DNA of 64,000 nucleotides. Origin: a virus. The stretch spans positions 1 through 64,000 of IMG/VR virus record IMGVR_UViG_3300043398_000272. One strand, 5' to 3'. The notes beneath the pieces were generated by a model. The model made no database searches, was not told the DNA's origin, and saw only the letters and a program-made list of their open reading frames with translations. The first letter of the stretch is position 1. Every line of letters begins with the position of its first letter. Of this stretch, positions 1-64,000 are shown one piece after another. The position numbers and the translations under genes were made by a program.

Positions 1-1
1 T

Positions 2-400
2 ATAGATGGTAAGTATAACGTAAACATTGAATATATGGATGAAGGTCAAACAGTACCTAGTAAACGATACATTCAAGTTTATGTTTTGGGTAAATCTAAA
101 AGTGGAAACGATATAATTAGAGCGTATCAAATTGTTGGTGCCTCTAAAACAGGAAATAAAAACGGTTTTTGGAAAACGTTTAGGTTAGACAGAATAGTTG
201 GTTGGTACCCTACGAAAGTAAAATGGTCCAAACCTATCTCTGACTATGATTCAAGCATACCTAGCTATAACCCTAATGGTGATGCAACAATGTCATCAAT
301 TATGTACAAAGTAAATTTGAATCAACCCCAACAAACACAACAAGCGCAACCGCAACAAACACAACAAACAAATGGAAACACCAACACCAGTAGACGTTAA
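2..400 (+). CDS. WYL-like domain protein, C-terminal part (5' end outside window)
   Basis: The reading frame is open from base 2, so the gene begins upstream of the window; the first internal ATG at 35 is probably not the start. The visible part has a beta-rich segment with IRAYQ, then WKTFRLDRI and GWYP, which resembles the small barrel of WYL-type domains (inference from pattern). The tail, about residues 100-118 counted from the ATG, is a Gln/Thr-rich linker. It overlaps the next gene by 29 nt in another frame. Function unknown; WYL domains often bind nucleic acid or nucleotides, but this fragment alone does not show a role. Confidence 0.6.
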   Translation: MDGKYNVNIEYMDEGQTVPSKRYIQVYVLGKSKSGNDIIRAYQIVGASKTGNKNGFWKTFRLDRIVGWYPTKVKWSKPISDYDSSIPSYNPNGDATMSSIMYKVNLNQPQQTQQAQPQQTQQTNGNTNTSRR

Positions 401-986
401 TAGATTAAAAAACATTCTAGGTAACGCAAAAAAGGTTATGAAAGCAGTAGAAGAGAAATCACCTACCAAATCTAAAAATAGAATGGATGAAGGTTATGGT
501 GGTTATGATAACTACGCACCTCAGACACCTTATTACAATGAAATGGATGAAAGAGAACCAGTCTATGAAAACTATATCCCTCAAACTGAAGCGCAGGTTG
601 AAGTTAGAGATTACACAGCCGAAGACGTGATGAGGTCTAAAATGCCAGATAACGTTAAACAAGCTATGTTAAATAAACCTATACCTAAATTAAGTTATGG
701 TGCGGTAACATCTTCCTTTGGTTTAGAGGGACTTGAAGATTTGATTGAAAAACCAATTAGACGACAAGGAGCTCCAGCACCGCAAAGAGGTCCAATTAGA
801 GAATCGGTTAATCACAATTCAACAGAACAAATGGTGACCATAAGTATGTCTCAGTTAAATGAAATGATTGATAATAGAGTCAATAAGATTCTTGCTGAAA
901 TGTTTACAAAAACTGTTAGTGAGCAAACAATAAAAAAAACCATTAACACTTTGATTAAAGAAGGTAAAATCACAACCAAGAAGTAA
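372..986 (+). CDS. hypothetical protein, possible virion protein
   Basis: A 204-residue protein starting inside the end of the previous gene (29-nt overlap). Residues 1-35 are basic and Lys-rich, residues 36-75 are Tyr/Pro/Glu-rich and look disordered, and the C-terminal third (from about residue 150) is an amphipathic helix region ending in a Lys-rich tail. No catalytic motif is visible and I do not recognise the family. A strong terminator follows directly at 1002-1030, so it is the last gene of its transcript. Confidence 0.6.
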   Translation: METPTPVDVNRLKNILGNAKKVMKAVEEKSPTKSKNRMDEGYGGYDNYAPQTPYYNEMDEREPVYENYIPQTEAQVEVRDYTAEDVMRSKMPDNVKQAMLNKPIPKLSYGAVTSSFGLEGLEDLIEKPIRRQGAPAPQRGPIRESVNHNSTEQMVTISMSQLNEMIDNRVNKILAEMFTKTVSEQTIKKTINTLIKEGKITTKK

Positions 987-1001
987 TTTCAAGAAAAACA
1001 T

Positions 1002-1030
1002 AAAAAAAAAGGGGATTTTTCCCCTTTTTT
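1002..1030 (+). terminator. rho-independent terminator
   Basis: A-rich run, then GGGG-ATTTTT-CCCC and a T6 tract. It closes the transcript of the gene ending at 986. Confidence 0.8.
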
Positions 1031-1032
1031 CA

Positions 1033-1062
1033 TTGACTAATATTTTTAATGGTATATATTGG
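1033..1062 (+). promoter_or_regulatory. candidate host-like promoter (TTG-N19-TATATTGG)
   Basis: TTG at 1033-1035 and TATATTGG at 1055-1062 with 19 nt between them, close to the Bacteroidota -33/-7 pattern but with one mismatch in the -7 box. It lies right after a terminator and 18 nt before the ATG at 1080, so a promoter is expected here. Confidence 0.5.
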
Positions 1063-1079
1063 TCGCAAAGTTACAATTT

Positions 1080-2333
1080 ATGAAGAAACTTAAAGTTTTA
1101 GTTGTCCCAAGTGACAGAACAGGTGTATCCTATTTTAGGAGTACAAACCCACACCTTATGCTAGAGAGCATGTATCCAGACGAATTTCACGTTGATATTG
1201 ATTACGAACCACAATTACAAAATGATGAATGGTTAAAACAATATGATATTATCCATTATCATAGAACACTAGGTTCTTATGAATATATGAGCTTATTGAA
1301 TGATAAACTTAGAAATATGGGCATTGTATCAATTATGGATATAGATGATTACTGGGCACCAGGTCAACACCACCCAGCTTATCACATTATCAAAAACAAT
1401 GATTTGGATAAAAAGATAGCGAACAATTTAAAGATGGCGCAATACGTTACAACGACAACAACGTTATTCGCCGATGAAATTAAGAAGCTAAACAAAAATG
1501 TTTTTGTTATACCTAATGCTGTTGACCCAGAAGAATATCAATTTAAACCAAAACCAACAAAATCTGATAGGTTAAGAATTGGTTGGTTAGGTGGTTCATC
1601 ACACTTACACGACTTGAAAATTTTAGAAGGTGTGGTAAGCAAGCTTAGTGGTGATAAATTATTAAACAAAGTTCAGTTTGTTCTTTGTGGTTTTGACCTC
1701 AGAGGTAACCACACTATCATTGACCCAGTAACCAAAGAACAAACCACCAGACCAATTCAACCTAAAGAAAGTGTTTGGTATCAGTATGAAAGAATCTTCA
1801 CTGATGATTACAGAAGTGTTAGCCCTGAGTATAAAGAATTTTTGTTGAAATTCGTTAACGAAGAATACCCTAATGTAGAAAACGAACCATACAGACGAGT
1901 TTGGACCAAACCAATTTCATCTTATGCGTCAAACTATAACTTATTTGATATTTCTTTAGCTCCACTACAAGAGAACATTTTCAATAAGGTAAAGAGCCAA
2001 TTGAAAGTTATTGAAGCTGGGTTCCATAAGAAAGCTATCGTAGCACAAAATTTTGGACCTTACAAAATTGACCTTAAGAATGCTTTGGTATATGGTGGTG
2101 GTTTTGATACCACCGCTAACGGTATCTTGGTTGATTCAGTTAAAAACCATAAAGATTGGTATGGTGCAATCAAAAAACTAATTCAAAACCCAGAGTTAAT
2201 CACAACTCTACAAAACAACTTGTTCGAAACGGTTAAGGATACTTATTCGCTAGAAACAACAACCAAAACCAGAAGAGAACTTTATCACTCGTTGGTAAAA
2301 GAAAATAACCCAGTATTAATAGAAACGGTATAA
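1080..2333 (+). CDS. glycosyltransferase, GT-B fold (GT4-like)
   Basis: Predicted cytoplasmic sugar transferase of 417 residues. The ATG at 1080 (MKKLKVLVVPSD) fits better than the upstream TTG at 1059. The N-terminal Rossmann half shows the VLVVPSDRTG strand-loop, a DDYW motif near residue 105 and FVIPNAVDP in the middle, a typical hinge of GT4 enzymes; the second half begins with IGWLGGSSHLHD and ends with an EAGFHKKAIVAQ segment that corresponds to the nucleotide-sugar binding region. The donor and acceptor cannot be told. It overlaps the next gene as TAATG and follows its own terminator/promoter pair, so it may be expressed separately from the large glycosyltransferase operon downstream. 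Confidence 0.8.
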   Translation: MKKLKVLVVPSDRTGVSYFRSTNPHLMLESMYPDEFHVDIDYEPQLQNDEWLKQYDIIHYHRTLGSYEYMSLLNDKLRNMGIVSIMDIDDYWAPGQHHPAYHIIKNNDLDKKIANNLKMAQYVTTTTTLFADEIKKLNKNVFVIPNAVDPEEYQFKPKPTKSDRLRIGWLGGSSHLHDLKILEGVVSKLSGDKLLNKVQFVLCGFDLRGNHTIIDPVTKEQTTRPIQPKESVWYQYERIFTDDYRSVSPEYKEFLLKFVNEEYPNVENEPYRRVWTKPISSYASNYNLFDISLAPLQENIFNKVKSQLKVIEAGFHKKAIVAQNFGPYKIDLKNALVYGGGFDTTANGILVDSVKNHKDWYGAIKKLIQNPELITTLQNNLFETVKDTYSLETTTKTRRELYHSLVKENNPVLIETV

Positions 2334-2956
2334 TGGATAACAAACAATTAAAAAAAGTTTTTGAGTTCATATCTACAATGTTAGATGATGACTCAGATAT
2401 GTCAGAGCAAAAAAATACGGTACAAATAGAAACCGAAATTGAACCAGAACCAACCAGTTCAATAGATAAGCTATCTAAAAAACATAATTTGGATTTGGAC
2501 CACATTCGTAATTTGATGAAAAATGTTGATGACGGAGTACAACTCAAAAACGTTTCAAGACTTAAGGATGTAGAAATACTTGAACTAAGAAAAGAAATCA
2601 AAAGACTTAAAGAACTAAACACGCATAGAGACTTATCTATGAAAGCAAGTGGTTTGGTTGATAGAATGAGAACCGCCCATCGTGGCGCAGAAGAAACGTT
2701 AGGTCATGGTTACCATAACGGATTGTTCGACACAACTGAGTTTATGGATAATAAGACTGGTAATAAAACCGAGTTCAATAGATTCAGCCCACTTAATGAA
2801 GGTAATACAGAAATACCTAATAATGAACCAGATAGAAAGGTTAAAGGGATTGAAGTTGTTAATGGTGAGTTAAAGTACGTATATGAAGACCAATCAGTTG
2901 TTAAAAAAACTGATGATTACGGAAATTTTTTCGTAGATGCATCATTAAACGATTAA
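2333..2956 (+). CDS. hypothetical coiled-coil protein
   Basis: A 207-residue acidic protein, start overlapping the previous stop (TAATG). Residues 1-45 are acidic, about 45-100 form a charged helix with heptad-like spacing (SRLKDVEILELRKEIKRLKE), and the rest is polar with a short beta region near GIEVVNGELKYVYED. I do not recognise a family. Translational coupling to the upstream glycosyltransferase suggests a related time of expression. The host-like promoter for the next operon begins 5 bases after its stop. Confidence 0.6.
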   Translation: MDNKQLKKVFEFISTMLDDDSDMSEQKNTVQIETEIEPEPTSSIDKLSKKHNLDLDHIRNLMKNVDDGVQLKNVSRLKDVEILELRKEIKRLKELNTHRDLSMKASGLVDRMRTAHRGAEETLGHGYHNGLFDTTEFMDNKTGNKTEFNRFSPLNEGNTEIPNNEPDRKVKGIEVVNGELKYVYEDQSVVKKTDDYGNFFVDASLND

Positions 2957-2960
2957 AAAC

Positions 2961-2991
2961 TTGTAAGTTTGGAAAAAATGTAGTATATTTG
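2961..2991 (+). promoter_or_regulatory. host-like promoter CTTG-N20-TATATTTG for the glycan operon
   Basis: TTG at 2961-2963 (preceded by C), exactly 20 nt, then TATATTTG at 2984-2991. The last two spacer bases are AG, as in the promoters at 53506 and 61185. It precedes the 3025 start by 33 nt and no other clear promoter is seen until 19701. Confidence 0.75.
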
Positions 2992-3024
2992 TAAAAAATA
3001 ACGAGTTTTTTAGATTTATACTTA

Positions 3025-3588
3025 ATGACCTTAGAACAAACGAGGGTTGTTTCAAACACAAAAAAATTTTTTGAAACAGCTGCCAAAAATGGTTTCATGA
3101 ACGATGAACTTATGACCTTTTTGGGTGATGACTTCATCAAAGCACCTGCTAGTAGCATGGCTGACTATAACAACGCATTTGAAGGTGGTCTTATTGACCA
3201 TTTGCTTCGTGTTGCTAATTATGCTGTAAGAATAAACAATTCACTTCCTGAAGAAGAAAGAGTTGACCAAGCATCCTTGTTGAAAGTTTGTCTTTTGCAT
3301 GGTATCGGTAAAGCTAAGTTGTATGTACCTTGTACATCAGAATGGCACCGCAAAAACCAAGGTAAAATGTACGAATTCAACGAGGATATTGTGTCTATGA
3401 GGGTATCTGAACGCAGCATATACTACGCTATGAGCCATGGTATTCAATTTACTGAAGAGGAATATACGGCAATCCTTTTCTATGATAAAGCTGACGATAA
3501 AATGTCACAACACCACAATTCAATGTTGGGTGAGCTTTTGAAAATGGGAATTACACTAGCAATCAAACACGAACAAAACAACAACTAA
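3025..3588 (+). CDS. HD-domain-like protein with altered HD motif
   Basis: A 187-residue protein resembling metal-dependent HD phosphohydrolases: [14 protein letters not shown] supplies the first His (H59) and LLHGIGKA near residues 91-97 sits where HD enzymes have H-D-I-G-K. Here the Asp is Gly (H92-G93), so canonical metal binding and hydrolysis are doubtful. If active it would act on nucleotides, in keeping with the dUTPase and IMPDH/GMP-reductase genes that follow. It is the first gene of the operon driven by the promoter at 2961-2991 and is separated from dut by a single base. Confidence 0.6.
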
Positions 3589-3589
3589 T

Positions 3590-4165
3590 ATGTTTTCAAC
3601 TGAAGAATTAGAATACATTCGTCAAAAATATGACGAAGCTAACGACCCTAATAACTCATATAGTGTAGATGACTTTAACAAAGAATTCGAACACTTAACT
3701 GGTCAAATAACCGACCCAAGAGTTTCTATAAAACTAATTAATAAATCAAACAACGAAGACCCTAGTTTTGCGACAAGTGGCTCGTCTGGTTTTGACATTA
3801 GGGCTAATATTGATGAACCAATAATTCTCATGGCTGGCGAACGTGCTGTAGTACCTACTGGTTTATACTTTGCTATCCCAGAAACACTTGAATTACAAGT
3901 AAGACCAAGAAGCGGTCTTGCTGCTAAAAACGGTATCACTGTACTAAACACACCAGGTACTGTTGATTCAGATTATCGCGGTGAGGTTAAAGTTATCCTT
4001 ATTAATTTGGGTAACGAATCGTTCAAAATAAATCACGGAGACAGAATTGCTCAAGGTGTTGTTGCACCTGTAATGTCTGGTCACGTTATGAAGTTTGAAA
4101 AGGTTGAGTCTTTAGACGAAACTCAAAGAGGTGAAGGTGGTTTTGGTTCAACTGGAAGTAACTAA
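3590..4165 (+). CDS. dut: dUTP diphosphatase (trimeric dUTPase)
   Basis: Hydrolyses dUTP to dUMP and PPi, keeping uracil out of phage DNA and feeding thymidylate synthesis (a thyA gene is at 48876). All five trimeric dUTPase motifs are visible: GSSGFDIR (64-71), RPRSGLA (105-111), GTVDSDYRG (123-131) with the catalytic Asp, RIAQGV (152-157) and the C-terminal [10 protein letters not shown] (180-189). At 191 residues it is longer than the usual 145-155 because of an N-terminal helical extension of about 43 residues of unknown role. Confidence 0.95.
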
Positions 4166-4170
4166 AAAAC

Positions 4171-5163
4171 ATGAGCGTAAAGTTAGATTTTAACGATATT
4201 CTGTTGATGCCAGCTGCTGTGTCAACAATTGAATCTAGGGGTCAAATAAACCCATATGTTGACGGTAGATTACCAATTATAACAGCACCTATGGATACTG
4301 TAATTTCTAGTGATAACGAAAAAATCTTCACCAATTTACGTATCAATACTTGCTTACCAAGGGGTGAACACACTATTGATGGGTTTACATCATATTCATT
4401 GAGCGAATTTTTCTCAAAATATTTGTCCAGTGATTTAAAACCTAGAGGAAAGTATTTGATAGATATTGCAAATGGGCATATGGAGAATTTGATTGAAACA
4501 ACTAGGGTTGTTAAAGAAGCCTATCCGAAAATGACGCTTATGGTTGGTAACGTAGCCAACCCAGAAACATATGCAATGTTATCTGAAGCTGGTGCCGATA
4601 TGGTAAGGGTTGGTATTGGAAACGGAAACGCTTGTAGTACAACGGTACATACTGGTGTCGGCTTCCCTATGGCTTCTTTGATTAAAGAATGTTACGACAT
4701 TTCTTGCACGTTACAAAAACCAGCTAAAATCGTTGCTGATGGCGGCATGAAGGATTATAGTGACATCATAAAAGCTTTAGCGTTAGGTGCCGATTTCGTT
4801 ATGGTTGGTAGTCTTTTTAATAAAGCTATTGAATCGTGTGGTGATAACTACCTTTATGGTATCAAAATCAATCAAACAGATGCTGAAATTTTTTACGATT
4901 GGGGCTTACCAATTTATAAGAAGTTCAGAGGTATGTCAACCAAAGAAGTACAAATGAAGTGGGGTAGAGAAACCGTTAAAACATCTGAGGGTGTTGTTAG
5001 AAAACGCAAAGTTGAATATACGCTTAGCGGATGGGTTGAAAATTTTGAGGATTATTTAAGGTCAGCTATGAGTTATTGCAACGCCAAGACACTCAATGAT
5101 TTTATAGGTAAAGCAAACACAATACAAATAACAGATAACGCATATAACAGATTTAAAAAATGA
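4171..5163 (+). CDS. IMP dehydrogenase / GMP reductase family enzyme
   Basis: A TIM-barrel purine nucleotide oxidoreductase of 330 residues. The catalytic loop GIGNGNACSTTVHTG contains Cys155, which forms the covalent XMP/IMP intermediate in this family; VADGGMKDYSDIIKAL and GADFVMVGSLF are the phosphate-binding strands; FRGMSTKEVQ begins the flap. No CBS pair is present, so the size and layout are closer to GMP reductase (GMP to IMP) than to bacterial IMPDH, but the sequence alone does not decide the direction. It overlaps the following glycosyltransferase start by 4 nt (ATGA). It could tune the guanine nucleotide pool for DNA or for GDP-sugars used downstream. Confidence 0.85.
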   Translation: MSVKLDFNDILLMPAAVSTIESRGQINPYVDGRLPIITAPMDTVISSDNEKIFTNLRINTCLPRGEHTIDGFTSYSLSEFFSKYLSSDLKPRGKYLIDIANGHMENLIETTRVVKEAYPKMTLMVGNVANPETYAMLSEAGADMVRVGIGNGNACSTTVHTGVGFPMASLIKECYDISCTLQKPAKIVADGGMKDYSDIIKALALGADFVMVGSLFNKAIESCGDNYLYGIKINQTDAEIFYDWGLPIYKKFRGMSTKEVQMKWGRETVKTSEGVVRKRKVEYTLSGWVENFEDYLRSAMSYCNAKTLNDFIGKANTIQITDNAYNRFKK

Positions 5164-6347
5164 TTTCAGTAGTATACTGCACTAGGGCACCAAAGCCAGA
5201 ACATACAGAACACTTGATAAAGTCTTCAGGTCTTCATAATAAATTAGAAGTTATTGAAATTATCAATAACGGAGAATCGTTGACCGTATCATATAACCGA
5301 GGTTTATCACAAGCCAAAAACGATATTGTTGTGTTTTGTCACGATGATATTACCATTGAAACAAAACAATGGGGTAACAAACTTTTAAAGCTTTTTAAGA
5401 GAAACCCAGAATATGGTATTCTAGGTGTTGCTGGTACGAAATCTCTACCAACAACTGGTAAATGGTGGGAAGACAGAACCAAAATGTATGGTCGTGTAGC
5501 TCATACACATGAAGGAAAAACTTGGTTATCTGAATATTCAAAAGACCAAAACCAAGACATAGAAGAAACAGTTATTGTCGATGGTGTTTTCTTTGCTGTT
5601 GACAAAACAAAAATTGTTCAAAAGTTTAACGAAAACGTTGTTGGGTATCACTTCTATGATGTAACTTTTTGCTTTGAAAACTTCTTGGGTGGTGTTAAAA
5701 ACGGTGTAACAACCGTCATAAGAATCAATCACCAATCTATCGGTCAAGTTAACGAACAATGGGAAGAAAACAGAGAAAAATTTGCTCATGATTACAAACC
5801 GTTTTTACCAGCTAATGTAAAAAAAGTACTTAGAAAAGGTGAAAGCCTTAATATCATGTTGACAAGCTTAGCTTTTGATGATAGCTCTAACAAGGCCAAA
5901 ATAGTTTTCGACATTGCTAAACGTTTGAAAGCTTTAAAACATAACGTTACGATTTGTTCTAACATGAGCGGAAAACTGCCTATGTTGGCTAAACAAAGCG
6001 GAATTAATTTAGCACCAATACAACAACCACCAGGTTTTGCATTAGGTGACGGAAGATGGCAAATACCAACACCAGAAGGTCCTAAACCATCAGCGCCTAA
6101 AACCTTATACAAGGTTAAAGACGTTAAATTCGATATTATCCATGCGTTTGATGATGACATTATCGAACACATGAACAAATTATACGGTGGCTTCAATATT
6201 GTAAATTCTAGATTTAATAACGGATTGTTTGTGTCTACGGAAACAAACCCAATGGTTAAGAAAACGATAGAGATGTCAACAGATTTGTCTGAAATCAAAT
6301 CAATGGATATCAACACCATCGTAAGCAATTATGTGGACGTAATTTAA
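5160..6347 (+). CDS. two-domain glycosyltransferase (GT2-like plus Rossmann-like half)
   Basis: Residues 1-215 look like the GT-A family of PF13712 type: MISVVYCTRAP, then NGESLTVSYNRGL, VVFCHDDITIE (the DxD-like metal site) and GILGVAGTK, ending with the histidine-rich NHQSIGQ. Residues about 225-395 restart with LNIMLTSLAFDDSSNKAKIVFDIAKRLK, like the N-terminal half of a GT-B enzyme, but no second GT-B half follows; the next gene (6347) might supply related function. Start overlaps the previous stop by 4 nt. First of the dense run of glycosyltransferases. Confidence 0.75.
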   Translation: MISVVYCTRAPKPEHTEHLIKSSGLHNKLEVIEIINNGESLTVSYNRGLSQAKNDIVVFCHDDITIETKQWGNKLLKLFKRNPEYGILGVAGTKSLPTTGKWWEDRTKMYGRVAHTHEGKTWLSEYSKDQNQDIEETVIVDGVFFAVDKTKIVQKFNENVVGYHFYDVTFCFENFLGGVKNGVTTVIRINHQSIGQVNEQWEENREKFAHDYKPFLPANVKKVLRKGESLNIMLTSLAFDDSSNKAKIVFDIAKRLKALKHNVTICSNMSGKLPMLAKQSGINLAPIQQPPGFALGDGRWQIPTPEGPKPSAPKTLYKVKDVKFDIIHAFDDDIIEHMNKLYGGFNIVNSRFNNGLFVSTETNPMVKKTIEMSTDLSEIKSMDINTIVSNYVDVI

Positions 6348-7132
6348 TGATAAAAATAATTTCTGGGTGGTCAGAAAAGGGTGGGTCAACATCTGCATTT
6401 ATTGATTTAACAAATGAATTCAATAAACGTGGAGTTGACACTACTTTTTATGGTCCCCACAATTGGCACTTAGATAAGTGCCAATCTGGTTTATTAAATG
6501 ACAGTCTTATCATCAATAAAGACGATATTTTGATATGTCATTTTCTAAAACTACCAAGCAGACCAAACGCCAAAAAAGTTATACTTCATTGTCACGAAAA
6601 ATGGTGGTTTGAAGTTGCCGATGTTAAACAGTATTGGGATACTGTTGTTTTCTTACACGATGCTCATAGAGAATACCATGGAAGGTATCAAGGTCCATTT
6701 GAAATCATACCTAATCTAAAGCCAGACCTTAAACCTAATTCTAAAGAAGGGCTTGAAATGGTAGCAGGTATTATTGGTGCTATAGAAGACCGAAAACAGA
6801 CCCATATTTCAATTCAAAGAGCTTTGGCTGATGGATGTACCAAAATAAAAATATTTGGCCATATAAATGACCAGAATTACTTTGATAAGTACGTTAGCCC
6901 ACTTCTTAATAGCGATATTGAGATAGTCGGATTTTCAACCAACAAACAAGTTATGTATGATTCAATAGGTAGGGTTTACCACTCTTCTAAAGGTGAAGTA
7001 GCTTGTTTGGTCAAAGATGAATGTTGGTTAACCAACACTGAATTCTTCGGAAATGAAGAAACAAATAACATTGTCTCACCATTAACCAATGATGAGATTT
7101 TTCAAGAGTGGAAAAGAGTTTTAGAGATATGA
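6347..7132 (+). CDS. glycosyltransferase, GT-B like (GT4 type)
   Basis: A 261-residue protein with an N-terminal GWSEKGGSTSAFIDLTNEF segment typical of GT4 acceptor domains, a middle strand pattern VILHCHEKWW and FEIIPNLKPDLKP (hinge), and AGIIGAIEDRKQTHISIQRAL as the start of the donor domain. It is shorter than usual GT4 proteins (about 350-400), ending with VACLVKDECWLTN where the donor-binding Glu motif would be expected in altered form. Starts on the last base of the previous stop. Confidence 0.65.
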   Translation: MIKIISGWSEKGGSTSAFIDLTNEFNKRGVDTTFYGPHNWHLDKCQSGLLNDSLIINKDDILICHFLKLPSRPNAKKVILHCHEKWWFEVADVKQYWDTVVFLHDAHREYHGRYQGPFEIIPNLKPDLKPNSKEGLEMVAGIIGAIEDRKQTHISIQRALADGCTKIKIFGHINDQNYFDKYVSPLLNSDIEIVGFSTNKQVMYDSIGRVYHSSKGEVACLVKDECWLTNTEFFGNEETNNIVSPLTNDEIFQEWKRVLEI

Positions 7133-7845
7133 TAATACATGCACACATATTAGCGTTTAATGAAGAAAAAATACTACCATTTACGCTAGATTATTATTCA
7201 AATATCTGCGAAAAGATATTCATATATGATAACATGTCTACTGATAGTTCGGACGAGATATACGCTAAATACCCTAAGGTAAAAGTTATAAAATGGTCCA
7301 GCAATGACGAGATAAATGAAATGAATTACATCAACATCAAATCTAACGGATATAAACAAGAAAGTAGAGGTGCTGATTGGGTAATTGTGTGTGATTGTGA
7401 TGAATTTTTATATCACCCTAGACTTTTGGAAAAACTTCAGTATTATAAGGATAATGGTATAACGGTACCTAAAATAAATGGACATGATATGGTAAGCGAA
7501 AGTTTCCCAGAATATGACGGAAAACCTATAACCGACAAGATAAAGGTTGGTTCTGAGGTTTACCCACCATTTTGTAAAAATATTGTTTTCAACCCAAAAT
7601 TAGATGTCCAGTACGGCATTGGTGGTCACTCGTTTAACGCAAACGGTGCTGTCTACTCTAACAGTGCTGAATTAAAACTTCTACATTATAAATTTTTAGG
7701 GGTGGAGTATGTTGAGAACATATACAAAGCTAGGGCCGAAAGATTAAGTGAGTTTAACAAAGCCAATAAATTTGGTGAGCACTACTTTAACGTACCATAC
7801 GATTATATGAATAAACTCTTAAGTGAGCAAATAGAAGTTATATGA
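7129..7845 (+). CDS. glycosyltransferase, GT-A fold (family 2 type, PF13704-like)
   Basis: The ATG at 7129 overlaps the previous stop (ATGA), giving MIIHAHILAFNEEKILPFTLDYY; the upstream in-frame ATG at 7108 lies inside the previous gene and is less likely. Pattern of PF13704-like transferases: AFNEE, IFIYDNMSTD, then ADWVIVCDCDEFLYHP with the DxD-like metal site (C-D-C-D-E-F). It likely transfers a sugar to a surface or virion glycan; substrate unknown. Confidence 0.75.
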   Translation: MIIHAHILAFNEEKILPFTLDYYSNICEKIFIYDNMSTDSSDEIYAKYPKVKVIKWSSNDEINEMNYINIKSNGYKQESRGADWVIVCDCDEFLYHPRLLEKLQYYKDNGITVPKINGHDMVSESFPEYDGKPITDKIKVGSEVYPPFCKNIVFNPKLDVQYGIGGHSFNANGAVYSNSAELKLLHYKFLGVEYVENIYKARAERLSEFNKANKFGEHYFNVPYDYMNKLLSEQIEVI

Positions 7846-8666
7846 GAACAATAATTGTTTCTGATTTTACGATAAAAGAAGTACCGCATGGTGGTTCAGA
7901 ATGGGTTAATCAAGTTTTAATTGATAAGTTTGGTTGTGAGTTTTGGTATTCAAACCAAATTGTTGAATTTGATAAAGACGCTTTTTACATCATATCTAAC
8001 ATTTCTTTGATGCACCCATCTGTTGTTAGACAGATACCATCGTTGAACTACGTTATAATGGAGCATGATTATAAAATTTGTGCTTCTAGGCATCCGTGGA
8101 GATGGCCAGATTCAATCGTTCCAAAAAATGAGAGAATCAACTATGATTTATATGAAAAAGCTAAAGCTATTTTTGTACAAACCAACGACCATTTAAGGGT
8201 TTATAAAAACAATGACGTTAAAGGTAATTTTATCAGTCTGCATTCATCAATATGGGCAGATGATGATTTGAATTTACTGGAAAATATGTTAAAAACCCAC
8301 GAGACAAAAAATGGTAAATACGGTATTTATGCTACAAACAACTGGATTAAAAATACTGAAGGTGCAATCAGATACTGTTCTGAAAACAACTTACAATATG
8401 AGTTGATACCAAACCAAGAAAAGAGAGAAGATTTCTTGAGCTTATTGGCACAATGTTCACACCTTGTATTTTTTCCAATCGCAAGAGAAACTTTTTGTAG
8501 ATTGGTTGTTGAGGCTAAATGCATGGGTGTTGATGTTATAACAACAAAAAACTATGGGGCTTCTTTAGAGGGCTGGTTTGATTTGTCTGGACAAGACTTA
8601 ATAGACTTCCTTAGAATGCAAAGCGAAGATAACTTAAATAAGATAAAACAAATATGTGGATTATGA
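7842..8666 (+). CDS. glycosyltransferase-like protein (GT-B type)
   Basis: A 274-residue protein overlapping its neighbours by 4 nt on both sides. It begins MRTIIVSDFTIKEVPHGGSEWVNQVL, with a GGSE loop that GT4 enzymes use for acceptor binding, has AIFVQTNDHLRVY (hinge-like) and ends with LVFFPIARETFCRLVVEAKCMGVDVITT, which matches the E-x7-E/EAxxxGxPV region binding the nucleotide sugar in GT4 proteins. Donor unknown. Confidence 0.7.
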   Translation: MRTIIVSDFTIKEVPHGGSEWVNQVLIDKFGCEFWYSNQIVEFDKDAFYIISNISLMHPSVVRQIPSLNYVIMEHDYKICASRHPWRWPDSIVPKNERINYDLYEKAKAIFVQTNDHLRVYKNNDVKGNFISLHSSIWADDDLNLLENMLKTHETKNGKYGIYATNNWIKNTEGAIRYCSENNLQYELIPNQEKREDFLSLLAQCSHLVFFPIARETFCRLVVEAKCMGVDVITTKNYGASLEGWFDLSGQDLIDFLRMQSEDNLNKIKQICGL

Positions 8667-9601
8667 GTAGAATAACAAATTGGTTTAAAAGAAAAGCGGC
8701 TATGTTGTCCCTTTCAATGTCAAATGTTGAAAAGAATGCATTTGGTCAGAATGGCCAAATGTTATCAGATAATGTTGGTGAAGTCCAAAGACACAACCAA
8801 GGGGATGTAATGGATGATTTAATCAACGGTAGAGTAACACAAGAAGTTCAAGATTTAAGATGGAGAACTTATAAGGTTATGGCTGCAACTGAAAATCTTG
8901 TATTAGATGTGAATGCTCTTAAAAAACATAAGACGGATTTAACTGATGAAAACGCTGTTTTAGAAATCGTTGTTGATAACACAACAGAATATTTGAGCAC
9001 AACAGAAGCCATGGCCATTTATGGTTTAAATTCAACCGCTACACCAACCATTGATATTAGGGTTATTGATAATGAGAAGACAGTAGTTGCTTCACATGGA
9101 GTTATTGATGGTAATAATTATCATTCGTTTGTTAAACCTGATAAACGAATTACTGTACATAGGAATTCATATCCAAAATTTAATATTGAAAACTACACAA
9201 AAATGCTTCACGTAAAATCAACCGATACAGATAAAAAATTGTTGGAGTTTTATGTAAGCAAATACCCCGTTGAAGAAGATAGAAAAACATATATGTTCAT
9301 CAAAGAGGTTCAAAAATTAATCGTAAACCCAATATCATCAAACATTATCAACATTGATAGCGTTGAGTTTATAACACAAAATTGTTTGGGTAAACCAGAC
9401 CATTTAAAGTTTAAATACGAAAATTTGGTTATACATAAAGTTACCGAATTTAATGGTTATTACGTGATTAAATTCTATTGTGATGAAACCATTGATGGTG
9501 AAAGCATTTTTGAAAAATATCGAGAAGAAGAGTTAGATAACAAATACAAAAATAAAGAAAGAAAAAATGAGTCAAATAACAGCCATACTAAATGGTTATA
9601 A
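8663..9601 (+). CDS. hypothetical protein inside the glycosyltransferase operon
   Basis: A 312-residue protein starting at the ATG overlapping the previous stop (ATGA at 8663). Residues 1-25 form a basic, Met/Ser-rich amphipathic helix, residues about 45-75 contain a polar helix, and the remainder has alternating beta strands with no catalytic signature. The C-terminal 25 residues are charged and Lys/Glu-rich. It has no glycosyltransferase motif, unlike all its neighbours, and could be the acceptor or a virion protein that the pathway decorates (inference, weak). Confidence 0.5.
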   Translation: MSRITNWFKRKAAMLSLSMSNVEKNAFGQNGQMLSDNVGEVQRHNQGDVMDDLINGRVTQEVQDLRWRTYKVMAATENLVLDVNALKKHKTDLTDENAVLEIVVDNTTEYLSTTEAMAIYGLNSTATPTIDIRVIDNEKTVVASHGVIDGNNYHSFVKPDKRITVHRNSYPKFNIENYTKMLHVKSTDTDKKLLEFYVSKYPVEEDRKTYMFIKEVQKLIVNPISSNIINIDSVEFITQNCLGKPDHLKFKYENLVIHKVTEFNGYYVIKFYCDETIDGESIFEKYREEELDNKYKNKERKNESNNSHTKWL

Positions 9602-10298
9602 ACGACCACAATTTTTAAAAGAACAAGTTGACGCAATAAGAAATCAAACAATACCGCCAACTGAAATTATGCTCTGGCAAAACCACACTGAAGGTTTTGA
9701 CCCAGAGCTTATTGCTTCATTAACTACCGCATCTTGCAATAAAAATTTAGGTGTTTGGGCTAGATTTGCCTACGCTCTCAATGCTAAAACTGAATACATA
9801 TGCATTTTTGATGATGATACAATACCTGGGGATATGTGGTTTGAAAATTGTCTAGAAACAATGAAAACACATGAGGGATTATTGGGAACTGTTGGTTTAA
9901 TCTATGACACACCAAATCAATACAGACCAAACAAACGTTTTGGTTGGGCTGACATCAATAACCCAGAAACTATCGAAGTAGATATTGTTGGACACGCATG
10001 GTTCTTCAAACGAGAGTGGTTATCTGCTTATTGGAGAGAACTCCCACCAATAGGGTTAACAACCGTTGGTGAAGATATGCACTTTTCATACATGCTTCAA
10101 AAATATTTGGGGTTAAACACTTTTGTCCCCCCACACCCTGAAGATAATAAAAGACTTTGGGGTAGTATAAAAGGTTGGGAAATGGGTACCGAAAAAAACG
10201 GGCTGTCATTGAATGAAGATAACATACGTTACATGGATTGGTATCATAAGCAATTGATTAACGATGGTTTTAAACTTGTAAGACATGGAAAGATTTAA
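9567..10298 (+). CDS. glycosyltransferase, family 2 like
   Basis: GT-A enzyme: MSQITAILNGYKRPQFLKEQVDAI at the N-terminus, then EYICIFDDDTIPGD with the metal-binding DDD at about residues 77-79, and VDIVGHAWFFKREW plus GEDMHFSYMLQKY in the catalytic-base region (ED). Overlaps the end of the preceding gene by 35 nt in another frame and the following gene by 14 nt. Confidence 0.85.
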   Translation: MSQITAILNGYKRPQFLKEQVDAIRNQTIPPTEIMLWQNHTEGFDPELIASLTTASCNKNLGVWARFAYALNAKTEYICIFDDDTIPGDMWFENCLETMKTHEGLLGTVGLIYDTPNQYRPNKRFGWADINNPETIEVDIVGHAWFFKREWLSAYWRELPPIGLTTVGEDMHFSYMLQKYLGLNTFVPPHPEDNKRLWGSIKGWEMGTEKNGLSLNEDNIRYMDWYHKQLINDGFKLVRHGKI

Positions 10299-11004
10299 TA
10301 CTGATTTTGATAAATTCTGGTCAATGATTAATAAAGGCGAAAACTTCGCTTTTGCTAGATATGCTGATGGTGAAGTTATGTTAATGAACGGTAACGCTGT
10401 CAATCACTTAACACAAGCGGCGCTAGTTGATAAATGGACAGCTCCGTTAGGTATGACAAAAGTGGGTACTGATTTGTTAGAGACAATTAACCACACTGAA
10501 CCTAATTACTATTATGCTATATCAGCACCCACTGATAATTTAAGCGATTACAATTATTTGAAAAATGCTTTAAAGACCAGCGAAGAAAATTTAACCTTTG
10601 TAAACCTTTGGATTAATAGCAACTATCAAAGAAGTCTTGAAAATTATAAATCGTTAGATAGACCAGTTAATTTGATATGTAACTATAGAGCTAAAAAGGA
10701 AAATTTCCCATTCAAGGTTCAAAATTTGATTTTATTCCCAGACAACTGCATAAGTTTTTGGGCTATATCTGGTGACTTGTTCATTGAAGGTATGAAAGAA
10801 ATGGTTGGCACAAAAGAAAATGAATTATTCTTCGTTTCTTGTGGTCCAGTTTCGGAAATAATCATCCACAAACTTTACGAATTCAATCCTTATAACACTT
10901 ACGTTGACGTTGGCTCATCTATAGATGAGTTTATCCATGGTAGAAAAACTAGACCATACATGGAACCAACCAGCCAATACGGACAAATGGTCTCAAGATT
11001 TTAA
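10285..11004 (+). CDS. glycosyltransferase, GT-D like
   Basis: A 239-residue protein with NFAFARYADGEVML near residues 20-33; the D-G-E after R-x-x corresponds to the DxE motif of the GT-D (DUF1792) fold. The second half shows LFFVSCGPVSEIIIHKLY and YVDVGSSIDEFIHG, the strand-helix-strand with a C-terminal Asp/Glu pair seen in that family. The GT-D family was described from protein O-glycosylation in streptococci, so a protein acceptor is possible here (inference). Confidence 0.65.
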   Translation: MERFNTDFDKFWSMINKGENFAFARYADGEVMLMNGNAVNHLTQAALVDKWTAPLGMTKVGTDLLETINHTEPNYYYAISAPTDNLSDYNYLKNALKTSEENLTFVNLWINSNYQRSLENYKSLDRPVNLICNYRAKKENFPFKVQNLILFPDNCISFWAISGDLFIEGMKEMVGTKENELFFVSCGPVSEIIIHKLYEFNPYNTYVDVGSSIDEFIHGRKTRPYMEPTSQYGQMVSRF

Positions 11005-11696
11005 TGGTACAAGTTGTATACACAAATAGCAAATGTAGTGATATATGGCCTATGTTCATAGGTGAACAAACTAAAAAGCTTAGTTGGCCAATTATTTTTA
11101 TAACTGATAAACTGATACCATATTGGCCAGAAGATAAACAATACCTGTATTCAGAGTCTGATAACTATTCTGATGTCTGGATAAATGCATTGGAGAAATT
11201 GAATGTAGAGCAGTTTATGTACCTACAAGAAGACTTTATTTTATACGATAGAGTAAAAGAACACAAACTAAACGAATATTCTATGTTTTTGAAAAACAGT
11301 GATTATTCATTTGTTAGGTTGATTAAATCAGGTGAAATAAACCAACAAATAACCGACACACTTTATGAAATTTCATCAGATAATGATTACATCTTTGCAA
11401 TGCAAGCTACCATATGGAAAACCAAAGACTACATCAACATTTTAAAAAATGTTCATGAATCAAAATGGTTAGAAACACATAGGTATAAAGACTTCATGAA
11501 AGCCAATAACATAAAGGGTTTGTGTCATTTTGATAACGAACCCAAAAGAGGTGGTAATCACCATGATAGCAATGTTTACCCATACATAGCAACAGCTTTG
11601 GTTAAGGGTAAGTGGATAACATCTGAATACGCTGAAGAACTAACTAGGTTAACAAACCAATATCACATAGATATAAACAATAGAGGAACAATATGA
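11004..11696 (+). CDS. putative glycosyltransferase, GT-A type
   Basis: A 230-residue protein. It starts MVQVVYTNSKCSDIWPMFIGEQ, contains FMYLQEDFILYDRV, whose Q-E-D-F is a plausible metal-binding replacement of DxD, and ends with a GGNHHDSNVYPYIATALVKGKW segment. This order (N-terminal strand, QEDF, His-rich C-terminal) is common in uncharacterised polysaccharide transferases. Starts on the last base of the previous stop and overlaps the next gene by 4 nt. Confidence 0.6.
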   Translation: MVQVVYTNSKCSDIWPMFIGEQTKKLSWPIIFITDKLIPYWPEDKQYLYSESDNYSDVWINALEKLNVEQFMYLQEDFILYDRVKEHKLNEYSMFLKNSDYSFVRLIKSGEINQQITDTLYEISSDNDYIFAMQATIWKTKDYINILKNVHESKWLETHRYKDFMKANNIKGLCHFDNEPKRGGNHHDSNVYPYIATALVKGKWITSEYAEELTRLTNQYHIDINNRGTI

Positions 11697-12454
11697 GCAT
11701 AAATTTAGGTGAGTGGGAATCATTCACAAACAGAATAAAAAATTACTTAGACACAAAAGATATTTCTACGTTTATGACGTGGGATGTTTTAATTAATACA
11801 ATGATAGCTGGGGTAGATTCAGTTGAAGTTGATTATTTGAGGAATAATTGGGGTTATTGGAGTGATAAAATAGGTGAGTCGGTATTACAACCAAACTCCC
11901 ACCCAATCTACTCAATGTCGTCAACCAATAATTTACATCACGCCTATTCACTACAAATAATGATGGATAATATCGGCATTCAGCTGTCTGATTTTTCTAT
12001 GGTAACAGAATTTGGTGGTGGTTACGGTAATACCGCTAGACTTTTTAGAAAAGCTGGTTTCAGTGGTGATTTCATTATCTATGACATACCAGAACTTTGT
12101 AGAATACAAGACTATTATTTAAAACAAAATTCTATCACAGATATTTCATTACTTTCTGGTGAGGATAAAATCACTGATGTTAAAACTGGGTCATTATTCT
12201 TAGCCTTATGGTCTATTTCCGAGACACCAATAAATACTAGGGATTACTACGTCAATAATCTTAAAATGTTAGAACATGATAACATTTTTATAGCGATGGG
12301 TGATTATTTTTATAACGAGAATAATATGGGTTGGTTAACTGAAACAATAATACCACAACTTGAAAAGAAAGGTTATGAGTGTAGGATTATAAAGATAGAA
12401 CACGGACAAGGAATGTACTATTTTTCAGCAAAAAAACTTGACAAATCCGTTTAA
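11693..12454 (+). CDS. putative sugar O-methyltransferase
   Basis: SAM-dependent methyltransferase of 253 residues. Motif I is MVTEFGGGYGNTARLF (about residues 103-118), followed by FIIYDIPELCRIQDYYL (acidic residue binding the ribose) and LALWSISETP. The arrangement resembles putative sugar O-methyltransferases found in capsule and LPS clusters. It probably caps or decorates a sugar made by the neighbouring transferases. Confidence 0.75.
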   Translation: MSINLGEWESFTNRIKNYLDTKDISTFMTWDVLINTMIAGVDSVEVDYLRNNWGYWSDKIGESVLQPNSHPIYSMSSTNNLHHAYSLQIMMDNIGIQLSDFSMVTEFGGGYGNTARLFRKAGFSGDFIIYDIPELCRIQDYYLKQNSITDISLLSGEDKITDVKTGSLFLALWSISETPINTRDYYVNNLKMLEHDNIFIAMGDYFYNENNMGWLTETIIPQLEKKGYECRIIKIEHGQGMYYFSAKKLDKSV

Positions 12455-12471
12455 ACTGTTAAATTTTACCG

Positions 12472-13227
12472 ATGAAAGTAATAGCATTAACATACAACTA
12501 TAGTCTACCAAAATTAATTGATATTGGTAGAAAATGGGCACCAAGTGTCTATGGCGATAAAGATTTCATATTTGAATATTCAGCGGCGTCATATGCGACA
12601 TTTTTGGATAAACATAGGGAACAAACATTACACATTTACACCGATGACGTTGATTTTTTAAAATCAAAAATGGAAAAATACAGCGTTCCTCAAAATGTTG
12701 TGTATGTTGATTTTAGTGAAGACATTAATAAATTAAGGGAGTCTAGATACAGCTTTGATATGTTAACCCATTTTATTTATTGTGCCAAAAGCAATGATGA
12801 TTTTACAGTAAAAATAGATAATGATTTGGTCTTTACTGGTCAATTACCATCTCCAGAAGACAACGCTGTTTTTGTTTGGAAATACGAACGATTGGTTGGT
12901 GAGGGAGACCCAAGAATGGGTGAGATAAAAGTGGTGCAAGAAACGGTCAAAGATTTGTCACTACCAATCTATAATTTGGGTGTGTTAGGTATACCAGCTA
13001 ATTACCCAGAAACCGAACTAAAAACCATTTGTGATAAAATGGTTGATGTTGATATCAGCGATGTTAGTGATTTGGGTGTTAAAATTTGGCATTGTTGCGA
13101 ACAAACGGCCAATAACTGGATATTCAAAACCAATGGCTATAAAATCATTCAGACACACGATATAGTTGACCATTTATACGATAACAAACAAGCTTGTATT
13201 GAAAGAGCTAAATACCTATTAAAATGA
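12472..13227 (+). CDS. putative glycosyltransferase, GT-A like
   Basis: A 251-residue protein beginning MKVIALTYNYSLPKLIDIG, with TLHIYTDDVDFLK and then DFTVKIDNDLVFTG (about residues 113-126), where D-N-D fits a DxD metal site preceded by Lys as in GT-A enzymes that act on soluble nucleotide sugars. The C-terminal half has YNLGVLGIPANYP and WHCCEQTANNWIF. A 17-nt gap precedes it, the longest inside the operon up to this point, but no promoter motif is visible. Confidence 0.6.
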   Translation: MKVIALTYNYSLPKLIDIGRKWAPSVYGDKDFIFEYSAASYATFLDKHREQTLHIYTDDVDFLKSKMEKYSVPQNVVYVDFSEDINKLRESRYSFDMLTHFIYCAKSNDDFTVKIDNDLVFTGQLPSPEDNAVFVWKYERLVGEGDPRMGEIKVVQETVKDLSLPIYNLGVLGIPANYPETELKTICDKMVDVDISDVSDLGVKIWHCCEQTANNWIFKTNGYKIIQTHDIVDHLYDNKQACIERAKYLLK

Positions 13228-13805
13228 ACACACACTCACAATCGGGACAAGATGTTTTCATAAAGAAGATGTTGCCAATAAATAACGGAACTTTTGTTGA
13301 CGTTGGTTGTTGGATGCCAGAAGAACTAAATAATACTTTGATGTTTGAACAAATGGGTTGGAATGGTTTATCATTAGACATATTGGATATGTCAGAAGAA
13401 TGGGCGATTAGAAAAACAAAATTTGTACAAGGCGATGCTTTATTAACCGATTACACTTCGTTGTTCGATGAAAATGAAATGCCAATGGTTATTGATTATT
13501 TAACAGTAGACATTGAAGGTGACGGTCACCGTTTTAAAGCTTTAAAAAAAGTTTTAGAATCCAATAGAACATTTAAAGTCATTACAGTTGAACATGATTC
13601 ATATAGGGGGTATGAATTAACTGAAGCAAAACCACAAAGAGAATTATTGGAAAAATTAGGATACGTTTTAGTTTGTAAAAACGTTAAATGTAGTGGGAAT
13701 CCTTTTGAAGATTGGTGGATTAACCCTAACTATATTGATGAGACCTTATACAAACACATAATTTGTGAAAACAAAGAATATACTGAGATACTTAAAAATT
13801 TATGA
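13224..13805 (+). CDS. FkbM-like methyltransferase
   Basis: A 193-residue SAM-dependent methyltransferase. SQSGQDVFIKKML then GTFVDVGCWMPEELNNT gives motif I, GLSLDILDMSEEWA the acidic ribose site, and DYLTVDIEGDGHRFKAL the conserved D-I-E-G of FkbM-type enzymes. Probably O-methylates a sugar. Overlaps both neighbours by 4 nt. A second FkbM-like gene is at 17620. Confidence 0.75.
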   Translation: MNTHSQSGQDVFIKKMLPINNGTFVDVGCWMPEELNNTLMFEQMGWNGLSLDILDMSEEWAIRKTKFVQGDALLTDYTSLFDENEMPMVIDYLTVDIEGDGHRFKALKKVLESNRTFKVITVEHDSYRGYELTEAKPQRELLEKLGYVLVCKNVKCSGNPFEDWWINPNYIDETLYKHIICENKEYTEILKNL

Positions 13806-14833
13806 AAACAATATTGATTTTAGGTGGTGGCGGCTTCATTGGTGGTCATCTAGCTAAAAGATTAAAACAAGAAGGGCATTGGGTGAGAATCGTTGATATT
13901 AAAAGACACGAATATTTTGACGAAAAAGAAATATGTGACGAATTCATAGTCGGTGATTTAAGAGACCCATCGTTGGTTTCTGTCGTTATGTATGCGCCAC
14001 AACAAATGTCACCAAAAGATAATGTAAATTCATTTGATGAAGTATATCAATTAGCCGCTGACATGGGTGGTGCTGGATATATTTTTACTGGTGAACACGA
14101 TTCAGATGTTATGCATAATTCAGCATTAATCAACTTAAATGTTGCTAAAGAAGCCACTGATAAAAATGTTAAGAAACTGTTCTATTCTTCATCAGCTTGT
14201 ATGTATCCAGAACATAATCAACTAGACCCAGAAAACCCTAATTGTGAAGAATCTTCAGCGTACCCAGCAAACCCAGATTCTGAATATGGTTGGGAAAAAT
14301 TGTTTAGTGAGCGCCTATACATGGCTTATCACAGAAATCACGGATTAAACGTTAGAATAGCTAGATTTCACAACATATTTGGACCACAAGGTACTTGGAA
14401 AGGTGGCAAAGAAAAAGCACCAGCTGCTATGTGTAGAAAGGCTGCTGAAACACCAGATGGTGGAATACTTGAGGTTTGGGGAGATGGTACACAGACTCGT
14501 TCATTCTTATACATTGATGAATGTGTTGAAGCCATTTTAAGATTAATGGATTCTGGCTTCATGGGACCAGTTAATATTGGTTCTGAGGAAATGGTTACAA
14601 TAAACGAATTAGCTAGAATGGCTATTATCCTATCAAGAAAAAATATAAAAATAAAAAACATTTATGGTGATGAATTCCTTATAAAATACGGACACAAATG
14701 TCCTATTGGTGTTAAAGGTAGAAATTCAGATAACAATCTCTATAAAGAAAAAGTTGGTTGGGTTGTTTCCGAGCCATTGTTTAATGGTTTAATGGAAACC
14801 TATGAATGGATTGAAGAACAAGTCAGCAAATGA
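13802..14833 (+). CDS. GDP-mannose 3,5-epimerase-like SDR enzyme
   Basis: Extended short-chain dehydrogenase of 343 residues. LGGGGFIGGHLAKRL is the NAD-binding loop. SSACMYP carries Cys133, YGWEK carries Tyr162/Lys166 and GGKEKAPAAMCRKA carries Lys205; in plant GDP-D-mannose 3',5'-epimerase the equivalent Cys, Tyr and Lys are catalytic, and the flanking segments (AADMGGAGYI, ARFHNIFGP, GDGTQTRSFLYIDECVEA, VKGRNSDNNL) follow that enzyme closely from end to end. It should convert GDP-D-mannose to GDP-L-galactose and/or GDP-L-gulose. Assignment to this subfamily rather than other GDP-sugar epimerases is fairly firm. Confidence 0.85.
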   Translation: MKTILILGGGGFIGGHLAKRLKQEGHWVRIVDIKRHEYFDEKEICDEFIVGDLRDPSLVSVVMYAPQQMSPKDNVNSFDEVYQLAADMGGAGYIFTGEHDSDVMHNSALINLNVAKEATDKNVKKLFYSSSACMYPEHNQLDPENPNCEESSAYPANPDSEYGWEKLFSERLYMAYHRNHGLNVRIARFHNIFGPQGTWKGGKEKAPAAMCRKAAETPDGGILEVWGDGTQTRSFLYIDECVEAILRLMDSGFMGPVNIGSEEMVTINELARMAIILSRKNIKIKNIYGDEFLIKYGHKCPIGVKGRNSDNNLYKEKVGWVVSEPLFNGLMETYEWIEEQVSK

Positions 14834-15417
14834 AACGTGCAATAGTGATTCAAGGTCCATCAACACATGTTAATGAATTAAAAAGGGCTTGGGATGGTTA
14901 TGATTTAATTTGGTCTACTTGGAGCGGAGAAGATTCGCACTATCAAGAAGATGATATTGTGGTTTATTCGCCGAAACCAAACGAGACTGGTTTTGGCAAT
15001 GTTAACTTACAAAAAGTAAGCACATATAACGGTGTTTTAAAGGCCAAAGAATTAGGGTATGACAGGGTGTTTAAATGGAGAAGCGATATGATACCAACGA
15101 ATGCAGAGGCTTTGTTGGGTTCATTATCTGAAGACATAAACATCTTGTTTTACCATCATGTAATGCCAGATAGGAGTGACTACTTTGTTGATTACGTCAT
15201 GGAATCGGAAACAGATACAATGATTAACATCTGGAGCTTCACAAATATATACCCAACACATGCCGAAGCAATTATTACGGAATACATAAACCAACAAGGT
15301 AAAAAGGTAAGTTTGTTTGGTGGAAAATTAAACAACGATAATGATATCTTATGGTTAAAAAAGAATATAAGTATCAAAGATTACAAAAAATACCCAGCAT
15401 TTGAATATGACAAATAA
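14830..15417 (+). CDS. WavE-like glycosyltransferase
   Basis: A 195-residue protein with MKRAIVIQGPSTHVNELKRAW at the N-terminus and LIWSTWSGED, then YNGVLKAKELGYDRVFKWRSDMIP, the Q-G-P and R-x-D pattern seen in WavE-type LPS core proteins (PF07507). R-S-D near residue 85 is the probable metal site. The predicted role is transfer of one sugar during assembly of a surface or virion glycan. The end overlaps the next start by 11 nt. Confidence 0.65.
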   Translation: MKRAIVIQGPSTHVNELKRAWDGYDLIWSTWSGEDSHYQEDDIVVYSPKPNETGFGNVNLQKVSTYNGVLKAKELGYDRVFKWRSDMIPTNAEALLGSLSEDINILFYHHVMPDRSDYFVDYVMESETDTMINIWSFTNIYPTHAEAIITEYINQQGKKVSLFGGKLNNDNDILWLKKNISIKDYKKYPAFEYDK

Positions 15418-16138
15418 GTTAAACATTTTAATACCAGCAGCTGGTACTGGCTCTAGATTTAAAATTGACGGTTACACAGATATCAAACCAATGATTAAGA
15501 TAGGTGATAAGACAATGATTGAACTAGCCATAAATTCTTTACAGCTATCTGGTCAATTTATTTTCGTGGTTAATAAGGGTAACGGTCAATTGGAAGAGCT
15601 TGTATCAGAAATAAAAAGAGTAGTTCCTGATGCAATAATTATCGAAATTGATTATTTGACAGAAGGACCAGCTAGTACTGCTTTATTGGCTTCTGAATAC
15701 ATTGATAATGACACACCTCTAGTAATAGCAAATTGTGACCAAATCATGGAGTGGGGTGAAAATGAATTTAGTGATGCCATCTTCAACACAGATAAAGATG
15801 GTTTGGTTGTTACTTATAATGTAGTTACCGAAAAAAATAGTTACGTGAAAATAGACGAAAACGGTAACGCCGTAATGTTTGCTGAAAAACAAATAATAAG
15901 TGAGCATTCACTAAATGGAATCCACTTCTGGAAGAAAGGTTCAGATTTTGTCTTATCAACAAAGCAAATGATTGAAAAAAACATACGTTACAATAACGAA
16001 TTTTACGTTTCACAAACCTATAACGAACTTATTGAACTAGGTAAGAAAATAGGAATTTACGAAATACCAACAAATAAACACTGGGCTGTAGGTACACCCA
16101 GCGATTTAAAACTATATTTAGACCATGCAAATCTATAA
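15407..16138 (+). CDS. sugar nucleotidyltransferase
   Basis: NTP-transferase fold: LNILIPAAGTGSRFKIDGYTDIKPMIKI contains the G-x-G-x-R phosphate-binding loop and the conserved Lys-Pro, followed by LVIANCDQIM (metal Asp) and NGIHFWKKG. The ATG at 15407 is chosen over a TTG at 15401. It should join a sugar-1-phosphate to an NTP to make an activated sugar for the operon. At 243 residues it is the catalytic domain only. Its neighbours (cupin, RuBisCO-like protein) suggest the activated sugar may be unusual. Confidence 0.85.
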   Translation: MTNKLNILIPAAGTGSRFKIDGYTDIKPMIKIGDKTMIELAINSLQLSGQFIFVVNKGNGQLEELVSEIKRVVPDAIIIEIDYLTEGPASTALLASEYIDNDTPLVIANCDQIMEWGENEFSDAIFNTDKDGLVVTYNVVTEKNSYVKIDENGNAVMFAEKQIISEHSLNGIHFWKKGSDFVLSTKQMIEKNIRYNNEFYVSQTYNELIELGKKIGIYEIPTNKHWAVGTPSDLKLYLDHANL

Positions 16139-16448
16139 TTTAAAAGATATGGTTGGCGGCTGGTTTGTGGGTAATTTCCAACCAGCAGCATTTACTTCTA
16201 AAGATTTTGAAGTATGTTATAAGAAACACAAAAAAGGTGAATTTTGGGATACCCATTATCACGAACATGTCCATGAAATAAATCTACTAGTTAAAGGTAA
16301 GATGATGATTAACGACACGGAAATTAACGAAGGTGAAATCTTCGTAATAGAACCAATGTTTGTGGCGGCACCAACATTCTTAGAAGATTGTGAATTGGTA
16401 ATAATAAAAACCCCATCAATTGTTGATGATAAAGTAATTGTAAAATGA
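16125..16448 (+). CDS. cupin-domain protein
   Basis: A 107-residue single-domain cupin. The metal-binding motif is in DTHYHEHVHEINLLVKGKMMIND (His residues near 46-51 and Glu 53), and the second strand pair includes INEGEIFVIEP. Small cupins of this type act as sugar isomerases, epimerases or lyases, or bind small molecules. Overlaps the nucleotidyltransferase by 14 nt and the RuBisCO-like gene by 4 nt, so the three are likely translated together and serve one pathway. Confidence 0.75.
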   Translation: MQIYNLKDMVGGWFVGNFQPAAFTSKDFEVCYKKHKKGEFWDTHYHEHVHEINLLVKGKMMINDTEINEGEIFVIEPMFVAAPTFLEDCELVIIKTPSIVDDKVIVK

Positions 16449-17620
16449 TATTTAAACAAGAAATAAACAGAGAAGATTACATCATGGTTAAATACTACCT
16501 TGAGTCTGTAACCTCTTTAAGAGACGCTGCTTGGAACTTAGCAATAGGTCAAAGCGTTGGTAATCCTAACGTTAGAAATAAATGGGAAAGTGACGAGTTA
16601 TTTGAAAAATATTCAGCCATGGTTATTGGTGATGAAGAAGAACTCAAAACCAAAAAAGACGGTAACGTAGAAATTGCCTTCCCTAAAATTAACATCGACT
16701 GGGACACAGATGGTGTCTCACAACTTTTATGTTTTATCATGGGTGGTCAATTGGATATTGATAACATAACTAAATGTCACGTATTGGATATTGAATTCCC
16801 TGAATCAATTAAACAAACGTTTAAGAAACCTTCATATGGGTTAAGTGGGTTCAGAGAATTTACCAACACATTTGACAAGCCTCTTTTTGGTGGTATTGTT
16901 AAACCTAAAACAGGTATCTCTAGCGACACTTTGCTAGAGATGGTTAAAGAAATGGTTGAAGGTGGTGTCAATTTTATCAAAGAAGATGAAATCTTATCAA
17001 ACCCAAGTTTTTGTAAGATAGAAGATAGGGTACCTAAAATCATGGAATACTTAAAAGGTAAAAATGTTATTTACTCTGTATGTATAAACTCAGACCCAGC
17101 ATATATTTTAGATAGAGTTAAATTAGTACATGAATTAGGTGGTAACTCAGTACACGTAAACTTTTGGTCTGGTATGGGTGTATACAAATCTATCAGAGAT
17201 TTGAATCTCCCAATCTTTATTCATTTTCAAAAAAGTGGTGATAAGATTTTAACTAACAAAACTCACGACTTTAGAATTGAGTGGTATGTTATCTGTAAAC
17301 TAGCAGCGTACATGGGTGTTGACTCAATACACGCTGGTATGTATGGTGGTTATCTAAATGATGAAAAAGAAGAGTTGATAAAAGTCCTTAAAGTGTTAAG
17401 AGACCATGACGTAACACCAGCACTTAGCTGTGGTATGCATCCAGGTTTAATTGATTTCATAAATGAAAACATAGGTGTTGATTATATGGCAAATGTCGGT
17501 GGCGCTCTTCATGGACACCCAGACGGAACATATGGCGGTTGTTTAGCTATGCGTCAAGCGATAGATAAAAACTACGGTGAAGAATATAACAAGGCAATAG
17601 AAAAATGGGGGAAAAAGTAA
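16445..17620 (+). CDS. RuBisCO-like protein (form IV-type large subunit homologue)
   Basis: A 391-residue homologue of the RuBisCO large chain. Aligned by eye, GIVKPKTG holds the catalytic Lys153/Lys155 (RuBisCO K175/K177), GGVNFIKEDE holds Lys179, Asp181, Glu182 (the carbamate Lys201 and metal ligands D203/E204), IFIHFQ gives His260 (H294), DSIHAG gives His296 (H327), LSCGMH gives Ser328 (S379) and VGGALHGHP gives Gly352-353 (phosphate site). The loop-6 Lys334 is Tyr303, Arg295 is Phe261 and the N-terminal N123 position is Gly. It therefore keeps the metal and phosphate sites but lacks residues needed for CO2 fixation, so it is probably an enolase/isomerase-type enzyme on a sugar phosphate. 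Start at 16445 overlaps the previous stop; ATG at 16484 is an alternative. Confidence 0.85.
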   Translation: MIFKQEINREDYIMVKYYLESVTSLRDAAWNLAIGQSVGNPNVRNKWESDELFEKYSAMVIGDEEELKTKKDGNVEIAFPKINIDWDTDGVSQLLCFIMGGQLDIDNITKCHVLDIEFPESIKQTFKKPSYGLSGFREFTNTFDKPLFGGIVKPKTGISSDTLLEMVKEMVEGGVNFIKEDEILSNPSFCKIEDRVPKIMEYLKGKNVIYSVCINSDPAYILDRVKLVHELGGNSVHVNFWSGMGVYKSIRDLNLPIFIHFQKSGDKILTNKTHDFRIEWYVICKLAAYMGVDSIHAGMYGGYLNDEKEELIKVLKVLRDHDVTPALSCGMHPGLIDFINENIGVDYMANVGGALHGHPDGTYGGCLAMRQAIDKNYGEEYNKAIEKWGKK

Positions 17621-18258
17621 TGCTAATAGATAAATTCATAACACATATACGTACAGTAAAACCAGATTACGTACCTAACGTAATCCTAGATATTGGCTCT
17701 AGAGATTTGGACCAAAGCATTGAGTTTAACTCTGTGTTTGGTGAGGCAAAGATATTCGCCTTTGAACCAAATCCACCGCAATATGATATTTGTTTTGAAA
17801 GGTCAAAACAATACCCAAATATTGAAGTCGCACAACTAGCAATTAGTAATACTAACGGAACACTAGATTTCTATGTGACGCACGGTAATGTTGGTGCTTC
17901 ATCATTATTAAAACCTATGAATGTACCATTTGCGTCAACGCAAGCATTTACCAAAATATCGGTACCATCAGTTAGATTAGGTGAATGGTTAGATGAAAAT
18001 AATATTGATACTGTTGATGTTATGTGGTTAGATACACAAGGTGTTGAATTGGATGCTTTGAAAAGTATGGGTGATAAAATCAAACAAGTTAAATTTATAC
18101 ACTGTGAGGCATCTGAGCTACCATACTACGAGGGTCATTTACTTAAAACAGACCTAGTTAAATTTTTAGAAGAAAACGGTTTTGAATTGATATTCATAAA
18201 CGAAGCTTATCACCCATTTAACGAAGGGGATATTATTGCAACAAACAAAAATTTATGA
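17620..18258 (+). CDS. FkbM-like methyltransferase
   Basis: A 212-residue SAM-dependent enzyme; the ATG at 17620 overlaps the RuBisCO-like stop as TAATG and is preferred over 17605. Motif I is NVILDIGSRDLDQSIEF, the ribose site IFAFEPNPPQYD, and VDVMWLDTQGVELDALKSM matches the F/W-x-D-x-Q/E-G-x-E region typical of FkbM. It likely O-methylates a sugar in the same pathway as the upstream cupin and RuBisCO-like protein. Confidence 0.8.
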   Translation: MLIDKFITHIRTVKPDYVPNVILDIGSRDLDQSIEFNSVFGEAKIFAFEPNPPQYDICFERSKQYPNIEVAQLAISNTNGTLDFYVTHGNVGASSLLKPMNVPFASTQAFTKISVPSVRLGEWLDENNIDTVDVMWLDTQGVELDALKSMGDKIKQVKFIHCEASELPYYEGHLLKTDLVKFLEENGFELIFINEAYHPFNEGDIIATNKNL

Positions 18259-18722
18259 TACTAATTTCTCATAGGGGCAACATTAATGGTCGTTTTGAAT
18301 CTTGGGAAAATGAACCAACGTATATTGATTTAGCGATTCAAAAAGGTTATGATGTTGAAATAGATGTCTGGTGTGTTGATGGTATCATTTGGTTAGGGCA
18401 TGATAAACCATTATATGGTGGTTTAAGTATTAACTGGTTTTTAAAACGGGCTAATAAACTTTGGATACACTGTAAAAATATAGAAGCGTTGGAATATTTT
18501 AAAAATTTTACACATGAAATAAATTATTTTTGGCATGAAAACGATAGAGCCACAGTAACATCTAAAATTTATATTATATCACACGTTGACCAAGAACCAA
18601 TTGAGGGTTCAATCGCTATGATGCCAGAAAAACATAATTTTGACGTATCAAAATGTGTGGGTGTTTGCAGCGATTATATAGAAAAATACAAAACAGATGA
18701 TACTACTAACATACGGGACTAG
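18255..18722 (+). CDS. glycerophosphodiester phosphodiesterase-like protein, short
   Basis: A 155-residue protein with the N-terminal signature of the GDPD/PI-PLC barrel: ISHRGNINGRFESWENEP (His6-Arg7 and Glu) and YDVEIDVWCVDGIIWLGHD (Glu-x-Asp and His). The family is usually about 240-300 residues, so the C-terminal part of the barrel is missing or degenerate. It may process a glycerol-phosphate or phosphodiester-linked precursor. Overlaps the next gene by 26 nt. Confidence 0.6.
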   Translation: MILISHRGNINGRFESWENEPTYIDLAIQKGYDVEIDVWCVDGIIWLGHDKPLYGGLSINWFLKRANKLWIHCKNIEALEYFKNFTHEINYFWHENDRATVTSKIYIISHVDQEPIEGSIAMMPEKHNFDVSKCVGVCSDYIEKYKTDDTTNIRD

Positions 18723-19701
18723 ACCAGAATACATAAAGATACAACCCATCATTAACGAAATGAGAAAACGTGAAATACCGTTTAGGGTATTCTTCACTGG
18801 TCAACACGAAACTTTGGTTAATGGTTACTACGATATGCGTTTGGATATCGAAGAATATAGTCACGAAAATAGATTAGATAATATCATGGCTAATTTGATG
18901 ACTCTTAATTATCATGTTTTTGAAGATGTAAAAGCTGTTATAGTGCAAGGTGATACAACATCTGTTGTTGGTATGGCCATGGCTGCTATGCACAGACAAA
19001 TACCAGTTATTCACTTAGAAGCTGGGTTAAGAAGTTATGATACAAAAAACCCATATCCAGAAGAGTACAACAGAAAAATAGTTTCAACCATCGCCGATAT
19101 ACATCTATGTCCTACAAATGTTAGTGCTGAAAACCTTAAAAAAGAAAACATCTTTAATGATGTATACGTTGTTGGTAACACAGCTCTAGATAACTTACTA
19201 TCTTATAAAGATAAATGTGAAGAAGGTAATCAAATTCTAGTTACGTTACATAGACGCGAAAACCATGAAAATATTGACGAATGGTTTGAAGTAATAAATG
19301 AATTAGCAAAACACACAAACTATGAATTTATCTTACCCATTCATCCTAATCCAAACGTTCAATCAAAAAAACACATTTTAAAACACGTTAAAGTTATAGA
19401 CCCTTTATCTCATGAAGATTTGTTGGAGATTTTGGTTAAAACTAAAATGGTCATAACAGATAGTGGTGGTTTACAAGAAGAATGTTCGTTTCTAAACAAA
19501 CAGTGTCTAGTGTGTAGAAAAGTGACTGAAAGACCAGAAGCGCTTGGTTTTACTAGCCACCTTGTTGAGTCACCAAGAATGCTAAAATCTGAATTTTACC
19601 GTAATTTGGCTAAAAAACACGATTTTCAAGCTTGTCCATATGGTAACGGGCATTCAGCGGAATATATTTGTGATGTATTGACAAACTTCAATTTTTGGTG
19701 A
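18697..19701 (+). CDS. wecB: UDP-N-acetylglucosamine 2-epimerase (non-hydrolysing type)
   Basis: Interconverts UDP-GlcNAc and UDP-ManNAc. The family pattern runs through the protein: LTYGTRPEYIKIQPII, FTGQHETLV, VQGDTTSVVGMAMAA, IPVIHLEAGLRSYD, PYPEEYNRKIVS, VTLHRRENHEN and TDSGGLQEECSFL. At 334 residues it is slightly shorter than the usual 370-380, mostly by a shortened C-terminus. It is the last gene of the operon; a late-type promoter motif starts on its final base. Confidence 0.9.
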   Translation: MILLTYGTRPEYIKIQPIINEMRKREIPFRVFFTGQHETLVNGYYDMRLDIEEYSHENRLDNIMANLMTLNYHVFEDVKAVIVQGDTTSVVGMAMAAMHRQIPVIHLEAGLRSYDTKNPYPEEYNRKIVSTIADIHLCPTNVSAENLKKENIFNDVYVVGNTALDNLLSYKDKCEEGNQILVTLHRRENHENIDEWFEVINELAKHTNYEFILPIHPNPNVQSKKHILKHVKVIDPLSHEDLLEILVKTKMVITDSGGLQEECSFLNKQCLVCRKVTERPEALGFTSHLVESPRMLKSEFYRNLAKKHDFQACPYGNGHSAEYICDVLTNFNFW

Positions 19702-19709
19702 TATTTATA
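19701..19709 (+). promoter_or_regulatory. late-type promoter motif ATATTTATA
   Basis: ATATTTATA (followed by A), 13 nt before the phoH ATG at 19723. Confidence 0.6.
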
Positions 19710-19722
19710 ATAAAAGTCATGC

Positions 19723-20550
19723 ATGAATAAAAAACAACCTGCAACAAGACAACGTAAAAAGAAAGAAACAGATTTCAATTTAATTGAAACTGGTTATCAA
19801 CAGTCAATTCTAAACGATATCAAACTAGATATCAAACACAAGAACGAAGTTCAAAAGAAACTCACCAATGCAATCAAAAAGAATGATGTAACTATATGTA
19901 CTGGCCCAGCTGGTACTGGTAAAACACTTCTTAGTGTATTCGAGGCTCTTATATTACTTAAACAAAACCCAGAGGTGTATAAAGAGATAAAACTTGTGAA
20001 ATCTATCACACAACTTAAGAATGAAGAACTTGGCACATTACCAGGTGATGAAAAGGATAAACTTAAGTTTCACATGATGTCATATTTAGATGCTTTTCAT
20101 AAACTAATCGGTGAATCAAACACCAACAAACTAATTGAGTCTGGTCTTATCAAAATGGAAGTATTTGGAGCAATAAGAGGTCGCTCTTTTACCAATGCGA
20201 TTATCATTATTGATGAATTCCAAAATATTACACACGACAATGCTAAAACATTTTTGACCAGATTTTCCGACAATACCAAAGTAATAGTTTTAGGTGACAG
20301 TGGGCAAATAGACCTTAAGAACAAAAAAGAAAGTTCTTTGGAACGTTTGGCTAATAGAGTTAAATCAAATCCAGTAGAAGGTGTTGAAGTCGTTGAATTT
20401 AGTGAGAAAGACACTGTTAGACATAGGCTAACCAGTTACTTCATTACTATGTTTAAAGAAACCGAAGAGGAAAAACCTACTAGGAAGTTTAAAGTGGTTA
20501 AACACGCCTCACCAAACTTTTTTACTAAAATTTTGAATTTTTTTCGTTAA
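19723..20550 (+). CDS. phoH: PhoH-like ATPase
   Basis: P-loop NTPase of the PhoH family, common in tailed phages; thought to act as an RNA-linked ATPase/helicase, with its role in infection unsettled. Walker A is TGPAGTGKTLLSVFEA (about residues 64-79), Walker B AIIIIDEFQNITHDNAKTFLTR and sensor VLGDSGQIDL. The C-terminal 30 residues are Lys-rich. Of 275 residues, it stands alone behind a late-type motif and is separated from the next gene by 49 nt with no obvious terminator. Confidence 0.9.
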   Translation: MNKKQPATRQRKKKETDFNLIETGYQQSILNDIKLDIKHKNEVQKKLTNAIKKNDVTICTGPAGTGKTLLSVFEALILLKQNPEVYKEIKLVKSITQLKNEELGTLPGDEKDKLKFHMMSYLDAFHKLIGESNTNKLIESGLIKMEVFGAIRGRSFTNAIIIIDEFQNITHDNAKTFLTRFSDNTKVIVLGDSGQIDLKNKKESSLERLANRVKSNPVEGVEVVEFSEKDTVRHRLTSYFITMFKETEEEKPTRKFKVVKHASPNFFTKILNFFR

Positions 20551-20599
20551 ATTCTGATTTTTTATTTACTTATCACTATTTAGCCATTAGATTGGTTTT

Positions 20600-21208
20600 A
20601 TGAAAATAGGTATAAGTATTAATGAAGTTTTACGAGACTTTTTAAGTCAATTTGACTACACGTACAACAAATACATCGGAAAATCAGAAATTGAGATTTC
20701 CGACATAGAGTCTTTTGACCTAACAAAGCACTATGCTTTTGATTCGGTTGGGAGAATGAACACGTTTTTGTATCTTGAATCCCCATTAGAAATATTTGGT
20801 CATGCTGACCAAATGGTGGATGGTTTAATAAACAAGTTCAATATGTTTTTATCAGATATGTCTGATGACACTGACCACGAAATCTGTTTGGTCAGTAGAG
20901 AAGTAAATAAAGCAATCCCAGCGACCTTCTTCTTTTTATCTAAAACTGGGGCCAGAATCAATAGTATTAAATTCGTTAAAAATAACGAAGATGAATGGTC
21001 AGATTTTGATGTCTTAATTACGGCTAATCCAGTAGCTTTAGCTGCCAAACCATCTGGCAAAGTTAGTGTAAAAATAAATGCTCCATATAACAAAGAATCG
21101 GATGCTGATTACACACTAGACTCAATTTTAGAATTCATGAATGATTCTGATTTAAGAGCTAAAATATTAACAAAAACAATAACAACAACTTACGAAGAAT
21201 TATCATGA
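20600..21208 (+). CDS. degenerate HAD-like protein
   Basis: A 202-residue protein whose start, MKIGISINEVLRDFLSQF, looks like the HAD nucleotidase motif I (K-I-G-I-D-I-D-x-V-L-R-D) with both Asp replaced (Ser6, Asn8). Later WSDFDVLITANPVALAAKPSGKVSVKI resembles the D-V-L-I-T-D-x-P...K-P region of 5'(3')-deoxyribonucleotidase-like HADs. Loss of the nucleophile argues against phosphatase activity; it may bind nucleotides or be structural. It overlaps the next gene by 4 nt. Confidence 0.5.
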   Translation: MKIGISINEVLRDFLSQFDYTYNKYIGKSEIEISDIESFDLTKHYAFDSVGRMNTFLYLESPLEIFGHADQMVDGLINKFNMFLSDMSDDTDHEICLVSREVNKAIPATFFFLSKTGARINSIKFVKNNEDEWSDFDVLITANPVALAAKPSGKVSVKINAPYNKESDADYTLDSILEFMNDSDLRAKILTKTITTTYEELS

Positions 21209-21555
21209 TAGAATTTGGTGGAATTTATTATTACATAGACCTAGATACTCTAGAAAAAATCATCACTATTCAACCTGAAGAAGGTGAATATCACACTAGC
21301 ATTGAAACGACAACTAAAACTTTTGTAGACGGCACAATTGAGACAACTACAGTTCAAGCAAGCCTACCAAAAATGAAAGAATTGGATGCTGCTAAGTATG
21401 ATATCATAAGAAATTGTATTGATATCATTTTAGATTCAGATGACCAAGGTGATTCAGCCCTAGGTGCGGAATCGGCTTTAGAACAAATGCCTATGGCTTA
21501 TAAAGTGGCCTTTAATACTTTATATAAATACGAAATTATAAAAGAGCAAGACTAA
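21205..21555 (+). CDS. hypothetical protein
   Basis: A 116-residue acidic protein, translationally coupled to its upstream neighbour (ATGA overlap). The N-terminal half is beta-rich (GGIYYYIDLDTLEKIITI, then a Thr-rich strand pair) and the C-terminal half is helical. No recognised motif. Confidence 0.55.
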   Translation: MIEFGGIYYYIDLDTLEKIITIQPEEGEYHTSIETTTKTFVDGTIETTTVQASLPKMKELDAAKYDIIRNCIDIILDSDDQGDSALGAESALEQMPMAYKVAFNTLYKYEIIKEQD

Positions 21556-21556
21556 T

Positions 21557-22708
21557 ATGAACACAGAACAATTGCAAAGAATAGATGAGCAAATTAAGAA
21601 TGCTGAATCTGTATTAAACAAATTAAACGGTAATGAATTTACACTATATTTCTTTACCCTTGACACAAAAGGTAACCCAACAGCTGGTGTTGCAAACATT
21701 TACGAACACGTCAAAGTATTAAACCAATTGGGCTATAAAGCCTCAATTTTGTGCGAGAAAAACGACTACAGAATTAGAGGTAACGCCGAAGGTAATGGTA
21801 TCTCAGATTGGCTAGGTGAAGAATATGCTGCACTACCACACGTTTCAATTGAAAGCGGTAAGTTAAACATTAATCCACACGATTTTGTTGTTATACCAGA
21901 AATCTTCTCAAACATTATGGACCAAATCAAAGGGTTCCCATGTAAGAAGATTGTTTTTTCACAAAGCTACGATTACCTATTGGAATTATTACCTATAGGT
22001 AAGCGTTGGAATATTGATTACGGTTTTGCTGATGTTATTACAACTAGTGAAAACCAAGCAATCTACATTAGTAACCTATTCCCAAGCATCAACACTCACG
22101 TGGTACCAGTATCCATCCCTAAATTCTTTAAGGAAAGTGATAAACCAAAAATACCTGTTGTTGCTTTGTCAACAAGAAATCAATCAGACGCTGCTAAAAT
22201 AGCTAAATCATTCTATCTTCAATATCCACTATACAAATGGATTACATTTAAGGATATGAGAGGTATGTCACGAGAACAGTTTGCTACAGAATTGGGTAAA
22301 TGTTGTTTGGCTGTTTGGATAGATGACTGCGCTGGTTTTGGTACATTCCCGCTTGAAGCCATGGAATGTAAGACACCTGTAATCGGAAAGATGCCTAACC
22401 TTATCCCAGAATGGATGGAGAGCAAAGATGCTGAAGGTAACCTTACAATCAAATCTAATGGTGTCTGGACAAACACAACCATCAATATCCCAGAATTGAT
22501 TGCAACTTACTTGAAACACTGGTTGGAAGATTCAGTCCCAACAGAACTTCTTAAAACAATGGAAGAAAGCTGTGGTAAGTACACCCCAGAAAGACAAGCC
22601 GCTGAAATTGAAAAAGTTTATGGTGGTATTTTTGACAACAGAAAAAAAGAAATTGTTAAATTGATAGCTAACCTTGAAGCGTCAAAAAATGAAACAGTAA
22701 ATGGATAA
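21557..22708 (+). CDS. glycosyltransferase, GT-B fold
   Basis: A 383-residue protein with FFTLDTKGNPTAGVANIYEHVKVLNQLGY (acceptor domain), KIVFSQSYDYL, THVVPVSIPKFF (hinge) and CCLAVWIDDCAGFGTFPLEAMECKTPVIGK, which contains the GFGTFPLEAM donor-binding segment of GT1/GT4 enzymes. N-terminal residues 1-25 form an extra helix. It sits away from the main glycan operon, between phoH and tail genes, so it may modify a virion protein. Confidence 0.8.
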   Translation: MNTEQLQRIDEQIKNAESVLNKLNGNEFTLYFFTLDTKGNPTAGVANIYEHVKVLNQLGYKASILCEKNDYRIRGNAEGNGISDWLGEEYAALPHVSIESGKLNINPHDFVVIPEIFSNIMDQIKGFPCKKIVFSQSYDYLLELLPIGKRWNIDYGFADVITTSENQAIYISNLFPSINTHVVPVSIPKFFKESDKPKIPVVALSTRNQSDAAKIAKSFYLQYPLYKWITFKDMRGMSREQFATELGKCCLAVWIDDCAGFGTFPLEAMECKTPVIGKMPNLIPEWMESKDAEGNLTIKSNGVWTNTTINIPELIATYLKHWLEDSVPTELLKTMEESCGKYTPERQAAEIEKVYGGIFDNRKKEIVKLIANLEASKNETVNG

Positions 22709-22871
22709 AAAATATACTTTAAGGATGTCAATCTTAGATGAGAACGGCGAAGAAAAGGTAATAGCAACCGCAACGAGTGATGTTATCTCACAAACATCAA
22801 TTCTCCATGAGATTGATGCCGTATCATTGTTATATAGACAATTATTAGAAGAATACAAAAAACAAAAATAA
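22701..22871 (+). CDS. small hypothetical protein (56 residues)
   Basis: A short gene between two glycosyltransferases: ATG at 22701 overlaps the previous stop by 8 nt and the stop is 3 nt before the next ATG, so it fills the gap exactly. The product starts MDKKYTLRMSILDENGEEK and has a C-terminal helix ending in a Lys-rich tail. Tight spacing supports it being real; function unknown. Confidence 0.6.
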   Translation: MDKKYTLRMSILDENGEEKVIATATSDVISQTSILHEIDAVSLLYRQLLEEYKKQK

Positions 22872-22874
22872 AAT

Positions 22875-23675
22875 ATGAGTAACACAAATATTTCAGTCAT
22901 CTTACCAGTACATGAATTAGATGACACAACAAAACCAATGTTCGCTAACGCTATTCAAAGCATTAGAGTTCAAAAAGTAAGACCTGATGAGGTTGTAATA
23001 GTAGCACCTAAAGGTAGTACAACAATGTCGTACATTAAAAACGAATTTGATTTTGGTGACATTAAATCATTGATTACATTCGTTGATAACGAAGGTAAGA
23101 CAGACGTTCAAACACAAATAAACTTGGGCGTTGCTAATGCTAAATCAGATTGGGTTAGCTTCCTAGAATTTGATGATGAATACGCATCAATCTGGTTTGA
23201 CAATGTAATCAAGTACAGAGCGGCACATAAAGATGTTGAAATCTTTATGCCACTTATTGTTGATGTCGATAAAGACAACACCTTCCAAGGATTTACCAAT
23301 GAAGCTGTTTGGGCGCAAAGTTTTTCTGATGAATTAGGTATTTTGGATTACAATGCACTATTAGCTTATCAAAACTTTGGTATTGATGGAATCGTAATGA
23401 AGAAAGAATTGTTTGACCAATTCGGTGGCTTCAAATCAAACGTAAAACTAACCTTTATCTATGAGTTTTTGCTTAGAATGACTTTCAAGTCAGTTAAAAC
23501 TATGGTAATCCCTAAATTTGGTTATAAACACGTCAACCAAAGAAAGAATTCATTGTTTGCGCAATACAAAGAAACAATGAAACCAGATGAAAACAGATGG
23601 TGGATTGCACAGGCTAAAAAAGAACATTATTTCGCAAAAGATAGAGAAATAACATATACCGAACAAATATCTTAA
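22875..23675 (+). CDS. glycosyltransferase, family 2
   Basis: GT-A enzyme of 266 residues: ISVILPVHELDDTTKPMFANAIQSI, DEVVIVAPKG, then QTQINLGVANAKSDWVSFLEFDDEYASIW, with F-D-D-E as the DxD metal site (about residues 97-99). GGFKSNVKLTFIYEFLLRM carries the catalytic-base region. Lies just upstream of the late sigma factor gene; only two bases separate them. Confidence 0.85.
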   Translation: MSNTNISVILPVHELDDTTKPMFANAIQSIRVQKVRPDEVVIVAPKGSTTMSYIKNEFDFGDIKSLITFVDNEGKTDVQTQINLGVANAKSDWVSFLEFDDEYASIWFDNVIKYRAAHKDVEIFMPLIVDVDKDNTFQGFTNEAVWAQSFSDELGILDYNALLAYQNFGIDGIVMKKELFDQFGGFKSNVKLTFIYEFLLRMTFKSVKTMVIPKFGYKHVNQRKNSLFAQYKETMKPDENRWWIAQAKKEHYFAKDREITYTEQIS

Positions 23676-23677
23676 TC

Positions 23678-24397
23678 GTGAAAAGAGGACGCAAAAAGAA
23701 CGAACCGTACTTTGGTCCAAATGAAGAAGAAGCAGTTATTAAGTTTTTAGAATCGGAAGACGAAAAAGAAAGGAATCAAATTTTTAATGAGTGGTTAAAT
23801 GGACCACTCATTAAAATGGTTGAGGCGATAATTAGAAGGTACAAATTATTTAGGAAAGGTTATACATTTGAGCAATTGCATGGTGACACAATATCTTTCT
23901 TAATGACAAAAGTACATAAGTTTGAAAAGGGTAAGAATAAAAAAGCATATTCATATTTTGGCACAATAACTAAACACTACATCCTAGGTCTCATAATGAA
24001 AGATGAGAAAATGATGAAACAAACCACTTCATATGAAGACGTTTCGATGGATTTAGAAGAAGATGAGGATTTATCTTATAGTATTGATTCAGATAATATA
24101 TCTTCAGATGAGTTTATATTAAACATCATCCAAGGTATAAAAGATGAGCTTAATAATGAAAATCACTTACCAAAAAAGAAGCTAACCGAAAACGAGAAAA
24201 AAGTAGGTTTTGCTTTAGTTGAGATACTCGAAAATTGGGAAACAGCTTTTGACGCCATGGATGGCGGTTCAAAGTATAATAAGAACTCAGTTCTTGAAAC
24301 AATGAGGGAATACACCCATTTATCCACAAAAGACATACGTTTAGCCATGAAGCGCTATAAAGTGCTGTATGAATTCATAAAGCAGCGTGGGTTATAA
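23678..24397 (+). CDS. late-transcription sigma factor, T4 gp55-like
   Basis: A 239-residue protein starting with GTG at 23678 and a basic stretch KRGRKK. LIKMVEAIIRRYKLFRKGYTFEQLHGDTISFLMTKVHKFEK followed by AYSYFGTITKHYILGLI is the sigma region-2-like core of T4-type gp55 factors, in which the segment after Y-F-G-T-I contacts the -10 element. A Glu/Asp-rich linker follows (about 125-150) and the C-terminal part is helical. It would direct host RNA polymerase to late promoters, probably the ATATTTATA motifs listed here. Longer than T4 gp55 (185 residues). Confidence 0.75.
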   Translation: MKRGRKKNEPYFGPNEEEAVIKFLESEDEKERNQIFNEWLNGPLIKMVEAIIRRYKLFRKGYTFEQLHGDTISFLMTKVHKFEKGKNKKAYSYFGTITKHYILGLIMKDEKMMKQTTSYEDVSMDLEEDEDLSYSIDSDNISSDEFILNIIQGIKDELNNENHLPKKKLTENEKKVGFALVEILENWETAFDAMDGGSKYNKNSVLETMREYTHLSTKDIRLAMKRYKVLYEFIKQRGL

Positions 24398-24423
24398 AAA
24401 ATGGTAAAAAATGTCTTTTTCAA

Positions 24424-24432
24424 ATATTTATA
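24424..24432 (+). promoter_or_regulatory. late-type promoter motif ATATTTATA
   Basis: ATATTTATA 15 nt before the ATG at 24448. Confidence 0.6.
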
Positions 24433-24447
24433 TACAAAGGACATACT

Positions 24448-24840
24448 ATGCCAAGAAAGAAAAAACAAGAGGTTAAAGTAAACAGTACTGCATCGTTGGA
24501 AGGTCTTCTACAAGAGACATATAACGATGCGTGTTTACAAATCACAGAAGCGCAGGTCGGTATTAACGAACTTGCAAATGCGGCAACACCAAACGATGTT
24601 GACGACTATACAAAAATAGCCAAAGAAAAAAGCAACTTTTTGAAGGTTAAAGACTCTGCTATTAGAATTAAACTTGAATTAGCTAAGGTTCAAAGTGATT
24701 TGATTAAAAATAGTGGTGCGGTTAACCAATTAGCCAATACCGAACAACAACAACAAGGTGAGGCTAATTTTGATGATTTTTCAGCGATTAGAGATATGTT
24801 GAAAAAATCTGGTGATAATAGTGATTTAGATATTGAGTAA
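24448..24840 (+). CDS. hypothetical helical protein, candidate small terminase
   Basis: A 130-residue protein with a basic N-terminus (PRKKKQEVK) and two long helices (about 18-45 and 52-90) separated by TPNDVDDYTKIAKEKS, then a Gln-rich linker and an acidic end. Size and helical hairpin layout resemble T4-type gp16 small terminase subunits, which are otherwise missing from the window, but no specific motif confirms this. First gene of a late transcript with structural genes. Confidence 0.4.
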   Translation: MPRKKKQEVKVNSTASLEGLLQETYNDACLQITEAQVGINELANAATPNDVDDYTKIAKEKSNFLKVKDSAIRIKLELAKVQSDLIKNSGAVNQLANTEQQQQGEANFDDFSAIRDMLKKSGDNSDLDIE

Positions 24841-24842
24841 CT

Positions 24843-26291
24843 ATGGCTATCGTTGATAAGAAGAAGCAAGTTTTTGGTAAAATAGCGGCGTTTAAAACGC
24901 TTACCGAAAGTCTCCCAAAATTAAAGAAAACATCTTCTCTACCGTCTATTAATAACGGTGGGGATAGTATTTCTTTTTTAAGTGATTTAATTAAATCGCT
25001 TATTGGTTATGAGGCGTTGAAATCTTCTGTCAGCGAAATACTATCTAACTCGTTACCGACTATTGAAAAGAACATTAAACACGTTCTAGCAACAGACCTT
25101 AAGAGTTTAGTTAGTTGTGGTGTTGACCCACATCTACCAGATTGGTTGAAATCCACAGGTGCTGGTATAACTATACCAGTATCTAAGATTGATTTTTTGG
25201 ATATGTTACGAACAGACCCAAATACTTTAGCTGGTAGCCTAATCTATAACGACATTACACCAACGCTAACCAATAGCTCAGATTTCAATACGTTCCTATA
25301 TGGGGTAATCCAAGATGATGGTATTACTCATACGTGGCAAAACATATTAGACTTTACATTCAATTCCGTTGGTGTGGGTTCAACCCCAAATAATACGATA
25401 ACAATAAAGGCTAACCCATCGTATAATACTAAAACATTAACTGATTTAAACAATGATTACATTTATAGTAATACTTTTTTAAACACAGAAAATGTTTTGA
25501 CAAAAACCATAGACTTTAACTTTGGTACCATATCAACATCTAAATCGTTAAAGCAATTAGAGGAAGAAGCTAAAATAAACGCAATCATTGATAAGATGGT
25601 CAATAACTTAAATAAGGACCCAATGAATGATGATGCGTTTGCTTTTAGTAAAGAAGAAACGTTACAAAATGAATTAAACGCTTATCATAGAAAAAAAGGT
25701 TACAAACCTCTAAACCTATCTCTACCAACATCAGCCAATCCTACTGGTGGTGTAATGGTACCTATGGTGTCAACAGTTCCTGTACAGCAATTAACTGGGT
25801 TCACAACCAGTCTATCAGCGTCAACAACACCTTTAGATAGAAAAGAAACGATTGATTCTGCTTTAGAATCAATGGCAAATGCAACAACTTCAGCAATAAA
25901 CAATTTTACTGATAAGCCAAACGTTAAGCTTAATTTTATCCAAAACATTCTTGATACATTTATCAAAGCTATTGTTAGTATTTTCTTATCACCTAAGGTG
26001 ATGATGGCTTTTGTTATCAACTATAAGATAATCTATGGACCAACATCAGATTTTGATGGCGCAATAGATTTTATTAAAAAGAACAAGCAATTGATGAGTA
26101 GTATTATGAAAGCTATTTCGGAAGAAATAATAAAGATATTATTGGCGGTTGCATTAAAAGAGATTTCATCACTTGTTTCGGCAGCAATGCTCAAGAAACA
26201 AAAAGAAAGAGCCACAAACAGATTAGCACAAATGCAAACTTTGTTAGGGGTTCCAAAATCACAAGTGAATAGTTTACTAAACAGCATATAA
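24843..26291 (+). CDS. putative virion/baseplate structural protein
   Basis: A 482-residue protein. The first 120 residues are helical with hydrophobic stretches (SFLSDLIKSLIGYEALKSSV), the middle is Asn/Thr-rich beta, and the region from about 355 to 450 has long amphipathic helices (FIQNILDTFIKAIVSIFLSPKVMM, EIIKILLAVALKEISSLVSAAM), followed by a basic helix. No catalytic motif. Position between the candidate small terminase and the gp5-like hub, and expression from a late-type motif, point to a tail or baseplate component. Confidence 0.55.
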   Translation: MAIVDKKKQVFGKIAAFKTLTESLPKLKKTSSLPSINNGGDSISFLSDLIKSLIGYEALKSSVSEILSNSLPTIEKNIKHVLATDLKSLVSCGVDPHLPDWLKSTGAGITIPVSKIDFLDMLRTDPNTLAGSLIYNDITPTLTNSSDFNTFLYGVIQDDGITHTWQNILDFTFNSVGVGSTPNNTITIKANPSYNTKTLTDLNNDYIYSNTFLNTENVLTKTIDFNFGTISTSKSLKQLEEEAKINAIIDKMVNNLNKDPMNDDAFAFSKEETLQNELNAYHRKKGYKPLNLSLPTSANPTGGVMVPMVSTVPVQQLTGFTTSLSASTTPLDRKETIDSALESMANATTSAINNFTDKPNVKLNFIQNILDTFIKAIVSIFLSPKVMMAFVINYKIIYGPTSDFDGAIDFIKKNKQLMSSIMKAISEEIIKILLAVALKEISSLVSAAMLKKQKERATNRLAQMQTLLGVPKSQVNSLLNSI

Positions 26292-26292
26292 A

Positions 26293-26727
26293 ATGGCAGA
26301 TACTAAACCAATACCAAGTACTGGTGTAAACATATACTCATTAAATGGTGTTCTTAATACTGTTTTATCTGCGTTTAAAATACCAGAAGCACCAATAGAA
26401 CCACTACCACCACCATTGATTATGATTGGGGCTAAGTTAAGGCCAGGATTATCAGCAGAGAGTATTGCCGCTGAAATCATAAGTCAACAATCAGACGCTG
26501 GTAGAGTTGTCGGTGATGTTTTTGCTGATGGTCCTAATGTCGAGGAAGCTATGGAAGTGATAAGAGTAAAAGCAATAATAAGTGCATTGTTAAACGATGC
26601 TAGAGTGGATGTCGTTATTCCACCAGGTGTTTCAGTTAGTACCATAGGTATTGGTAACTTAGGAGCACCAGTCGTTTCTCAAGGCGCAACAACAGCAATG
26701 GGTATCGGTGACGGTATAATAAGATAA
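26293..26727 (+). CDS. hypothetical structural protein
   Basis: A 144-residue protein one base after the previous stop. Pro-rich near residues 33-43 (EAPIEPLPPPLIMIGAKL), a helical middle, and a Gly/Val-rich C-terminus with repeated short strands (PPGVSVSTIGIGNLGAPV). Likely a baseplate or tail protein by position. Family not recognised. Confidence 0.5.
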   Translation: MADTKPIPSTGVNIYSLNGVLNTVLSAFKIPEAPIEPLPPPLIMIGAKLRPGLSAESIAAEIISQQSDAGRVVGDVFADGPNVEEAMEVIRVKAIISALLNDARVDVVIPPGVSVSTIGIGNLGAPVVSQGATTAMGIGDGIIR

Positions 26728-26900
26728 TGGAAGATTTAGAGAACAAATCAAACAATGACCTTCTATTTGAAATTAAACAAATGGAAGCGGACTATGAAGC
26801 TCTTAAGATAAAGATGCTTCAAGATTTAGATAAGATGGATGAAATGGATAGACGTTTCGATAGAATCCAATCAATACTAATTAAACGATTAAATAAATAA
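26727..26900 (+). CDS. small coiled-coil protein (57 residues)
   Basis: Starts with TAATG overlap on the previous gene and ends with TAATG overlap on the next, so it is embedded in the translational chain. The product (MEDLENKSNN...) is almost entirely a charged helix with heptad-like Leu/Ile/Met spacing (LLFEIKQMEADYEALKIKM). Possibly a small oligomerising virion protein or chaperone; function unknown. Confidence 0.65.
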   Translation: MEDLENKSNNDLLFEIKQMEADYEALKIKMLQDLDKMDEMDRRFDRIQSILIKRLNK

Positions 26901-27880
26901 TGAACGAAGGTACATCAAGGTCGGCTAGAGGGGATAAAAACCCAATGGACCATTTATTCGAAAGGCACAGGTACTTAGAGGTGGCAGAAGTTATCTCAGT
27001 AGATGACCCGTACCATATGGGTAGAATAAAGGTTAGAATCAAGGGTCCAGCATCAACAGGTGGTGATGATGGTACACTTGATGCTGATTTACCATGGTGT
27101 TTTCCTTTGTTGCCAAAAACATTTACCACAACCCCTAAACCTAAAGAAGCGGTTTTTGTGATGTTTTTTAGTAGATATCGAGAATTTGCTGATAGGTTAT
27201 ACATCGGTCCAATTATATCCCAACCAGATAAACTAAACAACGACCCATATTACAATACGGCGCTAAGGGGGTTCACTTTTGCCAGTGTTCAACCAAATAC
27301 AAGCGTTGATAGCATACCTGAACTTGATGGGGTATATCCAGATGTTAACGATGTCAGTATTCAGGGTCGATATAATACAGATATCACCCAAAAACACAAT
27401 CAAGTTGTAATTAGAGCTGGTAAGTTTGAAATAAACCCATCTAGCAAGCCATATGGCTTCGTTTTTAACAATAAGACACAATCTTATATCCAAATGAAGA
27501 ATGATGTCATTATTAAGCCTAAAACGGAGAATTCTGAGGCTAAATTAGGTACCGTTACAAATGTTGTTGCAAACAAGATTAACTTCTTAACACACGAAGA
27601 CGGTAACCCAAGATTTAATCTATTGGACCAAAAAGACTTAATTAGTGATGAAACGTTGGCACTTATTTTAAAGGATGCCCATCAACTACCTTTTGGTGAT
27701 ATCTTATTGGAATATTTGATACTTTTGAAGAACGCCATACTTTACCACGTCCACAACGGTTCTGGTAACCCAGCCACTGATTTGACGACTAGCGGTAACC
27801 AACAAACTATTGCCGAACTTAAGGCAAAAGCCAACGATTTGGAAAAACGAATGTTGTCTAAAAACATCCGTATTAACTAA
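26900..27880 (+). CDS. baseplate hub protein, gp5-like OB-fold
   Basis: A 326-residue protein. Residues 20-110 form an OB-type barrel: YLEVAEVISVDDPYHMGRIKVRIKG, then LPWCFPLLPKTFTTTPKPKEAVFVMFF, the pattern of T4 gp5/VgrG-like hub N-domains (V-x-D-P-x-x-x-G-R-x-K-V). No lysozyme domain and no long beta-helix repeat is present, so the needle and any cell-wall enzyme must be separate. The C-terminus has HVHNGSGNPATD and a helix. It should form the central hub under the tail tube. Confidence 0.75.
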   Translation: MNEGTSRSARGDKNPMDHLFERHRYLEVAEVISVDDPYHMGRIKVRIKGPASTGGDDGTLDADLPWCFPLLPKTFTTTPKPKEAVFVMFFSRYREFADRLYIGPIISQPDKLNNDPYYNTALRGFTFASVQPNTSVDSIPELDGVYPDVNDVSIQGRYNTDITQKHNQVVIRAGKFEINPSSKPYGFVFNNKTQSYIQMKNDVIIKPKTENSEAKLGTVTNVVANKINFLTHEDGNPRFNLLDQKDLISDETLALILKDAHQLPFGDILLEYLILLKNAILYHVHNGSGNPATDLTTSGNQQTIAELKAKANDLEKRMLSKNIRIN

Positions 27881-27889
27881 GGTTTTACG

Positions 27890-27898
27890 ATATTTATA
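27890..27898 (+). promoter_or_regulatory. late-type promoter motif ATATTTATA
   Basis: ATATTTATA followed by an A-rich stretch, 13 nt before the ATG at 27912. Confidence 0.65.
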
Positions 27899-27911
27899 AA
27901 AAAACAAAACC

Positions 27912-29318
27912 ATGGTAGTACGCACATATTTCGATAAAAATAACACTATTGTAAGTAACTTAAACGTGAATACTGGATTAAACCCAGTTACTGAGTTATT
28001 TTATGGTGGTGCTATTGGTGAACAAAAATACAGTAGATTCTTATTCAAATTTGATGAGACAAGATTAAGAGAGCTTTATACTGGTGGGACATATACAGAC
28101 CTATCCAAACTTACACACACTCTTAAAATGACCAATACTGGCTCATTTGACACTCAATATCTAAACGGTACCATGGGTGGGAAAGATAGAGCTAGCTCAT
28201 TCGATTTAATTGTCTTTAAAATAAACCAAGATTGGGATAACGGTGTTGGTTATGATTATGAAGTACCATTCATTGTAGCTGGTGACTCAGCTTATTCAAA
28301 CGAAGCATCAAACTGGGTTGAAGCCCAAACAGGTGTTGAATGGGCCAACGGAACTGGTGTATATTCTGGTTCACCATCTGGTATTACAGTAAACACACAA
28401 CATTTTGATAAAGGTAATGAAAATATTGACATAGACATAACCGATTATGTAAATGGTTTGCTTACTGGTGCTACAAATTACGGATTAGGTATTGCATACG
28501 CTAGAGCATATGAAGAAATGAATACGACAAAATTACAATATGTCGGTTTCTTCACAAATAATACTCAAACATTTTACGAACCATATGTTGAAACAATTTA
28601 CGATAACCATATCGTAGATGATAGAGCTAATTTCTTTTTGGATAAACCTAACAAGCTTTATCTATACGTCAACCTTAATGGTAACCCAACCAATCTAGAT
28701 TCAACACCAAGTGTAAACATCTATGATAGTTCAGATACCCTTATTTCAGCTTATACATCTTCAGATGTTAATCACGTAACATTGGGTGTTTATTCAATAG
28801 ATTTGACGATAGAATCAAATGGGGATAATGTTGGTGTCATGTATTATGATACTTGGACTGGTATTACCGTAAACGGTATTAGCCGACCAAATATTGAAAT
28901 GCAATTTGCAACAAAAGATTCGATGGATTATTACAACATCGGTGACAATACTATGCTACCTAAGAAGGTGGCGGTGACTGTCTCTGGTATTCGTAGCCAA
29001 GATAGAATCAAGCGAGGTGATATCCGAAAAGTTATTGTTTCAGCTAGAATTCCGTATACCGTAGAACAAACTCAATACATAGATGACCTTCAATATAGGC
29101 TATATGTTAGAGAAGGTAAATCAGAACTCACCGTCATAGATTGGCAACCAGTTGAAAGGTCAAACAACAATTATTATTTTTTATTGGACACACAAAGTCT
29201 TATACCAAATACTTACTATTTAGACATCCAATCTACTTCTAATCAAGAAGTTACAACACTTAAAGATGCTGTAATTTTTGATATTGTGAACCAATCTGAA
29301 CTAAGAAGGGGTCAATAA
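27912..29318 (+). CDS. beta-sandwich virion protein with DNRLRE-like domain
   Basis: A 468-residue protein. Residues about 1-230 resemble DNRLRE-type beta-sandwiches: RTYFDKNNTIVSNLNVNTGLNP, SRFLFKFDETRLREL, and IDIDITDYVNGLLTGATNYGLGIAY, a pattern also found in cell-surface and baseplate-associated proteins. Residues about 240-340 look like an Ig-like domain and the remainder is beta-rich. No enzyme motif. Its own late-type promoter and place after the hub gene indicate a baseplate, fibre or adhesin-type protein. Confidence 0.6.
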   Translation: MVVRTYFDKNNTIVSNLNVNTGLNPVTELFYGGAIGEQKYSRFLFKFDETRLRELYTGGTYTDLSKLTHTLKMTNTGSFDTQYLNGTMGGKDRASSFDLIVFKINQDWDNGVGYDYEVPFIVAGDSAYSNEASNWVEAQTGVEWANGTGVYSGSPSGITVNTQHFDKGNENIDIDITDYVNGLLTGATNYGLGIAYARAYEEMNTTKLQYVGFFTNNTQTFYEPYVETIYDNHIVDDRANFFLDKPNKLYLYVNLNGNPTNLDSTPSVNIYDSSDTLISAYTSSDVNHVTLGVYSIDLTIESNGDNVGVMYYDTWTGITVNGISRPNIEMQFATKDSMDYYNIGDNTMLPKKVAVTVSGIRSQDRIKRGDIRKVIVSARIPYTVEQTQYIDDLQYRLYVREGKSELTVIDWQPVERSNNNYYFLLDTQSLIPNTYYLDIQSTSNQEVTTLKDAVIFDIVNQSELRRGQ

Positions 29319-29322
29319 GTAC

Positions 29323-29461
29323 TTGACCTTTTTTTATTTTGGTGTATATTTATAATTGCGTTAACTAACGTATTGGTCTCGACCGTGAAATAAAGGTTTA
29401 GAGTTGTCAAGGCAACGAAGATATCAGTACAAATAACAATGTTAAAAAGTTAATAAACATT
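29323..29461 (+). promoter_or_regulatory. hybrid promoter and structured 5' leader
   Basis: TTG at 29323-29325, 19 nt, then TATATTTATAA from 29345: this combines the host-like spacing with the late-type box (ATATTTATA at 29346-29354). The following leader of about 100 nt is the longest in the window. It contains three short inverted repeats: CGTTA-AC-TAACG (29359-29370), GGTC-TC-GACC (29375-29384) and GTTG-TCAAGG-CAAC, followed by an unpaired A-rich stretch up to the ATG. Confidence 0.45.
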
Positions 29462-30400
29462 ATGAACAAAACAACTAGCACCCAAAAGGTGCCTACAGCA
29501 AACATTGCTGTGAACAAAAGTAGAATCAAGGTCTACAACAAGTCTGGCGAAATGCCAACATGCTATCTTCAAAAAGGACAAGAGTTCCAGATTGAATTAT
29601 TCAACCCAACAACAAACGTTGTACTTGCTAAAATCGAATTAAATGGACGATTGATTTCACAATCAGGACTGGTCTTAAACCCAGGTGAGAGAGTGTTCCT
29701 AGACCGTTATATTGATGTAGCTCAGAAGTTTCTATTTGATACCTATGAGGTTGGTAAATCTGAAGAGGTAAAAGAAGCCATTAAAAACAATGGGGACATC
29801 AAGGTATACTTCTATAATGAAGAAGTTAAAATCCCAGTGTCTTATCCAGTCATAACCAACTATCCGTTATCACCATCAGTACCATCTTGGCAACAATATT
29901 GGTATTATAACTCAATGTCATCACCATCTAGTTTGGGTATTGGTTCAAGTGGAACCGCTGGCGGGTCAGTTACAACAACCGATTTAAAAAGTGTGCCGAC
30001 AAACACTAATTCTGTCACTACTGATAGTATTGGTTCTGCTAGTTATTATTCTAGCGACATAACTTACACAACGAATGGTATGTCAAGCCTTACATCTGGT
30101 TCTATTGATTTTGCACCACAAGAATTAAGTCGCAAATCGTCTCCAATAAGAAGTAGAAAGCTGTCTAAAACAATTGAAACTGGTAGAGTAGAACAAGGTT
30201 CACATTCTAACCAAAGTTTCAAATATGTGAGTAAGGACTTCTATTCTTACCCATTCCACACAGTAGAGTATAAGCTTCTTCCTGTATCTCAAAAAACGAT
30301 TAGTGTTGATGAGCTTATGGTAAAAAGATACTGTACAAACTGTGGTAGTAAGGTCGGCAAAACCGATAAATTCTGCTCAAAATGCGGAACTAAAATCTAA
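29462..30400 (+). CDS. putative virion protein with C-terminal zinc ribbon
   Basis: A 312-residue protein. Residues 15-130 are beta-rich (KSRIKVYNKSGEMPTCYLQKGQ and LVLNPGERVFLDRY), the middle (about 140-225) is Ser/Thr/Gly-rich and probably disordered, and the last 25 residues form a double-Cys zinc ribbon: YCTNCGSK near 290 and FCSKCGTKI at the end. Expression from a late-type box with a long leader and the neighbouring tail genes suggest a structural protein. The zinc ribbon could bind a partner protein or nucleic acid. Confidence 0.6.
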   Translation: MNKTTSTQKVPTANIAVNKSRIKVYNKSGEMPTCYLQKGQEFQIELFNPTTNVVLAKIELNGRLISQSGLVLNPGERVFLDRYIDVAQKFLFDTYEVGKSEEVKEAIKNNGDIKVYFYNEEVKIPVSYPVITNYPLSPSVPSWQQYWYYNSMSSPSSLGIGSSGTAGGSVTTTDLKSVPTNTNSVTTDSIGSASYYSSDITYTTNGMSSLTSGSIDFAPQELSRKSSPIRSRKLSKTIETGRVEQGSHSNQSFKYVSKDFYSYPFHTVEYKLLPVSQKTISVDELMVKRYCTNCGSKVGKTDKFCSKCGTKI

Positions 30401-30424
30401 AAACAACTATAAAGTTAACGCATA

Positions 30425-30452
30425 AATAAAGGGACCCATGGGTCCCTTTATT
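30425..30452. terminator. bidirectional terminator, perfect 28-bp palindrome
   Basis: AATAAAGGGACCCA and its exact complement, centred at 30438/30439. It lies between convergent genes ending at 30400 (+) and 30455 (-), with A/T flanks giving a T-rich tail in both directions. Confidence 0.9.
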
Positions 30453-30454
30453 AT

Positions 30455-30985
30455 TTATCCTAATTTGTTACTGAAGTAATCAAATGCTTTATCATTCCAA
30501 ACATCCATTGGTATCTTCTTTTTGGTCATGATGGTCTTACCGTCAGCTAACATTTTTGCCACATTCATTGGTTTCTTTATCCTAAACTTAGTGTTTACAA
30601 TAGCATTATATTCTGGTGATTCCCTATCATATTTCATGTAATTTTTATCATCTGGATTTAGGGTCACATGCTCAATGTTTGGGTCCTGATAAGCTCTCTG
30701 AAGCATTTTAGCTGCTAGAGCGCTAGTTGATGAATCTCTATCAGCAATTAAATATTCTGGCGAAATGAGCGTTAGTATGATATTGAATAAATAAAACCCG
30801 TAGCCTTTTTCAGCACCCATGGCTGGTATGTGATATAAACCATTTTCTATTTTCTCATAAGTCGCAACAGCATAAAAATTGGTTCCTGTTTTATCGGTTA
30901 GGATAATGTATGAATCGGTTACCAATATTGCCATATCGTTAACCGCTAGGTTTTCTCTTAGTAATTGTCTGATTATTTTTTTCAT
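30455..30985 (-). CDS. hypothetical protein with LLRE-type N-terminal tag, GNAT-like features
   Basis: A 176-residue protein beginning MKKIIRQLLRENLAVND, nearly the same N-terminal helix as its upstream neighbour (MKETIKKLLRENL). The core has EKGYGFYLFNIILTLI followed by YLIADRDSSTSALAAKMLQRAY, which is reminiscent of the acetyl-CoA region and DR-x-S pattern of GNAT acetyltransferases, but this is not certain. Start overlaps the ADP-ribosyltransferase-like gene's stop by 4 nt, so the two are co-translated. The shared tag suggests both travel to the same place, possibly the capsid interior. Confidence 0.55.
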   Translation of the reverse strand: MKKIIRQLLRENLAVNDMAILVTDSYIILTDKTGTNFYAVATYEKIENGLYHIPAMGAEKGYGFYLFNIILTLISPEYLIADRDSSTSALAAKMLQRAYQDPNIEHVTLNPDDKNYMKYDRESPEYNAIVNTKFRIKKPMNVAKMLADGKTIMTKKKIPMDVWNDKAFDYFSNKLG

Positions 30986-31611
30986 AAATTATACCCCCAT
31001 TCATGTATGCTATCTCCGTAAGTAAATAACGTAGAGGCTGGAACTGTTTTTGTAATAACTTTAAACTTATTGTTCAAATTATTTTTACCGTGTGATTTAG
31101 CATAGTCTGGATTTATCGTCACCCAATCACCATTATTTATACCTAAACCTTTTACTTTGCTAGATTCCAACGAAGTTATCTCTGATTTTATATCATCCAA
31201 TACTTTAGCTTGTCGTTGTTCATAATCTGGAATACTGTTATAATACTTATCTTCTAAGTCACTTACAATTTTATTTCTCATCGGAAAGAAGCCAAACTTA
31301 TAATAGTAGTTGACAATATCGCTAAGCTCTTTAATTTGTTTAGCAACATCATGGTTAGCATTTGGTACTGCTCGATATATTTTAACTTTAGCTTTTGGTT
31401 TATTTCTAACAGAATTGATAACACTTAAAGAATATTGGTCTGAGTATTCATCACTATGTTCACCGTACATCCTTACAGCCTCATTTGAATAAATGTCTTC
31501 TGGAAAACCTTTGGTCATGTCATAGATTGGTATATCATCCTTATCTGGCGCTTGGTGTTCACCTTGATAATCTAGATTTTCCCTAAGTAACTTTTTTATC
31601 GTCTCTTTCAT
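30982..31611 (-). CDS. ADP-ribosyltransferase-like protein with LLRE-type N-terminal tag
   Basis: The ATG at 31611 (MKETIKKLLRENLDY) is chosen because the late-type motif ends 3 nt before it; longer forms would overlap the motif. Of 209 residues, the C-terminal 135 show the R-S-E class layout: KIYRAVPN with Arg80, GDWVTINPDYAKSHG (165-175; Thr in the S-T-S position) and DSIHEWGYNL with Glu204. Such domains transfer ADP-ribose from NAD+ to host targets. T4 Alt, a packaged ADP-ribosyltransferase, also carries a short N-terminal capsid-targeting peptide cut after Glu by gp21; the L-R-E here fits that idea (inference). Confidence 0.6.
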   Translation of the reverse strand: MKETIKKLLRENLDYQGEHQAPDKDDIPIYDMTKGFPEDIYSNEAVRMYGEHSDEYSDQYSLSVINSVRNKPKAKVKIYRAVPNANHDVAKQIKELSDIVNYYYKFGFFPMRNKIVSDLEDKYYNSIPDYEQRQAKVLDDIKSEITSLESSKVKGLGINNGDWVTINPDYAKSHGKNNLNNKFKVITKTVPASTLFTYGDSIHEWGYNL

Positions 31612-31614
31612 ATA

Positions 31615-31623
31615 CATAAATAT
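31615..31623 (-). promoter_or_regulatory. late-type promoter motif (sense ATATTTATG)
   Basis: One mismatch from ATATTTATA; only 3 nt separate it from the ATG at 31611, as at 56078 and 63309. Confidence 0.5.
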
Positions 31624-31636
31624 CTTGATATAAAAC

Positions 31637-31667
31637 AAAAAAGGTGAGGAAAATCCTCACCTTTTTT
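31637..31667 (-). terminator. rho-independent terminator after the major capsid gene
   Basis: GGTGAGGA-AAA-TCCTCACC with A and T runs on either side; 20 nt beyond the capsid stop codon. Confidence 0.85.
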
Positions 31668-31687
31668 AGTTTATAGAGTTAAATAGA

Positions 31688-33565
31688 TTATCTCAATTCG
31701 TTTACGTCAAATGTTGGAACACCGTCTACACGCACGTGGCCGTAGAATCTGTTGTTAACAACTTTTTTAGCGTAACGGGTCATGATACCCTTCACTGGAG
31801 CGAAGTTGAATGGGTTATACATAGTTGGTGTAAGTTGCAATGGCACGTAAGGTGCGTAAATGTAACCTGTGTCCAACAATGACTTACCTTTGTGACCAAC
31901 GATGATAGAGTAAGCTGGTGCATAAGGGTCACGATACACTTGGTAACGACCGCTTAATGTACCAATTCTTTCAATACCCATGTTGTATTGGTCTTGTTCT
32001 GGGTTCGCGTCAGATACGTGGAAGTATTCAAGGTCATCGAAAATCGCAGAGATTTCTGAAGATACAACGATGAAGTTTGCACCACCACGAAGGGTTGATT
32101 TGTGGATTTGAGCACTCAATTGGTTAACTCTAGTAATAAGAGTTTGGTTCCAGTCTTTTTGAGTGTATGGGCTAGCAGCAGAAGAAGCTCTTCTCCAACC
32201 GTTATAGTCCCAACGCAATTGCCATGCAGCAGCTTTACGAAGGTCTCTCAAGATTTCACGGTCAATTTCTGCCGCAACTTGTTCAGACAACATCGCAGTC
32301 AATTCAGCTTCAGCGTCAATGTTGTGGAATGCACTAACGTCTTGCGCCAATTCTGGTGACCATGTTGCACGTAATTTTCTTTCTTCAACAGATACAACAA
32401 CTTCGTCCAATCTGAATGAAACTTCACCAAGTTCAGTTTCAAGTTCAAGAGACTCGTACTCAGCCCATGCGAACTGAAGACCAGCTGTTGTTGTGAAAGC
32501 AGATGTAGTAGTAGCAGAAGCACCTATATAACCATCGTAAGTTGATGTACCAGCGTTAGCAGTACCTGAAGCGGTAGTACCTACTGGGTGACGAAGGTCA
32601 AGAGCAACATACATTACATTAGCTGGGCTATATGATGATGATGTTACAATACCTTGTCCGTATTTTTGTGTAACTACACGGAAAGGAACTTCCTTGTTAG
32701 CAGCGATAATTGTGTTACCGTCACGGTCAAGGATAGCGTTAGTTGTTACAACGTGCAATGAAGCCAAGAATGACTCAGTGTCCATGTTGTTACCATCAGG
32801 ACCAGTCAATACTTCACGACCGTTTGCAGAACCTGCACCGCCAGTGAAACCTGAAAGACCGATGATGATTTCTCTTACAGAACCATCAGTAGCTGTTGGT
32901 TGAGTAGAAGCTGGAGCTGATACAACGAATTCACCTGAACTGTTCAATGTGTAAGCGTTAAGACCAGATACGTTCATAGCAACGATTGTAAGAGTACCTT
33001 TTGAGTTGTCGAACAAACCATCGTTATAGAATATATCGTAAAGGTTCTTAGCCGCCCATTGTGTCAACGGAGTAGATGCTTTAGTTACAGCAACTGGCAA
33101 TGCAGCTGAAGTAGCGGTACCATCGTGCATACCGTTAAGACCAGTGTGAGCTGAGTAAGTAGTACCGTACACATCAGATGAGTTAGTTGTAGCGTAGTCG
33201 TTACCAGCAACACCTGAACCGTTAACACGGCTAGAAGTTTGTGGTACGAAGAAGAACAACTTACCGATTGGCATGTTCATAGCTTGTACTGATACGATAT
33301 CGTTCGCTAAAAGTTTAGAGAACACACGTCTTACGATTGGGAATACAACAGTTTCGAAAGAACCTGATGATTGCGCAGTAGTTGATTCAGTCAACAAGCT
33401 AGAAGCTTGGTTTTCGTACAACTGTGCGATGTTTTCTTTTACGTGGCCTTTAAGACCCTCAAGGAAACCTAAAGAATCCCATTTTGCTTGGGTTTCTTGA
33501 CGGATTGCTTTCATGTGATTCAATCCGATGTTACCTACTTGTCCAGAAGTCAATAAATGTGACAT
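31688..33565 (-). CDS. major capsid protein, gp23-like
   Basis: A 625-residue HK97-fold capsid protein of T4 type. The C-terminal half contains ERKLRATWSPELAQDVSAF and a DAEAELTAMLSEQVAAEIDREIL segment characteristic of gp23. The N-terminal segment of about 60 residues ends in SSLLTE/STTAQ, equivalent to the T4 site SFLTE/AEIGG where gp21 protease removes the propeptide, so maturation after Glu60 is predicted. Longer than T4 gp23 (521 residues), mostly by an inserted Gly/Ser/Thr-rich region about residues 135-370. No own late motif; co-transcribed with the scaffold gene 33 nt upstream. Confidence 0.9.
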   Translation of the reverse strand: MSHLLTSGQVGNIGLNHMKAIRQETQAKWDSLGFLEGLKGHVKENIAQLYENQASSLLTESTTAQSSGSFETVVFPIVRRVFSKLLANDIVSVQAMNMPIGKLFFFVPQTSSRVNGSGVAGNDYATTNSSDVYGTTYSAHTGLNGMHDGTATSAALPVAVTKASTPLTQWAAKNLYDIFYNDGLFDNSKGTLTIVAMNVSGLNAYTLNSSGEFVVSAPASTQPTATDGSVREIIIGLSGFTGGAGSANGREVLTGPDGNNMDTESFLASLHVVTTNAILDRDGNTIIAANKEVPFRVVTQKYGQGIVTSSSYSPANVMYVALDLRHPVGTTASGTANAGTSTYDGYIGASATTTSAFTTTAGLQFAWAEYESLELETELGEVSFRLDEVVVSVEERKLRATWSPELAQDVSAFHNIDAEAELTAMLSEQVAAEIDREILRDLRKAAAWQLRWDYNGWRRASSAASPYTQKDWNQTLITRVNQLSAQIHKSTLRGGANFIVVSSEISAIFDDLEYFHVSDANPEQDQYNMGIERIGTLSGRYQVYRDPYAPAYSIIVGHKGKSLLDTGYIYAPYVPLQLTPTMYNPFNFAPVKGIMTRYAKKVVNNRFYGHVRVDGVPTFDVNELR

Positions 33566-33598
33566 AATTTTCTGTTTATTTGTTTGGTTTTGGTTATT

Positions 33599-34852
33599 TT
33601 ATTTTATTTTCATCAATTCCAAGATTCTCTTGGTTGATGGGTCAACATATGCAGTTGTTTCATTTAATTGTTTTGAAGAACTAGATGTTGACTCTTTAAC
33701 GATTTTGCTTTCAACTGATTCAGCAATGCTCTTTCTAGATTCCAATTCGTTAATAATTGTCTTGTAGAGTTTCTTAGATTCAGCAAGTGTTGAAACACCT
33801 TCGTCAAATCTTTTGATAATGCTTTGCTTCTCAGCTTTTGTTGTAGAATAATCAGTGAACAATCTGGTTACGTAACTCAAATTGCTGTTGAATACTACCG
33901 TCTCAACCAACTGTGTTCTAAATTGCTTAAGAACCTTTCTGAATTCTTCATTTTCAGTTTTAAGTTTTTTAGCTTCAGTCAATAGAGCGTTATATTTTTT
34001 TGTTGTTTCAGAAACTAATTTCTTAGCAGCTACTGATTCGTTCATGATTGATTTAGGGTTTTCAGCAGCACCTATTGAACCAGCAGTAGTTGGGTTTCTG
34101 TGGTTACCCACACTCATACCTGTACCTACAGCAATTTTTTCATCAATAGTTTCTTCTTCTTCCTCTTCACCTGATTCTTCTTCACCACCTTCTGGGGTTT
34201 CAGTTTCAGCTGATTCTTCACCAGCTTCTTCTTCTTCACCACCTTCTGGTGCTTCTTCAGAACCTTCAGCGTCATCATCCATTTCGATTTCGTAATCTAC
34301 ATCGTCTTCACCACCCATTTCTGGTTCCATTTCGCCACCCATTTCTGGAGCCATGTCACCTGTTGGCATTGTGTCAACATCTGATGTTTTGATTACGTAC
34401 TCACCTGGCTGTGATACATTTAAGTGAATTTCATCACCAACGATTTCGATTTCATCTTCACCGCTTAGTTTTTTGTAAACTGCGATAACATCGTCATCTG
34501 ACGCATCAGTCAAATCCATTTCATCCGATGGTAAACCATCCATTCCTAATTCGTCTGTACCAGCTACTGGAGCCATATCCATTTCTGGGGCTTCTTCACC
34601 ACCCAAACCTTCTGGGGATTCAACATCTGTCATCTCTAAAGAATCACCCCCCATTTCTGGTTCCATTTCTGGTTCATCCATTGGGATTGTTTCTTCAGTG
34701 TAAGCCTCTTGAGCAAGAGACTCTTTTACAACAGCATCAATTTCTTCTTTCGAAACCGAACGAAGTATTTCTTTTGTGTTGGCATTGAGTGCGTTTTTGA
34801 TATGTTCGATATCTAAAAGCGCTTCCTCAAGCAATGTTTTTTTGTTATTCAT
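33599..34852 (-). CDS. prohead scaffold core protein, gp22-like
   Basis: A 417-residue very acidic protein: residues about 55-240 are dominated by Glu, Asp, Gly and Met-Gly-Gly repeats (PEMGGE type), then a helical C-terminal part (about 260-400) with KKYNALLTEAKKLKTENEEFRKVL. This acidic-helical layout and the position between protease and capsid genes match T4 gp22. It contains potential protease sites such as IMNES and LLTEA, as expected for a scaffold degraded during maturation. Confidence 0.8.
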   Translation of the reverse strand: MNNKKTLLEEALLDIEHIKNALNANTKEILRSVSKEEIDAVVKESLAQEAYTEETIPMDEPEMEPEMGGDSLEMTDVESPEGLGGEEAPEMDMAPVAGTDELGMDGLPSDEMDLTDASDDDVIAVYKKLSGEDEIEIVGDEIHLNVSQPGEYVIKTSDVDTMPTGDMAPEMGGEMEPEMGGEDDVDYEIEMDDDAEGSEEAPEGGEEEEAGEESAETETPEGGEEESGEEEEEETIDEKIAVGTGMSVGNHRNPTTAGSIGAAENPKSIMNESVAAKKLVSETTKKYNALLTEAKKLKTENEEFRKVLKQFRTQLVETVVFNSNLSYVTRLFTDYSTTKAEKQSIIKRFDEGVSTLAESKKLYKTIINELESRKSIAESVESKIVKESTSSSSKQLNETTAYVDPSTKRILELMKIK

Positions 34853-34900
34853 TTTTGTTTGTTAATGTTAAACATAGGTAAAATATTACCTTATTTGATA

Positions 34901-34908
34901 ATAAATAT
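34901..34908 (-). promoter_or_regulatory. late-type promoter motif (sense ATATTTAT)
   Basis: ATATTTATT on the minus strand, 48 nt before the scaffold ATG; should drive scaffold and capsid genes. Confidence 0.5.
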
Positions 34909-34957
34909 ATGGTATATTTTGAAAAGACATAAAAAACGGCTTTTTCAAAAAAATTTT

Positions 34958-35680
34958 TTAATCATTTAAAAAATTACTCAACTTGTCAGTCAATGATTCA
35001 CTAACAATATTCTTCTTTTCTTCAATATTTTCAGCGAAATGTCTAGCTTCTCCGTGGTTTTTAAATATCCACGCATCTGGTGTTGATGGCGCTGTAACAA
35101 TATCCCAACAAATCAATTCAAAGTCATCTTGTACGATTTGTTCACCATTACGACCTTCTTTTAATGAACCAACACCACGTGATGACACACCAATTTTAAT
35201 TCTGTGTCTAAGAAGGTTTGCGACTTCATCACCCTTTGTTGATACAATACCGTAATTGATAAAACCTGGCGACATTAAGATTTCCATCTTACCCATAAGC
35301 GTATTACCTTCCCACCATGTTTCAATAATGTTGTGAGAAATTCTATCACCAGCTATAATACTTGATTCTGGGTGGTCCAATTCACCTATTGCAGCTCTTT
35401 CTTTAATAGCTGTTTGATAAAGTTCGTTTTGTCTTTTTAAAAGTTGTTCAGAATAAACACGACCATTACGATTAAGGACACCATACTTTTGAAGGATAAC
35501 GTAAACAATAAGTGGCTCGGCCAACACCATTTTACCAGTGTCCAATTTTTTTATCTCATTGATGAATGGCTGGTTCCTTGGTTCATCAGGACTAATGTAC
35601 CCAGCATCGTGTTCGATAAGATAACCGAAACCTGTTTGGCCACGCTTAAGTACTTTTAAGTTGTTATAGTTTATATCCAT
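34958..35680 (-). CDS. prohead protease, gp21-like
   Basis: A 240-residue serine protease of the herpes/T4 prohead type. AAIGELDHPESSII (His near residue 102) and IKIGVSSRGVGSLKEG (nucleophile Ser, about 164-168) are the catalytic signatures. It would cleave scaffold, capsid and internal proteins after L/I-x-E sites. The C-terminus contains IVSESLTDKL, a possible self-processing region. Confidence 0.85.
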   Translation of the reverse strand: MDINYNNLKVLKRGQTGFGYLIEHDAGYISPDEPRNQPFINEIKKLDTGKMVLAEPLIVYVILQKYGVLNRNGRVYSEQLLKRQNELYQTAIKERAAIGELDHPESSIIAGDRISHNIIETWWEGNTLMGKMEILMSPGFINYGIVSTKGDEVANLLRHRIKIGVSSRGVGSLKEGRNGEQIVQDDFELICWDIVTAPSTPDAWIFKNHGEARHFAENIEEKKNIVSESLTDKLSNFLND

Positions 35681-35701
35681 AATTTGCTAGCTTGTATACA
35701 A

Positions 35702-35709
35702 ATAAATAT
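35702..35709 (-). promoter_or_regulatory. late-type promoter motif (sense ATATTTAT)
   Basis: ATATTTATT on the minus strand, 21 nt before the protease ATG. Confidence 0.55.
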
Positions 35710-35722
35710 ATGGATATAAAGA

Positions 35723-35752
35723 AAAAGCCCCAATCCAGTGATTGGGGCCTTT
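35723..35752 (-). terminator. rho-independent terminator
   Basis: GCCCCAATC-CAGT-GATTGGGGC flanked by A5 and CTTTC; ends the single-gene unit 35754-36238. Confidence 0.85.
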
Positions 35753-35753
35753 C

Positions 35754-36194
35754 TTATTTCTTTTTCTTGTTGAATGAAAAATATTCATTCTTCTTCAAAA
35801 CATCATCTATGATGTGTTCAATGAATGTCATCATAGTCTCTTTCATACTATCATCATTGACTGGTATCTCTATGGTTGAAAATAATGTTACTTCGCAATT
35901 CATAAAGCTTCTTTTTCCAAACCTAATCCCTGATTCTCTGATGTCTAAATCAACTATAGTTCTATCCTTTATAAAACAACAATACCCACTTGAATCAAAT
36001 GCGTATAATGATTGCTTAAGTTTTTTGTTGATGTTTCGTATAGCGCGATTATAGTTTATATCGCCATCATGTAGCGGTTCTAACCACGATGATATGTTTA
36101 TGTAAACAGCTTTAGGATTCTTATTATCCACACTGCCATAAACCACGTTAAACTCTTTAAAAGAGTTGGTCTTCATTTCTTTTCCTGTTTTCAT
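35754..36194 (-). CDS. hypothetical protein in an independent early-type unit
   Basis: A 146-residue protein with its own host-like promoter (36209-36238) and terminator (35723-35752), inserted between portal-side and protease genes of the late head module. The sequence is mixed alpha/beta with a central YNRAIRNINKKLKQSLYAF helix and SGYCCFIKDRTIVDLDI strands; the C-terminus is Lys-rich. No family recognised. The arrangement is that of a moron gene: expressed independently of the late program. Confidence 0.6.
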   Translation of the reverse strand: MKTGKEMKTNSFKEFNVVYGSVDNKNPKAVYINISSWLEPLHDGDINYNRAIRNINKKLKQSLYAFDSSGYCCFIKDRTIVDLDIRESGIRFGKRSFMNCEVTLFSTIEIPVNDDSMKETMMTFIEHIIDDVLKKNEYFSFNKKKK

Positions 36195-36208
36195 ATAACT
36201 GTTTTTTA

Positions 36209-36238
36209 CAAATATACGAATTTATAAGGAAAAGTCAA
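36209..36238 (-). promoter_or_regulatory. host-like promoter TTG-N19-TATATTTG
   Basis: On the minus strand TTG (36238-36236), 19 nt, TATATTTG (36216-36209), 14 nt before the ATG at 36194. Confidence 0.7.
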
Positions 36239-36247
36239 CCTGGTGTG

Positions 36248-36904
36248 TTAGAACTCTATTTCGTCAATAACATCAGCCTTTATTTTATTAACAACCAATT
36301 TTTTATTTATGTGGTCATTAGGTGAAAAAGCTTCAGTATCGTGTGTGGCAAATGATGAATATAGTATACAATCGTTGTCTTCACCATCATAATTTTTAAT
36401 TCTCTTAAGGAAGTAAATTGTTGAATAATTAACCCCCTCGGATATGTAGATATTTTTTAAGTCTGAATCTGGCTCCTTGTCAACATCAAAACGATATAAT
36501 CCCTTAATCTCAGCTTCTTTTAAAATTTGACGGTAATTATCGTCAAACTGGAAATCAACATATTTCCCAACAGCACCAAATGATAGTTTTACCTTATCAT
36601 TGTCAGCATGTTGTTCATAGATAGCCGTGGCGAATTTAAAATCTTCCTTGCCATTTTTTGCAACAAGAATCAAAAACCTATCAACTTTGGTTTTTGCAAA
36701 CAATTCTTCAATAGTGTCTTTTAAAATGTTAAACTTATTAAGGGTCAATGAAAACATCAATCCACTATCTTTTTCTTCTTTTTTTACTTTGTTCTCTTTG
36801 TTTTTTGCAAACTTTGATTTTACCCATTCTAATATTGATGGACCAATAATAGCGGTAAGTACAGCCACCAATATTGGGGATAATGCAACAAGAATTTCTT
36901 TCAT
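36248..36904 (-). CDS. membrane-anchored hypothetical protein
   Basis: A 218-residue protein. Residues 4-25 (ILVALSPILVAVLTAIIG) form one transmembrane segment at the N-terminus, followed by a Lys-rich stretch (about 30-47), so the bulk is probably cytoplasmic. The soluble part is mixed alpha/beta (VDRFLILVAKNGKEDFKFATAIY, and DCILYSSFATHD) and faintly resembles a GAF-like sensor domain, which I cannot confirm. It lies next to head genes but no late-type motif precedes it closely. Confidence 0.5.
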   Translation of the reverse strand: MKEILVALSPILVAVLTAIIGPSILEWVKSKFAKNKENKVKKEEKDSGLMFSLTLNKFNILKDTIEELFAKTKVDRFLILVAKNGKEDFKFATAIYEQHADNDKVKLSFGAVGKYVDFQFDDNYRQILKEAEIKGLYRFDVDKEPDSDLKNIYISEGVNYSTIYFLKRIKNYDGEDNDCILYSSFATHDTEAFSPNDHINKKLVVNKIKADVIDEIEF

Positions 36905-36998
36905 TTTCAGTAACAGTTTTTATAGTCAAATAATGATTGGTTGTCCAATCTAATCTTTTTGGTTAGCACCAACACTAACCATAAAACACCAACTTTAA

Positions 36999-37778
36999 TT
37001 ATTTCAAGTTGTCCCTCAACTCAACCAATTTTGATAAATTCTTAACAAAATCTTCGTTGATTTCCTTCTTGTCATTTAAAAGTTTTTCTTTAACTCTAAG
37101 TAACTTGTCCTTCAATTCTAAGTCACTAGTGTTTAGTTGTTCATTTATTAAACCCAAACACTCACTTAATACCATATTATACGCTTCAGCTTTCTCAACA
37201 TCTGTAGATTCAATAACTACCGAAATCATTTTTCTTTCTGATTCGTCTAATGTTGAATACCTTTCGTTGAATTTATCAATAAGGATTCTTGAAACCAAAC
37301 TAGGTGGTAAATCTATTGATTCACTAACAACCTTAGGTTTGTTGTTAATGATGTAGTTTACCACGTTACTAGTAGCTTCAACAATTTTGTCAACTGTTAG
37401 AGGATGCTTAGCTGTAAAAATCAATGTTGTTATATTTTCATACAATTCATTGGTTTCTGGATTTTCTTCAAATAAAATATCTTTGGCTAATTTGGCATTC
37501 GCCTCCAATATTTCATTTTTATCGAACTTATTAAAAAGTTCGATATTTTCTTTTACAAACATTCTTGCTTTCTCAACATCTGACTCAACCTTATTCTCAA
37601 TATTTGTGTAAACCAAAAACTGAGTTTTTAGAATTTCATTTTCTTTTATAGACTTAACGTACTTCTTAAATAACCCTTTATTTGCGTCATTTTTTGAAGT
37701 AATAGCCTCTGACAGCAAATTATTATAAGCTGTTTTAATGATTCCAAAATTTTTTGATATGTTTGTGATATCTGCCAT
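36999..37778 (-). CDS. putative head/core protein
   Basis: A 259-residue, almost fully helical, charged protein directly downstream of a late-type motif and between the portal and protease genes, where T4 has small core proteins (gp67/gp68). It contains NNLLSEAITSK near residue 20, a possible L-x-E processing site (L-S-E/A), and a long C-terminal helical segment rich in Lys/Glu/Leu. Role as an internal core or scaffold-associated protein is inferred from position only. Confidence 0.5.
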   Translation of the reverse strand: MADITNISKNFGIIKTAYNNLLSEAITSKNDANKGLFKKYVKSIKENEILKTQFLVYTNIENKVESDVEKARMFVKENIELFNKFDKNEILEANAKLAKDILFEENPETNELYENITTLIFTAKHPLTVDKIVEATSNVVNYIINNKPKVVSESIDLPPSLVSRILIDKFNERYSTLDESERKMISVVIESTDVEKAEAYNMVLSECLGLINEQLNTSDLELKDKLLRVKEKLLNDKKEINEDFVKNLSKLVELRDNLK

Positions 37779-37792
37779 TGTTCAATTTAATA

Positions 37793-37800
37793 ATAAATAT
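37793..37800 (-). promoter_or_regulatory. late-type promoter motif (sense ATATTTAT)
   Basis: ATATTTATTA on the minus strand, 14 nt before the ATG at 37778. Confidence 0.6.
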
Positions 37801-37820
37801 GAATAATATCTTAAAAAGCC

Positions 37821-39869
37821 TTATTCACCTAACATTTTATTGATACCGTTAATCATATCATTGACATCATTATTGATTTTCATACTTTTATCGTAAATCT
37901 TTACCTTTTCAACAGTTGGTTTCCCATCTGGCTTAATTGATTCAATCAAAACATCAACAAATCTGCCTTTGTATTTTTTAGCTCTATTTTTTAGTTTTTC
38001 GTTTAGGGCTAATTTTTGCTCTTTCAATAATTTATCAGTTTTTCTAATTGATTCGGCTAAATTTTCAGTGTCCGCTAATTCTTGGTCTTCTGCGCCAGCT
38101 TCAGCTTCTGCACCACCTTCCAAGTCATCAGCAGCGCCAGTTTCACCACCAGCTTCTGTTGAAGCTTCGTCTTCACCTTCTTCACCAAAATTTAAGTCTT
38201 CACCACCTACGCCACCGCCGCCAAATGAACCACCTAGTCCACCGCCGCCTCCAGCGCCACCTTCACCTTCTTCACCACCAGCAGGGTTACCACCACCGTT
38301 GATTGCCGCATTCATATCACCATAAATCCTATCTACAACATCAAATACACCTGTATGTTTAATAACACCTTCAGTTCTAGCAAGCTCAGCAGCAGCTGCT
38401 TTTTCCATACGTTGCTCAAGTAAATCTTGTTTAATTTCATCATCAGACATACCCAAAATTTCTCGTTTTGCTTTGGTCATTGACATCGCAGCAAAACCAT
38501 TACCAGCATCAGAAACAGCGTCTTTGAATAGTGTAACCTTATTTTGCAAGTGCTCAATCTTAAGCATTTCGGCTTGAGTTGATGGGTTATTAAGAGTAAG
38601 TGTGAAGTTATCAAAATCCTCTTCAAACCCTAACAAGAATAAATGTATGATTGCAATTTTATTTAGTTCTTGCAAAATTGCTTGTTGGATACGGTTGATT
38701 GTTCTTGAAAAACGAATATCTTGAAGCGCTAAATTTTTACCTTCACCATTGGTTTCATCAAAACCTAAGAATGGTTTAGGTACCCTAAGAGCGGTAAACA
38801 AGTTGCTTCTTAGATATTCGATATCGGCTATTTGGTCAAGGTTTTGAGCACCTGGTAAAGTATCAATAGGGTTTGGTGCATCTTCAGTACGAACAGGTAT
38901 GAAATAGTCTTGGTCATTCGCCAATTGGTTTAACCTCAAATCCATTTGACCAGTTTGAGGGTCAATTACTGGTATACGCTTAAATCTATCAGCAATAGCA
39001 TCAACATATGCTGGTACATCAGCATCGTCAATGTTACCAACGTAGATTTTATAGACACGTCTTTCTGGAGCTCTAGTTACACGATAAACAAGCATTGAGT
39101 CTTCAGCTAATATAAGTTGCTTCCAAATACGTCTTGATTTTTCAAGAATTGAAGTACCATATGGTAATCTTCTGTCATCACCCATTAATCTAAAATGGGC
39201 AATTTGCCATGAATTAAATTCAACGTTATGACCTCTCCAAACAAATCTTGTTTTATCAACATCATTTGTGCTTGTATTATTAATCATATCCACAAGAGAA
39301 CCCTCAACACGGTCCATTTCATAGTTTGGCATTTGTTTAGCGCCTAGAATACCGTGGGTATCATCTATATTTAAGAATACAAAATTATCACCGTATTTAC
39401 ATGTATTCCTAGTCCAAACAGGAAGCGATACGTGAGCATCTAATCTGTTATAGAAAAGGTCCTCAAGGATACCTTTAACTCTTTTGCTATCTGAATAAAT
39501 GTTTAGAATCTTACCTTTTTCGTTTATTGTGGTTGATTCTTCAGCCATAATATCTAAAGCTGCGGCAATCGTTGGATAAAATTCCATCGCCTCAAAATCA
39601 GCGTATGAACTGATACGACTTGTTTCATAGTTGATGGATTGTTGAAACAACCCATTTTCAACTTTTCTCCACACATTACCCAACAATTTATTTTGATGGG
39701 CTTGTTTTAAAGCCATTTCGTATTCGGCTTTGTTTTGGGTTTTTAACAAAACATCATTACCTAGGTTGTACCTACTTGTTTGTTTTGTTGCTGGTTGATT
39801 ACGTTTTGCGTTATCAGGTGATAAAGCCAAACCTAATCGTTGGAAAACTGTTAGTTTATTATTTGCCAT
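37821..39869 (-). CDS. portal protein, gp20-like
   Basis: A 682-residue portal vertex protein. EFYPTIAAALDIMAEESTT, FVWRGHNVEFNSWQIAHFRLMGDDRRLPYGTSIL and LAEDSMLVYRVTRAPERRVYKIYVGNI are strongly typical of T4 gp20, forming the stem and crown. After about residue 500 the protein has a Gly/Glu/Asp-rich low-complexity tail (GGGG and GGE repeats, about 515-600) and a basic end, which T4 gp20 lacks. It forms the dodecameric DNA channel and docks the terminase. Confidence 0.9.
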   Translation of the reverse strand: MANNKLTVFQRLGLALSPDNAKRNQPATKQTSRYNLGNDVLLKTQNKAEYEMALKQAHQNKLLGNVWRKVENGLFQQSINYETSRISSYADFEAMEFYPTIAAALDIMAEESTTINEKGKILNIYSDSKRVKGILEDLFYNRLDAHVSLPVWTRNTCKYGDNFVFLNIDDTHGILGAKQMPNYEMDRVEGSLVDMINNTSTNDVDKTRFVWRGHNVEFNSWQIAHFRLMGDDRRLPYGTSILEKSRRIWKQLILAEDSMLVYRVTRAPERRVYKIYVGNIDDADVPAYVDAIADRFKRIPVIDPQTGQMDLRLNQLANDQDYFIPVRTEDAPNPIDTLPGAQNLDQIADIEYLRSNLFTALRVPKPFLGFDETNGEGKNLALQDIRFSRTINRIQQAILQELNKIAIIHLFLLGFEEDFDNFTLTLNNPSTQAEMLKIEHLQNKVTLFKDAVSDAGNGFAAMSMTKAKREILGMSDDEIKQDLLEQRMEKAAAAELARTEGVIKHTGVFDVVDRIYGDMNAAINGGGNPAGGEEGEGGAGGGGGLGGSFGGGGVGGEDLNFGEEGEDEASTEAGGETGAADDLEGGAEAEAGAEDQELADTENLAESIRKTDKLLKEQKLALNEKLKNRAKKYKGRFVDVLIESIKPDGKPTVEKVKIYDKSMKINNDVNDMINGINKMLGE

Positions 39870-39913
39870 AAGTTTTTTTAGTTAATATAATACGTTATTT
39901 GACAAAATAAAGA

Positions 39914-40171
39914 TTAAACAACGTAATCACACGCCATGTAAGCGCTTCTTTCTTGTTGATAATCGACAATCAATATATCGTAAGTGTACGTAGTAACCCA
40001 GTCTTGCCCTTGGGTACCAGCAATAGCTGTACAACCATAGATTGGCATTCTAGCTGCGTTACCGCTTATTTTCACCTTTTTTTGATTACATGGTGGTGTC
40101 CATCTATATAAATCTGGCGTGTATTGTTTCATGACAAATACACGGCGGCAGGGTCTAGGTTTTAACATCAT
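39914..40171 (-). CDS. hypothetical protein between terminase and portal
   Basis: An 85-residue protein starting 8 nt after the terminase stop; starts at 40171, 40168 or 40132 are possible. It is Cys-rich (C8, C29, C47 and a C-terminal Cys) with PCNQKKVKISGNAARMPIYG and TYTYDILIVDYQQ strands. Probably a small head or connector-associated protein by position. No family recognised. Confidence 0.5.
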   Translation of the reverse strand: MMLKPRPCRRVFVMKQYTPDLYRWTPPCNQKKVKISGNAARMPIYGCTAIAGTQGQDWVTTYTYDILIVDYQQERSAYMACDYVV

Positions 40172-40179
40172 ATCTTTAA

Positions 40180-41985
40180 TTATTTCATTCCGCTAAATAA
40201 CCACATATATTGCCCAGTTGGGTCTTGCATATTTTTTGACACAATTGGGTTAAATTTAGGTCTAGGGGTTGCTTGTTTATGTCTATTTGCGTTGCTCACA
40301 AAACCAGTTCTTTTAAGGTCCTCGTCTTGAGCTTGTTTTGTTTCAGAAGCTCCATTCAACCAAGCACTAAGCATAGCTTTGCTTTGCTTCTCTAAACGTT
40401 CAAGGTTTTTAAATGAGTGCTCTAAAACCCAAAGAGCCATGGCCAATGCCATGATTAAGTCATCGTGGAAACCATCTTGGTGGTCTGGACGACCATTTTT
40501 ATAGATAAATGTTTCCATCTCAGTTAAGGTTCTTTCAGAACGAATCTTTATTTCACCAGTTCTAACCTTTAATTCAAGATTTGCTATCATTGGAAGACGA
40601 ACTGAGTTAGCGTGAAAACCTGGTGTTTTTGCGGCTTTACTAAAGCTCACCAATTCTCTTTGCTTATGTGATAATATCTTACCATCAGTAGTATCATAGT
40701 GTAATCTTTTATAGTTGAATTCAAGTAGTTTTAAGACAGTAGACACCCCCAAACCACCAGTTACGTCAACAACTGTATAGGCTTTATACATTTCACCATA
40801 TTCTTCAACCAATTGAGCTAATAAGTCTGGTGGTGTTTTACCTTGATACTCCAATACTTGTTCCATGGTTGTAAAATCAACAACAATAATTGTTGAGGTA
40901 TCTTCACCGTCACCTCTAGCTACGTCAACACCCATAACATATTGGTGACCCTCTTGAGGTAACTCCCAAATCCATGTAGATGACGTTTCACCCATCTTAA
41001 TAACCGTGATTGGTTCTTTTACGTTGTATTTTCTTTGGTTAGCGATATCTTTCTCATCAATAACGTTACCACCAGAACCAATAAATGATACATCAAGCTC
41101 TTGCGCAATCATTCTAGCGTCATTGTTCATACCTAAACACATTTCTTCATACCATGAAGATGTTGGTTTCCAATCATCGGCTAATCTTCTTTCATAAGAG
41201 TCGAATGTAAATTCAATTTCTGGTTCAGAAATATCGCCTTTAATCCATCTAAGGTCTTTATTATACCTTAAATCCTCATACCAACGCATTTCAATAATGT
41301 TAAAGTTGTTTTCTTTGGCCTTTGCTTGTTTGTATGTTTTATAATAAAGCGCATCGTGACCCCTAGGTGTTGAGATAAGCATTGCTTTACCACCAGTACC
41401 TAACGCAGTTAAAGCCGCACCAAATACTTCATCACCGTTATCAATGAACGCCGCTTCGTCCATAATCAAATATGTTGGTGTGAAACCACGTAAAGCGTCT
41501 TTAGATGTAGCAACCGCTTTTACACGACTACCGTTAGGTAATTTGATTTCTTTTTTAGAATCAGTAACAAATATTGATTTCTCTTCTTTTTTCTCAGTTC
41601 CGTAATATTCAGAACCCCAGAACCATCTTGGTAATTGTGACAAAAAATCTTTAATCTTAGCCAAGAATTCAAAAGCCAATTCTTGTTTGTTAGCGATAAT
41701 CAATACCGCTTCTGGGTTATCTCGGTCAGCTGTAGCGACCTTAATAGCCATATACGCAGCCGTTGTTGTTGATACACCAGCTTGTCTTGGTTTTGTCACT
41801 AAATTAAACCTATGTTTTTCGTAAGCATAGATGATTTCCTTCTGACGAGGAAAAAGTTTAAAGTTAACAAACCCTTCTTGAGTTTTATCAAATGTTTCTA
41901 AAAATGTTTCAATTGCATAGATTGGTGATTGTAAACATTTGGTAAATTCTTTTAATATTTCTAGCCTTGATAATGGAGCTGTCAT
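40180..41985 (-). CDS. terminase large subunit, gp17-like
   Basis: DNA packaging motor and headful nuclease, 601 residues. The ATG at 41985 (MTAPLSRLEIL) is selected because the late-type motif lies 14 nt upstream of it; the upstream ATG at 42021 would put the motif inside the gene. Walker A-like VTKPRQAGVSTTTAAYMA, Walker B YLIMDEAAFIDN, motif III LISTPRG, and nuclease acids in GVDVARGDGEDTSTI and HDDLIMALAMAL are present. It binds the portal and cuts concatemeric DNA. Confidence 0.95.
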   Translation of the reverse strand: MTAPLSRLEILKEFTKCLQSPIYAIETFLETFDKTQEGFVNFKLFPRQKEIIYAYEKHRFNLVTKPRQAGVSTTTAAYMAIKVATADRDNPEAVLIIANKQELAFEFLAKIKDFLSQLPRWFWGSEYYGTEKKEEKSIFVTDSKKEIKLPNGSRVKAVATSKDALRGFTPTYLIMDEAAFIDNGDEVFGAALTALGTGGKAMLISTPRGHDALYYKTYKQAKAKENNFNIIEMRWYEDLRYNKDLRWIKGDISEPEIEFTFDSYERRLADDWKPTSSWYEEMCLGMNNDARMIAQELDVSFIGSGGNVIDEKDIANQRKYNVKEPITVIKMGETSSTWIWELPQEGHQYVMGVDVARGDGEDTSTIIVVDFTTMEQVLEYQGKTPPDLLAQLVEEYGEMYKAYTVVDVTGGLGVSTVLKLLEFNYKRLHYDTTDGKILSHKQRELVSFSKAAKTPGFHANSVRLPMIANLELKVRTGEIKIRSERTLTEMETFIYKNGRPDHQDGFHDDLIMALAMALWVLEHSFKNLERLEKQSKAMLSAWLNGASETKQAQDEDLKRTGFVSNANRHKQATPRPKFNPIVSKNMQDPTGQYMWLFSGMK

Positions 41986-41999
41986 AATAATTGTTTTAT

Positions 42000-42008
42000 T
42001 ATAAATAT
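42000..42008 (-). promoter_or_regulatory. late-type promoter motif (sense ATATTTATA)
   Basis: Exact motif, 14 nt before the terminase ATG at 41985. Confidence 0.65.
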
Positions 42009-42038
42009 GCCATAAACGCATAAAAAGCCCATTATCAA

Positions 42039-42069
42039 ATGATTGAGGCCCTTATCGGGCCTCAATCAT
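42039..42069 (-). terminator. strong hairpin, probable terminator
   Basis: ATGATTGAGGCCC-TTATC-GGGCCTCAATCAT, a 13-bp perfect stem with a 5-nt loop, between the gene ending at 42091 and the terminase promoter. The downstream T tract is weak, so it could also be a processing site. Confidence 0.65.
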
Positions 42070-42090
42070 GTCTAATAAAAATATCAATTT

Positions 42091-43395
42091 TTAGAATAAA
42101 TCTTCAAAATTATATCCGTCAATATCATTATCATTTTGAGTGTTATTATCACCACCCAAAAGTTCGTTTATATCAAATGTGTCATCGCTAATTGATTGCT
42201 CCATTTCTTGGTTTTTGGTACCAATTTCCTCGATTGCTTCATTAAATTCATCTTCAGCCAAACCTTGTTTAACTTCTTTAACGATACCATTGATTATCTT
42301 TTTACCTTCTTTGGTACCAGCCATAATTTCTCTCATTTTCATGTTGAATTCACGTACTGGTAATTTAACCAATTCAGTGTAAATATGATGCTTTAAATTA
42401 AAGTCATCTGGTTCAATCATAGTGGTAAATTGTTCCCAGATAGCTGGACCTATTCTCATATCCCACGGTTCCGCTGCCAAAAAATCGGCTTTATTTATCA
42501 CATATTCACCTATTCTTTTTTGTTTAGGTAATCCGTGACCAGAAATCAATTCCATAACACCTTTAACCAATTCATGTATAAGAACTGGAAATACCATAGC
42601 CTGTGCATATATGACAGCTTTAGGATTGGTTGCTGTTGGGAATTGAACCTTAACAACACCACCATTAACACCTTCTTCCATTTCTGGTATGACATAGTAC
42701 ATGTAGTCAGCAGCTGACATCATCTTAGCGTATTTATTTGGTAACCTTGGGTCCAATTCGGTCAATTCTTCATCAACCATGTGGAACATATGGTTTGTTT
42801 TTTTAGCGGCACCTTGAATCATTGCGTTTATAAATCTACGCTTATATACCTCTTCATTTGCATTAACAATTTCATCGTGGTTTTTAAAACTAGCTTCTGT
42901 AGCCATTGGTTTAGGGTTCTTTTTGGTACCTTCCATATTAACCTTATCAACCAATTCACAGTGTATCTCAACAACATCTTTATCCATATCGTATTCTTCA
43001 CGAATCATTTGCTCAGCAAGTTTTTCAAGCTTTTTTCTATGTTTAGCTTCCAAACTCATTGCATCGGTTACAAGTGGCATCATTTCCCTTAAAAGCGATT
43101 CATTGCTGATAGAATCAACATCAAAAGCTCTTTTGTATCTTTTAGCAACTTCTGAGAAACGTCTCCCCAAAATCTTTTGTTCAAACGTTGCTTCATCATC
43201 ATCTGGGAAAATAGGGTGTTTACCCAAAGAATGTTTTCTTTCAGCAAGTTCTTGCTCAAGCCTTGGTGACATTCGTTCAGTCATACCTTCAGGGTACACC
43301 ACACTCTCATTCAAAGTTTTTGAATTTTCTTGTTTTATCGTTTTTTTAGCCGCTTCTCTTAATGCAATTTCGGCCATTCTTTTAAAATCACTCAT
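42091..43395 (-). CDS. putative virion structural protein
   Basis: A 434-residue mostly helical protein. The N-terminus (MSDFKRMAEIALREAAKKTIK) is an amphipathic basic helix, then SKTLNESVVYPEGM provides an L-N-E/S site that the prohead protease might cut. Later PVLIHELVKGVMELISGHGLP is a hydrophobic helix with His and Glu but without the second His of a zincin, so enzymatic activity is unlikely. The C-terminus is acidic (ending in NFEDLF). Overlaps its upstream neighbour by 8 nt in the late block. Confidence 0.5.
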   Translation of the reverse strand: MSDFKRMAEIALREAAKKTIKQENSKTLNESVVYPEGMTERMSPRLEQELAERKHSLGKHPIFPDDDEATFEQKILGRRFSEVAKRYKRAFDVDSISNESLLREMMPLVTDAMSLEAKHRKKLEKLAEQMIREEYDMDKDVVEIHCELVDKVNMEGTKKNPKPMATEASFKNHDEIVNANEEVYKRRFINAMIQGAAKKTNHMFHMVDEELTELDPRLPNKYAKMMSAADYMYYVIPEMEEGVNGGVVKVQFPTATNPKAVIYAQAMVFPVLIHELVKGVMELISGHGLPKQKRIGEYVINKADFLAAEPWDMRIGPAIWEQFTTMIEPDDFNLKHHIYTELVKLPVREFNMKMREIMAGTKEGKKIINGIVKEVKQGLAEDEFNEAIEEIGTKNQEMEQSISDDTFDINELLGGDNNTQNDNDIDGYNFEDLF

Positions 43396-44419
43396 TGTTT
43401 AAATCTTTTACTTTAACCACTTTAATTACCTTGCTTTCCGCTATAGGTGATGCAGGGGTTGAAATAGGGGTCTCTTGCGCAACATTTCCATAAGTCTTAA
43501 CAATTGACGCTATTCTAGTTTCTGGTACATTCAATATTTTAGCCATTGTCTGTAAAAACGCTCCCTTTTCAATATCTGTGTTTAATTTTGAAAAGTAGTT
43601 ACCAAACATTTTTGATATTCTACTAACCAAAATTTCCATGTCTTTTTTTAATTTATCAACGTTGGTTCCGTCAGCTGTTATCTCATCCAAGCTTATTGCT
43701 TCGCGAATTGTTTCACCAGCTCTTAAAGCCATAAGTTGTTTTCTGTTCATCAAACGTTGATTATCCTCTAATTTGGTCCCAGACTTCAACATCTCTACGG
43801 TATTTTTAAAACTAGCAACGACTTTACCTGTTGTTGTATCAACAAAAAATATTTTAGCATCACCAACATCTGCCAAATTTATGTAGTCTTCCCACTCTTT
43901 TTGGTCATTGTATGCTAATTCTTCCCCTGAATAATTGAAATCTTCTTCAGTTGGTACTGGTTGTATGTTCGCACCCATCATACCCATGGTTTCCTTCATT
44001 GGACCAGCAATATTGGTTTCAAAATGGTCAAGACTATGAATTACATTATCACCAGCTTCATTTAGTTCATCCATACACATAACACCCAATACGATTTGTC
44101 GATTGTTGTCATAACCTCTTACCATTTGATAATTCTTATCAGCAATAGTGAAAGGTTTTGAAACTTCACCAGTATTCATATCTTTAACCTTAGATAAATA
44201 GTTTATCACAGATTGTGGTTGTATTTCAGTACTCTCCATCTGTGTCGCCATAGATGTATAAGTTGAAGTAGACGTAGGGTATGATGTAGAAGTTGAAGAT
44301 GTTGGTGTTGGTTTATCACCAGTTATTGTAACATCTTTCTTCTCATCTGGACTCAACTTACCTTTTATTTTACTGTAAGTTGTCATGTCTGTTCTTAGTT
44401 CGTTTAGATTATTCTCCAT
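43388..44419 (-). CDS. hypothetical virion-associated protein
   Basis: A 343-residue protein with an N-terminal Ser/Thr/Pro-rich segment (about residues 38-62), a beta-containing middle (YQMVRGYDNNRQIVLGVMCM, DAKIFFVDTTTGKVVASF) and a helical C-terminus with AGETIREAISLDE. Overlapping starts and stops on both sides (8 and 11 nt) tie it to the late structural operon. No family recognised. Confidence 0.5.
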   Translation of the reverse strand: MENNLNELRTDMTTYSKIKGKLSPDEKKDVTITGDKPTPTSSTSTSYPTSTSTYTSMATQMESTEIQPQSVINYLSKVKDMNTGEVSKPFTIADKNYQMVRGYDNNRQIVLGVMCMDELNEAGDNVIHSLDHFETNIAGPMKETMGMMGANIQPVPTEEDFNYSGEELAYNDQKEWEDYINLADVGDAKIFFVDTTTGKVVASFKNTVEMLKSGTKLEDNQRLMNRKQLMALRAGETIREAISLDEITADGTNVDKLKKDMEILVSRISKMFGNYFSKLNTDIEKGAFLQTMAKILNVPETRIASIVKTYGNVAQETPISTPASPIAESKVIKVVKVKDLNNE

Positions 44420-44804
44420 TTTCGTTCTTAAATTTTAAAATTAGGTCTTTTTCGTAGAGTTTATCTTTTACTGATTGTAACTCTTCACCGAAAGTAAAAC
44501 ATATTCTTTTTTCTGGGTAAGACTCATAAGCGTCTATATTTTCCCATGCTAACGCAATCACACCATCAACAGCGTCCCACACAGCAAACATGCTACTGTC
44601 TTGTACAACGTCCAGTTTCAATTCTGATTCTAACCTACCAACAAGCTTTATAAAGTGTTTGTTTGGTGGGCTAGGTCTACCAGAAGCTGGAAACACATCC
44701 CAATCTTCGCCATCAATATTTTTTGTGTCATCAGAAAATATGAATTCGTATAAGTATTCAAACTTATAGTTAGCTCCGACTTTATTTACGTAAATCAAAT
44801 ACAT
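44409..44804 (-). CDS. hypothetical protein
   Basis: A 131-residue mixed alpha/beta protein (MYLIYVNKVGANYKFEYLYEF...). It has several aromatic strands and a GRPSPPNKHFIKLVGRLESEL helix. Starts with a TAATG overlap on the preceding gene and overlaps the following gene by 11 nt, so it is part of the late structural operon. No motif recognised. Confidence 0.55.
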   Translation of the reverse strand: MYLIYVNKVGANYKFEYLYEFIFSDDTKNIDGEDWDVFPASGRPSPPNKHFIKLVGRLESELKLDVVQDSSMFAVWDAVDGVIALAWENIDAYESYPEKRICFTFGEELQSVKDKLYEKDLILKFKNENGE

Positions 44805-46369
44805 TAGATTTCAGCTTTTGGGTCTGGTTGTACATCAGGCATAGGTAAGAATGGTTGATTCTTACGTTTAGGGCTAATACTTGGGCTTGGCGCAACAGAA
44901 GGTTTTACTTCTGGTGCTGGTGCTACTTGTGGTTCAATCATGGAGTCATCTTGGTTAAATGTCTCGGTCAATTTTTGACGAAGATAATCTTTATCAAATA
45001 TACTAAATTTTTCCTCTTTTTGCAAGTCTTTATCAGAATCTTTTGACACTTTTACACCACTTAAATTGGTGTCAAAGAAGTGATAAACCTCTTCGATATC
45101 GTCAGAAGCTTTTGATACGTGGTCGTTCGCCCAATCGTGACCATTTTCAAGCATTTTGTCAATCTCTTTCTGGTTCATATTTAATAATTCACCAGATGCA
45201 TGATTTATCATTTCAAGATTTTGCCAAAACATATAGTTTTTTGACTCACCAGCGTTTTCATTAATTGGTACACAATTAGGTACGGTTTTACCGTCTTTTT
45301 CTTTCATACCAACTTGTCTATAACCTTTCCAACAACCTTCAGTTATTTCAGTTCCTGGTTGAAATAGATTGTTTTTAGGTACATTTGTCAAAAACAAATT
45401 ATCCATCTCTTGAATACCACCAACTTCACCACCTTCTATGTTACCATCTAAACTATCTTCGCTATCATATCTCCATGGAAATGCAGTAGCGCCAGTCATA
45501 TTAATTTCTTTCGATTCATTTACGGTACCCTCACCAAAAGGAAACCCTAAAGCTTTATAAACATCCATTATGCGATACTGACCAGATATATCTACAGAAT
45601 TGTAAATCATTTGTAGAATCATGTGTAATTCATCTCTAGAAATTGCTGGTTTCTTTGCCAAAGGTTTTAACTTATCTGGGTTGATGAACTCAGAAAGAAT
45701 ACCCCCATCATTTTCATTTAAGTTTTTACCAGCGGTATAATACCATTGCATGTAGTTGAAAATGTCGTGTTCGTTTGGTGTTATACCTTCTCTTTTACAC
45801 GCATCAAAAGCATAGTGAAGCAAACTCTTCATAGCAAGCAAACCACTAGTTTCAAACTCATTGTTTTCAATACCAGCCATGTTTTCAGCCAATTCATCAG
45901 TTGGTTCTTCACCACCTAAATCATCAGTTGGTTCATCCATAGAAGGTTCATCACCACCTAAATCATCGGTTGGTGTTGTATCAGCTTCTGGTGCGGCGTC
46001 TTCATCACCAGCCCCAGATTTTTTAACCTTATTAATAATGTCTTTTTGGTCTTCAGGAGTCATTTCAGCTGTATGTGTGGCTGATAATAAAGAGTTAATA
46101 GCAAACTTCTCTAAATCAAAATCAGGCTGACCCTGTGACTCAGTATATGCTCTTAATGACTGACCTAATTTACCTGTTAACTGCTCAATAAACTTTTTAG
46201 GGTCTGATTCTTCGTCAGCTTCAACACCAGCATCAAATGGTTGGTCATCGAATGGTTTATCGTCAGTAGCAGGTGCGGTGTCCATATTATCACCCATAGA
46301 AGGTTCTGGCACCGCTGGTTGTGGACTAGTTGGGGCGGCTGGTTCAGGATTTGAACCAGCAACCTTCAA
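44804..46369 (-). CDS. putative virion protein, probably continuous with the gene upstream
   Basis: Up to 521 residues from a TTG at 46369; the first in-frame ATG is at 46297. The frame remains open upstream to the A10 run (sense) at 46405-46396, where it is in the -1 frame of the preceding gene. The N-terminal 165 residues are Pro/Glu/Asp-rich with repeats of the type PTDDLGGDEPS; the rest is mostly helical, with ESKEINMTGATAFPWRYDSEDS and a second Pro-rich end. It is likely an internal or head-associated late protein. See the finding on the A10 junction. Confidence 0.55.
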   Translation of the reverse strand: MKVAGSNPEPAAPTSPQPAVPEPSMGDNMDTAPATDDKPFDDQPFDAGVEADEESDPKKFIEQLTGKLGQSLRAYTESQGQPDFDLEKFAINSLLSATHTAEMTPEDQKDIINKVKKSGAGDEDAAPEADTTPTDDLGGDEPSMDEPTDDLGGEEPTDELAENMAGIENNEFETSGLLAMKSLLHYAFDACKREGITPNEHDIFNYMQWYYTAGKNLNENDGGILSEFINPDKLKPLAKKPAISRDELHMILQMIYNSVDISGQYRIMDVYKALGFPFGEGTVNESKEINMTGATAFPWRYDSEDSLDGNIEGGEVGGIQEMDNLFLTNVPKNNLFQPGTEITEGCWKGYRQVGMKEKDGKTVPNCVPINENAGESKNYMFWQNLEMINHASGELLNMNQKEIDKMLENGHDWANDHVSKASDDIEEVYHFFDTNLSGVKVSKDSDKDLQKEEKFSIFDKDYLRQKLTETFNQDDSMIEPQVAPAPEVKPSVAPSPSISPKRKNQPFLPMPDVQPDPKAEI

Positions 46370-46386
46370 CTTAAATCTTGTATCTT

Positions 46387-46416
46387 CAGTTAGACTTTTT
46401 TTTTTACAGTTAGACT
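46387..46416 (-). repeat. 20-bp tandem repeat containing an A10/T10 homopolymer
   Basis: CAGTTAGACT occurs at 46387-46396 and again at 46407-46416, with a T10 run (46396-46405) between. The 20-bp unit shifts the reading frame and produces the stop codon of the gene that ends at 46390. Deleting one unit rejoins the two flanking frames. Confidence 0.8.
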
Positions 46417-47010
46417 ATCTACCAGTTCATCCATGTTTTTCATAGCGGCAGAAATAGTCATTCTAGATTCGGTAAGTTTATCAGCACCACCTTCAAGCAT
46501 ATCTGCATTGTCAAATGTATTGTGGTCAGTTTCTTCACCTAACATACCATCTATAGCCTTTTCATCTTCACTTAATTCAACTTCTTCCTCAACAACTTCT
46601 TCCTCAACAACTTCTTCAACCTTAGATTCAGATAAAAGATTATCGTTAAGTGTAATGTTGATTTCACCTTCATAGTTGTAAGCTTCAGCCAAGCTTCTAA
46701 ACATCAAGTTTAATTTTTTTAATGCTGATGCATAAGATGGATATGCCGCTTCTTTTTTGTTTTTTAAACCACCAATGTATTGGAAGTCTTCAACCACCAA
46801 ATTAGAGCTCTTATCAGCTTTTTTGATATACCATTCGCGGTTTTCACGGATAATAGCGTAAGCTACGCCGTCAGGACCCATCTTGGTCAATTCAACAGCT
46901 GACCTTGAAACACCCTCATTGATTGGTGCGATACCCATAAGTTGTATCATTCTGTCAGATACTTCTCTACCTTTAAGGCCAATTGGGGTGATGTTAGATT
47001 TTTTGTTCAT
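46390..47010 (-). CDS. putative head protein with prohead-protease-like site
   Basis: A 206-residue protein. The N-terminal MIQLMGIAPINEGVSRS contains I-N-E/G, matching the L/I-x-E cleavage rule of T4-type proteases. Residues 35-105 form an alpha/beta domain (ELTKMGPDGVAYAIIRENREWYIKK), and about 130-150 consist of an acidic Val/Glu repeat encoded by an 18-bp repeat. It ends DSLTVKKKV just after the A10 run; without the inserted repeat it would continue DSLTEDTRFKLKV into the downstream frame. First gene of the transcript that follows the motif at 47036. Confidence 0.6.
   Translation of the reverse strand: MNKKSNITPIGLKGREVSDRMIQLMGIAPINEGVSRSAVELTKMGPDGVAYAIIRENREWYIKKADKSSNLVVEDFQYIGGLKNKKEAAYPSYASALKKLNLMFRSLAEAYNYEGEINITLNDNLLSESKVEEVVEEEVVEEEVELSEDEKAIDGMLGEETDHNTFDNADMLEGGADKLTESRMTISAAMKNMDELVDSLTVKKKV
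46574..46618 (-). repeat. 18-bp tandem repeat coding an acidic Val/Glu stretch
   Basis: The unit CAACTTCTTCCTCAACAA (+ strand) is repeated about 2.5 times in frame, giving repeated V-V-E-E-E in the head protein. Confidence 0.6.
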
Positions 47011-47035
47011 ATGTTTTAAACTGTTTTTCTTATGT

Positions 47036-47044
47036 TATAAATAT
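47036..47044 (-). promoter_or_regulatory. late-type promoter motif (sense ATATTTATA)
   Basis: Exact motif, 25 nt before the ATG at 47010. Confidence 0.6.
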
Positions 47045-47062
47045 GTTGAAACGTGACAAACG

Positions 47063-47317
47063 TTAGTTGGAGCCACCTAATCCTGAACTACCAGAATAAA
47101 CGTCCTTATACTCGCCTAATAAAAAGCAACCTGAGCCACCACTAACTGTACGAATCCAAACCTTAACGTTTGACGAAGCACCAACACTAAGTGATGTACC
47201 ATTAACAGTAATGGTGCAACCAGCACTACCACCATAAATTTCAGAGTATGTGTGCGCAGTTAAGTTTGCAGAACCAGCCGCAACAATTACGCTATGTATG
47301 TCATTTATATTCGCCAT
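47063..47317 (-). CDS. small beta-rich protein, possible decoration or tail protein
   Basis: An 84-residue protein rich in Gly, Ser and Val with alternating short strands (SEIYGGSAGCTITVNGTSLSVG, NVKVWIRTVSGGSGCFLLGEY) and a Gly/Ser-rich end. Two Cys are present. A late-type motif 16 nt upstream marks it as a late gene. Likely a virion component; no family recognised. Confidence 0.5.
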   Translation of the reverse strand: MANINDIHSVIVAAGSANLTAHTYSEIYGGSAGCTITVNGTSLSVGASSNVKVWIRTVSGGSGCFLLGEYKDVYSGSSGLGGSN

Positions 47318-47333
47318 TGATTTACATTTTGTT

Positions 47334-47342
47334 TATAAATAT
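47334..47342 (-). promoter_or_regulatory. late-type promoter motif (sense ATATTTATA)
   Basis: Exact motif, 16 nt before the ATG at 47317 and just downstream of the early-operon terminator. Confidence 0.65.
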
Positions 47343-47352
47343 CGTAATAAAC

Positions 47353-47380
47353 AAAAAAGCACTCAAAAAGAGTGCTTTAA
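47353..47380 (-). terminator. rho-independent terminator of the early operon
   Basis: AAAGCACTC-AAAAA-GAGTGCTTT with a T tract on the minus strand, 7 nt past the stop of the secreted protein gene. Confidence 0.85.
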
Positions 47381-47386
47381 TGCTGG

Positions 47387-48874
47387 TTATTTAGCTAATA
47401 CGACTCGTGTTGCCGAACCGTCAATGACCTCGATGTAATATTTGTCCTTCTCCAAAGAGTTGACCACTTCACCCAATAATGAGTAATATTGTTTAGAATT
47501 TACTTTTTCTGTGTTTCTAATAACAGCTATTATTGGTGTATAACTGGTTGAATTATCCTCTTTAACTATCTTTATTCGGTAAAAAGACATTTCTTGTTGT
47601 GGGTAGTTATCGTAAAACGAATAGGTAAAATTATCATCTGTATTGTGCATAGCTACTAGCGACCCTATCTTTTCCCATTTCATGTCAGAAACAGCTCGTT
47701 CAATCACAAATTGTTCTATATTTTTCTCCTTATGGGTCACCCAAGTGACGTTTATAACGGTAAAAAATTCATAGGCGTTGAATGCAACGATATTATCTGT
47801 AGAAGATTCTGGAATAAATAACGTCCCAGCGGTCGAACTAACATTACATGTTGACCCATATGTTGATATTCTATATTGATATCCATTAAATTTTTTAACT
47901 TCATCAGTAAAACTTATAGAAAGTGTGTCACCATTAATCCTATAGGGTGAAATATTTTCTATTTCTTCCCATGTTGAACCATTATTTTTAGAAACTTCCC
48001 AAAAAAATGTGGTATCAGCGTTAGCTATAAATTTGTATTCAGTAGATTTATTGTAAACTGAAATGCTAGATGTTGGATTTTTTGTTATCTTAGGCATTTT
48101 ATTCACTTGAACATAGAATTTTACTGGTTGGGACCATACAGAACTACAACCCATAGTGGTTGAAACCGTTCTTAAATAGTAATTCCCAGAGTTTAGTATA
48201 ACCCCTACTGGGTTAACATCAGTTCCGTTAGCCGTTGTTTGAATAAAAGTGTTAGATGGTAGGTTAATCACCTCAAACATACATGCCGTTGGTGCATACG
48301 CTACGGCTGGAACCGATGGTGTAAAACACCCTAATAGCTTAAAATCGTCTATTCTTATTTTAACACCCTTATTTGATGGAGTATAAAGTATCCTTATGGT
48401 TAGATTCTTTGAATTTGGAACACCATTTTCTACTAATCGTCTAGTATATGATGTACCTATAGCATCATAACCTAGGTTTAATTTTTTGAACTCACCACCA
48501 TTATCACTAACTAGTATCGAAATTTCGTCACCGTTAACTTCACCACCCACTTCTATGATGTAAAAACTTACCGCTAAATAAGAATAACCCATGGTATTAA
48601 CCCCATAGATGTCCAAATATTGGTTCATCCCACCCTCAAATGATAAATTACCACCACCAGATGCTCCGATGTATCCACTAGATTTGTAATCAGATTTTAT
48701 TTCTGGTGATATATCACCAGTTTTGTATTTGTAGTTAGCGATGTTTTGCCATTTATTATAGGAAGAACAAGTAATTGTGTTACTTGAATTACCAAAATTT
48801 TCTGTCAATATTGTTGATTGACCAAAAAACGTTGTTGTTAGTAAAATAGCTAATGATGTTAATATTGTTTTCAT
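47387..48874 (-). CDS. secreted protein with T9SS type A-like C-terminal domain
   Basis: A 495-residue protein. Residues 1-18 (MKTILTSLAILLTTTFFG) are a Sec signal peptide. Residues about 20-175 are a beta-sandwich with GYIGASGGGNLSFEGG and a C-terminal IRIDDFKLLGC, like the choice-of-anchor/lectin-type modules of Bacteroidota exoproteins. Ig-like regions follow (about 180-340). Residues about 355-450 match the domain that normally precedes T9SS sorting signals (VTWVTHKEKNIEQFVIERAV, then SFYRIKIVKED), and the end, SLLGEVVNSL...KYYIEVIDGS, resembles the second half of a type A CTD. Predicted to be exported by the host Sec and T9SS to the cell surface. Last gene of an early-type operon, 1 nt after thyA. 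Confidence 0.75.
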   Translation of the reverse strand: MKTILTSLAILLTTTFFGQSTILTENFGNSSNTITCSSYNKWQNIANYKYKTGDISPEIKSDYKSSGYIGASGGGNLSFEGGMNQYLDIYGVNTMGYSYLAVSFYIIEVGGEVNGDEISILVSDNGGEFKKLNLGYDAIGTSYTRRLVENGVPNSKNLTIRILYTPSNKGVKIRIDDFKLLGCFTPSVPAVAYAPTACMFEVINLPSNTFIQTTANGTDVNPVGVILNSGNYYLRTVSTTMGCSSVWSQPVKFYVQVNKMPKITKNPTSSISVYNKSTEYKFIANADTTFFWEVSKNNGSTWEEIENISPYRINGDTLSISFTDEVKKFNGYQYRISTYGSTCNVSSTAGTLFIPESSTDNIVAFNAYEFFTVINVTWVTHKEKNIEQFVIERAVSDMKWEKIGSLVAMHNTDDNFTYSFYDNYPQQEMSFYRIKIVKEDNSTSYTPIIAVIRNTEKVNSKQYYSLLGEVVNSLEKDKYYIEVIDGSATRVVLAK

Positions 48875-48875
48875 T

Positions 48876-50174
48876 TTAATTGCTTAAAGGTGCTTTAATT
48901 GCTGGGTGTGATTTATAATTATCTACAAAAAAATCTTTAGGTCTTAATACCACACCATACGTTTTATCAAATAACCAAGATTCAAACCCATCCAAGTGCG
49001 TCATGTATTTAAGATTAGGTAGTGGAAATGGCTCTCTAGTTCTTTTTGGTAATAGAGATATGTATTCTGCTTTAGCGTCTGGGGTTAATGCATCCATACC
49101 ACTTTCTTGTAAATGTGTGTTTATTTCCTCTTCTGTATATTCTCTACCTATTTGTAATTTGGCTTGCTCAATGTGGTTCAAATATAAATGTACATCACCC
49201 AAATTACCAATCAACTCATCAGCTACCATATTGACTTCTCTAGCAATTATTTCAAGTAATAAACCGTAAGAGGCAATGTTAAATGGTAAACCTAAAAACG
49301 TGTCTACACTTCGTTGATTCCACATCAGTGAAATAGCTTTCTTAGGTAGCGTCTCTAATATTTCCTTTTCTCTAGTTCTGAGATTTGCTGCAACTTCATA
49401 ACTTTGAGCCATAACTGCGGCTGTTTTCTCTTCATTAACCCGTCTTAATTCTTCACTTAATGGTAATAGTTCGCTAGTATTAAGATTTCGCGTATAAACT
49501 TGAAATCCGTAGTGACATGGAGGTAACACCATCGAATCCATTTCACCCACATTCCAAGCCGAAACCATTAGTCGTCTTGAATCTGGATTTGTTTTAAGGT
49601 CGTTGATTAGATTTGCTATTTGGTCAAATGTTCTATAATATCTATAGCTTTCTTCCATATCAGCACCGCAAATTATTTCATCAATACCATAAACATCTTC
49701 CTTTTTTTCTCTAGTTAGATAAGTCCATTCTCTCCATTGCTTACCATAAATTGGACCTAACTCACCCCACTTTTCAGCAAAGTCATCATCTGTTTTGATT
49801 TTATTGATGAATTCTTCTTTTGACAAAACTTTCCATTCTTCCCCGTCAACACTTGATATTGAAGATTGCATTCTTTTACTAAAATTCATTTTACTTTCGT
49901 AATTCTTATAAGCGTCACCGTTCCAAATATTGCATCCATTATCAACCAAATATTTAATATTGGTGTCTCCTTTTAAGAACCAAATAAGTTCTGTAACGAT
50001 ACCTTCCCAATGCATCTTTTTGGTTGTAAGCAACGGGAAACCTTCTGACATTTTGTGTCTGATTTGTCTTCCGAATACTGATAAGGTACCAGTACCTGTA
50101 CGGTCGGATTTTCTCACCCCATTGTCAAGAATGTCTTGAAGGAGTGCTGTGTATTGTTTATCTAAATTATTCAT
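48876..50174 (-). CDS. thyA: thymidylate synthase ThyA with internal insertion
   Basis: Converts dUMP to dTMP with methylene-THF. Conserved parts: N-terminal RKSDRTGTGTLSVFGRQIRH, the nucleophile in MVLPPCHYGFQVY, NQRSVDTFLGLPFNIASYGLL and the folate-binding GDVHLYLNHIEQA. At 432 residues it is far longer than the usual 264-300: between FQVYTRNL and ISLMWNQRS there is an insertion of about 50 residues whose core (SYEVAANLRTREKEIL) looks like a UVR-type helical hairpin, and further extra sequence follows YEEEI near 350-375. Pairs functionally with dut at 3590. Confidence 0.95.
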   Translation of the reverse strand: MNNLDKQYTALLQDILDNGVRKSDRTGTGTLSVFGRQIRHKMSEGFPLLTTKKMHWEGIVTELIWFLKGDTNIKYLVDNGCNIWNGDAYKNYESKMNFSKRMQSSISSVDGEEWKVLSKEEFINKIKTDDDFAEKWGELGPIYGKQWREWTYLTREKKEDVYGIDEIICGADMEESYRYYRTFDQIANLINDLKTNPDSRRLMVSAWNVGEMDSMVLPPCHYGFQVYTRNLNTSELLPLSEELRRVNEEKTAAVMAQSYEVAANLRTREKEILETLPKKAISLMWNQRSVDTFLGLPFNIASYGLLLEIIAREVNMVADELIGNLGDVHLYLNHIEQAKLQIGREYTEEEINTHLQESGMDALTPDAKAEYISLLPKRTREPFPLPNLKYMTHLDGFESWLFDKTYGVVLRPKDFFVDNYKSHPAIKAPLSN

Positions 50175-50400
50175 TGTAATTTCTTATTTTTACCATATCA
50201 ACGTTATCAATTCTTTCAATTTCAAGGTATTCGTTATCCCAATCATGTGTAGATGTTTGGGAAAATCTTTCACGGAAAATAAACCCAATCTCAAACTCAA
50301 CCATGATTGGATTTTCTTCATATTGCCTATTTCTAATTTCGGTAGCAAATTTTTGAAATTCTTCTTCGTTTCTAATATATCTGTTGCTTTGATTATCCAT
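50167..50400 (-). CDS. hypothetical protein
   Basis: A 77-residue acidic protein (MDNQSNRYIRNEEEFQKF...). N-terminal helix, then strands IMVEFEIGFIFRERF and YLEIERIDNVDMVKI. Its end overlaps the thyA start by 8 nt. Unknown function within the early-type operon. Confidence 0.55.
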   Translation of the reverse strand: MDNQSNRYIRNEEEFQKFATEIRNRQYEENPIMVEFEIGFIFRERFSQTSTHDWDNEYLEIERIDNVDMVKIRNYNE

Positions 50401-50404
50401 TTTT

Positions 50405-50650
50405 TTAACCGTTGTAAGGTATTATTGTCATGTCTATAGAGTAATATACACCATCAGCTTCATATATAAGAAACCCGTGTTTAAACTCATTTACCATATT
50501 AAAATCGGAAACTCTAACACTAAAAGACAATCTATCAGCTAAAGTATCTTCAATTAATTCCTTTATTTGACCAACTTTGGTTCTTTTTAATTCATATGTG
50601 ATTGAGTCAATTGTTTCTCTTATCAATCTACTTTTTTCTTTTTGTGTCAT
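50405..50650 (-). CDS. hypothetical protein
   Basis: An 81-residue protein with an N-terminal charged helix (KEKSRLIRETIDSITYELKR) and a beta C-terminal half (LSFSVRVSDFNMVNEF, GVYYSIDMTI). Spaced 4-5 nt from both neighbours in the early-type operon. No family recognised. Confidence 0.55.
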   Translation of the reverse strand: MTQKEKSRLIRETIDSITYELKRTKVGQIKELIEDTLADRLSFSVRVSDFNMVNEFKHGFLIYEADGVYYSIDMTIIPYNG

Positions 50651-50655
50651 TAATT

Positions 50656-51006
50656 TTATCTTGTTAATTGTACGTAGCCTCGTTTTTCGTTATAGAAGCC
50701 GTTTATGTCCTTATATCTTAGCAACCATGTGTATATACCATTTTCACAATAAAAGCCACTGCCGCTATCGCCAGTCCACCATAGGTTAGATGAATTGTAT
50801 ATGTTAGTTCCAGCTCTATTGTAGATAATGAGTGTCGCATCAGATATAGAATCTGTTGTTATAAAAAATACATCGTTTACACCATCATTGTTTGGTGTGA
50901 ACGAGTTTGGTGCGTATATTTTTGGTTTATCATCTTTTGATTGCCCAAGCACCGATGTCGATACAAATAATATCCACATCAATAAAATGTGTTTAAATAA
51001 TTTCAC
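50656..51006 (-). CDS. secreted protein consisting of a T9SS type B sorting (CHU_C) domain
   Basis: A 116-residue protein. Residues 1-22 are a signal peptide (FKHILLMWILFVSTSVLGQ). The mature part is essentially one gliding-motility-associated C-terminal (CHU_C, type B) domain: IYAPNSFTPNNDGVNDVFFI, ATLIIYNRAGTNIYNS, W-x-G, CENGIYTWLLRYKD and the terminal RGYVQLTR. In Bacteroidota such domains sit at the end of large exported proteins and direct them through the type IX system; here it stands alone with no cargo domain. Overlaps its upstream neighbour by 14 nt in the early-type operon. Confidence 0.85.
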   Translation of the reverse strand: MKLFKHILLMWILFVSTSVLGQSKDDKPKIYAPNSFTPNNDGVNDVFFITTDSISDATLIIYNRAGTNIYNSSNLWWTGDSGSGFYCENGIYTWLLRYKDINGFYNEKRGYVQLTR

Positions 51007-51277
51007 CGCTTTCTCGTTGGTATGTTAATGTTGTTATTTTTGATGGTACCCAATCAATAAAATCTAAGTTTCTAACAAATCCTAGTTTATCAAATAGCTT
51101 CCACCTTTCTTCCATTGTTAGGTCTCTTTTACTTACCTTAATAGACATAAAATAAGATAAAGGTCCTCCATTGATAACTTCGATTTTGAATTCTTCAAAT
51201 GTTGGTACATCTTCATAACCCAAAAATTTATCAATATAATCTGAATAGGCTTTTCTTAATATTAGTTCTCCTTCCAT
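50993..51277 (-). CDS. hypothetical protein
   Basis: A 94-residue protein with an N-terminal helical half (LRKAYSDYIDKFLGYEDVPTF) and strands FKIEVINGG and YFMSIKVSK, then a helix and YQRESGEII. Overlaps the genes on either side by 14-16 nt. Unknown; part of the early-type operon. Confidence 0.55.
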   Translation of the reverse strand: MEGELILRKAYSDYIDKFLGYEDVPTFEEFKIEVINGGPLSYFMSIKVSKRDLTMEERWKLFDKLGFVRNLDFIDWVPSKITTLTYQRESGEII

Positions 51278-51819
51278 CCTGAAAAAAATTTAAAGTCGTC
51301 CATTATAAATCTTTCAAATCTATTTTGTGATGATGACAAATATTTTGTCGTTACATATCCAGAAGTTGATACGAACACAACTTCAACCAGTACTGGTGCT
51401 GACCCAGACATGTCCATTGAAAATCTTTCTTTAATCAACGGATGCGTTCTATCTAAAATATCTTTGGTACCATCTTCCCAATGAGATATGATGTTACCTT
51501 GTTCATCCATATAAATCATCGGGATACCATTTCCCCAAGTATCTTTTTTAACTTGGGCTTCAAAATCATTTTGAAACTTTTCAGATTTCAAATAATCTGT
51601 CAAAGCATCTTCAAATTCAATATAGTACATTGAATTTTTATTTGAATGGCAACCACCATCTCTAGTGTCATACCAATCACCATCGACCAAAACGATATCA
51701 AATGGTTTACCAGTTAATTCATCGTACCTAGTTTGTATATCATCCACTTTTGCTGTACGAGCATTTTGTTGCGCCATTGACGTATAACCATCAATGTAAA
51801 CGTTATCACCTATTTTCAT
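51262..51819 (-). CDS. hypothetical protein
   Basis: A 185-residue protein. MKIGDNVYIDGYTSMAQ... suggests a small N-terminal barrel, and KPFDIVLVDGDWYDTRDGG is beta-rich with several acidic and aromatic residues. The C-terminal part (SAPVLVEVVFVSTSGYVTTKYL) is also beta. Start overlaps the methylglyoxal synthase stop by 4 nt. No family recognised. Confidence 0.55.
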   Translation of the reverse strand: MKIGDNVYIDGYTSMAQQNARTAKVDDIQTRYDELTGKPFDIVLVDGDWYDTRDGGCHSNKNSMYYIEFEDALTDYLKSEKFQNDFEAQVKKDTWGNGIPMIYMDEQGNIISHWEDGTKDILDRTHPLIKERFSMDMSGSAPVLVEVVFVSTSGYVTTKYLSSSQNRFERFIMDDFKFFSGWKEN

Positions 51820-52184
51820 TGTTTTAAAGAGTTTAAAAGTATTACTGCACTGGCTTTATTGGTTGCTAATGGAACGTTATGTACGTTACAAATTCTAAGC
51901 AACATGCTAACGTCTACTTGGTGAGGGTGAACGTCTAAAGGGTCTATCAAAAAGATTACACCCAAAATTTTGTTTTCAGCAACCATTGACGCTATTTGAG
52001 CATCACCACCTAACGGGCCGCTTAACATAGATGTCACATCAATACCAGTTTGTTTGATGTGTTTACCAGTTGTTCCTGTTGCAACCACATTATGCTTCTG
52101 AAAAACATCTTTGTATTCCATCACTAGGTGTACCATTTCTGGCTTTTTACCATCATGTGCAATACAAGCTAAAAATTTATTCAT
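51816..52184 (-). CDS. mgsA: methylglyoxal synthase
   Basis: Converts dihydroxyacetone phosphate to methylglyoxal and phosphate. The 122-residue product aligns along its length with the core of bacterial MgsA (about 150 residues): IAHDGKKPEM with His10-Asp11, ATGTTGKHI (36-43, phosphate loop), MLSGPLGGDAQIASM with catalytic Asp61, LIDPLDVHPHQVDV with His88 and Asp91, and PLATNKASA. All key residues are kept. It lies in an early-type phage operon between small membrane proteins and hypothetical genes, which is unusual; it could divert host glycolysis or relieve sugar-phosphate stress. Confidence 0.9.
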   Translation of the reverse strand: MNKFLACIAHDGKKPEMVHLVMEYKDVFQKHNVVATGTTGKHIKQTGIDVTSMLSGPLGGDAQIASMVAENKILGVIFLIDPLDVHPHQVDVSMLLRICNVHNVPLATNKASAVILLNSLKQ

Positions 52185-52386
52185 AGTTTTTGTTTTTTAA
52201 AACCCTACTCCAATATCTGTATTTACCTAATATCAAAATCAGAAAAATAAATGACCAAATCGGTACCGCTATTTGTCTATCACTAGCACCATCCTAACCC
52301 CAGATTAGAAACATAGTGATGTATCCTACTAGCATGATGATTATGTGAAATGGGTTGGTTTTAAAAAACCATTTAAAAAATCTCAT
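52177..52386 (-). pseudogene. small two-helix membrane protein interrupted by an amber codon
   Basis: From ATG 52386 (ATGA overlap with the previous gene) the frame reads MRFFKWFFKTNPFHIIIMLVGYITMFLIWG, then TAG at 52296-52294, and continues in the same frame through a second hydrophobic stretch (IAVPIWSFIFLILILG) and a basic end (KYRYWSRVLKNKN) to TAA at 52177, overlapping the mgsA start by 8 nt. The intact frame of 69 codons fits the operon spacing perfectly. Other genes here use TAG as stop, so a general reassignment is unlikely: either a nonsense mutation or read-through. Confidence 0.6.
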
Positions 52387-52763
52387 CGTTTGTTTTTTAA
52401 AAATGTGTATGTTATTTCAAAAGGAAAACTTAGTATAATCGGTAGAACAAAAAATGCTAATATCAATACACCAAGTACAGTATGTGAAGCCAACACTGCA
52501 ATTGACAAATAGATAAAGCGCAACATAAAAAATTGCGCTCTATGCCATTTATCGGTCAAGAAGACCAAAGCTGTTGTACTAAAAGGAAATTTTTCTGAGT
52601 ACAATGGTTTGTACAAACCGAAATACCACCAATGATTCTTTTTTCTGGTAAAATCATATTTGTTTCTCCATTGTTCACCTTTTATCCCTTTATCAGCAAT
52701 AGCGTCCAAGAATCCTTTACAGATGCCAGCTAATGCTAAAAATGTTAGACTAAGCCAAATCAT
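52383..52763 (-). CDS. membrane protein, hypothetical
   Basis: A 126-residue protein with a hydrophobic N-terminal segment (IWLSLTFLALAGICKGFL), a polar middle rich in Trp/Tyr/Lys, and two further hydrophobic stretches (FIYLSIAVLASHTVLGVLIL and FFVLPIILSFPF), giving about three membrane spans, ending in a basic tail. Starts on the last base of the preceding stop. Function unknown; in the early-type operon. Confidence 0.6.
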   Translation of the reverse strand: MIWLSLTFLALAGICKGFLDAIADKGIKGEQWRNKYDFTRKKNHWWYFGLYKPLYSEKFPFSTTALVFLTDKWHRAQFFMLRFIYLSIAVLASHTVLGVLILAFFVLPIILSFPFEITYTFLKNKR

Positions 52764-53224
52764 TAACTAACCACTTGAGGGGTTTTTTGTGATGTGTACT
52801 TACCCATTAGAGTATTCAATTCATTGAAAATTGTTGGGTTGAAATTACCTTGTTCAACATAACTTGAAATTAATTTCATCATACAACCAATCAAAACCTT
52901 CTCATCAACTTTAGGGTCGGTGTCATCAGCCAATTGCTTTATTTCAGCCAACAACGCCGTCATTTTATCACCAGCCATTGGTTCTTCTTTGGTAAAGCTT
53001 GGGTACTTCTTTTTGATGTGTGTGTTGAATTCAGAACCATTGCTTTCAGCCAATTCAAATCTAGTGTAATCAGTCTTAGCAACTGCTGGGTATGTGTACA
53101 CACCCCCGTTATTAAAGATGACGGTTAGGTCACCTGTTGTTGTGTCATAAGTTGATGCAGCCACTGTTGATGAACTGTACATGGCTTTGACTTTACCATT
53201 TTTTTCTAATCGTTTTACAATCAT
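52763..53224 (-). CDS. KTSC-domain protein
   Basis: A 153-residue protein. The N-terminal half carries the KTSC pattern: AASTYDTTTGDLTVIFNNGG, VYTYPAVAKTDYTRFELAES and GSEFNTHIKKKYP, the compact domain found alone or fused to RNA- and DNA-modifying proteins. The C-terminal half is helical (KMTALLAEIKQLAD...). Overlaps the next gene by one base. Molecular role of KTSC in phages is not settled. Confidence 0.75.
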   Translation of the reverse strand: MIVKRLEKNGKVKAMYSSSTVAASTYDTTTGDLTVIFNNGGVYTYPAVAKTDYTRFELAESNGSEFNTHIKKKYPSFTKEEPMAGDKMTALLAEIKQLADDTDPKVDEKVLIGCMMKLISSYVEQGNFNPTIFNELNTLMGKYTSQKTPQVVS

Positions 53225-53239
53225 TTTGTTTTTATTTGG

Positions 53240-53449
53240 TTATTTGTTATTTTCTTGGTAATTTGAAATTTCAGACAACGGTATTACGGTAGTTGTTCTG
53301 ACATCTGTTGTCACATATCTCGCTGGTTGAACAACCATCATGTACCCACCTTCAAATGAAAATTCACCATCTTTGAATCTCCAAATTTTACGTTTTATGG
53401 GGTCTGTGGTTTCATGTCCAGTGATTATCAGTTGTTTAAAACTTGGCAT
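53240..53449 (-). CDS. hypothetical protein, first gene of the early-type operon
   Basis: A 69-residue beta-rich protein (SFKQLIITGHETTDPIKRKIWRF, then YMMVVQPARYVTTD). It directly follows the minus-strand host-like promoter at 53469-53500. No family recognised. Confidence 0.55.
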   Translation of the reverse strand: MPSFKQLIITGHETTDPIKRKIWRFKDGEFSFEGGYMMVVQPARYVTTDVRTTTVIPLSEISNYQENNK

Positions 53450-53468
53450 ACTCGCTTTACTTTTTAAG

Positions 53469-53500
53469 CAAATATACGAATATTTATTGAAAAAAGCAAG
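53469..53500 (-). promoter_or_regulatory. host-like promoter CTTG-N20-TATATTTG (minus strand)
   Basis: On the minus strand CTTG (53500-53497), exactly 20 nt, TATATTTG (53476-53469), 19 nt before the ATG at 53449. It forms a divergent pair with the promoter at 53505. Confidence 0.8.
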
Positions 53501-53504
53501 TAAT

Positions 53505-53547
53505 CTTGCATAATAAGAAAATTATTAGTATATTTGCATCAAAGGAG
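53505..53547 (+). promoter_or_regulatory. host-like promoter and Shine-Dalgarno of the Clp gene
   Basis: CTTG (53505-53508), exactly 20 nt, TATATTTG (53529-53536), then AAAGGAG at 53541-53547, a strong ribosome binding site rare elsewhere in this window, 4 nt before ATG 53552. Confidence 0.8.
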
Positions 53548-53551
53548 AGAT

Positions 53552-56050
53552 ATGGAGAGAAAAATACACCCAAACTTTAAAGAAATAATGAACAAATCAA
53601 TGTCGGAAGCAAAACAATACTCCGATGTGAACATAAAGCCAGAACATATTCTCATGCCAATTTTGTTGGATGATAAAAGTGAAACCTACCAAGCACTGAT
53701 AAAGCTTAAGGTAGATGTTTCAGACCTATATGGTAAGCTTTCTGAATTTTTAAGGAATTCAGATTTAACCCCAAGGGTTTCTGGTAACAAAACAGTACTT
53801 CCTTTTTCTGATGATACGAAAAGAGTTTTGAAATCAATGGAAATTGAATGTACGAAGCTAAATGATAATTTGTTGAACACAAATCATTTTATGTTATCAA
53901 TCTTGGCGAAGAAAATGCCAATTACCAAAATGCTAAACGATGAGTTTGGCTTGACTTATAACAATTTTAAAAAAACCATAAGAGATATGAAAAACGATGT
54001 TAGAGCGTCATTTGATTCAGACGATGTTGATGATGGGGAATCATACAGCAGAAAACCACTAAAACCTAGTGAAAAAACAAAAACACCAGTCTTAGACAAT
54101 TTTTGTAGAGATATTTCTAAAGCTGTAGAACGTGGTGAAATCGACCCAGTTGTTGGTCGCGCAAAAGAAATCAAACGTGTTTCACAAATTCTTTCAAGAA
54201 GAAAGAAAAACAACCCAATCCTAATTGGCGAACCTGGTGTTGGTAAGACGGCCATCGTAGAAGGTCTTGCTCAACTTATATTCGATGGTGAAGCACCAAG
54301 AACACTTGTAGGTAAACGTATTGTTACCCTCGACTTAGCTTCTCTTGTTGCTGGTACCAAATATCGTGGTCAGTTTGAAGAGCGAATGAAAGCTATCTTA
54401 ACTGAGACAAGAAATAATCCAGATGTTATCTTATTCATTGATGAATTACACACTATCGTTGGTGCTGGTAACGCTTCAGGTTCTTTAGATGCGTCAAACA
54501 TTTTCAAACCTGCGCTAGCACGTGGTGAAATTCAAATCATAGGTGCTACAACTCTTGATGAATATCGTGAGAACATTGAAAAGGACGGTGCCTTGACCAG
54601 ACGTTTCCAACAAGTACTGGTTGAAGAACCTAGTCTTGAAGAAACTAAAACGATTTTGATGAACATCAAAGGCAAATATGAAAAACACCACAGAGTTCAA
54701 TATACTGAAGAGGCTATTGATGAATGTGTAAAACTTGCCGATAGGTACATCATGGACCGCTCAATGCCAGACAAAGCAATTGACGTACTTGATGAAGCTG
54801 GTGCAACAACCAACATCAATCTTGAAAAACCAGAAGAAATTAAAGCGCTTGAGGTCAAAAAACAAGAACTTATTGAGAAAAAGAAAGATGTTGTCAATAG
54901 ACAAAAGTACGAAGAAGCGGCCACTATCCGTGATGCCGAAAAGAAAATTGATGAAGAATTAAAAACAGCGGTTGCTGATTGGAACGCTAAATTAGATTCT
55001 AAAAGCACTATAGTAGATGTTGAATTGATTTCTGAAGTGGTGTCTATGATGAGCGGTATCCCATTAAACAAGATTTCAACACAAGAAAGCAAACGTTTGT
55101 TACATTTGGATAAAGACCTTTCTGGTAAAGTTATCGGTCAAGATACAGCTGTTACTAAGGTTGTTAAAGCGATTAAACGTAACCGTATAGGTATCAAAGA
55201 TAAAAACAAACCTGTTGGTTCATTTATATTCTTAGGTCCAACTGGTGTGGGTAAAACAATGTTGGCTAAACTTCTTGCTGAACAAGTGTTCGGTGATTCT
55301 GATGCTTTGTTCAGATTTGACATGAGTGAATACATGGAAAAACACACTGTGTCTAGATTGTTTGGTGCCCCTCCAGGTTATGTTGGTTATGAACAAGGTG
55401 GTCAACTTACCGAAAAGGTTCGTAGAAAACCTCACTGCGTAGTTCTTTTCGATGAAATTGAAAAGGCTCACCCAGACATCTTCAACGCTCTTCTTCAAAT
55501 GTTGGATGAAGGGCATATGACTGATGGTTTGGGTCGCAAGGTAAACTTTAAAAATGCGCTTATTATCATGACATCAAACGTAGGTGTTGCGGAAGTTAAC
55601 ATGTACGGTCAGTCAATTGGTTTCGAAACATCAAATTCTGAACAACTACATGAGAATAAGGTTCGTGATATTATTGACAAAGCGCTTAAAAAGAAATTCC
55701 CACCAGAATTCTTGAACCGTATTGACGAAGCCATAATCTTCAACAGTTTGACTTCAGAGGATATCCACAAGATTATCTATCTTGAGATAAACAAACTTGA
55801 AGAAAGATTGAGTGAGTTAAACCTTAAGCTTAAGATAAGTGATGAAACAGTTCACTATCTAGGCGAACAAGGTTACGATAAGACCTATGGTGCTAGACCT
55901 CTAAACAGGGCGATTCAACATTATGTAGAAGACGCGATTGCTGATGAAATCCTAAGCGGAAACATTGAAGAGGGTGAAACGATAAACATCACATTCAAAC
56001 CAGAAACGGAAGAAATAGTGATAAAATCGGTTAAGACCAAAACAAAATAA
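53552..56050 (+). CDS. ClpC-like AAA+ unfoldase (Hsp100)
   Basis: Two-AAA+ unfoldase of 832 residues; ATG at 53552 is set by the Shine-Dalgarno. N-domain about 1-150, AAA1 with Walker [17 protein letters not shown] (near 224) and Walker [13 protein letters not shown], a short UVR-type middle segment ([17 protein letters not shown], about 450-466) as in ClpC rather than the long ClpB coiled coil, and AAA2 with [12 protein letters not shown] (near 563) and [17 protein letters not shown]. An I-G-F tripeptide near residue 688 lies where ClpP-binding loops of ClpA/C/X-type proteins occur. It may use host ClpP to degrade host proteins or act in head assembly. Own early-type promoter and terminator. 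Confidence 0.85.
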
Positions 56051-56076
56051 AAAAAGGCTCCTTTTGGAGCCTTTTT
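56051..56076 (+). terminator. rho-independent terminator after the Clp gene
   Basis: AAAAAGGCTCC-TTTT-GGAGCCTTTTT, perfect 11-bp stem with T tract. Confidence 0.9.
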
Positions 56077-56077
56077 C

Positions 56078-56086
56078 ATATTTATA
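56078..56086 (+). promoter_or_regulatory. late-type promoter motif ATATTTATA
   Basis: Exact motif, only 3 nt before the ATG at 56090; suggests a leaderless or near-leaderless transcript. Confidence 0.6.
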
Positions 56087-56089
56087 TGT

Positions 56090-56821
56090 ATGATAGAACA
56101 ATTATTGGATAGTAAATATGGAGAATACCTTGTAGGGTTGGATATCTATGAGAATAGAACTAGCCTAAAACTGTCTAGGATTGTCATTAAACCAGAATAT
56201 CGTAATACTGGTGTTGGTACTAAGATAATGGAAGATTTGGTCAAATATGCAGACCAAAACACCAAAACAATATCTCTAACCCCAGCAAGCGATTTTGGAG
56301 GTAACAAAAATCGCTTGCTCCAATTCTACAAAAGATTTGGATTCAAACATAACAAAGGCCAATATAAAAGCTATGAGGTCATGGATACCATGATACGCTA
56401 CCCAAAACTAATGGAATCAAAAACATTGATTAAATCTCTTTTGAGAGAATTCATACACAAAGAAAATAGCCATGCACACGCATGTGCAGACTTTGTTAAT
56501 TTTGCAAAAGGATTTTTAGGGATAGAAGACGCCGTTAAAGTTGTTTTAAAATTTGAAAGAACACCAGATTTAGTTACAACAGCTTACTACGACCCAGAAA
56601 AACACTTGGTTGTTGTCTACGCAAAGAATAGGGCGCTAGTTGACGTATGTCGTTCAATAGCGCATGAATTAGTTCACCACAGGCAAAACCTAGACGACCG
56701 TTTATTAGATATTGTTAAAGACGGTTCAGATGGTTCCCCAATAGAAAATGAAGCCAACTCAATTGCTGGTGTTATGATGCGCCAGTATGGTAGGTTACAT
56801 CCAGAAATATACGAAAGCTAA
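56090..56821 (+). CDS. GNAT acetyltransferase-zinc metallopeptidase fusion with internal LLRE tag
   Basis: A 243-residue two-domain protein. Residues 1-105 are a GNAT fold: SRIVIKPEYRNTGVGTKIMEDLV (acetyl-CoA loop, R-N-T-G-V-G) and LLQFYKRFGFKHN. Residues 113-121 read LIKSLLREF, the tag seen at the N-termini of the 31 kb genes. Residues about 122-243 have SIAHELVHHRQN with H192-E193-L-V-H196, a zincin HExxH, and ENEANSIAG near 219-227 as a likely third ligand. If the prohead protease cuts after Glu120, the peptidase would be released. Not known elsewhere to me in this order. Confidence 0.65.
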   Translation: MIEQLLDSKYGEYLVGLDIYENRTSLKLSRIVIKPEYRNTGVGTKIMEDLVKYADQNTKTISLTPASDFGGNKNRLLQFYKRFGFKHNKGQYKSYEVMDTMIRYPKLMESKTLIKSLLREFIHKENSHAHACADFVNFAKGFLGIEDAVKVVLKFERTPDLVTTAYYDPEKHLVVVYAKNRALVDVCRSIAHELVHHRQNLDDRLLDIVKDGSDGSPIENEANSIAGVMMRQYGRLHPEIYES

Positions 56822-57672
56822 TGCCATACACAGTAAAAGGAAAATGCGTTTATAAGAAAGACGGTGGGGCCAAAGTAGGTTGCACCAAAGGTAGTGTGGA
56901 TAAATATCTAGCAGCTCTCCATGCCAATACCAATGAATCAGAAAATAAAATAGTCGGTGGTAAAGCTGATAAATTATCGCTTGAGGATATTGCTAAAAAG
57001 TTTGACGTTACTGTTAATTACCTTAATCAACAAATTGAAAAAGGGGTTAAGGTTGAAATTGAACATACTAAAGATGAAGAAAAAGCTAGAGAGATAGCTA
57101 TGGACCATTTATCAGAGTTTCCAGATTATTATGAACGACTTGAAAAATTGGAAACACAAGCTAAAAAAGATTGGGGTGAATCAGAAAAAAAATCGCTCAC
57201 TTCAGAAGGACTTGTAAAGCGTTTGGTTAGACAAAAGTTAAATGAATCTATTGAATCTTTCACAAATTTTGTAGCAACAAGAGACCCACATTTTTTTGAT
57301 AAAGCAAAACAAAACCCAGATTTTGTTATGTTGGAACCAGAACAAGTCCATCACTACCCATTCAGAGACGCCCAACCAAATAAATGTGAGACGAATGTTT
57401 TCCTATTCTGTAAAGATAGAGGAAAACATATGTGGCCAGTAGGTGGTTATTTATTCGAAAGAGATTTCCCAGTAGAGCATTGGTGGGTTTACGATTCAAT
57501 GTTAGACCAATATCTTGATGTTACACCATCGTCAGGTCCCAAAAGCGATATTACTGGTTATGCTGGTATTGTTCGAAAAGATTTGGGTGAAGAAATTAAA
57601 AACGCTAAAAGCGTATGGGATGTTGATTTCTTTAAGGGTGGTAATGTATACTCTTGGTATTTTAAACACTAA
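56821..57672 (+). CDS. DUF5661-like multi-domain protein with internal tag
   Basis: A 283-residue protein starting on the last base of the previous stop. Residues 1-40 have KGKCVYKKDGGAKVGCTKGS (two Cys) with KYLAALHAN, a motif common in phage virion proteins; about 45-115 match DUF5661 (VKVEIEHTKDEEKAREIAMDHL, then FPDYYERLEKL). Residues 131-143, LVKRLVRQKLNES, look like the LLRE tag with L-N-E/S as a cleavage site. The C-terminal domain (about 150-283) is compact alpha/beta with several Trp and His and no recognised motif. Convergent end overlaps the GNAT gene by 11 nt. Confidence 0.55.
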   Translation: MPYTVKGKCVYKKDGGAKVGCTKGSVDKYLAALHANTNESENKIVGGKADKLSLEDIAKKFDVTVNYLNQQIEKGVKVEIEHTKDEEKAREIAMDHLSEFPDYYERLEKLETQAKKDWGESEKKSLTSEGLVKRLVRQKLNESIESFTNFVATRDPHFFDKAKQNPDFVMLEPEQVHHYPFRDAQPNKCETNVFLFCKDRGKHMWPVGGYLFERDFPVEHWWVYDSMLDQYLDVTPSSGPKSDITGYAGIVRKDLGEEIKNAKSVWDVDFFKGGNVYSWYFKH

Positions 57673-58141
57673 CTTTACCAACGTACTCAAAACTACCACA
57701 CACTCGCTTATTATCGGCGTAATGGTTGTTGTAAATCTTTTCGTGTTTAATATCAGTGCGTAATTTTTTATGCTTACTAGTAGGTTTCCACAGTTTAGAA
57801 TCTTCTCTGTAGGCAATCATTCTAGGGTGACTAGTTCTTGAAAAATATCTATGACCTTGGTCCAAATGTATTTGACCTATAGCGTCTGAAAACCGCACAC
57901 CAATACCCATTCCTTGATAGTCTGGCAGAATTACAGTTCTGTGACCTCGCCATGCATTTTTTAGTGTACCGCTAGGCATAGTTACTGTGGCACCAAATGC
58001 AACAACTCTTCCATCCCAAACACCAACATAACATCTTGATGCTTTATTTACGTTTCCATCTAAATAGTGATGGTCTTTAAACATGGCCCAACTATCATAG
58101 TCTGTGCGATATATTTCGATGTTGATAGTTGGGCGTCTGAA
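57662..58141 (-). CDS. GNAT acetyltransferase domain, -1 frame continuation of the ABC ATPase
   Basis: Coordinates give the frame from the slippery site to the stop (159 residues after the slip); an internal ATG at 58084 gives a 140-residue form. The domain has SRCYVGVWDGRVVAFGATV, VILPDYQGMGIGVRFSDAI (acetyl-CoA loop QGMGIG) and YFSRTSHPRMIAYRED. The codons between the slip site and 58084 (RRPTINIEIYRTDYDSWAMF) are clearly part of the same domain, so independent translation from 58084 would truncate it. Matches the acetyltransferase half of ABC-ATPase/GNAT fusion proteins. Confidence 0.7.
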   Translation of the reverse strand, partial: FRRPTINIEIYRTDYDSWAMFKDHHYLDGNVNKASRCYVGVWDGRVVAFGATVTMPSGTLKNAWRGHRTVILPDYQGMGIGVRFSDAIGQIHLDQGHRYFSRTSHPRMIAYREDSKLWKPTSKHKKLRTDIKHEKIYNNHYADNKRVCGSFEYVGKVSV

Positions 58142-58749
58142 AAAAAACCATCTAACAGTTCACCAGTATCTGTATTTATTACCCAGTCTGGCTCTAACCA
58201 ATCTACAATATCGTGGTGACAAGTTGAAATGACTAAATTATGGACATCATTATTTTTGACATATCTTGATAGAGCAACACTGGCAGCTTTAGCCACATTT
58301 CTATCAACAACACTAGTGTACTCATCAATCACAGCCCCAGTCTTAATCTTCCTAGCCAAATCAGCTCTAAACTTTTCACCATTAGACAAGACACTATAAG
58401 GTTTATACCAAGATGGAATAGTATTAAAACCCACAGAACTTAATTTTGTGATGCCGTCTTCGGGTGTCTCAAAATGTGATATAACGGCTTTTGAAGAATC
58501 CCATTGAGGTGTTTCTTCCGTACCAAATGATTTAAGAAGCGTTGATTTACCAGAACCGCTGGACCCAACAATTACACCTATTTTAAAATTTTCTGGTAAT
58601 GATTTAGGAAGTTGCCATGGATAGAAAAATGACTCCCCAGTAAATAAACAATCAAACGATTTTTCGCTGGCCTCTATGAATTCATCTCTTGAAACACTTG
58701 ATTTTAAAGGGGTTTCACACCTTACCAACTTCTCGATAACTTTGGTCAT
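58060..58749 (-). CDS. ABC-type ATPase (0-frame product)
   Basis: A 229-residue soluble ABC ATPase: Walker A GSSGSGKSTLL (62-72), signature LSNGEKFRADLARKI (121-135), Walker B AVIDEYTS with Asp142-Glu143 and His switch in STCHHD (176-180). No membrane domain gene is near. Residues after 203 (the slip site) are a 26-residue tail with no homology look; a -1 shift instead yields a 362-residue fusion with the GNAT domain. The late-type motif at 58763 lies 13 nt upstream of the ATG. Confidence 0.8.
   Translation of the reverse strand: MTKVIEKLVRCETPLKSSVSRDEFIEASEKSFDCLFTGESFFYPWQLPKSLPENFKIGVIVGSSGSGKSTLLKSFGTEETPQWDSSKAVISHFETPEDGITKLSSVGFNTIPSWYKPYSVLSNGEKFRADLARKIKTGAVIDEYTSVVDRNVAKAASVALSRYVKNNDVHNLVISTCHHDIVDWLEPDWVINTDTGELLDGFFSDAQLSTSKYIAQTMIVGPCLKTITI
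58086..58147 (-). promoter_or_regulatory. probable -1 programmed frameshift signal
   Basis: In the mRNA sense: slippery U_UUU_UUU (58147-58141) in the 0 frame after a Gly codon, a 6-nt spacer UCAGAC (58140-58135), then a perfect 12-bp stem GCCCAACTATCA/TGATAGTTGGGC (58134-58123 with 58097-58086) closed by a 25-nt loop. The -1 frame continues into the GNAT domain. Confidence 0.75.
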
Positions 58750-58762
58750 AATAAAACTTTTC

Positions 58763-58771
58763 TATAAATAT
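58763..58771 (-). promoter_or_regulatory. late-type promoter motif (sense ATATTTATA)
   Basis: Exact motif, 13 nt before the ABC ATPase ATG at 58749. Confidence 0.65.
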
Positions 58772-58792
58772 AACTGAAAAGTTTAAAAAATA

Positions 58793-58828
58793 AAATGGCT
58801 AGGCCATCCGAAGATAACCTAGCCATTT
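58793..58828 (-). terminator. hairpin, probable terminator
   Basis: AAATGGCTAGG and CCTAGCCATTT, an 11-bp perfect stem with a 14-nt loop, after the small gene ending at 58854. Confidence 0.65.
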
Positions 58829-58853
58829 AACAGGAATATGAATTATAGAAGAT

Positions 58854-59060
58854 TTACTTCTTAGCTTCAGTCAAAACCGCAATAGCTGCTTCTAATTTAG
58901 CGATTTTACCTTCTAACACAGCTGTTTTATCTGTATTTTTAGAAGCTTGCTCGTTTAACCATTCTTGCTTTTTAACCGCCACTGTTTCGTTAACAATGTT
59001 GTCGATTAAGTCAACAAGTGCGCTTTCTTTGATTTTAACTGTTTTCTTTACGTTTGACAT
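58854..59060 (-). CDS. small coiled-coil protein with ES-type N-terminal tag
   Basis: A 68-residue protein from ATG 59060; the alternative GTG at 59093 overlaps the late-type motif and is not used. N-terminus VKIKESALVDLIDNIVNET resembles the ITESQ tag of the gene at 63305 and ends in a V-N-E site. The rest is a charged helix (about 35-68) with heptad spacing, probably a coiled coil. Likely a small virion or internal head protein. Confidence 0.6.
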   Translation of the reverse strand: MSNVKKTVKIKESALVDLIDNIVNETVAVKKQEWLNEQASKNTDKTAVLEGKIAKLEAAIAVLTEAKK

Positions 59061-59094
59061 GTCTTTTATTGGTATTAAGAAAATCTTATTCACT

Positions 59095-59103
59095 TATAAA
59101 TAT
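59095..59103 (-). promoter_or_regulatory. late-type promoter motif (sense ATATTTATA)
   Basis: Exact motif, 34 nt before ATG 59060. Confidence 0.55.
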
Positions 59104-59158
59104 AGTGAATTTATCAAAAAGCCATCAAACATTAAAAAATGTTGATGATGACTCTAAG

Positions 59159-59166
59159 ATAAATAT
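59159..59166 (-). promoter_or_regulatory. late-type motif (sense ATATTTAT), second copy
   Basis: Second ATATTTAT, 98 nt upstream of the same start; lies in the 134-bp gap. The remaining gap shows no gene. Confidence 0.35.
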
Positions 59167-59194
59167 CTTCGTAGCACCAAAAATGCCAACAAAG

Positions 59195-59713
59195 TTAACA
59201 CTTTTTGTCAGCAGCAGATGAAGCCGCAAACGCATCTGGTTTCACCTTAAAGCTGTAACCCATACCCAAAATATAACCAACAGCGTGTTGCAACGCCTTG
59301 TTAGAATCGTGTGCAGCATCTGGGTTAATGTCAGCGTGAATTTCCATAGGAATTTCGTACAAGTCCAACAATGGTGCTAATTCATAAGCAACCTCCACTG
59401 ATTTACCAACTTCAAAAACCATCCTTTCGTTAACCAATTCCTTATCAGTTCTCATTGACTTAAATTGGTTGAAATAAGTCGCAGAGATAACCATGGCACC
59501 TCTACCAACGATAGTACCACCACCCAAATCTTCAGATGTTTCAATAACGATAACGGTAGCAAATTTATAGTTACCCTTACCACCAGCTTTTTGAGAGTCA
59601 GTACCTACAGATACTCTCAACATATAATTTCTTGCCAATTCTTCATCGAATAATTTTTCCAAGTATTCCAAAATTGGTTCTTTGATTACTTGACCATTTC
59701 TAATCCATTTCAT
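59195..59713 (-). CDS. RNase H-like protein, DUF458/YkuK family
   Basis: A 172-residue protein with VSVGTDSQKAGGKGNYKFATVIVI (Asp39 in GTDSQ), GGGTIVGRGAMVI, MEIHADINPDAAHDSNKALQHAVGYILGMGY and VKPDAFAASSAADK. These match the RNase H-like fold of YkuK (DUF458), with Asp residues in the four acidic positions kept, so nuclease activity is possible. Role in the phage is unknown. A terminator of the next gene upstream (59744) separates it from the LRR unit, but no promoter motif is evident before it. Confidence 0.7.
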   Translation of the reverse strand: MKWIRNGQVIKEPILEYLEKLFDEELARNYMLRVSVGTDSQKAGGKGNYKFATVIVIETSEDLGGGTIVGRGAMVISATYFNQFKSMRTDKELVNERMVFEVGKSVEVAYELAPLLDLYEIPMEIHADINPDAAHDSNKALQHAVGYILGMGYSFKVKPDAFAASSAADKKC

Positions 59714-59743
59714 AATCTTGTTTTGTTTTTGTTTATTTGTTAT

Positions 59744-59770
59744 AAAAAAACCCCATTTCTGGGGTTTTTC
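59744..59770 (-). terminator. rho-independent terminator after the LRR gene
   Basis: AAAAACCCC-ATTTCT-GGGGTTTTT. Confidence 0.85.
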
Positions 59771-61171
59771 TTAATTTAGTAAAAATGAAACTTCAGGTAA
59801 TAATTCCTTCAGCCTCGTAAAATTAAGTTCCCCTATATCATCACTACTCACCATCATCACCTCTAACGACCCACCATTTGTTCTATCCAAATATTTTATC
59901 TCGTCAGGAATTGAAATGTTGCGATTCCCCGTGATGTTTATAAATGTCAAATTTTTGAGGTTACCAATCTCTTTCGGTAACGTTTTAAGTTTATTATTCG
60001 GCAACGATAAAAGTTCAAGTTGTTCCATATCACCAATAGACGGATGTAGTTCCGTAAGGTTGGCTTCGGCAACAATAAATTGGTCTACGTTTTTAAACCT
60101 AGACACATCAGGAATTTTTAACATATTTCTACTCATAAACTTTATAGTTTTTGCGTCATCATTAATCAACTCAAATAAAACGTCTGTAAAACCAAAATTA
60201 ACCAATTGGTCAGCATAGACGTTATTATCTACTGTTTTTTTATCTTTGGCCATAGACATTAACTCTTCATAAAAATAATCCATCAATGTCTCGCTTTCTA
60301 ATAAAACCTTCTCAACAAACTTAGAGTCACTACTTTGTTTTCTATCTTTAACTTGTCTTGATTCAAAGTGAAGCTGATAAATATCCTCACTTTGACCTTC
60401 AAAAAACTTGTTGTCAATCACAATATAAATATCTGAGTTTTTACCATTCGGCTTCTTATAATTTTGGGTGTAAGATTTAAACATCCCATTATTAGCCTTT
60501 GCTGTACACCAGCTGGCAAAATTATCAAATATGACGTTTGCTTCAGTTGTTTTTGGAATAAATACCGTAAATTTTCTATCCCTTACTGGAATAACCGCCT
60601 CACCCCTCTCAACAAATTTATTCATAGTCCTTTCAACAGCACTAGGTTCTCTTTCGATAAATGGGTCAACCGCATCAAAAAGTTGTGATAACGATTTGTA
60701 TTGGTTAATGTCTGTTGGGTCTTTAACATGTTTAAGAGAGAAACTACCTTTACATAAATTAATGAACTTATGTTTTCGTTTATTCTTCTCAAACAAGGTT
60801 AAATACGTGTTAGCTTGCGGCAAGTCCTCATCAACAAATCGTATAGCTGCATCTACCATACCCTCTTTTAATAAACGAGAAAATACGTTAAGCATCCACT
60901 GCAAACACACTTTATTGTTAGTTGGGTCTGCTGATATCATATCAGAAAAAACAGACATACCAACACTAATGTTTGTCAACAACCTTACTTTACTATTTGT
61001 TTTTACAGTAAGATACGCCAAAACTTTACCACTTGGGTTAGTTATTGGGGTCACACTTGTTGTACTGTCATCTTTCAATGACTTCAATTTTTCAGCTAAA
61101 ACCTCATTGGTGTCATTTTCAAACACGTCAAAATTTTTAGCCAAGTATTCTATCCTATCAGTTATGTTCAT
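59771..61171 (-). CDS. leucine-rich-repeat protein
   Basis: A 466-residue soluble protein. Residues 1-330 are alpha/beta with no recognised enzyme motif (FASWCTAKANNGMFKSYTQ, DIYIVIDNKFFEGQ). The C-terminal 110 residues contain leucine-rich repeats: LTELHPSIGDMEQLELLSLPNN, LKTLPKEIGNLKNLTFINITGN and SIPDEIKYL, three or four repeats of about 23 residues. LRRs bind proteins, so this may be an early inhibitor of a host protein. Own host-like promoter (61185-61215) and terminator make it a single-gene early-type unit. Confidence 0.7.
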   Translation of the reverse strand: MNITDRIEYLAKNFDVFENDTNEVLAEKLKSLKDDSTTSVTPITNPSGKVLAYLTVKTNSKVRLLTNISVGMSVFSDMISADPTNNKVCLQWMLNVFSRLLKEGMVDAAIRFVDEDLPQANTYLTLFEKNKRKHKFINLCKGSFSLKHVKDPTDINQYKSLSQLFDAVDPFIEREPSAVERTMNKFVERGEAVIPVRDRKFTVFIPKTTEANVIFDNFASWCTAKANNGMFKSYTQNYKKPNGKNSDIYIVIDNKFFEGQSEDIYQLHFESRQVKDRKQSSDSKFVEKVLLESETLMDYFYEELMSMAKDKKTVDNNVYADQLVNFGFTDVLFELINDDAKTIKFMSRNMLKIPDVSRFKNVDQFIVAEANLTELHPSIGDMEQLELLSLPNNKLKTLPKEIGNLKNLTFINITGNRNISIPDEIKYLDRTNGGSLEVMMVSSDDIGELNFTRLKELLPEVSFLLN

Positions 61172-61184
61172 ATTTTTGTTTACA

Positions 61185-61216
61185 CAAATATACTACAAAA
61201 AATTGATATTGACAAG
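61185..61216 (-). promoter_or_regulatory. host-like promoter CTTG-N20-TATATTTG (minus strand)
   Basis: On the minus strand CTTG (61216-61213), exactly 20 nt ending in AG, TATATTTG (61192-61185), 13 nt before ATG 61171. It overlaps the next gene's stop codon region slightly (61218). Confidence 0.75.
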
Positions 61217-61217
61217 T

Positions 61218-61562
61218 TTATTCGTAGAATCTTTTGAAATAGTCCTCTTCAACGAATTCTTCTAGCTTTTTCTTAAAGCTCCATATGAACCCATCCACGG
61301 TATCGCCTTCTCGGTTTATAAAATCTAGTATGATAATATTAGGGTTTTCACCGTCAGAAATACGGTATTTTAGCTCATTAAGATAATGAGTTTTCCCCTC
61401 GTCCATTAAAAGCTGTAAGATAATTTGATATATTTCCCATCGTTCTGTTTCTTCTTCGTTAAGTGTTTGTTTTAGGTTATTAATGTATCTAATATATGCC
61501 TTATCAAGTATGGTTCTTTTACACTGATTAGGGTTCAACAAAAAATTATCGTTCCTCATCAT
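61218..61562 (-). CDS. hypothetical protein, paralogue of 62639-62959
   Basis: A 114-residue helical protein. The middle ELKYRISDGENPNIIILDFI aligns with ELQYRLTEALNPKEVVIEVL in the product of 62639-62959, with similar helical flanks, so the two are probably paralogues. The C-terminus is acidic-aromatic (EEFVEEDYFKRFYE). The second ATG at 61559 is an alternative start. Preceded by a late-type motif at 61592. Confidence 0.5.
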   Translation of the reverse strand: MMRNDNFLLNPNQCKRTILDKAYIRYINNLKQTLNEEETERWEIYQIILQLLMDEGKTHYLNELKYRISDGENPNIIILDFINREGDTVDGFIWSFKKKLEEFVEEDYFKRFYE

Positions 61563-61590
61563 TGCAGTTTTTTAATGTCTGTTATGTTAT

Positions 61591-62637
61591 CTATAAATAT
61601 CTCGCAGCTATCAATTCGCCTAGCTTTTCGATAACTTCTTGAGAAGAAGTTACGCTTGTTTCTTGGTAATCTACCCGTGTTAAATTCTTACCACCAATTC
61701 TTGTTACGTTAGATTGAAATTCGTGCCAATCTGGTGTTACATCACTGATTAAAACAACATGTGTACCCATAGCCCACGCTAACCAACTTAAACCAGAACT
61801 CACACCTATGTGAAAATCAGCATGTGCCAAATCAACCATTCTAGATTCTATCTGGATATCACCAGTCATATCTACAATATTCTTCAATTGTGTTGGTTCT
61901 TTTGATATCGCAACAACAGTGTAACCACAAGAAACCAAAAAATCTACAACTTCTTGCCACCCATTTTCAGCTTTCCATTTTTTACCTTCAGCGCTACCAT
62001 ATTCTGAAATAGTGACAAATTTTGTTATTTCACGTTTTGGCTCCCTTAAGTTTAATGATAAATTCGGTAAAACCTCATAATGCTCTAAACCTAATATTGA
62101 TGAAGCCACCATCTGTAACGGTATTTCATCTGATTTAAAAGGTGAATAATGGATATTACCATCAGCAGAAGCACCAACGTAGTATTGAGCGTAAACGTTA
62201 TCAATTTTTGTGTTAGGCGCTACAAATAAAATATCTGGGTATACGTTTGAAAATAGTTGATTCCAAAATGTTGAACAAATAACTTTACAGTTATGTTTGA
62301 GTCTAAACTCTTCAACATATGGCATCCATGCGATGTTATCACCAAGTGCGTGACCATCTATTTTGATGAAAACATATTTGTCTTCTACATTGAAAAATTC
62401 TTGGTAAACAACACTATCATTCTCATCAGTTATGATAATCAACCAATCGGTAAACCATTGCTTTGCATTAGAAATTATGGTACCATTAGTCGAACACTTT
62501 CCATGGCTAACCAATCCTTTATTGTATTCATAAAAATACACATTATATGTCATTGGAACATCACCATAAATGCTAACCCTTGGCGCATTTCCTTCTTTTG
62601 GTAATGTCGTTACGTAATCTACTCTAAATTGATTCAT
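61591..62637 (-). CDS. glycosyltransferase family 9-like, heptosyltransferase type
   Basis: A 348-residue protein. Residues 1-85 are a beta-domain (PRVSIYGDVPMTYNVYFYEY), then KIDGHALGDNIAWMPYVEEFRLKHNCKVIC, VYPDILFVAPNTKIDN, PLQMVASSILGLEHYEVLPNL and HADFHIGVSSGLSWLAWAMGTHVVLIS. The G-x-G-D-x-I-A-W-M-P segment and the S-G-L-S-W region follow autotransporter-type O-heptosyltransferases (BAHT/TibC-like) rather than LPS WaaC. It could glycosylate Ser/Thr of a protein. It lies 40 kb from the glycan operon. The end overlaps the late motif at 61592. Confidence 0.75.
   Translation of the reverse strand: MNQFRVDYVTTLPKEGNAPRVSIYGDVPMTYNVYFYEYNKGLVSHGKCSTNGTIISNAKQWFTDWLIIITDENDSVVYQEFFNVEDKYVFIKIDGHALGDNIAWMPYVEEFRLKHNCKVICSTFWNQLFSNVYPDILFVAPNTKIDNVYAQYYVGASADGNIHYSPFKSDEIPLQMVASSILGLEHYEVLPNLSLNLREPKREITKFVTISEYGSAEGKKWKAENGWQEVVDFLVSCGYTVVAISKEPTQLKNIVDMTGDIQIESRMVDLAHADFHIGVSSGLSWLAWAMGTHVVLISDVTPDWHEFQSNVTRIGGKNLTRVDYQETSVTSSQEVIEKLGELIAARYL
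61592..61600 (-). promoter_or_regulatory. late-type promoter motif (sense ATATTTATA)
   Basis: Exact motif inside the last codons of the heptosyltransferase-like gene (Arg-Tyr-Leu-stop), 29 nt before ATG 61562. Confidence 0.5.
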
Positions 62638-62638
62638 A

Positions 62639-62959
62639 TCAGAAACTTTTTATCTTATAATATAACCTTTCAAGCTCAGGAGTAAATACTACAGTATCTT
62701 CCAAGACTTCGATAACAACTTCTTTAGGATTTAATGCTTCTGTTAATCTATATTGTAGTTCTTGCACCTTTAACATGTTTCGTAAGGTGTTTTTAAATTC
62801 TAAAACAACTTGATTATATGTGGCCCATTCATGTCTTTTTTCGTATGTACCAAAACTAAGGCGCTCAGTTATTGCATCTTCGTATTGATGCTCTAGTATG
62901 GTCTCAAAACTTCCGTAAAGTTTTCTAAGCTCTTCTCTTATTTTAGATTTTTGGTCCAT
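62639..62959 (-). CDS. hypothetical protein, paralogue of 61218-61562
   Basis: Starts at ATG 62959, 4 nt after the upstream stop; about 106 residues. Charged N-terminal helix (DQKSKIREELRKLYGSF), then the shared ELQYRLTEALNPKEVVIEVL segment and a final aromatic/basic end. Function unknown. One base separates it from the heptosyltransferase-like gene. Confidence 0.55.
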   Translation of the reverse strand: MDQKSKIREELRKLYGSFETILEHQYEDAITERLSFGTYEKRHEWATYNQVVLEFKNTLRNMLKVQELQYRLTEALNPKEVVIEVLEDTVVFTPELERLYYKIKSF

Positions 62960-62963
62960 TTCA

Positions 62964-63305
62964 TTATGACAATGGTACGTTTTTAGACAACCCAAAACTT
63001 TTGGTTATAGAACCATTCATCCAGTCTTGAATCACTTGTTGTGTAAAAGCATCACCTAACCCAAATTTATATTTCAAATATTCAAATAAAGATTTAGGGG
63101 TTATAACTTCATTATCTGCTTTAACCATAATCATTGGTTTTTCAGCGTATTCACCACCCTCACGAACAAACTTTTGTATGGGTTCGTAGTTAGCATCAAG
63201 CACTTCTTTAACCTTACGCACAGCAACAGAATGAGCGTTAACTTCTAACAACAAATTTTCTAATCTATTGTATTGGCTTTCAGTTATGATTATTTTCTTT
63301 TTCAT
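62964..63305 (-). CDS. hypothetical late protein with ITESQ-type N-terminal tag
   Basis: A 113-residue protein starting MKKKIIITESQYNRLENLLLEVNAHS, the kind of N-terminal helix with an I-T-E/S site that recurs on late proteins here. The rest is helical/mixed (KVKEVLDANYEPIQKFV, YLKYKFGLGDAFTQQVIQDW). The late-type motif ends 3 nt before the ATG, implying a leaderless transcript. Possibly an internal head protein. Confidence 0.6.
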   Translation of the reverse strand: MKKKIIITESQYNRLENLLLEVNAHSVAVRKVKEVLDANYEPIQKFVREGGEYAEKPMIMVKADNEVITPKSLFEYLKYKFGLGDAFTQQVIQDWMNGSITKSFGLSKNVPLS

Positions 63306-63308
63306 ATC

Positions 63309-63317
63309 TATAAATAT
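63309..63317 (-). promoter_or_regulatory. late-type promoter motif (sense ATATTTATA)
   Basis: Exact motif, 3 nt before ATG 63305. Confidence 0.6.
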
Positions 63318-63330
63318 CTTCCTTTAACGA

Positions 63331-63357
63331 AAAAGCCCCCTGTTCGGGGGACTTTTA
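63331..63357 (-). terminator. rho-independent terminator after thioredoxin
   Basis: AAAAGCCCCC-TGTTC-GGGGGACTTTT, with one unpaired A in the stem. Confidence 0.8.
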
Positions 63358-63672
63358 TTACATTAAATTGTTGATTCTTTCAAGTATTTGGTCTTTACTT
63401 TGTAGCCCTACAAACTTATCTACAACTTTACCTTCTTTTAAAAATAGGACCGTTGGGATACTTCTAATGCCGTATTTAGCCGCCGCTTCTGGGTTAACGT
63501 CAACATTAACCTTTCCAACGCTAATACTACTGTCCAATCCTTCAGAAACCTCATCAATTATTGGGGAGAGCATTCTGCAAGGTCCGCACCATTCTGCCCA
63601 AAAATCTAATACAGTTATTTGATTATCAGTTAAAACCGAACTTAAATTGTCATCTGTTACTTCTAATACCAT
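63358..63672 (-). CDS. trxA: thioredoxin
   Basis: A 104-residue classical thioredoxin with the WCGPC active site (residues 28-32), the conserved DFWAEWCGPC context, the cis-Pro in IRSIPTVLFLKEG and KFVGLQSKDQI. It reduces protein disulfides in the cytoplasm; phage thioredoxins can also serve as a polymerase processivity factor or reductant for ribonucleotide reductase. Only one gene in its unit, closed by a terminator. Confidence 0.95.
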   Translation of the reverse strand: MVLEVTDDNLSSVLTDNQITVLDFWAEWCGPCRMLSPIIDEVSEGLDSSISVGKVNVDVNPEAAAKYGIRSIPTVLFLKEGKVVDKFVGLQSKDQILERINNLM

Positions 63673-63708
63673 TGTTTTGTTTTTTTGTTTTTTGTTTTTG
63701 TTATGTAG

Positions 63709-63716
63709 ATAAATAT
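63709..63716 (-). promoter_or_regulatory. late-type promoter motif (sense ATATTTAT)
   Basis: ATATTTATC on the minus strand, 36 nt before the thioredoxin ATG. Confidence 0.4.
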
Positions 63717-63788
63717 AACCTCTATTTTCTAAAAAATCAAGTTACAATCGTAACACAAGATTTCTAGCTAATTTTCATTGAAAAAAGT

Positions 63789-63986
63789 TTAAATGTTTAA
63801 CGAAATTTTACCATCTCTGTCAAATTTTACATACCTATCATTACCATAAATTTGTGTACTATATCTTTTCATTAAAACAGCTGCTCTACCAAACTTTAAA
63901 CATTCATCACCACTTAAGAAAAACCTTAAAATGTAATCGGATGAAATCTCATCAGTAAAACCATAAACCTTTGATAAAACAGCCAT
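63789..63986 (-). CDS. hypothetical protein near window edge
   Basis: A 65-residue protein (MAVLSKVYGFTDEISSDYILRF...) with a mixed helix/strand sequence and a basic centre (FGRAAVLMKRYSTQ). Only 14 bases of upstream sequence are in the window, so the start is not fully supported. No motif recognised. Confidence 0.5.
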   Translation of the reverse strand: MAVLSKVYGFTDEISSDYILRFFLSGDECLKFGRAAVLMKRYSTQIYGNDRYVKFDRDGKISLNI

Positions 63987-64000
63987 TATTACCCCAATAG

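Follow-up and report, generated by a model that had tools for sequence, protein, structure and literature searches.

An ABC ATPase gene of a phage very probably encodes two proteins, the ATPase alone and the same ATPase joined to a GNAT acetyltransferase, with the second made by programmed -1 ribosomal frameshifting. The gene lies in positions 1 to 64,000 (hereafter referred to as the window) of the IMG/VR viral record IMGVR_UViG_3300043398_000272, which is 64,409 bases long. A T4-type major head protein gene is present in the window, as are portal and terminase genes, and Microcystis phage Mel-JY01 and Flavobacterium phage immuto are among the nearest named phages by head protein; the phage is T4-like and probably infects Bacteroidetes.

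The ABC open reading frame (ORF) possesses a Walker A motif (GSSGSGKS), a signature motif (LSNGE) and a Walker B motif (VIDEYTS), and its residues 204–229 form a 26-residue tail that is specific to the 0 frame, and thus to the short product. Both the ABC and the GNAT ORF match, in order, the single profile phrog_11143 (357 positions). This is a single-chain family covering both domains, whereas the window chain is split by one frame. Canonical -1 frameshift sites combine a Z_ZZN or X_XXZ_ZZN motif with a structure starting about 5–8 nt downstream (PMC4066793). The first-pass annotation of this sequence had reported a U_UUU_UUU heptamer in phase with the ABC frame, a 6-nt spacer, and a perfect 12-bp stem enclosing a 25-nt loop, and every one of these elements is exact (Table 1). 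The slip site reads GGT TTT TTT TCA in the ABC frame, and is an X_XXY_YYZ heptamer in phase with the upstream frame. The annotation also described the -1 frame as open and domain-like ahead of the first GNAT ATG, and this stretch indeed encodes a sequence, RRPTINIEIYRTDYDSWAMFKDHHYL, that can be aligned to the GNAT part of natural fusions. The fusion of 362 amino acids comprises 203 residues through the end of the slip site and the 159 residues of the -1 frame.

Table 1. Coordinates of the ABC-GNAT gene and of its frameshift site in the window.
Feature	Position	Strand	Remarks
ABC ATPase ORF, 0 frame, 229 aa	58060..58749	-	PF00005; phrog_11143 profile positions 8-193
GNAT acetyltransferase part after -1 shift, 159 aa + stop, starts TTC AGA CGC	57662..58141	-	PF00583; phrog_11143 profile positions 199-352
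Slippery heptamer U_UUU_UUU, within T8 run 58140-58147, in phase with ABC frame	58141..58147	-	
6-nt spacer UCAGAC (DNA TCAGAC)	58135..58140	-	
5' arm of 12-bp stem, GCCCAACTATCA / GCCCAACUAUCA	58123..58134	-	
25-nt loop between stem arms	58098..58122	-	
3' arm of 12-bp stem, TGATAGTTGGGC / UGAUAGUUGGGC	58086..58097	-	
Dual-coding overlap: 0-frame tail (SDAQLSTSKYIAQTMIVGPCLKTITI*) and start of GNAT frame	58060..58147	-	synonymous variation depressed in both frames in relatives
First ATG of GNAT frame, inside GNAT fold after first strand	58082..58084	-	main start unlikely

In the proposed mechanism, ribosomes would translate the ABC ATPase up to GGU UUU UUU, where most would stay in frame, add the tail and stop, releasing the 229-residue ATPase. 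With the help of the 12-bp stem, a fraction would slip back by one base on U_UUU_UUU and read on through the GNAT domain to yield the fusion. The signal and its phase are directly visible; I infer the slippage itself, its rate and the role of the stem from the sequence.

Searches of viral contigs provided a close set of 49 distinct loci, including the window, from separate metagenome contigs. The ABC part of the relatives is 59–80% identical, and the GNAT domain is found in the -1 frame, at the same place, in all 49. The slip sites are all in phase and occupy one column of the ungapped alignment; they consist of T9 in 45 loci, T8 in one (the window) and A_AAU_UUU in three, the T8 differing from T9 by a base substitution rather than an indel. 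Phenylalanine codons at the slip site are TTT in 95 of 95 cases, for a background of 0.79 elsewhere in the genes (P 1.4e-10 if independent, this and other close-clade P values being indicative only, since the sequences are related). The 0-frame tail is open in 49/49 loci, where resampling codons while keeping the -1 protein gives an expectation of 10.8, and the observed-to-expected ratio of synonymous variation is 0.17–0.65 across the overlap in both frames, compared to about 0.8–1.6 outside it. Purifying selection thus acts on both the site and the frame relation, as is expected of programmed -1 frameshifting, and the stem is much weaker evidence than this frame relation shared by 49 loci. 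The two products proposed at first pass, of 229 and 362 residues, are therefore strongly supported, as far as signal, phase and frame conservation can indicate.

The main rival considered in the first-pass annotation, an indel introduced by sequencing or assembly in the homopolymer of an ordinary fusion gene, is effectively ruled out by the same comparison. The frame relation recurs in 49 distinct loci, three of which have A_AAU_UUU in place of a T run, the overlap is constrained in both frames, and isolate genomes and named phages show the same relation. This outweighs the facts that homopolymers are error-prone, that the sequences are consensus contigs only, and that two relatives with T10 are in frame. 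These two members, L024 and L132/L133 (the latter from two metagenomes), are nested in the window clade, and L024 and L132 keep the tail frame open despite their in-frame GNAT, which fits mixed messages arising from slippage on the run.

The stem of the window is real and well placed. It starts 6 nt downstream of the slip site, within the canonical range, and the fold has a z-score of -6.55 if the slip site is included and of -4.53 if it is left out, none of 200 shuffles being as stable; a perfect 12-bp stem at this spacing was obtained in 7 of 200,000 mononucleotide shuffles. It is however not the conserved core of the signal. Among the 49 close loci, strong stems in the same columns are found only in the window, in the three A_AAU_UUU relatives and in L035. 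Their letters differ (GCCCAACTATCA, GGCCAGACAT, GACCAGACAT, GACCAGATATC and GGCCAGACATTGT), each being accompanied by its complement (G-U allowed), with z-scores of -4.5 to -7.0 for the window and the A_AAU_UUU trio, and of -3.4 to -7.0 when L035 is included. A strong stem is absent from 44 of the 45 T9 relatives, and five other T9 relatives folded for comparison show none (z about 0). A clade-wide conserved stem was also considered and rejected, as its covariation score in the 49 sequences was reached by 99 of 500 shuffles (not significant). The first-pass annotation had proposed to look for the slip site and the stem in homologues: the slip site and the -1 relation are conserved, but the strong stem is restricted to certain lineages. 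It can reasonably be supposed that a stem accompanies the shorter or weaker slip sites, while a T9 run is enough alone, by ribosomal and/or transcriptional slippage.

Transcriptional slippage is possible on runs of T9, and perhaps of T8, and the shift in the T9 relatives may therefore not be ribosomal. Extended to the window, this alternative has RNA polymerase adding one U on T8/T9 in some transcripts, with the stem being incidental; I consider it unlikely, although it deserves to be weighed. It draws on the 45 of 49 loci with T9, a length associated with slippage (Tn, n>8) in PMC3711429, on the stemless T9 relatives, and on the T10 members, whose in-frame GNAT and open tail are expected if the run mixes transcripts either way. 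The window, however, combines T8 with a strong stem, the three A_AAU_UUU relatives have no long run, so that a long homopolymer is not found in all members, and other lineages use A_AAA_AAG with A6, or A_AAG_GGC. In addition, PMC3711429 gives a single direction of shift as a criterion for ribosomal over transcriptional recoding, and the shift is only ever -1 across the 79 distinct frameshifted loci of the wider family (described below), the two T10 members being in frame. The combination of T8, a canonical heptamer and a stem therefore favours ribosomal -1 frameshifting for the window.

A third explanation is that the GNAT domain is produced separately, by translational coupling or internal initiation, and that no fusion is made. 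An in-frame ATG at 58084 is widely conserved, and several named phages are annotated with two genes; nonetheless I judge this very improbable. In the natural fusion, the first GNAT strand lies before this ATG, and a protein started there would be missing a conserved strand; the -1 frame upstream of the ATG encodes conserved protein. There is no Shine-Dalgarno (SD) signal upstream of 57 window genes (3 hits, versus 3.2 by chance), and among the relatives with an in-frame fusion only 2 of 136 loci have an ATG placed 4–12 nt downstream of the SD hexamer, which makes internal initiation unlikely in that class.

A family set was then built from 80 genome loci and further viral loci, fetched using the ABC alignment. 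It contains 237 distinct ABC-GNAT loci, with the GNAT domain in frame 0 in 158 and in frame -1 in 79. Two loci first scored as +1-shifted, L166 and L200, were set aside, as their GNAT matches are partial. The -1 class includes Bacteroidetes chromosomes (Tenacibaculum, Bizionia, Chryseobacterium, Flavobacterium and Capnocytophaga), Bathyarchaeota, Chloroflexota, jumbo phages, Enterococcus phage 9184 and an Oenococcus phage (L161). Bacteroidetes, Bathyarchaeota, Enterococcus and jumbo phages represent separate -1 lineages with a canonical in-phase A_AAA_AAA or A_AAA_AAG, sites also found in Chloroflexota; the site is A_AAA_AAG in phage 9184 and A_AAG_GGC in the Oenococcus phage. No canonical heptamer was found at the -1 junction of Lactococcus P335, several Streptococcus phages and Thomasclavelia TR-TP1, where there is an in-phase tetramer, U_UUU or G_GGG. 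In a maximum-likelihood tree the window clade and its two T10 members form one group (SH-aLRT 100) and the Bacteroidetes clade another (99), and the tree requires at least eight changes between the in-frame and -1 states. Only one new member was obtained from 148 sampled genomes belonging to the order of G002.

Several of these loci have further features. Among L158, L160–L163 and L165, those from Lactococcus and Streptococcus phages share CAG GTT TTT C at the -1 junction, whereas the Oenococcus relative L161 has A_AAG_GGC instead; the start of the ABC gene is overlapped by some 21 nt of an upstream gene, which matches ParB_N in P335. In L158–L166 (P335, TR-TP1, GBSVK-E1, Oenococcus, Javan, 9184 and MismyG) the gene is annotated as two, under names as varied as 'iron siderophore transporter', 'DNA polymerase' and 'hypothetical', and the GNAT N-terminus is missed in several. 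In Tenacibaculum phage pT24 (L167) the ABC-GNAT is in frame, its GNAT part is interrupted by a TGA, and the annotation gives two ABC proteins; Streptococcus phage Javan420 falls outside the -1 relation, as the best match to GNAT there is partial and lies in a different frame.

The last two cases are what would be expected of a decaying gene, in which the frameshift is neutral or inactivating. Such decay is highly improbable here, given that the ORFs are intact, the overlap is under synonymous constraint, the slippery site is conserved and the arrangement has occurred repeatedly and independently.

Single-chain fusions had been cited at first pass as a precedent. They do exist, but calling them plain fusions is probably wrong, as most carry an RF2-like +1 signal and nearly all an open tail frame. 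Over the 24 codons that lead up to HHYL, 141 of 147 in-frame loci keep the tail frame open (this frame is +1 with respect to the fusion), versus 72.9 expected from their own codon usage, while the third frame is at chance (34, versus 31.5 expected). The typical junction DNA is NGG [A/G]GG NNN CTT CGG CGA CC. An in-phase SD-like hexamer is present in 136/147 loci, with its arginines written NGG in 126 cases (33.3 expected). A leucine is found 3 nt after the hexamer in 101 loci and is encoded by CTT in 98 of these, for 17.6 expected; among genes with a GC content above 0.55, CTT is used in 40/40 (5.6 expected). The complete NGG-RGG-NNN-CTT signal is thus found in 98 of 147 loci, where 0.0013 per junction would be predicted from how often the motif occurs in the rest of these loci, and in 98/98 the tail frame is open from the CTT to HHYL. 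In most members of each class, the end of the CTT corresponds to the end of the T9 run, 66 nt before the HHYL codon. A hold-out set from a later fetch shows the same pattern, with open tails in 57/57 (34.1 expected) and CTT in 47/47 (5.3 expected).

The +1 site of the RF2 gene (prfB) consists of the SD sequence AGGGGG, 3 nt, and CTT (PMC12421855), and the in-frame relatives possess an AGGGGG-like SD, 3 nt and CTT at the junction, with the same spacing. In contrast to prfB, the CTT is followed by CGG/AGG and then CGA, and the shift would shorten the protein. No in-frame RF2 stop was found directly after the CTT, this position being occupied by CGG, AGG, TGT and others; without this stop codon the junctions resemble a prfB-type site and are not classed as one, and as sense codons replace it, any +1 shift is expected to be less efficient than in RF2. 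This +1 signal is absent from the window itself. In the viral in-frame loci L046–L069, L154 and L292 the SD hexamer is kept, the CTT is replaced by GAA AGG or CAA AGG, and the tail frame is mostly open. I infer that the default product would be the fusion in in-frame genes, which would obtain the short ATPase by a +1 shift, and the short ATPase in the window clade, which would obtain the fusion by a -1 shift.

The use of SD sequences may bear on which direction is used. The gene leaders of the window are A-rich, as in Bacteroidetes, which together with the lack of SD use suggests a Bacteroidetes host. SD use is 3% in the -1 aquatic clade and 6% in the Bacteroidetes loci (below shuffled), versus 41–47% in the SD-CTT loci (above shuffled). 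In F. johnsoniae, SD use is rare and shifting at prfB is poor (PMC12421855), and an SD-dependent +1 site would for these reasons work poorly in Bacteroidetes-like hosts. A -1 run or heptamer could thus replace the SD-dependent +1 site where SD sequences are little used. The Firmicutes phages with the -1 relation have SD use of 68%, so loss of SD use is not the whole explanation of direction.

Across the relatives, the two-product design looks conserved, by a backward or a forward slip at the same spot. The same two products would be kept while the direction of recoding switches, with an RF2-like +1 shift giving the short ATPase from in-frame fusions, at the site where the window clade shifts by -1. 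It seems reasonably likely that the ABC ATPase-GNAT family is obligately two-product in phages, bacteria and archaea, and that the pair is selected while the recoding turns over, with at least eight switches: an SD-dependent, RF2-like +1 shift on a sense codon in SD users, and a -1 shift on A/T runs or on a heptamer with stem in others, including Bacteroidetes and phages without SD use, always at the same point of the protein.

The window site has a number of known counterparts. As in the -1 frameshifting of dnaX and of the IS3-family element IS911, it has an in-phase heptamer, a hairpin at 6 nt, and two products with a common N-terminus; unlike these, its stem is lineage-specific and relatives reach the same products by a +1-type signal. 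The magnesium chelatase described in PMC3711429 is also an ATPase gene, found in bacteria and archaea, with overlapping ORFs, a -1 shift at A_AAA_AAR and natural fusions; here the ATPase is of the ABC type, and the natural fusions carry a +1-type signal. The ABC-GNAT gene is not among the cases named in the papers cited here on -1 frameshifting. I found no literature link between ABC-GNAT and frameshifting, an earlier listing under 'ABC transporter' being possible in the figures or supplements of Antonov 2013 (PMC3711429).

The pairing of an ABC ATPase with a GNAT has been predicted to acyl-modify a DNA base, in a study by Iyer and colleagues (Aravind's group) that names Tenacibaculum phage pT24 (PMC7824862). 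The gene analysed here has the same two domains, and pT24 is among the relatives found; following that prediction, the likely reaction would be acyl modification of a nucleic-acid base. No frameshift is mentioned in that description, and two-product expression would be a new element. The predicted structure of the natural fusion L132 has a pLDDT of 91.6 and places the junction immediately ahead of the first GNAT strand; in the short product, this strand and a helix are predicted to be replaced by the tail. Structure searches returned generic ABC and GNAT folds, with a full-length match only to a Leptospira phage LE4 fusion, and a PDB sequence search gave no match for the ABC-GNAT protein. Membership of a known defence system was rejected, as the PADLOC hits are weak matches to ATPase motifs only. 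A set of 49 homologous genes precedes the ABC gene, mostly in planctomycete genomes and Firmicutes phages, the P335 member matching ParB_N; this ParB_N-containing cluster does not adjoin the window gene.

ABC ATPases act as dimers, and a mixture of short and long products may therefore form assemblies in which only some subunits carry an acyltransferase arm. By analogy with dnaX and magnesium chelatase, such a mixed ATPase assembly would be the most likely purpose of the two products.

Taken locally, the window site is a further instance of known -1 frameshifting; the family pattern would be a new form of recoding if the +1 half is confirmed. Conserved programmed frameshifting is rare beyond a few cases such as dnaX, prfB, IS elements, phage tail chaperones and magnesium chelatase. 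It would be striking, if true, to find an RF2-like +1 site in a gene other than prfB that is conserved across phyla and GC contents. Matched -1 and +1 versions in one family would allow one to ask if the ratio of the two products is held constant by selection, and how the loss of SD use forces a change of recoding mechanism. Recoding would also explain the split or odd annotation in the P335, Javan, TR-TP1 and 9184 records, and biochemistry on the predicted DNA-modifying ABC-GNAT enzyme should include both proteins.

Three other genes of the window have unusual features. A second GNAT gene is found near the ABC-GNAT gene (56090–56821, + strand), with HELVHH in its C-terminal half, which is metal-dependent peptidase-like. 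In the thymidylate synthase (48876–50174, - strand) 431 residues align to 279 profile positions, and in the terminase large subunit (40180–42021, - strand) 493 residues align to 341 positions, each apparently corresponding to ~150 extra residues, possibly an intein or another insertion.
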